Part shown: in pieces, positions 1 to 20,103 of the stretch | Layout of the letters: the number at the start of each line of letters is the position of its first letter | How positions within the stretch are numbered: position 1 is the stretch's first letter | From: a virus | Virus record (IMG/VR): IMGVR_UViG_3300038717_000004 | Location: 1-20,103 of that record | Reading direction: 5' to 3' (one strand) | Length of the DNA stretch: 20,103 bases | Program-made: the position numbers and the translations under genes | The notes under the pieces: model-generated | Seen by the model: the letters and a program-made list of their open reading frames with translations, nothing else | Databases searched by the model: none | Told to the model about the DNA's origin: nothing

Positions 1-226
1 GTATGTATGTGTTTACTAATGTCAAGTAGTTGCCTGTTAAACTTGCACCACCTGTTCCAAGTATATCTGTACTTATTTTATTATATAGGTCTGTGCCTAA
101 ATAATTTCTTATGTGTATTTCCTGCGCTATTTTCACAAATCCAATAAACTTGTCCACGTCCACCGATCCGTCAATAATTGAGTTCCTCTTTAAATCTATT
201 GGTTTTATGAATAATGCTGTTGCCAT
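1..226 (-). CDS. Partial head-tail connector-like protein (DUF6712-like), C-terminus outside window
   Basis: The first 75 codons of a gene that runs off the left edge. It starts at ATG 226-224, only 3 nt after the portal stop codon, so it is co-transcribed with portal. The N-terminus reads MATALFIKPIDLKRNSI, followed by a segment rich in QEIHIRNYLGTDLY. I recognise this pattern from the small DUF6712-type proteins that follow the portal in Bacteroidota siphophages. Position after portal suggests a head-completion or connector role; this is inference, because only a fragment is visible. No separate promoter is seen. Confidence 0.7.
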   Translation of the reverse strand, partial: MATALFIKPIDLKRNSIIDGSVDVDKFIGFVKIAQEIHIRNYLGTDLYNKISTDILGTGGASLTGNYLTLVNTYI

Positions 227-229
227 CTT

Positions 230-1969
230 TTAACTTTTTTTCCAGTAATTATTTCTTCTCGATGCTATTTGTGAGACCTCAGGTGGGTTTTTTTCAAATC
301 TTGCATCCTTTTTTTCGTTTCTTGGTAATGCACTTATAATACTTCTTGCTCTACCTACTGATATTTTTCTGTTACCTTTTTTCAAATATATTTGTCTCAT
401 CCAATAATGTGAGCAATTTACGCCTCCTTTGTATAACCAAATATTGTAAGTACTTGAGCCTTTTGGTGCAAGTTCACTATTTGCTGTACTTTGTTTATTT
501 AAATCTTCCATTCGATAAACTCTATTTGCAGCTAACATTTTTTTACAAAATTCTCTTGATTCTCCTTTTGTTGATCTACCTGCTGTATATTTATATCTTA
601 TTCTAAATAAACTAGTATCTTGTTTGTCTTTTTTTCTTGAATCGCCACTTACAACACTTGCAAATTCAAAATAATTTTTTATTTCACTCTCATCGTCAAA
701 AGCAGGTGTTTCATTTAGTAATTGCCATTCGTCATCCATAATTTCACCTTTTGATATGATTTCATCTGCTATTTTATCCATTTCATCAGAACTTAAATTT
801 AAATGGTTATGATTACAAGAGTCGTCACTTAATTTTACACCTGTTTCCTCCTCCTTAGTTTCTTCATCCTCTACATTTTCTAAGTCTGTAAATTCTAAAG
901 GCTGTAAAGTTTTAAAGTATAGTTTTAAAGATATTTTATTATAAGCTAATATTTGGTCAAAAGCATCTATTAATAAATGTTGGAAAGGTCTAATCACAGT
1001 ATTGTCTAAAAGTGTTGATGCAGTTTTTAATTCATCTGCATTATTACCTAAACCTGTTTGATCTTTAATACCAATAAGCATAGGACTTACAATTCTGTGC
1101 GATACCATAATTTTTCTCGTGCTTTCTTCACTTAAGAATTGATATTGTTGGTGTGCATCAGATAATTGTACAGGCTCTATGTTTGCTGCTGTTTCTGCAT
1201 TGTCATTAAAGGCTAAAATAAATTTACCACTATTTGACGTGCCTGAGAACTTTTGGTATATTCTTTGCTCTATAAGCTCCCTTTCTTCTTCGTTAGGTAC
1301 TCCATTGTTAAAGTTAATTAGCATACTTGGAGACATACCATTCATTATATTATTCAGATGAAAGTTTCCTATCTCCTCCTCTAGCTCTGAATATTGCAAA
1401 CCACCTTGATAATCTACAGGACTATAATAATGAAATCCTGCTCTATAAGGCCTTACATATAATATCTCTATTGCCTCTTTACTTGTACCAAAAGCAGGTA
1501 TTCTTTTTGCCTTACTTGTTGGTTTATATTTTGACCAGTCAGAAAAATAATAATAAGCCTCTATATCTCCATCATCATTACACTTCTCAGCTCTTAGTGT
1601 TTCCACAGGGAAGTGTTCTATTTGTGCTATTGTATTTCTATCCTTAGAATAAATTACTTGCATTGCACATTGACCCATAAGTTTTAAGTCATAACAAAGT
1701 TTTCTTGTGCAGTCTGCATTGAATAAAGAAATCATCTTTGCATACTCATCAGGTTTTTGATTTGAATTTGTAGCATCTAACCCTCTACCATATATCATAG
1801 CAGATATTGCATTTATGATTGCATTGTTAGTAGGACTACCATTGTACCTGTCTATTAGGTATTTAAAATAATTATTATCCTCTCCATAAGCTACCCACTC
1901 TTTATTTTTGTATTCTACAACTTTAGGTGTTGTATAACTACTTAAATTTATAAATCTTAAATCGTTCAT
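230..1969 (-). CDS. Phage portal protein with extra C-terminal domain
   Basis: 579 aa. Residues about 1-360 look like a phage portal, the dodecameric ring at the capsid vertex through which DNA is packaged. Visible portal features are an N-terminal segment ending SAMIYGRGL, a mixed alpha/beta core, and a segment around 276-325 (QYQFLSEESTRKI, then IVSPMLIG and GLGNNADEL) typical of the stem and wing region in this family. Residues about 362-410 are acidic and probably a linker. Residues about 453-550 form a separate domain (RIRYKYTAG, SREFCKKML, then NCSHYWMRQIY around 518-528) whose Cys-x-His-x-Trp pattern recalls the C-terminus of MuF-type head morphogenesis proteins. The start overlaps the upstream stop in ATGA, implying translational coupling. 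The portal call is firm; the C-terminal domain identity is inferred. Confidence 0.9.
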   Translation of the reverse strand: MNDLRFINLSSYTTPKVVEYKNKEWVAYGEDNNYFKYLIDRYNGSPTNNAIINAISAMIYGRGLDATNSNQKPDEYAKMISLFNADCTRKLCYDLKLMGQCAMQVIYSKDRNTIAQIEHFPVETLRAEKCNDDGDIEAYYYFSDWSKYKPTSKAKRIPAFGTSKEAIEILYVRPYRAGFHYYSPVDYQGGLQYSELEEEIGNFHLNNIMNGMSPSMLINFNNGVPNEEERELIEQRIYQKFSGTSNSGKFILAFNDNAETAANIEPVQLSDAHQQYQFLSEESTRKIMVSHRIVSPMLIGIKDQTGLGNNADELKTASTLLDNTVIRPFQHLLIDAFDQILAYNKISLKLYFKTLQPLEFTDLENVEDEETKEEETGVKLSDDSCNHNHLNLSSDEMDKIADEIISKGEIMDDEWQLLNETPAFDDESEIKNYFEFASVVSGDSRKKDKQDTSLFRIRYKYTAGRSTKGESREFCKKMLAANRVYRMEDLNKQSTANSELAPKGSSTYNIWLYKGGVNCSHYWMRQIYLKKGNRKISVGRARSIISALPRNEKKDARFEKNPPEVSQIASRRNNYWKKS

Positions 1970-2331
1970 ACTATTATATAATCGTTATCGTGCGATCCTG
2001 CTGTTTCATCAAAAGTATATTCTCCACTATTAATATCATAGTAATTATTGTTTGCTTGATTAATAGTTTGGTCTGTGCAAAATATTTTGTCTTTGTAAAC
2101 AACACTTGACCCACTTAGTAAAGTTAAGTCATAATATCTACCCTCTTTCAAAACAGGGCTTATAGTTGCCGATACTCTTTTGTGATTTGTAACATCACTC
2201 GCACTAACACTTGCACTAAATACTTCTTCGTTCTTACTTGTATCTCTTAATTTCATTGTATATGTAGATGCAAATGTTCTTGGTATTACATCAAACGTCT
2301 GAGCAGAGCTACTCGTAGTCAATATCTTCAT
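1966..2331 (-). CDS. Conserved phage structural protein of unknown role (121 aa)
   Basis: 121 aa from ATG 2331. An in-frame ATG at 2388 would add 19 residues but lies inside the upstream terminator hairpin, so I reject it. The chosen start has the CGATATAT motif at the same spacing as three other genes. The protein begins MKILTTSSSAQTFDVIPR, is rich in Ser/Thr and beta-prone sequence, contains the segment KDKIFCTDQTI (about 89-99) and ends in an acidic DNDYIIV. I recognise the type from Bacteroidota phage structural operons, always near the portal, but know no function. Its stop overlaps the portal start by 4 nt (ATGA). A small head or connector component is plausible. Confidence 0.7.
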   Translation of the reverse strand: MKILTTSSSAQTFDVIPRTFASTYTMKLRDTSKNEEVFSASVSASDVTNHKRVSATISPVLKEGRYYDLTLLSGSSVVYKDKIFCTDQTINQANNNYYDINSGEYTFDETAGSHDNDYIIV

Positions 2332-2334
2332 ACT

Positions 2335-2362
2335 TATATATCGAAATAATAATGCTATTTTG
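2335..2362 (-). promoter_or_regulatory. Putative phage late promoter, copy A
   Basis: On the minus strand, CAAAAT (2362-2357) is followed after 13 nt by CGATATATA (2343-2335), ending 3 nt before the ATG at 2331. It lies 9 nt past the T-run of the terminator that closes the tube-like gene, where a new promoter would be needed for the 121-aa and portal genes. It matches the other four copies in spacing. Confidence 0.55.
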
Positions 2363-2371
2363 TATAGATAT

Positions 2372-2397
2372 AAAAAAAAAGGAGGCATATAGCCTCC
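2372..2397 (-). terminator. Intrinsic terminator after tube-like gene
   Basis: On the minus strand a perfect 6-bp stem (GGAGGC/GCCTCC, 2397-2392 with 2386-2381) with a 5-nt loop is followed directly by nine T (2380-2372). It begins 23 nt past the stop of the gene at 2421 and is oriented with it. The stem and T-tract make a standard rho-independent signal. Confidence 0.85.
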
Positions 2398-2420
2398 CTT
2401 AATTTATAAACCATAACTCT

Positions 2421-2945
2421 TTATGCGTTAGGATCAATAGGTGAACTCGCATCATCTGATGGTGCTGCTGCACAGAAGAATGGTGGGTTAGTTTCTTGTG
2501 CAGATAATACTAATGTAAATCCTGACAAGTCCGCCATTGCTGCTCCTGAGACTATAGTCCCCCCGCTTACCTCGCATCCGTGTTCTTTACCTAATAAGAA
2601 AGCATTACCGTTATAATCAACAACTACAACTTGTGGCCTACCGTGAGCAAGTAATTTAATTTGCTCTTGTGTAGCCTTATCTAAAAATTGTAATGTTAAA
2701 TTAAGTGTACTTTCGTAAAAAGTTGTTCCATTTTCTCTTGAAGAGTTTATGGCTGTTTCTAAAGATGAATTACCTTTTAAATCATATCTGTAAAAATCTA
2801 CAGAGCCATCAAGAGTAACAGAGCCATCTCCAGCTATTGCTAAATCTCTTGTTGTGTTGCTGTAGTTAGAAAAGAAAATATATCTTAATCCACCTACACC
2901 TGATTTACAAGCTAAACTTCTTCCATTTGTTATATTACAAGCCAT
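2421..2945 (-). CDS. Probable tail tube / major tail structural protein
   Basis: 174 aa, start ATG 2945. The N-terminus MACNITNGRSLACKSGVGGL is a recognisable opening of a Bacteroidota phage structural family, followed by a beta-rich body with FYRYDLKGNSSLETAI (about 51-66), a stretch on filling or oligomer contacts with QPQVVV-like hydrophobic strands, and a low-complexity Asp/Ser/Pro tail. Size, beta-rich composition and a place directly after the capsid gene, enclosed between two strong terminators, fit a highly expressed tail tube subunit. That role is inferred; a minor head protein is the alternative. The start follows the T-run of the capsid terminator by 14 nt, so expression probably depends on readthrough and an A-rich leader. 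Confidence 0.65.
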   Translation of the reverse strand: MACNITNGRSLACKSGVGGLRYIFFSNYSNTTRDLAIAGDGSVTLDGSVDFYRYDLKGNSSLETAINSSRENGTTFYESTLNLTLQFLDKATQEQIKLLAHGRPQVVVVDYNGNAFLLGKEHGCEVSGGTIVSGAAMADLSGFTLVLSAQETNPPFFCAAAPSDDASSPIDPNA

Positions 2946-2959
2946 ATTTTTATTTTTTT

Positions 2960-2993
2960 AAAAAAAAGGTAAGTAGGCTCATACCCACCTACC
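2960..2993 (-). terminator. Intrinsic terminator after major capsid gene
   Basis: On the minus strand a 10-bp stem (2993-2984 with 2977-2968) closes a 6-nt loop and is followed by eight T (2967-2960). Two of the pairs are G-U, so the hairpin is stable only in minus-strand RNA and would have A-C mismatches on the plus strand, which fixes its direction. It begins 19 nt past the capsid stop codon. Confidence 0.85.
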
Positions 2994-3012
2994 CTTTTTA
3001 TGTTAAACATTA

Positions 3013-3909
3013 TTACGAGTATAATACAATGTCAGAGCCTATTCCGTGTTGTACTCCTGCACTTCCTCTTAATACTACTCTTACATTTTGACTTCCGTCA
3101 ATGTCAGCCATATCAATTAACTTAACTTCTTGCCAGTCGTTTAATAGACCTGTTCCAAAGAATAAGTTTGATGCTTCAGCAGCTACCATTGTATCAGCCG
3201 CTAGGCCTGGAGCTGTGAATAATGGAACACCTTGAAAGTTCATTTCAGTTTGTCCAACGTGATACAATTCTCTATATCCTAAAGCTGCTTGAGCTTGAAT
3301 GTAGAATTTTGCTGCACTTGTTGGTAGGTAAATCTTAACATCTTCTTTTGAATATACTGCACTTGGAATAGCATCAACTACTTTTCCTAATTCTGCAATA
3401 ATGTTTGAAGCTGATAATGTAGTACCTGAAACATCTACAACGTCTCCGTCAGCAAGTAATAACGTCTTAAATCCGTCAAACTCTCCTGCTGTAGCAGTTG
3501 CTCCGTTCCAAATGTTTTGCTCAATTTTCTGTGCTACTTTAGCTGCAACTTGTGCAATTAAAAAGTCAGAAAATGATTTGGGTAGATTGTCGTACTGACT
3601 GAAGCCCATTTCTTGAGCATTCCAATCTTGTCTGAAATCTTTTTTACATAGTTGTAAATTCACTTGGAATTCCTCAGGTTGTAGGATTCTCTCAGTCAAT
3701 GTTACATTTGAAGTAGGGTCAAAGTCGCAAGAAGCATCTTTTAAGATACTGTCTAAAGCTAATTTTTTGATTACTTCTTTATATTTAATATTGGGTTTAA
3801 TTGTAACCCCGCCTTGTGATAATGTTACACCACTTAATAAAGCTGCTGCTATATATTCACCAGCAAACTCACCTGCATAAGTAGTAGTTATCGAAGTTGT
3901 AGTCGCCAT
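3013..3909 (-). CDS. Major capsid protein (HK97-fold type)
   Basis: 298 aa, start ATG 3909. The sequence has the look of HK97-fold capsid subunits of Bacteroidota phages: a short N-arm, an extended region with LTERILQPEEFQVNLQLCKKDF (split around 73-94), a spine-helix-like stretch SDFLIAQVAAKVAQKIEQNIW (about 113-133), a P-domain/A-domain region with VKIYLPTSAAKFYIQA, and a closing beta segment NVRVVLRGSAGVQHGIGSDIV. It is preceded by scaffold and decoration-like genes, followed by a strong terminator, and has an 18-nt A/T-rich leader identical to that of the gene before it, all fitting the most abundant virion protein. No N-terminal delta domain is present, consistent with the separate scaffold gene. 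Confidence 0.88.
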   Translation of the reverse strand: MATTTSITTTYAGEFAGEYIAAALLSGVTLSQGGVTIKPNIKYKEVIKKLALDSILKDASCDFDPTSNVTLTERILQPEEFQVNLQLCKKDFRQDWNAQEMGFSQYDNLPKSFSDFLIAQVAAKVAQKIEQNIWNGATATAGEFDGFKTLLLADGDVVDVSGTTLSASNIIAELGKVVDAIPSAVYSKEDVKIYLPTSAAKFYIQAQAALGYRELYHVGQTEMNFQGVPLFTAPGLAADTMVAAEASNLFFGTGLLNDWQEVKLIDMADIDGSQNVRVVLRGSAGVQHGIGSDIVLYS

Positions 3910-3912
3910 ATC

Positions 3913-3930
3913 TTTATATTTATTTATTTA
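3913..3930 (-). promoter_or_regulatory. A/T-rich translation leader of the capsid gene
   Basis: The 18 nt TAAATAAATAAATATAAA sit 3 nt before the ATG at 3909. The identical 18 nt at the identical distance precede the ATG at 4358. There is no Shine-Dalgarno sequence. A-rich leaders are known to drive translation in Bacteroidota, so this is probably a strong initiation element. Confidence 0.6.
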
Positions 3931-3938
3931 ATTAATTA

Positions 3939-4358
3939 TTAACTTGGATCAGTAGCTGTAATTGACCCTGCTGAGTTTCCGATTCCCCAAACATACCATT
4001 TGTTACCATCAGACCAAATATCAATAAAGTCTCCTACTGATTCTGCTGATGCTACAAAGTTAATTTGGTCCTCTCCTGAAGCTGCAACACTTGCTCCATT
4101 AACTACTAAAATACCATCTATATTGTCTCCCTCTGCACTATCAATAATGTAGTTTGATGTATCAAAAGCATTTGCTACAACAAATCTAAAATGTAGTCCT
4201 GATTCAACTGACGGTAATGTTACCGTTACACCTGCACTTGCTGCAAGTTCGTACCATTTTCCACTATCTGCCGCAGTCAATGTAACTGCTGCTGATACCG
4301 AATCAACATCGTTTTTAATTCTTACGACATCGTTATTTATATGCGTTAATACTGCCAT
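3939..4358 (-). CDS. Probable head decoration protein
   Basis: 139 aa, start ATG 4358. Small, beta-rich and acidic, with LTAADSGKWYELAAS (about 27-41), VTVTLPSVESGLHFRFVVA, a FVASAESVGDFIDIWSDG segment and a C-terminal NKWYVWGIGNSAGSIT. This repeat of short beta strands with a final W/Y-rich strand is seen in many small proteins encoded beside phage capsid genes and in some receptor-binding or fibre domains. Location between scaffold and capsid plus the shared strong leader suggests an abundant capsid-surface protein. Decoration is therefore inferred from context, not from a known catalytic or binding motif. Confidence 0.65.
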   Translation of the reverse strand: MAVLTHINNDVVRIKNDVDSVSAAVTLTAADSGKWYELAASAGVTVTLPSVESGLHFRFVVANAFDTSNYIIDSAEGDNIDGILVVNGASVAASGEDQINFVASAESVGDFIDIWSDGNKWYVWGIGNSAGSITATDPS

Positions 4359-4361
4359 AAT

Positions 4362-4379
4362 TTTATATTTATTTATTTA
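4362..4379 (-). promoter_or_regulatory. A/T-rich translation leader of the decoration-like gene
   Basis: An exact copy of the 18-nt leader found before the capsid gene, at the same 3-nt distance from its start codon (ATG 4358). It overlaps the stop codon of the scaffold gene at 4375-4373, so it has to act while serving as coding sequence of the upstream gene. Confidence 0.6.
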
Positions 4380-4984
4380 TTACTTATAGTTTCCATTACT
4401 CTATCAAGAGTAGATTTTTTCCTGTTTTGAGCAAACTTAACTTTTAAGTTGCTTTTCTTTTCTTCAGGGTTGTGCTTTAAAGGCTCTGCAGCAGGTTGAG
4501 ATAATTGTTCTTTAAGAACTTCTTTTTCTTCTGCTTCGCTATTTAAAACCTCTGTAACTGCCAAAGATACTTCCTCTTGAATCTGTGATGACATTTCCTC
4601 TTTTTCTTTTGGAGAGATTAGTTTTTCAACCATATCTTTAAGTTCGTCAATTTCTTTTCTGAACTCCTCTCTTGTTACATATCTCATTTCTTCTTTGTCG
4701 TCCTCTTTTTCTTCATCCTCTTTTTCTTCCTCCTCTTGAGCTTTAATTTCTTTAATCACTCCCTCTTCTTCGACAACTAATAAACGAGAATCTTCAAGTT
4801 CGTACTCTCCGACAGGTAGAGCAACATTTTCGTCCTCAGTTTTAATAAAGACCTCTTTGCCTGATTCAAAAGCATCTGCTTCTAAAACAGTTCCGTTCTC
4901 TAATTTGAGTTCAGCTAATTGAATATCAGATAGCTCAACACCTAAGAGATTTTTTACTTGTTTTATCATTTCTGTAGCTTTCAT
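4373..4984 (-). CDS. Probable capsid scaffolding protein
   Basis: 203 aa, start ATG 4984. The N-terminal third (LELENGTVLEADAF-like strands, then LPVGEYELEDSRLLVVEEEG around 76-95) is a small beta domain. The middle (about 100-125) is an acidic Glu/Asp/Lys tract, followed by a long predicted coiled coil (about 105-170), and the C-terminus is basic with FAQNRKKSTLDRVM. Acidic, coiled-coil body plus a basic C-terminal capsid-binding segment is the standard architecture of phage scaffolds, and the gene sits between the protease and the capsid gene. No sequence-specific catalytic motif is expected. It has its own late-promoter-like motif immediately upstream, which may raise its dose over the protease. 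Confidence 0.75.
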   Translation of the reverse strand: MKATEMIKQVKNLLGVELSDIQLAELKLENGTVLEADAFESGKEVFIKTEDENVALPVGEYELEDSRLLVVEEEGVIKEIKAQEEEEKEDEEKEDDKEEMRYVTREEFRKEIDELKDMVEKLISPKEKEEMSSQIQEEVSLAVTEVLNSEAEEKEVLKEQLSQPAAEPLKHNPEEKKSNLKVKFAQNRKKSTLDRVMETISNK

Positions 4985-4987
4985 AAT

Positions 4988-5015
4988 TATATATCGCTTT
5001 TTTAAATTAATTTTG
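4988..5015 (-). promoter_or_regulatory. Putative phage late promoter, copy B
   Basis: Minus-strand CAAAAT (5015-5010), 13 nt, then CGATATATA (4996-4988), ending 3 nt before the scaffold ATG at 4984. It lies in the gap between the 49-aa Cys-rich gene (stop 5021) and scaffold. Confidence 0.55.
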
Positions 5016-5020
5016 CATTT

Positions 5021-5170
5021 TTAACTGCTTCTTGTTATTTGACCTATGCCTTGTGCGTGTAGTTCTCCTGTACAACACTCAATTTTGTAAGTCAATTCGT
5101 CTTTACATAAACAAGCTCGTCTCCCTCCTATTGGACTTGTATAGCTAGGTATGTAATCTTTTTTTTTCAT
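5021..5170 (-). CDS. Small Cys-rich conserved phage protein (49 aa)
   Basis: 49 aa from ATG 5170 to TAA 5023-5021. Start overlaps the protease stop in ATGA, so translation is probably coupled. The sequence opens with MKKKDYIPSYTSPIGGRRAC and continues LCKDELTYKIECCTG, then ELHAQGIGQITRSS. It has four cysteines (20, 22, 32, 33) in a CxC...CC arrangement that could bind one metal ion. I recognise the GGRRACLC...CC...QGIG pattern from tiny proteins in flavobacterial phage head operons; function is unknown. Codon spacing and the overlap leave little doubt that it is coding. Position between protease and scaffold suggests a role in procapsid assembly. Confidence 0.75.
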   Translation of the reverse strand: MKKKDYIPSYTSPIGGRRACLCKDELTYKIECCTGELHAQGIGQITRSS

Positions 5171-6789
5171 TTCTTGTTACTTTTAGGATGTCCTTTTGGT
5201 AACAGATCAAAGTCTCCTGTGTACTTAGGATTTTGTGGCCTACCATTTCTTACTAAATACATATAAGCATTTACTCGTGCCTGAGCCCAAGCTGTAGGAG
5301 ATTTTATTCGAGGACTATGAGATACATTGAACGCACCTAAGCCTCTTTGAAATACTGCTTTTAATTGTCCTACTGTTACACCATATCCTAATTTATCTTT
5401 ATATCTTTTATTAAAGTCATCTGCTTTTTTTTGTAAAGAAGCTAAATCTTTTTGTGAGACCTTTGCTCCCCTGCTTGTTGAAGCATCTCCTTTAGCTGTT
5501 CCTTTACCTTTTGGATTTGGATTAGGTGTACCTGACTTTGGTGCTTTTTTACTTGGTCTTATACCTCCTCTTGGCCCTATCTTTGCGTAGTCATCTCTTT
5601 TAACGCATTTGTGTTTTTGATAATCTTTTTTATATCCTTTTGGACATTTGTATTTTTTGAACTCCTCCTCACTTAATGCGTGTTTTTCACAAGGCATATA
5701 CCAAATCTGATCCTCAAAATCGTGTTCGTGTATTGAATCACATCCTATATCCTTTGCTATCTTTTCAGCCATTGCTTTATCAGCATAAGCTAATCTATCC
5801 ATAATTATTGCAAAGTCATCATCAACTTTTTTTGATGCTAATTCTATTTCTCCAAGTTCTTTTAATTTAGATTTACTCCATCTTAGACCTGCTTTACCTC
5901 CCCATAAATAATAGCTTATTGTTCCACAAGCCTGATTATCACTTGGTTTAAAATATTCCTCAGCTCGTGATAAGTATGAGTACATTCTTTTAATTGTCTC
6001 TTTGCTTATAGGTTTACCTTGTGCTAATTGTTGGGCTCTAATTTTACCAACATCTGTAGCACATTTATTGTTTACTTTTTTATTTAAGTCAATACCTTTT
6101 TTAGCATTATTCTTGACACCACTTGGATAATCAGAATATGATTCCATAATCATTTTTTTTCCTGCCTTATATCTTTTATCATTTCTAATTATACCCCTTA
6201 CTGCTGATAATAATTCCTCTGCCTCTGCCTCCTCTATTTTTGCTAAATCTTTAATGGTAGGGTCTTTTGGTCTTTCTGCTCTATCAGCGAAATAGCCCTC
6301 AATACTAAATCCTTTGACTTTTCCTGTTTTCACAAACTCTTGCCATACTTGTTCATTATTTACTTTTACTGCACCTACCCAAGTACCTACAGGATATTCA
6401 AGATTATATAAAGCTGTCTTGTCTTTTTTAGAATCCTCTACTATCCAAGATTCTACAAGTGATAAACCTTTTAATGAGTGTTTATGTTCAAGTGTAGAAT
6501 TATTTTGGTTTCCTTTCTGTAAATAAATTTGGGAGGCCTTTCGTACTGTATCTCGTGAGAAGTATATATAATATTCATCTTCACCACTTTTTCTGTAGAT
6601 AGGTTTGTTAGGTACAAGTAAAGCTCCCAATAAAATTCTTTTCTCTTTATCTACCTCTGCTAATTGTAATTGTTGTTCACCTTTAAGTGCTATGAAGTCC
6701 TCCTCTATTGCAGGATTCTCAACAATACTAATTGCTTCTATGCCAGTTAAATCTTCGTTATCGTCTAAAATTAATTCAACTATCTTCAT
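5167..6789 (-). CDS. XkdF-like prohead protease, multidomain
   Basis: 540 aa, start ATG 6789. Residues about 1-175 match the XkdF-like serine protease type: opening MKIVELILDD, EAISIVENPAI, a His in the TLEHKH segment (probably H102), LVESWIVED (112-120) and the Ser-containing KGFSIEGYF (S162). This protease matures the procapsid by cleaving scaffold and self. Residues about 194-315 are a second domain with SYSDYPSGVKNNAKKGIDLN and CGTISYYLWGGKAGLRW that I know as a frequent partner of phage proteases. Residues about 325-400 hold CEKHAL and a KCPKGYKKDYQKHKC Cys/His cluster. After a Pro/Gly/Lys linker (410-440) comes a C-terminal module (about 467-536: GYGVTVGQLKAVFQRGLGAF, then ARVNAYMYLVRNGRP) resembling DUF5824. 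The protease is unusually long, roughly twice a bare domain. Confidence 0.82.
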   Translation of the reverse strand: MKIVELILDDNEDLTGIEAISIVENPAIEEDFIALKGEQQLQLAEVDKEKRILLGALLVPNKPIYRKSGEDEYYIYFSRDTVRKASQIYLQKGNQNNSTLEHKHSLKGLSLVESWIVEDSKKDKTALYNLEYPVGTWVGAVKVNNEQVWQEFVKTGKVKGFSIEGYFADRAERPKDPTIKDLAKIEEAEAEELLSAVRGIIRNDKRYKAGKKMIMESYSDYPSGVKNNAKKGIDLNKKVNNKCATDVGKIRAQQLAQGKPISKETIKRMYSYLSRAEEYFKPSDNQACGTISYYLWGGKAGLRWSKSKLKELGEIELASKKVDDDFAIIMDRLAYADKAMAEKIAKDIGCDSIHEHDFEDQIWYMPCEKHALSEEEFKKYKCPKGYKKDYQKHKCVKRDDYAKIGPRGGIRPSKKAPKSGTPNPNPKGKGTAKGDASTSRGAKVSQKDLASLQKKADDFNKRYKDKLGYGVTVGQLKAVFQRGLGAFNVSHSPRIKSPTAWAQARVNAYMYLVRNGRPQNPKYTGDFDLLPKGHPKSNKK

Positions 6790-6792
6790 AAT

Positions 6793-6820
6793 AATATATC
6801 GTTTTTAATTAATTATTTTG
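6793..6820 (-). promoter_or_regulatory. Putative phage late promoter, copy C
   Basis: Minus-strand CAAAAT (6820-6815), 13 nt, then CGATATATT (6801-6793), ending 3 nt before the protease ATG at 6789. It fills the short gap after the tape measure gene, and would start the head operon. Confidence 0.55.
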
Positions 6821-6821
6821 C

Positions 6822-8717
6822 TTATCCTATAGCACTTTCTCTAATTATGTTTCTATCTAAACTTTGTGCGGTTGTTACATCTCCTGATACAACAAATGCT
6901 TTAACAGGTTTCTGTGTTTGTGTAGCTAATGTTTGTGCTAATTGGTTTTGTGTATCAGCACCAACTATATTAAATGCAGGTGCAGATGGAGCAGAAAATC
7001 CACCACCTGTCGTACCAATAGATGTACTACCTGATATACCTCCTGTTTCGCTACCTACTTTTACTGATTTGATTTTAGCAATATTAGTTGCTCCTGCTGC
7101 TGCTGCAATACCTGCTTGAATAAATGGGTAGGGTGGAAAAACAGTTGTAATTGGATTATCTGAAGCAGTTTTAAATGCGTTTATAGTTCCTGCTACTGCA
7201 CTTATTGTTGCTTGAGCAAGTGCTGCTGCCTTACCTATTTTACTTCCTTTACCTGCTATCATACCTATTAACTGCAAAGTGTCCATTGCTATTTTCACTT
7301 TCATATCGTTAGTCAATTCCTCAAGCTCTATCTCTGTATCTTTGAATTGTGCTAATTTTTCTGTTTTTGCTTTTTCTAAATTTTCTGTATCTAAATTGTT
7401 TTTTTTGGCAAGAGCAATTAATTTATCATAATGTTCAGTAACCTTTTCTATCTCTAAGGCTCTTTTTTCTTCTTCTGATACAGCCTCAGCATCACGGATG
7501 TTCTTTTTTAAATCTGCTAATTCTTTTTCAGCTTGTGCTTCTTGTGCTTTTCTTTCTTTCTCCTCAGCATCTTTCTCAGCTTGTGCTGCTTTTTCTTCTG
7601 CTCTTTTTTCTGCTTCTATTCTTTTTCTTTCTGATTCTGCTTCTCTAAGGTTTGTTGTTATTTCAGCAGTTAGTGTTTTTTGTTTTTTAAGTCTTGATGC
7701 CTCAAGCTCTATAAGTCTTGCTTCTAATCTTGCTTGTTCGTCTAAGTCCTCTTTTGTGGAATTACTTAATTCGTTTTGTTGTTTCTTTGCCTTAAATCTT
7801 AATTCTGCTGCTTTTATTTCTTTTAAGGTAATTTCCTCCTCTATTCTACCTGCTTCTTTTAGTGCTGCAATTCTATCCTCTATACTTACATTTTCTTTAT
7901 CTGCTGCTTTCTCTCTTAACTCATTAAATTTTCTTGTGGCCTCTGCTCTGTCAATTAACAATTTTCTTTCAAGTTTATCAGCATCAGCCCTCATATCAGC
8001 TATCTCTCCTGCTGTCTTTATCTCTTTTCTTGTTTCTTCACCAAAGTTTCTAATGCCCTCAGTAACATCTTTTAATGCTTCTTTTGCTTCTTTGAAGTTG
8101 CCTGTAAAAACATTTATAATTGCACTTCCAAAATCTGATAATATATCTGTAACATTACCAATTACAACACTAATTTGTGTAAAGAATTTTGTAAATTTAT
8201 TTTGACCCTCCTCTGATGATCTAAATGCGGCTGCTACTGATGTGATGGCCACCACTAAAGCACCAATTCCTGTAGCTATTATAGCTGTTCTTAATAGTTT
8301 AAATCCTACTGTGGCTTTACCTACACTACTTGTAACACCTGTGATACCTGTTATTAGTCCTCCTGTTTGTCTATCTAATATGCCTATGACACCTGAATAG
8401 TCAGCAGTTTGCTGAGTAGATTTTTGTATTATCTTATTGTTTTCTCGTCTTTCTTTATTTATATCTTGTACTGCCTTTTTTTCTCTTTTTATTCTATTAT
8501 TAGTCTTTTCTATTTCTTTGTTTGTCTTTACTCTCGCATTTAAGGCTTTGTCAGTAATTCCTGCTTGTTTCTCAAGAGTTTTGTTTAATACTACAAGTTC
8601 ATCCTCAAGTTCATCAATTAATGATTCTGAAGCATTCAAAGATTTATTTAATTCTTCTATATTTTTTCGAGCTTGATCTGCTGTTATTTTTACATTTACT
8701 ATAACTTCTTTTGCCAT
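6822..8717 (-). CDS. Tail tape measure protein
   Basis: 631 aa, start ATG 8717. It sets tail length and occupies the tube lumen before DNA ejection. The order of features is typical: N-terminal coiled coil (about 10-105), a hydrophobic membrane-like segment at about 141-165 (LLRTAIIATGIGALVVAITS), a very long Glu/Lys/Ala/Arg coiled coil (about 235-470), and an Ala/Gly-rich hydrophobic C-terminal part (about 475-550) ending with a conserved-looking QKPVKAFVVSGDVTTAQSLD. At roughly 0.15 nm per residue, the known rule, the tail would be near 95 nm; that is an estimate. Its start overlaps the end of a 49-aa gene by 19 nt. Confidence 0.9.
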   Translation of the reverse strand: MAKEVIVNVKITADQARKNIEELNKSLNASESLIDELEDELVVLNKTLEKQAGITDKALNARVKTNKEIEKTNNRIKREKKAVQDINKERRENNKIIQKSTQQTADYSGVIGILDRQTGGLITGITGVTSSVGKATVGFKLLRTAIIATGIGALVVAITSVAAAFRSSEEGQNKFTKFFTQISVVIGNVTDILSDFGSAIINVFTGNFKEAKEALKDVTEGIRNFGEETRKEIKTAGEIADMRADADKLERKLLIDRAEATRKFNELREKAADKENVSIEDRIAALKEAGRIEEEITLKEIKAAELRFKAKKQQNELSNSTKEDLDEQARLEARLIELEASRLKKQKTLTAEITTNLREAESERKRIEAEKRAEEKAAQAEKDAEEKERKAQEAQAEKELADLKKNIRDAEAVSEEEKRALEIEKVTEHYDKLIALAKKNNLDTENLEKAKTEKLAQFKDTEIELEELTNDMKVKIAMDTLQLIGMIAGKGSKIGKAAALAQATISAVAGTINAFKTASDNPITTVFPPYPFIQAGIAAAAGATNIAKIKSVKVGSETGGISGSTSIGTTGGGFSAPSAPAFNIVGADTQNQLAQTLATQTQKPVKAFVVSGDVTTAQSLDRNIIRESAIG

Positions 8718-8848
8718 CTTATTTCTTTTTTAACTTGTTTGTAACTTTGTTTTATACTTTTTGGTAAACTGTATTTACCCTGTGCTATTCTGATATTCTC
8801 AGTTTCACCATTTGCGAACTCTAATAATTGTAATATACTTTGTATCAT
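8699..8848 (-). CDS. Small conserved tail-operon protein (49 aa)
   Basis: 49 aa from ATG 8848 to TAG 8701-8699. The start overlaps the stop of the upstream 862-aa gene in ATGA and the end overlaps the tape measure start by 19 nt, so it fills the whole 127-nt gap. The sequence MIQSILQLLEFANGETENIR is followed by IAQGKYSLPKSIKQSY and a basic KQVKKEIRWQKKL. The pattern GKY/H-x-LPKS...K-x-x-R-W is one I recognise from short proteins just before tape measure genes in flavobacterial phages. Function unknown; a tail assembly helper is possible given the location. Confidence 0.7.
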   Translation of the reverse strand: MIQSILQLLEFANGETENIRIAQGKYSLPKSIKQSYKQVKKEIRWQKKL

Positions 8849-11433
8849 AACTTATTCAATAATTCTAAACTACTCTCGCCTGTCTGTAGGTTTGTAGTTA
8901 TTTTGTTTATTATAAATGCTTCATTACTTATAATAAGTGTATCACTTAATTTGTATTGTAATAAAAAGCTCTGTGGCAATATGGCCTTAACTTTTACTAA
9001 TCTTCTGTTATAGCTAAATAAATCACTTATATAATCACTATAATAAGTTTTAAATAAAGTGTTGTCATCTATCTGACCTGTAACAAAAGGATTTATTTCT
9101 CTACTAAAATTTAAAGTTTGACTTGCTGTTACTGTTGTATAGGTAATTGTAATATGGTCTATATCATCAAAATTACTTATAATCTGAACACTATTTGTAA
9201 CCACATTATTAATGGTAGTATTAGCTCCAGATCCTATATCCACATTTTGACTCGCATTGTTAGAATCAAGATAATTAAACAACACATTAGTAGATGAATC
9301 AGAAGAAACAGCTATATATACATTTGATAAGCCCTCTTGAAAATTAGTACCTCTATTTATAGTGCTAATACTTGCAGGTGTTCCTACACCACCACCATTA
9401 AACATTTGTATAGGTGTACTACTGACACTTGTGTTTTTTTTAACAAATAATAATGGTTTACCGATTGTAGGGCTTTGGTTGTCATCTACAAAGTACCCAA
9501 AACCAATATTAGTATCTGCACCTCCATTAACATTTTTAAGTCTTTCAAACAACATCTTTTCGTATGGTGTTTTTATAATATAGTCTTGGCCTCTATTTAA
9601 TCTTGGGTCTCTACCACTATTACTTGCATCACTCGCTTTTACTGATCCGTATTCTCTTGAGTTTAGTTTGTTGTAATAAAAAGCCGCAAATGATTTAGGC
9701 TCTTCAAAACTAAAACCTATATCGTTAAAGGGAACACTAAAATTAGATTCTCCCTCCTCAATGTTTACGAATTCAGTTATATCTCTTGTTGTACCACTTG
9801 CATAAAAACTATCAAGTGTTTGTACTTTGATTTGACTAAATGTACTGCTTGATACATCATTATCTACAAATGCAGTTAAGTTAAATGTTTTAAATAGGCC
9901 TGTCAAGAAGTTAAGTATTTTCATATCAGGTATTTGGTCTGATATATATATAGTATCAACAACAGAATCAGGACTTATTGTACCTGCTTGTATAGCTAAA
10001 TTTTGTGTACCTGTACCTACTTGCTCTAATATTTTAGTACAAGTAAGGCCATAAGTTAAATTCAATGATGTTTCTGTAGTTTCTATAACAAACTCTACAT
10101 TATGATTTTCTACAGTTGTTGCAAGACTTGTTTCAAATTCAAATTCAAGGATAGTGTTTGTTGTTCCTGATATATGAGCAACCTCAGCAATAACCTCATT
10201 CGTACCGGCTTTCCTTAGCCTAGCTGTGAACTTTTTAGTATTAACTGTGGGTGTTACTGTCCATAGAATTTTCATTGATTCCTTATCGTCAAAACTTGTT
10301 TGACTTGTAAGGCCTGTAGCAAATCTAAATACACCTCCATCAAATACAGGTGCAATACCTGTAAAACTATGTGGAGGGTCTTGTGTAGTATCACTATCAA
10401 AAAACTCTATGACATCGCCTGTAAAACTTTGTATTTTATCTACTACAATTAGATTTGTATTTGTTTCATTTGTAGGTGTTACACCTATCTCTCCTTTGTT
10501 TCTGTGTAGCCACATATACAGATTTGAAAAGAATCCTGTTGTTTTAAAAAAGTCATCTGTAAACTTTATATCTATCTCATTGTCTTGCTCAATGACTTTT
10601 ATTATATCAATAATTCTTAACGCAGGTTTTAGGTCTGTGAATTGAAAGCCTTTTGTTGTTCCTAATCTTTCTGTATTACCTGAGCCTGAATCAGCTTGGC
10701 TTCCACTTGCATATAAGTTTCTTGTCGTATCACTTCTTGCTTGTGTTGTTAATACACCTCCTGCTGCGCTATCATATATAAATCTTTGTGTGTGTGATAT
10801 TAAAGGATAAATAACGTGAGCTGTTGAGACTGTTTGACCATTTAGTACACTAACATAACTTTCTAAGCCTTGCTTTACTCTTGTAACATTATAATCGTGA
10901 TTAAATTGAGAAAAGTCTAAGCTACTTAATTTTCTATCTTGTACTCTATCTTTAAGCTGTATTGTTTGACCATAGAAAGTAATATTATAACTTTCAGGTA
11001 CATTGTTTTTTAGTTTTACACCATTCATAACAATATATCCTGCTTTGAAAGGCTTGTAGTTTAATTCTAATATTGCATCTAATTTCGAGTTTGCATCAAA
11101 TATACCATCAGGTATCGCATCTGATACTAAGTCTCTTCTATAGTAATGTTTAAATAATTTATTATTTACACTTGTTGCTGGTAAATTAAATGTCCTGCTG
11201 AAATCAGTAAATACTTTTTCTATGTCTCTTATGTCTTGAATCGTTTGTGTAAGTGTGATCTGCTCATCCTCAAATAAATCTAAATGCTGAAAGTTTATAT
11301 CAGTAATAAGATTTATCTCATTCCATTTTCTAAATGTATTCTCCCACAAAGTATCTGTCAAATTCCAAATATCAGGATTTGGGTCAGGACTATCTAAAAG
11401 AATACTCGGTATTGCAAGGCCTACTTGATTCAT
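8845..11433 (-). CDS. Large tail tip / baseplate-like structural protein
   Basis: 862 aa, start ATG 11433. The region about 50-100 (LFEDEQITLTQTIQDIRDIE, VFTDFSRTFNLPAT, LFKHYYRRDLV) is a strongly recognisable N-terminal signature of large tail proteins in Bacteroidota phages. The rest is beta-rich with many Thr/Ser/Asn residues and YNITFYGQTIQLKDRVQDRK (150-170), consistent with hub or tip domains. Position before the tape measure with its own 49-aa neighbour, and overlap with the upstream stop (TAATG), place it in the distal tail. It could be a tail-associated hub (gp27/Dit-Tal-like) protein; no lysozyme or peptidase motif is visible. Host contact is inferred. Confidence 0.75.
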   Translation of the reverse strand: MNQVGLAIPSILLDSPDPNPDIWNLTDTLWENTFRKWNEINLITDINFQHLDLFEDEQITLTQTIQDIRDIEKVFTDFSRTFNLPATSVNNKLFKHYYRRDLVSDAIPDGIFDANSKLDAILELNYKPFKAGYIVMNGVKLKNNVPESYNITFYGQTIQLKDRVQDRKLSSLDFSQFNHDYNVTRVKQGLESYVSVLNGQTVSTAHVIYPLISHTQRFIYDSAAGGVLTTQARSDTTRNLYASGSQADSGSGNTERLGTTKGFQFTDLKPALRIIDIIKVIEQDNEIDIKFTDDFFKTTGFFSNLYMWLHRNKGEIGVTPTNETNTNLIVVDKIQSFTGDVIEFFDSDTTQDPPHSFTGIAPVFDGGVFRFATGLTSQTSFDDKESMKILWTVTPTVNTKKFTARLRKAGTNEVIAEVAHISGTTNTILEFEFETSLATTVENHNVEFVIETTETSLNLTYGLTCTKILEQVGTGTQNLAIQAGTISPDSVVDTIYISDQIPDMKILNFLTGLFKTFNLTAFVDNDVSSSTFSQIKVQTLDSFYASGTTRDITEFVNIEEGESNFSVPFNDIGFSFEEPKSFAAFYYNKLNSREYGSVKASDASNSGRDPRLNRGQDYIIKTPYEKMLFERLKNVNGGADTNIGFGYFVDDNQSPTIGKPLLFVKKNTSVSSTPIQMFNGGGVGTPASISTINRGTNFQEGLSNVYIAVSSDSSTNVLFNYLDSNNASQNVDIGSGANTTINNVVTNSVQIISNFDDIDHITITYTTVTASQTLNFSREINPFVTGQIDDNTLFKTYYSDYISDLFSYNRRLVKVKAILPQSFLLQYKLSDTLIISNEAFIINKITTNLQTGESSLELLNKL

Positions 11434-12551
11434 TATCTAATAGTATTTAGTTTATCGTATGCAAACTTAAATTCAAGAGTATAATTAGATAGCCTATCGT
11501 TTAAGCTAGTTTTAAAAGTAACTTGTTTGTTTTGAGGTATAACAGGTAACTGCTGATTGTCTTTGAATAACCAACATCTTGGAGACATTAATAATTCCTC
11601 TATGACTTGATTATAACTATCATTCACATATCCTGTGTTTAGTATAATTTTTTCTCTACCCATTATGTTTCTTGTCTTGTATTGATGATTGTTTACAGAA
11701 TATGTCGCACCTGTTGTAAGTGTATTGGCTTTATACTCCTCTCTTTCTATGTCAATACTTTCTATAGACTTTAAGAAAAAGTTTACTCTTTGTAAAGCTC
11801 CAAATCTATTAACAAATGTAATAGGCATATTTGTAAACTTCTCACAATGCTGCTCCTCTACTTTTATTGTTTCTGTACTACCCCCTGTAACTATATCTAC
11901 ACTTGTTAGGGTAGCTGTTGTACTTGTTGCATATTCTATTGCTGTATTTGTAGTATCTATGCCTGTACCAACTGTTACACTTGTTACTGTCGAACTACCA
12001 TTTTTAAAGTTTACAGTAGTTGCACCAGTCAAAGTATCTGATCCTGAATTTACACTTAGGTTTGCTAATACAGGAATCTTTAATATCTCTTGACTTTCTC
12101 TAAATATAGTATCATTAGACATCAGCTTTGTTGTGCTACCTTTAAAAGCACTTAGAGATAATGTTGTTGCACTATTGGTTTGTGTTTCTGTTGTAAACCC
12201 ATCCTCAAAATATCCTACACCATCAAAGGCTAACATATTAGTTGTTACTGCATCAAGAGCTGTGCCTGACGAGTTTCTTGGTGTTGCAACTGTCTTTACC
12301 CAAACATTCAGGCCATTGTTTCCAAATGTTCCACTAAAGCTGTATTCAATATAGTCTTTTATAAGCTCACCTATTTCAAATATTACAAAGTTATTGTTTG
12401 ATACTTCGTTCTTTCTTAATTGATAAGTAAGGCTTGGACTTGTATCGTATGTACCACTAAATATTGAGATATCTAAATTACAGTCTGCTAAATTTGCATT
12501 TGCTACTTTTATATATACAGGTGAGTTTATGTTTACTTTAAATATTGCCAT
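11433..12551 (-). CDS. Tail structural protein, beta-rich (372 aa)
   Basis: 372 aa, start ATG 12551, overlapping the upstream gene by 14 nt and the downstream start by 1 nt (TAATG). Opens MAIFKVNINSPVYIKVANAN and then has YQLRKNEVSNNNFVIFEIGEL and IKDYIEYSFSG, a beta-sandwich-like N-terminal region that I associate with tail tip proteins of Bacteroidota phages. The middle (about 160-240) is a low-complexity Thr/Ser/Val stretch suggestive of an Ig-like or surface-exposed insertion. The C-terminal third is charged, with RFGALQRVNFFLKS and CWLFKDNQQLPVIPQNKQVTF. Likely a partner of the 862-aa protein in the tail tip. No function beyond structural can be supported. Confidence 0.7.
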   Translation of the reverse strand: MAIFKVNINSPVYIKVANANLADCNLDISIFSGTYDTSPSLTYQLRKNEVSNNNFVIFEIGELIKDYIEYSFSGTFGNNGLNVWVKTVATPRNSSGTALDAVTTNMLAFDGVGYFEDGFTTETQTNSATTLSLSAFKGSTTKLMSNDTIFRESQEILKIPVLANLSVNSGSDTLTGATTVNFKNGSSTVTSVTVGTGIDTTNTAIEYATSTTATLTSVDIVTGGSTETIKVEEQHCEKFTNMPITFVNRFGALQRVNFFLKSIESIDIEREEYKANTLTTGATYSVNNHQYKTRNIMGREKIILNTGYVNDSYNQVIEELLMSPRCWLFKDNQQLPVIPQNKQVTFKTSLNDRLSNYTLEFKFAYDKLNTIR

Positions 12552-13038
12552 TTTCTATTGTTTTTTCTGCATCATTCACAAATGCTGCTATTAATTCTTT
12601 TGGTAGTGTTTCAAATCTCTTTTCAAAAGGTTTCGTAAAAAATAAACTTGGCCTTATACCTTGTTCAAATATTGTCTTTGCTATTGCAAAACTTAAGCCT
12701 TTTCTTTTTGTAAATTTTCCCCCCTCATCTCTTGGTGCTATACCTTTTCTTACAGTCCATTTATCAAAAGCCTTAGCAGGTGGCCTTTTGTTAGTATATT
12801 TAAAAGGTGTATCATACTTTCTCTTTGTACCTGAAACACCCTGATCTTGATAAGCTCCGTATTCCTCCATTAAGAATTGTAATATGAATCCTGACTTATC
12901 TGATATTATTTTATAGTCAAGAGAATTATATAAGGCCTTAGAAACATTCTTTTTATCTTTGGATAAATTACTTCTCGATTGCTGGATTACATACTTTGCA
13001 AAACTATTTAATATGTCTCTTGTATCTTGTAATTCCAT
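12538..13038 (-). CDS. HK97 gp10-like tail/connector protein
   Basis: 166 aa from ATG 13038, which overlaps the previous stop by 1 nt (TAATG); a TTG codon two codons further upstream (13044) would also give an open frame but is less likely. The N-terminal half is a long amphipathic helix region, followed by FLMEEYGAYQDQGVSGTKRK and RPPAKAFDKWTVRKGI, then SFAIAKTIFEQGIRPSLFF. Helical N-terminus, a central YGxYQDxGV motif and a Ile-Arg-Pro-hydrophobic close recall HK97 gp10-type proteins, which cap head-tail junctions or act in tail assembly. The match is by pattern only. Confidence 0.65.
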   Translation of the reverse strand: MELQDTRDILNSFAKYVIQQSRSNLSKDKKNVSKALYNSLDYKIISDKSGFILQFLMEEYGAYQDQGVSGTKRKYDTPFKYTNKRPPAKAFDKWTVRKGIAPRDEGGKFTKRKGLSFAIAKTIFEQGIRPSLFFTKPFEKRFETLPKELIAAFVNDAEKTIENGNI

Positions 13039-13508
13039 TAGCAACTACTTATATCATTATCTATTAATATATCCATTGTTGCTGCCCATCCAGCTAATCT
13101 GTTTTCAAACCTTTCATAGAAAGGCTCACAAGTAGGGTCGCCCTCTAATTGATATTTTGTTGTATATAACGAGCCTCCTCTAAGCAGAAGTATAATTCTG
13201 TTCAATACTGCTAATTGAGTGTTAAGTATATCTTGCTCATTGTCATTACCAACAAATATATCTGTCTCTGCATCTTTGTATTCGTTTACAACATCCATAG
13301 CCATTATAGTTATATTAAAAGACAATGTTTGTTCTTGAGCTGTAACACTATTTACTATAATATGCGCTAAAGGGAATATTGTTTGTTTGTTTAAATCTAT
13401 TTGTGTTATATCTCCAGTTGTTACAGAGTTTACGTTACTATCATTTAGTAGGTTTGTTTTTATTGTATCTGTAATTTGGTAAAAACCTCTTATACCTTGA
13501 TTGCTCAT
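13038..13508 (-). CDS. Tail terminator / completion-like protein (156 aa)
   Basis: 156 aa, start ATG 13508. Contains YQITDTIKTNLLNDSNVNSV, TGDITQIDLNKQTIFPLAHI, a core of three to four hydrophobic beta strands, FVGNDNEQDILNTQLAVLN and a C-terminal CEPFYERFENRLAGW segment. I recognise this as a common Bacteroidota phage tail protein and think its alpha/beta fold and size fit a tail terminator, but that assignment is inferred. Its start codon overlaps the TGA that ends the -1-frame product of the chaperone gene, so the frameshifted ribosome would finish exactly at this start (ATGA). Confidence 0.65.
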   Translation of the reverse strand: MSNQGIRGFYQITDTIKTNLLNDSNVNSVTTGDITQIDLNKQTIFPLAHIIVNSVTAQEQTLSFNITIMAMDVVNEYKDAETDIFVGNDNEQDILNTQLAVLNRIILLLRGGSLYTTKYQLEGDPTCEPFYERFENRLAGWAATMDILIDNDISSC

Positions 13509-13759
13509 CTCATTTTACTTTTTAATTGTTTCGTTTCTATGTCGCTTTTTTCTTTCATAAATGTTAGCATTGTTAAACATCTGTGTAAATTTAATTGAGT
13601 GATATTCTCAAATCGTCTAATATCTCCCTGAGAGAGTGCATAAATTGATTGATACCATCCCCACTTTTCACCAAACTGTTGGACTCCTGTAAGTGAAGCT
13701 CCTGCTTGTCCTGAAAATAATACGTCATAATCTTCGATAAGTCCATCCCTAAACGGTAA
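13505..13759 (-). CDS. -1-frame extension of the tail assembly chaperone (84 codons, no start codon)
   Basis: Open in the -1 frame relative to the chaperone gene from the T-run at 13767-13758 down to TGA 13507-13505; the frame is free of stops from about 13800. It contains no ATG, GTG or TTG codon until residue 64, so it can be translated only by entering from the chaperone frame. The 84 residues read LPFRDGLIEDYDVLFSGQAG, later FGEKWGWYQSIYALSQGDI, RRFENITQLNLHRCLTML and a Lys-rich end. The KWGWYQS-Y and LHRCL segments are typical of a conserved phage family, and third codon positions are AT-rich as elsewhere. The fused product would be 245 aa (161 + 84). An error in the T10 run that merely split one gene is the alternative. 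Confidence 0.75.
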   Translation of the reverse strand, partial: LPFRDGLIEDYDVLFSGQAGASLTGVQQFGEKWGWYQSIYALSQGDIRRFENITQLNLHRCLTMLTFMKEKSDIETKQLKSKMR

Positions 13760-14241
13760 AAAAAAAACATTGATCCGAACACTACATTCATCGGCATATC
13801 TTTATACACTTCTTGACCTTGTGCTGTATAGTCCTCAATACTATATTTGTGTTTGTATTTGTTCTGTATAGGCCTGTATAAAACCGCCATAGCCTTTTCC
13901 ATTTCATCCCAATTAGATATGTACGTGTCGAGATCAACATACTCACCTAAGCTCATCTCATCTAAGTTTGGTATAAAACCATACTCAATTCCATTCATTG
14001 TAAATCTATTTATAAGCTGAGGCTTCTGTTCAAACATATCTGATATAGTTTTGGTTATACTATTGACATCTTTGAGCTTCATTTGAAAGGCTTGTTTGTT
14101 GTCTATATGACAAAATATCTCTATCATCTTAGTTGCTAAAAAGTTCTCATCTTTATTCTCCTCTTGTGCTTTTAAAAACTTTTGGTATTGACTTAGTTTG
14201 ATTTCTGACAAGTTATTTGGTACAGTTATTTTTACTCTCAT
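13591..14241 (-). CDS. Tail assembly chaperone-like protein, frame 0 product
   Basis: 216 aa from ATG 14241; a TTG at 14277 in frame is rejected because it lies in the promoter-like region. Sequence opens MRVKITVPNNLSEIKLSQYQ, has ATKMIEIFCHIDNKQ, PQLINRFTMNGIEYGFIPNL, DEMSLGEYVDLD and a MAVLYRPI segment, then DMPMNVVFGSMFFF and a last part with SGDGINQFMHSLREI. I recognise the FIPNLDEMSLGEY...MAVLYRPI...MPMNVVFG set from Bacteroidota phages upstream of tail genes. By analogy with lambda gpG it would bind the tape measure protein during tail assembly; this is context-based. It is the first gene after a terminator and a promoter-like motif. Codons 159-161 form the frameshift site. Confidence 0.75.
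   Translation of the reverse strand: MRVKITVPNNLSEIKLSQYQKFLKAQEENKDENFLATKMIEIFCHIDNKQAFQMKLKDVNSITKTISDMFEQKPQLINRFTMNGIEYGFIPNLDEMSLGEYVDLDTYISNWDEMEKAMAVLYRPIQNKYKHKYSIEDYTAQGQEVYKDMPMNVVFGSMFFFYRLGMDLSKIMTYYFQDKQELHLQESNSLVKSGDGINQFMHSLREILDDLRISLN
13758..13770 (-). promoter_or_regulatory. Putative -1 ribosomal frameshift site (ATG plus T10)
   Basis: On the minus strand the chaperone frame reads ATG TTT TTT TTT TAC. Ten consecutive T include the heptamer T TTT TTT, the strongest form of the X XXY YYZ slip pattern, in the right phase for a -1 shift. Shifting back one base gives TTA CCG and enters the conserved 84-codon frame. Slippage by RNA polymerase on the same run (one extra U) would produce the same protein. 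Confidence 0.7.
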
Positions 14242-14244
14242 ATA

Positions 14245-14272
14245 TATATATCGAAATCTAAAGTGGATTTTT
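14245..14272 (-). promoter_or_regulatory. Putative phage late promoter, copy D
   Basis: Minus-strand AAAAAT (14272-14267, preceded by C), 13 nt, then CGATATATA (14253-14245), ending 3 nt before the chaperone ATG at 14241. It begins 3 nt past the T-run of the terminator that closes the small-gene cassette. Confidence 0.55.
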
Positions 14273-14275
14273 GAC

Positions 14276-14306
14276 AAAAAAAAAGGAGGCCCTTTTAAGA
14301 CCTCCT
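14276..14306 (-). terminator. Intrinsic terminator closing the small-gene cassette
   Basis: On the minus strand AGGAGG (14306-14301) pairs with CCTCCT (14289-14284) across an 11-nt loop, followed by a run of nine T (14284-14276, the last stem base included). It separates the four-gene cassette from the chaperone gene and shares the GGAGG stem style of the terminator at 2372-2397. Confidence 0.8.
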
Positions 14307-14308
14307 AT

Positions 14309-14378
14309 CATTGAGTTTGTAAAAAACTAAATTAAATCAATTTAAATTAAATTAAACAACTAACTAATTAACTCAATG
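14309..14378. repeat. 9-bp perfect inverted repeat flanking an A/T-rich tract
   Basis: CATTGAGTT (14309-14317) and AACTCAATG (14370-14378) are exact reverse complements 52 nt apart. The spacer holds only A/T-rich short repeats (AATTAAAT, AACAACTAACTAATTAA). It lies between the stop of the 28-aa gene and the terminator, so it could form a long-range stem in the cassette mRNA. No function is known. Confidence 0.5.
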
Positions 14379-14382
14379 TGTT

Positions 14383-14469
14383 CTATAAGTACATTAATTG
14401 TAACCATACTCCTAACCAAAAGAAAGTGGATAGTATTAATGCTTTGATAAAAAATTTAATGTCTTCCAT
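14383..14469 (-). CDS. Tiny single-span membrane peptide (28 aa)
   Basis: 28 codons from ATG 14469 to TAG 14385-14383. MEDIKFFIKALILSTFFW then LGVWLQLMYL: a short acidic-basic start and one continuous hydrophobic segment from about residue 6 to 28, long enough to cross a membrane. It starts 5 nt after the stop of the 116-aa gene with an A-rich leader (AAAAACT), and is the last gene before the cassette terminator. Function is unknown; candidates include a superinfection or membrane-perturbing peptide, both speculative. Because the gene is so short, chance cannot be excluded, but the spacing and hydrophobicity argue for a real gene. Confidence 0.5.
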   Translation of the reverse strand: MEDIKFFIKALILSTFFWLGVWLQLMYL

Positions 14470-14474
14470 AGTTT

Positions 14475-14825
14475 TTAGTATTTTCCCCATTCTAATTCGT
14501 CAACTTTTTTTGCTATCTCAAAAATTTTATTTGTTAAACTCATAATTTTGTTATCAATTTTAGTTATTTTTTTTGAGTTGCGAGTTTCATTTAAATTAAA
14601 ATATTTCATCTCAATTCTTTGACCAAATCTATCTGACATTTCACCAGCGTGATGAAAATAATCACCTTTCTGTCTTGCTATACAGTATGCTGCATATTTA
14701 ACATTATTTAGGTAACCACCATAGCTGTTTATATCTTTTACTTCTTTACAAAGGTAATAAAGCTCTTTTGCAAGAGTTTGCATTGCTTCTTTATTTTGTT
14801 GTAATTGTTTTTTTAATTTTTTCAT
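14475..14825 (-). CDS. Hypothetical cassette protein, coiled-coil-like (116 aa)
   Basis: 116 aa, start ATG 14825. Very Lys-rich (pI high), opening MKKLKKQLQQNKEAMQTLAK and with helices predicted at both ends (about 1-30 and 80-112). The centre contains YAAYCIARQKGDYFHHAGEM with a pair of His residues. I do not recognise a family. Third gene of the four-gene cassette, separated by 22 nt from the gene before it and by 5 nt from the tiny membrane peptide. Leader is A-rich. A DNA- or RNA-associated role would fit the basic charge but cannot be shown. Confidence 0.65.
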   Translation of the reverse strand: MKKLKKQLQQNKEAMQTLAKELYYLCKEVKDINSYGGYLNNVKYAAYCIARQKGDYFHHAGEMSDRFGQRIEMKYFNLNETRNSKKITKIDNKIMSLTNKIFEIAKKVDELEWGKY

Positions 14826-14847
14826 AATGTTTTTTTTCAGTATGTTT

Positions 14848-15132
14848 TTAAAATTTTAAATCAGTTCTATCGTAGTAATCAACTTTGATATTAGAATTTC
14901 TTAATTCATAATAATTATCCCATATTCTTGAAGTCCATTCATCAACATCTTTAATTTCAATTTCATATATTGAATGTTTACTTTGTTTTAAGACATCATT
15001 TAAATTAACGACCATATAATATTCATCTTTGATACCAGCTATTAAAAGAGCATCGTGATTTATCAAGCCGTCCCAATGCAGCACTATTTGACCGACTTTG
15101 TATTTTGGTTTTTTTATAATTGTATTTTCCAT
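14848..15132 (-). CDS. Hypothetical cassette protein (94 aa)
   Basis: 94 aa, start ATG 15132. The KYKVGQIVLHWDG start (about 10-22) followed by alternating hydrophobic strands (LLIAGIKDEYYMVVNLNDVL) looks like a small SH3-like beta barrel. The rest is acidic, with EIEIKDVDEWTSRIWDNYYE. No family recognised. Second gene of the cassette; its leader carries the same 15 nt as that of the gene before it. Real coding is supported by the tight spacing (20 nt), composition and start context. Confidence 0.65.
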   Translation of the reverse strand: MENTIIKKPKYKVGQIVLHWDGLINHDALLIAGIKDEYYMVVNLNDVLKQSKHSIYEIEIKDVDEWTSRIWDNYYELRNSNIKVDYYDRTDLKF

Positions 15133-15133
15133 T

Positions 15134-15148
15134 TTGTTTTGTTTTTTA
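15134..15148 (-). promoter_or_regulatory. A-rich translation leader, cassette gene 2
   Basis: TAAAAAACAAAACAA lies 1 nt before the ATG at 15132. The identical 15 nt occur at the identical distance before the ATG at 15344. No Shine-Dalgarno sequence is present. Confidence 0.5.
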
Positions 15149-15152
15149 ATTA

Positions 15153-15344
15153 TTAGTGCTTAAAGATTTTTTTATCTAAAATGTCTGTTCCGAAATGATC
15201 TTTAATATGTTTATATAGCCATTTCTGAGCTGGTATGTTATAAAGTGTTTTTTTATCTACTAAATCGTGTATGTCATACCAATTCACACCAATTAAAGCG
15301 CCAGCTAATTGAATGTTTTGAATGTTTGTTTTTAAATATTTCAT
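15153..15344 (-). CDS. Hypothetical cassette protein (63 aa)
   Basis: 63 aa, start ATG 15344. Contains LAGALIGVNWYDIHDLVDKK and a C-terminal WLYKHIKDHFGTDI segment; helical, no signal peptide, no recognisable domain. First gene after the TAnnTTTG-type box, with a predicted leader of about 17 nt. It is one of four small genes of unknown function between terminase and the tail chaperone. Not recognised; a host-takeover or anti-defence role is possible for genes of this kind but nothing in the sequence shows it. Confidence 0.65.
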   Translation of the reverse strand: MKYLKTNIQNIQLAGALIGVNWYDIHDLVDKKTLYNIPAQKWLYKHIKDHFGTDILDKKIFKH

Positions 15345-15345
15345 A

Positions 15346-15360
15346 TTGTTTTGTTTTTTA
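15346..15360 (-). promoter_or_regulatory. A-rich translation leader, cassette gene 1
   Basis: The 15-nt A-rich sequence TAAAAAACAAAACAA ends 1 nt before the ATG at 15344 and is repeated exactly before the next cassette gene. It probably replaces the Shine-Dalgarno site. Confidence 0.5.
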
Positions 15361-15367
15361 TTATACT

Positions 15368-15375
15368 CAAATATA
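15368..15375 (-). promoter_or_regulatory. Bacteroidota-type promoter box (TATATTTG) for the cassette
   Basis: TATATTTG matches the -7 consensus TAnnTTTG of the Bacteroidota primary sigma factor. It lies 24 nt before the ATG at 15344, in the 96-nt gap after the large terminase gene, giving a leader of about 17 nt. No clean TTG -33 element is seen at the usual spacing, so the call is tentative. The remainder of the gap is A/T-rich with no further gene. Confidence 0.5.
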
Positions 15376-15440
15376 TAACTTTATTTTGGAGTAATTAACA
15401 TTTTTTAATAAAAGTTTTAGTTTTTTTTTATCTACCTCTG

Positions 15441-16607
15441 TTATCTTATTGCATATTTTCCCTTGTTTGGGTTTTGTAAGGCCATCATTAAAGAGTATCT
15501 AGCTGCATCAATACAGTCAGGATGGAGGCCTGTAGGTTTTTGTATATTGTTTCCCTCTTTGTCTTTATCCCATACATAGCCTTGTAATTCTCTTATTAGA
15601 TTCTTAGACCTGGATGTTACATATATCTCATTCTGATTTATAAGGTTTATTCCATATACTATTGAGTCTCTGCCTTTTGTTACAGGGAATATTCTGTGGC
15701 CATAGTTTCTAAGCTCTTGTATTGACTTAGGCTCTGCACTATCTGCGTATATATGTTCCAAAGCTCTTTTGTCTGTTAAGAAATTACTTATGTCTCTGTT
15801 TAGCATACCTTTTCTATAAAGAAGCTCATCAAATATATAAGCATTGTTCCATTTGTATAATCTTATATAAGTTGTGGGATCAACAGAATAACCAAAGTCA
15901 AGACCTGCACATAAAAGCCTAGCATCATCAGGTATCTTGTCAATAGACTTCCAGTCAGGAATACAAGCACCCTCTAAGCTACCTATCTCTCCAAGTCCAT
16001 ATACTTTCCACCAATTAGCCCAATATGTAGATGTCTTAGCTTTTACTTTAGCTTTCTCTATTTCTTTTACAATGGATGTAGGTAAACTGTTATTATCTTT
16101 ATATGTAAGTGTTAGGAAGTCTGTATCTTCTTGCCCTATCAATTCTTTATCTACCCAAAACAAATTAGTAGGATTATAGTCAAGCCATATATTACCTGAT
16201 GTTCTTACTGCTAATTGTTGGTATGCTTCAAAGTTAATATTGTTACACTCATTAATAAATAAGTCTGTTCTCCTCGCACCTCTTAATTTGTCAGGTTGGT
16301 CTGTGCTAAAGAACTCTATATAGCTATAGTTGCTGAATTCGTATTTTAAGATACTTCTATTGAACTTTCTCTCGTCATACCTATTCAAGGCCTTCATTAT
16401 GTTTAGAAAGTCTTTTAAAGCACCTCTACGCAAGTGTGGTACTGATTCAGCTACTACACTTATTTCTTTATGTGAGTTTCTACAAGCATAGTCTATAAGT
16501 ATTAAGAGAACTGCAATAGTTTTACCAGCAGAGCTACCTCCTCTAATTATTCTTGTTCTTTGATTTAGTGATCTGAGTTTTTTAAGAGCTGTAGTCTTAG
16601 TAAACAT
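15441..16607 (-). CDS. terL: Terminase large subunit
   Basis: 388 aa, start ATG 16607, overlapping the small-subunit stop by 1 nt (TAATG). The ATPase domain shows a Walker A RGGSSAGKT (22-30) and a Walker B-like DLFINE (115-120). The nuclease domain has acidic residues in LDFGYSVDP (D237), IYADSAEP (D289) and HPDCIDAARYS (D364/D367), as expected for the RNase H-like fold. It packages DNA into proheads and cuts it at the packaging ends. The length is in the range of Bacteroidota/PBSX-type large subunits (about 380-430). Catalytic residues are intact. Confidence 0.95.
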   Translation of the reverse strand: MFTKTTALKKLRSLNQRTRIIRGGSSAGKTIAVLLILIDYACRNSHKEISVVAESVPHLRRGALKDFLNIMKALNRYDERKFNRSILKYEFSNYSYIEFFSTDQPDKLRGARRTDLFINECNNINFEAYQQLAVRTSGNIWLDYNPTNLFWVDKELIGQEDTDFLTLTYKDNNSLPTSIVKEIEKAKVKAKTSTYWANWWKVYGLGEIGSLEGACIPDWKSIDKIPDDARLLCAGLDFGYSVDPTTYIRLYKWNNAYIFDELLYRKGMLNRDISNFLTDKRALEHIYADSAEPKSIQELRNYGHRIFPVTKGRDSIVYGINLINQNEIYVTSRSKNLIRELQGYVWDKDKEGNNIQKPTGLHPDCIDAARYSLMMALQNPNKGKYAIR

Positions 16608-16855
16608 TAATCTATAAATATTGGTTGGTCATCGTTGATATGAATATCTTTTGTTTCCTTAGGCCTACCAACATAGTAATTATAATAAAGCTGTACATAC
16701 TTATAGTCTTTTTTTTCTAACCCCTCTTTCAAAGCTCTATAAGCTAAAGGCTCTAATGGTTTTAGTTTTTCTATAAGTTGTATCTCTTCTGACTTTGGTT
16801 TTCTACCAGCTCTGCCTTTTGTTGAGTGTCCGCCATTGTTTTTTCTACCATCCAT
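16607..16855 (-). CDS. terS: Terminase small subunit
   Basis: 82 aa, start ATG 16855. MDGRKNNGGHSTKGRAGRKP is a basic start, followed by a helical body (LIEKLKPLEPLAYRALKEGL) and YYVGRPKETKDIHI before a short acidic end. This composition and the YxGxPKETK motif are typical of small terminase subunits that precede TerL in Bacteroidota phages, where they bind the packaging site on DNA. It is directly upstream of and overlaps terL. The gene is short but of usual length for this subtype. The gap before it (16856-16920) is pure A/T-rich and holds promoter copy E. Confidence 0.85.
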   Translation of the reverse strand: MDGRKNNGGHSTKGRAGRKPKSEEIQLIEKLKPLEPLAYRALKEGLEKKDYKYVQLYYNYYVGRPKETKDIHINDDQPIFID

Positions 16856-16894
16856 AGAATTAATATAATTTAATTAATTAATCTTTTGTATATC

Positions 16895-16922
16895 TATATA
16901 TCGAAATATTTAATTAATTTTT
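16895..16922 (-). promoter_or_regulatory. Putative phage late promoter, copy E
   Basis: Minus-strand AAAAAT (16922-16917), 13 nt, then CGATATATA (16903-16895). Unlike copies A-D, no start codon follows at the fixed distance; the small terminase ATG (16855) is 40 nt further on. The same bipartite spacing without an adjacent ATG argues for a promoter rather than a translation signal. It overlaps the stop codon of the upstream methyltransferase. Confidence 0.5.
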
Positions 16923-17580
16923 AAAATAATTTAATTTGTTGCAAGTTCATTCTTTTTTTTATTATATCACAATAGGCTTTGTCTATTTCATAGCTTATAG
17001 TATCATAACCTAAATTATAAGCTACTTTACTTGTTGTACCGCTTCCAGCAAATACGTCAATGATAGTTTGATTTTTTTCTGCTGTAGTTTTAATTATTTT
17101 GCCTATAACTTCTTCAGGTATTTGGCAAGGGTGTTCTGTTTTTTCCTCGCTTGTGTTTTTTACTTGATTTATCTCCCACCAGTCATATAAAGCTGCACCA
17201 GTTATTCCTTCAGCTAATCTTTTTTTTATTCGTTTATCACTAATATTTTTATATGGTTGTTTTACTTTTTTTAAATCTGGTTTACAACCCCACCAACTGA
17301 TAAGCCTACTTTGTTTTCCTGTGTTACTATTATAAACCCAACAAACTACTTGCTCACATTTTACTTTTAGAGCCTTAGGTAATATGTTTATTGTTTCTTC
17401 AGGGTAGTGTATGATAACACAAGGAGTGGGTATTTTAGATAATAGTTTTATATATTCTTGTTCTCCTAAAGCATCTTTATAATTATTATAATGATATTTT
17501 TGATTATAAGGAGGGTCTGTGATTGTAAGACCTGAGGGTATATTACAATGTCTAAAATCTTTATTTATTATTTGTACCAC
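16921..17580 (-). CDS. DNA methyltransferase (N6-A or N4-C type), first of two
   Basis: 219 aa beginning with GTG 17580 (no ATG exists before the catalytic motif). DPPY at 22-25 is motif IV, and DVFAGSGTT at 175-183 is motif I, which follows it; DPPY before FxGxG is the beta-class order of small amino-methyltransferases. The middle, with YNSNTGKQSRLISWWGC and ALYDWWEINQVKNTSEEKTEHPCQIPEEV, would hold the target-recognition region and a motif VIII/X-like HPCQIPEE. It transfers a methyl group from S-adenosylmethionine to DNA. The recognition sequence cannot be told. It starts 20 nt inside the DnaA-like gene. Confidence 0.88.
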   Translation of the reverse strand: MVQIINKDFRHCNIPSGLTITDPPYNQKYHYNNYKDALGEQEYIKLLSKIPTPCVIIHYPEETINILPKALKVKCEQVVCWVYNSNTGKQSRLISWWGCKPDLKKVKQPYKNISDKRIKKRLAEGITGAALYDWWEINQVKNTSEEKTEHPCQIPEEVIGKIIKTTAEKNQTIIDVFAGSGTTSKVAYNLGYDTISYEIDKAYCDIIKKRMNLQQIKLF

Positions 17581-17971
17581 CTTGTTCTATTTGATCTATG
17601 ATGTTTACTATTTTGTTTATGTCTTCATTATTAAGATGATTAGCCTTTAATTTGACAAACTCCCTTTTTGATTTGTTGTTTACACCCTTGTTTGTTTTTG
17701 TTAACTGTGTAAGCCACTCTCCTATCTTTCTATTGTATTGTACATTTGTTTCAAAAGTATTTACTGCGTGTAGTACAGATGAATGACTTGATGTCTTTCC
17801 TTGTGATTTAAAGAACTCTGCTATTTCTTGTAGTTTCATCTTTTCATACTTGTATAGTACCCAAGCTAGTAAAGATCGTACCTCTACTATTTCTATCTTT
17901 CTTGTGTTTTCAAATACATCTAGCTTTGTTATTTTCTTTATTCTGTTTGCTATGTTTATTGCTTTATTCAT
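17561..17971 (-). CDS. DnaA domain IV-like DNA-binding protein
   Basis: 136 aa, start ATG 17971. The stretch VRSLLAWVLYKYEKMKLQEI (about 31-50) followed by AEFFKSQGKTSSHSSVLHAVN (51-71) resembles the DNA-binding helix-turn-helix domain IV of DnaA, including the SSVLHAV segment similar to DHTTVLHAV. DnaA domains I-III, including the ATPase, are absent. The N-terminus (MNKAINIANRIKKITKLD) is basic and the C-terminus acidic. Likely a small replication or regulatory DNA-binding protein. Encoded between two methyltransferases with overlaps at both ends (ATGA 17971-17968; 20 nt at 17580). Confidence 0.7.
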   Translation of the reverse strand: MNKAINIANRIKKITKLDVFENTRKIEIVEVRSLLAWVLYKYEKMKLQEIAEFFKSQGKTSSHSSVLHAVNTFETNVQYNRKIGEWLTQLTKTNKGVNNKSKREFVKLKANHLNNEDINKIVNIIDQIEQGGTNNK

Positions 17972-18585
17972 ATAAATAATCTTTTTTGTTGTTTATGTTC
18001 TTCTATTCGTTTCTGTGCAGCTTCAAAGTATTCTTTGTCTATTTCGTACCCTGTCAAATCATATCCAAGATTATGACAAGCTATTGCTATACTGCCACTG
18101 CCAAGATGTGTGTCAAGTATTGTATCGCCCTCTTTGGCATAATTCATTAAAAGCCATTCGTAAAGCATTACAGGTTTTTGTGTTGGATGGAATTTAAGTT
18201 TGTCTTTAGTATGATTACCAAAATGATCTATTGGTATGCACTTTGCAACAGAATTAAAACTTGTCCAAGCTAGTTCTCCATCAGAATAAGTAGGCCAAGG
18301 ATTTCTTTTATACCAAAACAAAAAACAATTTGTAGAATATAAATGCTCTATAAAATTATTTGCACCCCATATAATTTGATTTTTAGATATTCGAAATAAT
18401 TGAACAAAAAATTCTTTAGTGGGTTTTGAGCCAAACTTTTTCATATTACCCCCTAACTTATTTCTCATTTGTACTGTGGGGTTATTTTTATCTCTATATG
18501 GAGGATCTACGATAGCCAAGTCAAATTGATTGTCTGACATTTCTTGCATAGCCTCCATACAGTCTTGATTGTGTATGTTTATCAT
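17968..18585 (-). CDS. DNA methyltransferase (N6-A or N4-C type), second of two
   Basis: 205 aa, start ATG 18585, coupled by ATGA to the gene before it. VDPPY (26-30) is motif IV, HPTQKP (133-138) the motif X-like HPTQKP, and LDTHLGSGS (157-165) motif I; order and HPTQKP are typical of beta-class N6-adenine/N4-cytosine enzymes. The central QIIWGANNFIEHLYSTNCFL and KRNPWPTYSDGELAWTS stretches suit a recognition region. No restriction nuclease is adjacent, so self-protection against host restriction is the likely role. Low similarity to the first enzyme beyond motifs suggests a different target. Confidence 0.9.
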   Translation of the reverse strand: MINIHNQDCMEAMQEMSDNQFDLAIVDPPYRDKNNPTVQMRNKLGGNMKKFGSKPTKEFFVQLFRISKNQIIWGANNFIEHLYSTNCFLFWYKRNPWPTYSDGELAWTSFNSVAKCIPIDHFGNHTKDKLKFHPTQKPVMLYEWLLMNYAKEGDTILDTHLGSGSIAIACHNLGYDLTGYEIDKEYFEAAQKRIEEHKQQKRLFI

Positions 18586-19355
18586 AATATTCCCTCTATT
18601 ATATAATTATCTAAATCGTGGCCTTGTATAAAAAAGTTTTCAAATATTGTTAAGGCCTCTTCTGTTTTTCTTTTACCCTCTAAGTAAAACTCCTCACTAC
18701 ATTTCCATACACCTATATCTAGACTGCCTTTGTCGATAACCAGAAATGTAAAATCCTCATAAGACTTATTATACAAGTGGCAGTATAAATAACATTGTAC
18801 ATCGTAGGAGTATTTCTTAGCTGAGTATGGAAAACCTTTTATGTCTGTTGTTGTCTTTATATCTACAATACCTTTACTACTCAATACATCTGCTTTACCT
18901 CTAAATGGGAATCCTTGTATCGTATCTATTGCTGGTACTTCGAAATCGCAGTCTGTTATATATCTAAGAGCTTGTTCGTTCTTTAAAAAAGCATCTGCGA
19001 TTTTCTCTGCGTTTTCTTTCTCTGATCTTGTATATACTAATCCGTACTTTTCCTTTGCCTCTCTATATGCCTTTGAGTTTTTACTTGCAACATTTACAAA
19101 TATTTGTTCCTGAAATTTATCAGGCTCAAGTATTGACAGATGTATTAGCCTACCATCTCTTAGTGGTTGTGTTTCTTTACTACCATACTTTGTAACATAC
19201 TTATATGTCTTTGGACTTGATAGTAGTAATTTTAAAGATGAGCTGCTTAGTACTAAATGTGATAACTCTCCATAGTAGAAATCATCATCTACCATTTTTT
19301 TTAACAAGTCTTGCTTGTTGTACTCGTTTCCGTCTAAAAGTTGTATCATTTTCAT
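18582..19355 (-). CDS. RecE / lambda-exonuclease-like PD-(D/E)XK nuclease (DUF3799-like)
   Basis: 257 aa, start ATG 19355 with an A-rich leader. The core matches the DUF3799/RecE exonuclease type: LSSSSLKLLLSSPKTYKY (36-53), GRLIHLSILEP (68-78, His72), the catalytic stretch FRGKADVL (D156), IVDIKTT (D165-x-K167), and a YDVQCYLY motif (Q187). These residues form the metal site that chews one strand 5' to 3' for recombination. An alternative start at ATG 19295 would avoid a 71-nt overlap but drop the N-terminal helix that seems typical. No single-strand annealing protein is seen in the window; it would be encoded upstream, beyond 20103. Confidence 0.8.
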   Translation of the reverse strand: MKMIQLLDGNEYNKQDLLKKMVDDDFYYGELSHLVLSSSSLKLLLSSPKTYKYVTKYGSKETQPLRDGRLIHLSILEPDKFQEQIFVNVASKNSKAYREAKEKYGLVYTRSEKENAEKIADAFLKNEQALRYITDCDFEVPAIDTIQGFPFRGKADVLSSKGIVDIKTTTDIKGFPYSAKKYSYDVQCYLYCHLYNKSYEDFTFLVIDKGSLDIGVWKCSEEFYLEGKRKTEEALTIFENFFIQGHDLDNYIIEGIL

Positions 19356-19536
19356 AATTTTGTTTTATTAGTTTTGTTTCTATATTATTGGTGTATTTGT
19401 GCATTTCAGTAAGGCACTTAATGTAATTACCTATTTCTTTTTTTCTTGTATCACTTGCTTTTTCAAAAGCAGATGTCATAGCCTGACCTAAGTAATTGAA
19501 AGATGCCTCGTACTTTTGTTTTGCTTTTATGTCCAT
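19285..19536 (-). CDS. Small hypothetical helical protein (83 aa)
   Basis: 83 aa from ATG 19536; an upstream in-frame ATG at 19566 would add ten residues but overlap the preceding gene by 40 nt instead of 10. The body MDIKAKQKYEASFNYLGQAM is highly helical and Lys-rich, with IKCLTEMHKYTNNIETKLI and a basic C-terminus FRRKRVQQARLVKKNGR. The end overlaps the exonuclease start by 71 nt, more than usual, which lowers confidence. Not recognised. Adjacent to the RecE-like gene, it might be an accessory of recombination. Confidence 0.55.
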   Translation of the reverse strand: MDIKAKQKYEASFNYLGQAMTSAFEKASDTRKKEIGNYIKCLTEMHKYTNNIETKLIKQNYENDTTFRRKRVQQARLVKKNGR

Positions 19537-19667
19537 TGTTCTAACATCAAAAGTAAACACAGACATATAAGGAACACAATAAATGCAAACTTTAAGGTCT
19601 GATAAGTTACCTCATCTTTTTTTGGGTTTCTACCTTGATTACTTCGATACTGTCTTTGTTTTTTCAT
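19527..19667 (-). CDS. Small single-span membrane protein (46 aa)
   Basis: 46 aa from ATG 19667, preceded by an A/T-rich leader (AATATATAAAA). An in-frame ATG at 19766 gives a 79-aa form, but that would overlap the upstream gene by 41 nt. N-terminus MKKQRQYRSNQGRNPKKDE is basic, followed by one hydrophobic segment (about 21-42: LKFAFIVFLICLCLLLML) with three or four Cys/Met. This is the pattern of a small inner-membrane protein with a positive N-terminus inside. Not recognised; could act as a superinfection or signalling component, which is speculation. Confidence 0.5.
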   Translation of the reverse strand: MKKQRQYRSNQGRNPKKDEVTYQTLKFAFIVFLICLCLLLMLEQWT

Positions 19668-19725
19668 TTTTATATATTTTATATTACTTTCTTTTTTTAC
19701 ATAGCCTATTTCATAAAAATAGTTG

Positions 19726-19893
19726 TCATTCAGATATGCTAGATAATTCTTTTTTTTTGATTTCATATCCGAGTTCTGTTAGTATTGATTTATGTTTTTC
19801 TATGTACTTTAGTACCTCTTGTTCTTTTTGTATTTTATGCCTACAGTAGGCCATTACTTGATTCTCTATTGGATTGTGATTGTTTTTTGCCAT
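19726..19893 (-). CDS. Small hypothetical protein (55 aa)
   Basis: 55 aa from ATG 19893, preceded by an A-rich leader (AAAAATAAAACT). An in-frame ATG at 19935 exists (69-aa form) but falls in the palindrome at 19920-19934. The sequence MAKNNHNPIENQVMAYCRHK and the helix LKYIEKHKSILTELGYEIKK suggest a mostly helical protein with one Cys-Arg-His cluster. No family is recognised. It follows the partial Cys-rich gene and lies ahead of the small membrane gene. Confidence 0.55.
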   Translation of the reverse strand: MAKNNHNPIENQVMAYCRHKIQKEQEVLKYIEKHKSILTELGYEIKKKELSSISE

Positions 19894-19919
19894 AGTTTTA
19901 TTTTTACAGTTATCGGTTT

Positions 19920-19934
19920 TGTCGCCATGCGACA
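19920..19934. promoter_or_regulatory. Operator-like palindrome
   Basis: TGTCGC (19920-19925) and GCGACA (19929-19934) are a perfect 6-bp inverted repeat around CAT. It is a GC-rich island in an AT-rich setting, in the gap upstream of the 55-aa gene. There is no T-run on either side, so it is not a terminator, and the short loop favours a protein-binding site. Function is inferred only. Confidence 0.4.
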
Positions 19935-19940
19935 TAAACC

Positions 19941-20103
19941 TTAATTCATATTAATACTTTTATTTGGGTCTATCTTGCTTGTTTTATATAAACCTTTTTT
20001 CATTGCTTCTATTCTGTATGGTATTACTACTTCGATGTTACAATTATCACAACATCTACCATTTTGTACAGGATTAGCATTGTTTCCCCACCCCTTAATT
20101 TCG
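19941..20103 (-). CDS. Partial Cys-rich zinc-ribbon-like protein, N-terminus outside window
   Basis: The last 53 residues of a gene entering from the right edge and ending at TAA 19943-19941. WGNNANPVQNGRCCDNCN is followed by IEVVIPYRIEAMKKGLYK and a polar end. The GNNAxPV-x-GRCCDxCNxxVVxPxRI pattern is one I know from small zinc-ribbon proteins of Bacteroidota phages, in which a first Cys pair (here off the edge) completes the metal site. Function unknown. It is followed by the palindrome before the next gene. Confidence 0.7.
   Translation of the reverse strand, partial: EIKGWGNNANPVQNGRCCDNCNIEVVIPYRIEAMKKGLYKTSKIDPNKSINMN

Follow-up and report, generated by a model that had tools for sequence, protein, structure and literature searches.

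Reading frames and neighboring genes

The window, which is the whole stretch of 20,103 nucleotides analyzed here, comes from a record that is a linear virus fragment of 20.1 kb. On its minus strand lies a gene whose bases can be read in two frames. Straight reading from 14241 to 13591 gives a zero-frame product (the short form) of 216 amino acids (aa) plus a stop codon, which was modeled by AlphaFold with a mean pLDDT of 80 and whose stop position is shared by most near relatives. Late in this frame, the sequence ATG TTT TTT TTT TAC (13770-13756, minus strand) holds a run of ten T's (13767-13758; U10 in the mRNA) that contains an in-phase U_UUU_UUU. The −1 frame (13759-13505, minus strand) runs for 84 codons before its TGA, with its first ATG at codon 64. 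The two frames and the run had been noted in a preliminary description of this DNA, and all of them were recovered at the same positions.

A −1 shift at the run would produce a 245-aa fusion (the long form). Both products would share an N-terminal domain of 161 codons (14241-13759, minus strand), and the fusion would continue into the −1 frame extension, a KWGWYQS-containing domain that aligns to the C terminus of homologues encoded by one continuous open reading frame (ORF). From 13758 to 13594 on the minus strand, the same bases encode a 55-codon zero-frame tail (YRLGMDL...ISLN) and part of the −1 frame, forming a predicted dual-coded overlap. A TAG in the +1 frame (13751-13749, minus strand) stands shortly after the run, and the −1 frame stop overlaps the start of the next gene as ATGA (13508-13505, minus strand), again as first described.

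That next gene (13508-13038, minus strand; 156 aa, PHROG 30964) encodes a product that resembles a tail terminator, and it is followed by a gene for a 168-aa protein (13044-12538, minus strand; PHROG 29822) that resembles an HK97-gp10-type tail completion protein; both assignments are provisional. The tape measure protein (631 aa; 8717-6822, minus strand) was identified by a match to PHROG 3336, tail length tape measure (E value, 7e-9), and its gene begins 4.8 kb downstream, close to the 5 kb originally estimated. The gene order from 16607 to 230 on the minus strand is unusual: terminase, the recoded putative chaperone, the probable terminator and completion genes, tape measure, a probable capsid gene, and a probable tail-tube gene. 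Tail genes thus precede the capsid gene, with the probable capsid at 3909-3013 and the probable tail-tube protein at 2945-2421. Close together upstream of the terminase genes are two different DNA-methyltransferase-like ORFs with DPPY motifs (17580-16921 and 18585-17968, minus strand).

Conservation of the split gene

A search with the 245-aa fusion matched 114 relatives, and in all 80 of those first fetched an in-phase T run joins a zero frame to a downstream −1 frame. When the −1 domain, a divergent N-terminal alignment, and the Nonlabens phage P12024L protein were used as further queries, the set grew to about 286 loci in 64 lineages of low nucleotide similarity. The relatives share one layout, consisting of a zero frame of ∼216 aa, a run of T9 to T11, and a −1 frame of 79 to 92 codons that extends up to the start of the next gene; this start falls within −14 to +4 nt of the −1 frame stop in 63 of the 64 lineages. 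Run lengths were T9 (225 loci), T10 (60 loci), and T11 (1 locus), and neither T7 nor T8 occurred at the junction in any of the ∼286 loci. Four apparent T5 cases from an automatic scan were two mis-picked T9 loci (L273 and L274) and one continuous-ORF phage present twice.

The split was found in two isolated phages, Nonlabens phages P12024L and P12024S, and in the assembled genomes of Flagellimonas onchidii and Galbibacter pacificus. A genome scan with a single sequence as the query gave no matches; with an alignment as the query it gave nine loci. Based on the members in Nonlabens phages, Flagellimonas, and Galbibacter, the hosts are probably Flavobacteriaceae-type bacteria. In the P12024L record (JQ823123.1; locus L082, 12001-12695), gp40 and gp41 are annotated as two hypothetical proteins that are actually one T9 recoded gene, as is also the case in P12024S. 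In both phages, the −1 piece begins well upstream of the annotated ATG.

The T run was present in every split relative checked, which argues that the shift is real. Judged by comparison of these genomes, the T-run split is a conserved recoding far beyond chance, and the two-product recoding is real and deeply conserved. This bears out the preliminary description of a −1 recoding with 216- and 245-aa products in a flavobacterial-type phage. Single-base changes in homopolymers are among the easiest mutations, and one such change here would fuse the gene. No relative with the split had a T count that makes a single continuous gene, and the −1 region was conserved in every one of them. As the fusing change was never seen, both products appear to be needed.

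RNA polymerase or ribosome

It was originally assumed that the ribosome slips at this site, and an in-phase T_TTT_TTT or T_TTT_TTN heptamer is indeed present in every lineage. In a purely ribosomal −1 shift, two Phe-tRNAs would slip together on U_UUU_UUU, the mode known from lambda G/GT and P2 E/E′. The prior is against polymerase slippage because the experimentally studied G/GT-type shifts are ribosomal. Those covered in one review are of this kind, some of them without a stimulator (PMC5009743), and H_HH.U_UU.Y heptamers are efficient in Escherichia coli (PMC4066793). However, a T_TTT_TTN heptamer takes only seven bases, six or seven of them T's, whereas every lineage has nine or more. Runs of at least T9 are maintained despite differing flanks (NTT TTT TTT TAY/TGG; NTT TTT TTT TTN; TTT TTT TTT TAY or CTG; AGT TTT TTT TTT CGT or CAT; and ACT TTT TTT TTG), such that a T lost on one flank of the run is a T gained on the other. 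For transcriptional slippage, one paper sets the threshold at nine consecutive A's or T's (PMC5009743) and another at Tn with n > 8 (PMC3711429); all of the ∼286 loci carry an uninterrupted run that reaches it, with T9 the shortest. The T≥9 rule can follow in part from the conserved hydrophobic-Phe-Phe-aromatic amino acids encoded at the junction.

A second line of evidence comes from the Z base, the third base of the second slippery codon, which is silent in both frames. This base was T in 48 of 48 lineages, where 22 to 33% C is expected, and the doubly silent alternative T_TTT_TTC was never found (0 of 48). The expectation is based on the frequency of C at equivalent doubly silent sites of the overlap (33%; 26/78) and among Phe codons of other genes that stand in the same context (22%; 90/408). 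The absence of C has a P value of about 7e-6 to 4e-9, neglecting the remaining relatedness of the lineages. E. coli ribosomes shift on U_UUC no less readily than on U_UUU (PMC4066793). Assuming E. coli slip preferences, a ribosomal site would leave the Z base free to become any equally slippery silent base, and no such freedom was observed. Flavobacterial ribosomes may nevertheless slip more readily on UUU than on UUC, and the invariant T would then be accounted for by the ribosome alone.

No signal of a stimulatory RNA structure emerged from a pseudoknot-free analysis of the 60 nt that follow the run in 45 lineages (mean z, ∼0.1). A downstream stem-loop was accordingly rejected as the stimulator. 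Such structures are frequent at ribosomal −1 shift sites without being required, and the lack of a conserved one at this place counts against a ribosomal shift.

A +1-frame stop occurs within 0 to 3 codons after the run in 64 of 64 lineages; further on, such stops occur at 10% per codon. It would end products that carry two extra U's or lack one, and it may be a by-product of conserved Leu/Arg codons, with most cases also forced by conserved amino acids. Elsewhere in these phages, T runs of nine or more numbered four versus 19.5 expected (606 kb), and T7 was avoided in all three phases in other genes; this avoidance, like the lack of a stimulatory structure, favors polymerase slippage. More generally, A and T runs of at least seven bases are depleted in all three phases of coding sequence (606 kb of other genes, all fetched loci), and the depletion grows with length, reaching 0.14 of the expected number for A10 and 0.2 for T9.

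Based on the T≥9 rule and the invariant T at the Z site, we lean to polymerase slippage over a purely ribosomal shift. We give an even chance to the reading that RNA polymerase slips on the U9-U11 run and adds a single additional U there. The fuller proposal, that a Bacteroidota phage clade makes its tail chaperone pair by polymerase slippage at an obligatory run of T≥9, with a dual-coded second C terminus and a third-frame stop that truncates the remaining slippage products, falls just short of an even chance. The purely ribosomal shift is a serious contender, although we rate it somewhat lower still. It is improbable that polymerase and ribosome both slip or that the two are undecidable. A search of the open literature, subscription journals lying outside its scope, yielded no paper on a T-run tail chaperone or on transcriptional slippage in a tail gene.

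A putative tail assembly chaperone

By its design and position rather than by homology, the encoded protein is likely a tail assembly chaperone. Whichever machine slips, we hold with good confidence that a chaperone-like tail gene is recoded into two products and that this recoding is conserved. In the proposed mechanism, a programmed −1 shift at the obligatory T9-T11 run would yield two proteins with a common N terminus. Straight reading would give the 216-aa short form, and the shift would give the 245-aa long form, which would carry the KWGWY domain and correspond to the protein that other phage families encode in full in a single ORF. The pair would act like lambda G/GT: the short form, the more abundant, would coat the tape measure protein, and recruitment of tail-tube subunits would fall to the scarcer long form.

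The recoded gene lies upstream of the tape measure gene in the window, in Cellulophaga phage Ingeline, and in Flavobacterium phage laban6-1, separated from it by four genes in the window and by two in Ingeline. In neither the window nor Ingeline does it lie directly between the major tail protein and tape measure genes, as lambda-type chaperone genes do. Two predicted products with a shared N terminus, from a putative shift near the end of the first ORF, fit the lambda G/GT design that was first proposed. Database comparisons gave faint hints of function: 11 of 29 members touched PHROG 166, annotated as "tail protein" (E values down to 3e-4), and the tail assembly chaperone ctCpR1 was a weak match in BFVD (E value, 0.023; probability, 0.96). 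The PDB returned neither a fold nor a sequence match, and Pfam contained no family for this protein; the family is unannotated, with weak fold evidence. The fold model of the −1 domain alone was of low confidence (pLDDT, 64).

Alternatively, the recoding could be real and the product could be some other neck or tail-joining protein that is produced in two lengths. The gene adjoins the probable terminator and completion genes instead of directly preceding the tape measure gene, and the protein has no recognized chaperone family or fold. We nevertheless consider this alternative unlikely, given the two-length design with a shared N terminus, the place before the tape measure gene in several phage families, and the weak chaperone and tail matches in BFVD and PHROG.

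Homologues encoded by a continuous ORF

Flavobacterium phage 6H was among the relatives picked up by a fold search. One continuous ORF of 259 to 301 aa encodes the protein in Flavobacterium phages 2A, FPSV-F7, and laban6-1, Cellulophaga phage Ingeline, Polaribacter phage Leef, and Microcystis phage Mea-Yong924-1. When aligned to this family with hhalign, the zero-frame protein matched up to residue 162, which is the slip point (E value, 1.2e-7), whereas the match of the trans-frame fusion crossed the junction and extended to residue 205 (E value, 1.2e-10). The zero-frame tail alone had no hhalign match to the continuous-ORF homologues. The −1 domain alone matched weakly and in the right register, with an E value of 0.013 for the core set and 1.9e-4 with divergent members included, compared with 0.09 for a reversed-sequence control. 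Because the fusion matches across the slip point and the zero-frame protein only up to it, the long form most likely corresponds to the ancestral protein and the zero-frame tail to a lineage-specific overprint.

These alignments across the junction also bear on the idea that the locus holds two separate genes, with the −1 frame translated from its own start and no fusion made. The P12024L record is annotated in this way. However, the first 45 codons of the −1 frame are free of ATG in 62 of 64 lineages, and only 14 of 64 lineages have any ATG, GTG, or TTG near the junction. We regard separate genes as very improbable.

Flavobacterium phage 6H (NC_021867.1; locus L157, 10352-10927) also has an apparent split. 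Relative to the near-identical phages 2A, 23T, and FPSV, a 2-nt difference truncates its gp10, and the remainder of the frame falls in a gap without annotation; 2A and the FPSV isolates are 2 nt shorter in this region. The 6H split is probably a sequence error.

Selection on both frames of the overlap

In the overlap, substitutions are spread nearly evenly over the three codon positions (0.20/0.20/0.25). The corresponding values are 0.18/0.13/0.40 in the zero-frame-only part and 0.11/0.23/0.15 in the −1-only part, where the maximum falls at the −1 third position. When the −1 protein was kept and synonyms were redrawn, the zero frame stayed open in 0.1 to 16% of trials per lineage (∼1% in most), which rules out zero-frame openness as a by-product. 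When the zero-frame protein was kept, the −1 frame stayed open in 0 to 2% of trials per lineage. On this substitution and redraw evidence, both frames of the ∼55-codon overlap are under selection, i.e., the overlap is dual coding. We give almost no credence to a homopolymer sequencing error or decayed gene whose true sequence is one continuous ORF: homopolymers are error-prone and 6H provides a probable error case that is continuous in 2A and the FPSV isolates, but the same split is conserved across hundreds of assemblies made independently, as well as in the genomes of isolated phages and in assembled bacterial genomes, which rules this out, and the constraint on both frames contradicts error or decay.

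Implications and comparison with known systems

If the polymerase slips, the tail chaperone ratio, a classic paradigm of ribosomal frameshifting, would have been solved a second way, with the product ratio set by the host polymerase and not by the ribosome. Even if the shift is ribosomal, an unannotated chaperone-like family is named here whose slip site can be recognized in hundreds of phage contigs and in a few isolates, and split-gene annotations can be corrected from that site. The phages also suggest an evolutionary series, from a continuous gene in some phage families to a split gene with an overprinted second C terminus in this clade.

Among the closest known systems are Duneviridae PHROG 25418 (2A, laban6-1, and Ingeline) and Microcystis phage Mea-Yong924-1. 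Their proteins are homologous to the long form over the whole length, including the C-terminal domain; unlike the gene described here, theirs is a single ORF of 259 to 301 aa with T6 at most and no split.

Lambda-type chaperones bind the tape measure protein, are absent from virions, and are made at a short-to-long ratio of about 30:1. As in our phages, lambda gpG/gpGT involves a −1 shift late in the first ORF, a common N terminus, and a location among the tail genes, before the tape measure gene. The slip site is G_GGA_AAG in lambda and a T9-T11 run here, and we found no ranking that would place U UUU UUU above the lambda site, as had been claimed. Unlike in lambda, the zero frame here continues for 55 dual-coded codons, and four genes intervene before the tape measure gene. 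Phage P2 E/E′ is a tail operon −1 frameshift that, as in our phages, falls at a T-rich heptamer and has an overlapping frame, but its heptamer is T_TTT_TTG, in place of nine or more consecutive T's. The P2 frameshift has the higher efficiency (PMC5009743).

Thermus thermophilus dnaX and Shigella mxiE are bacterial genes in which slippage has been shown by experiment, whereas in these phages we infer it; as here, an A/T run of at least nine bases is associated with two products per gene.
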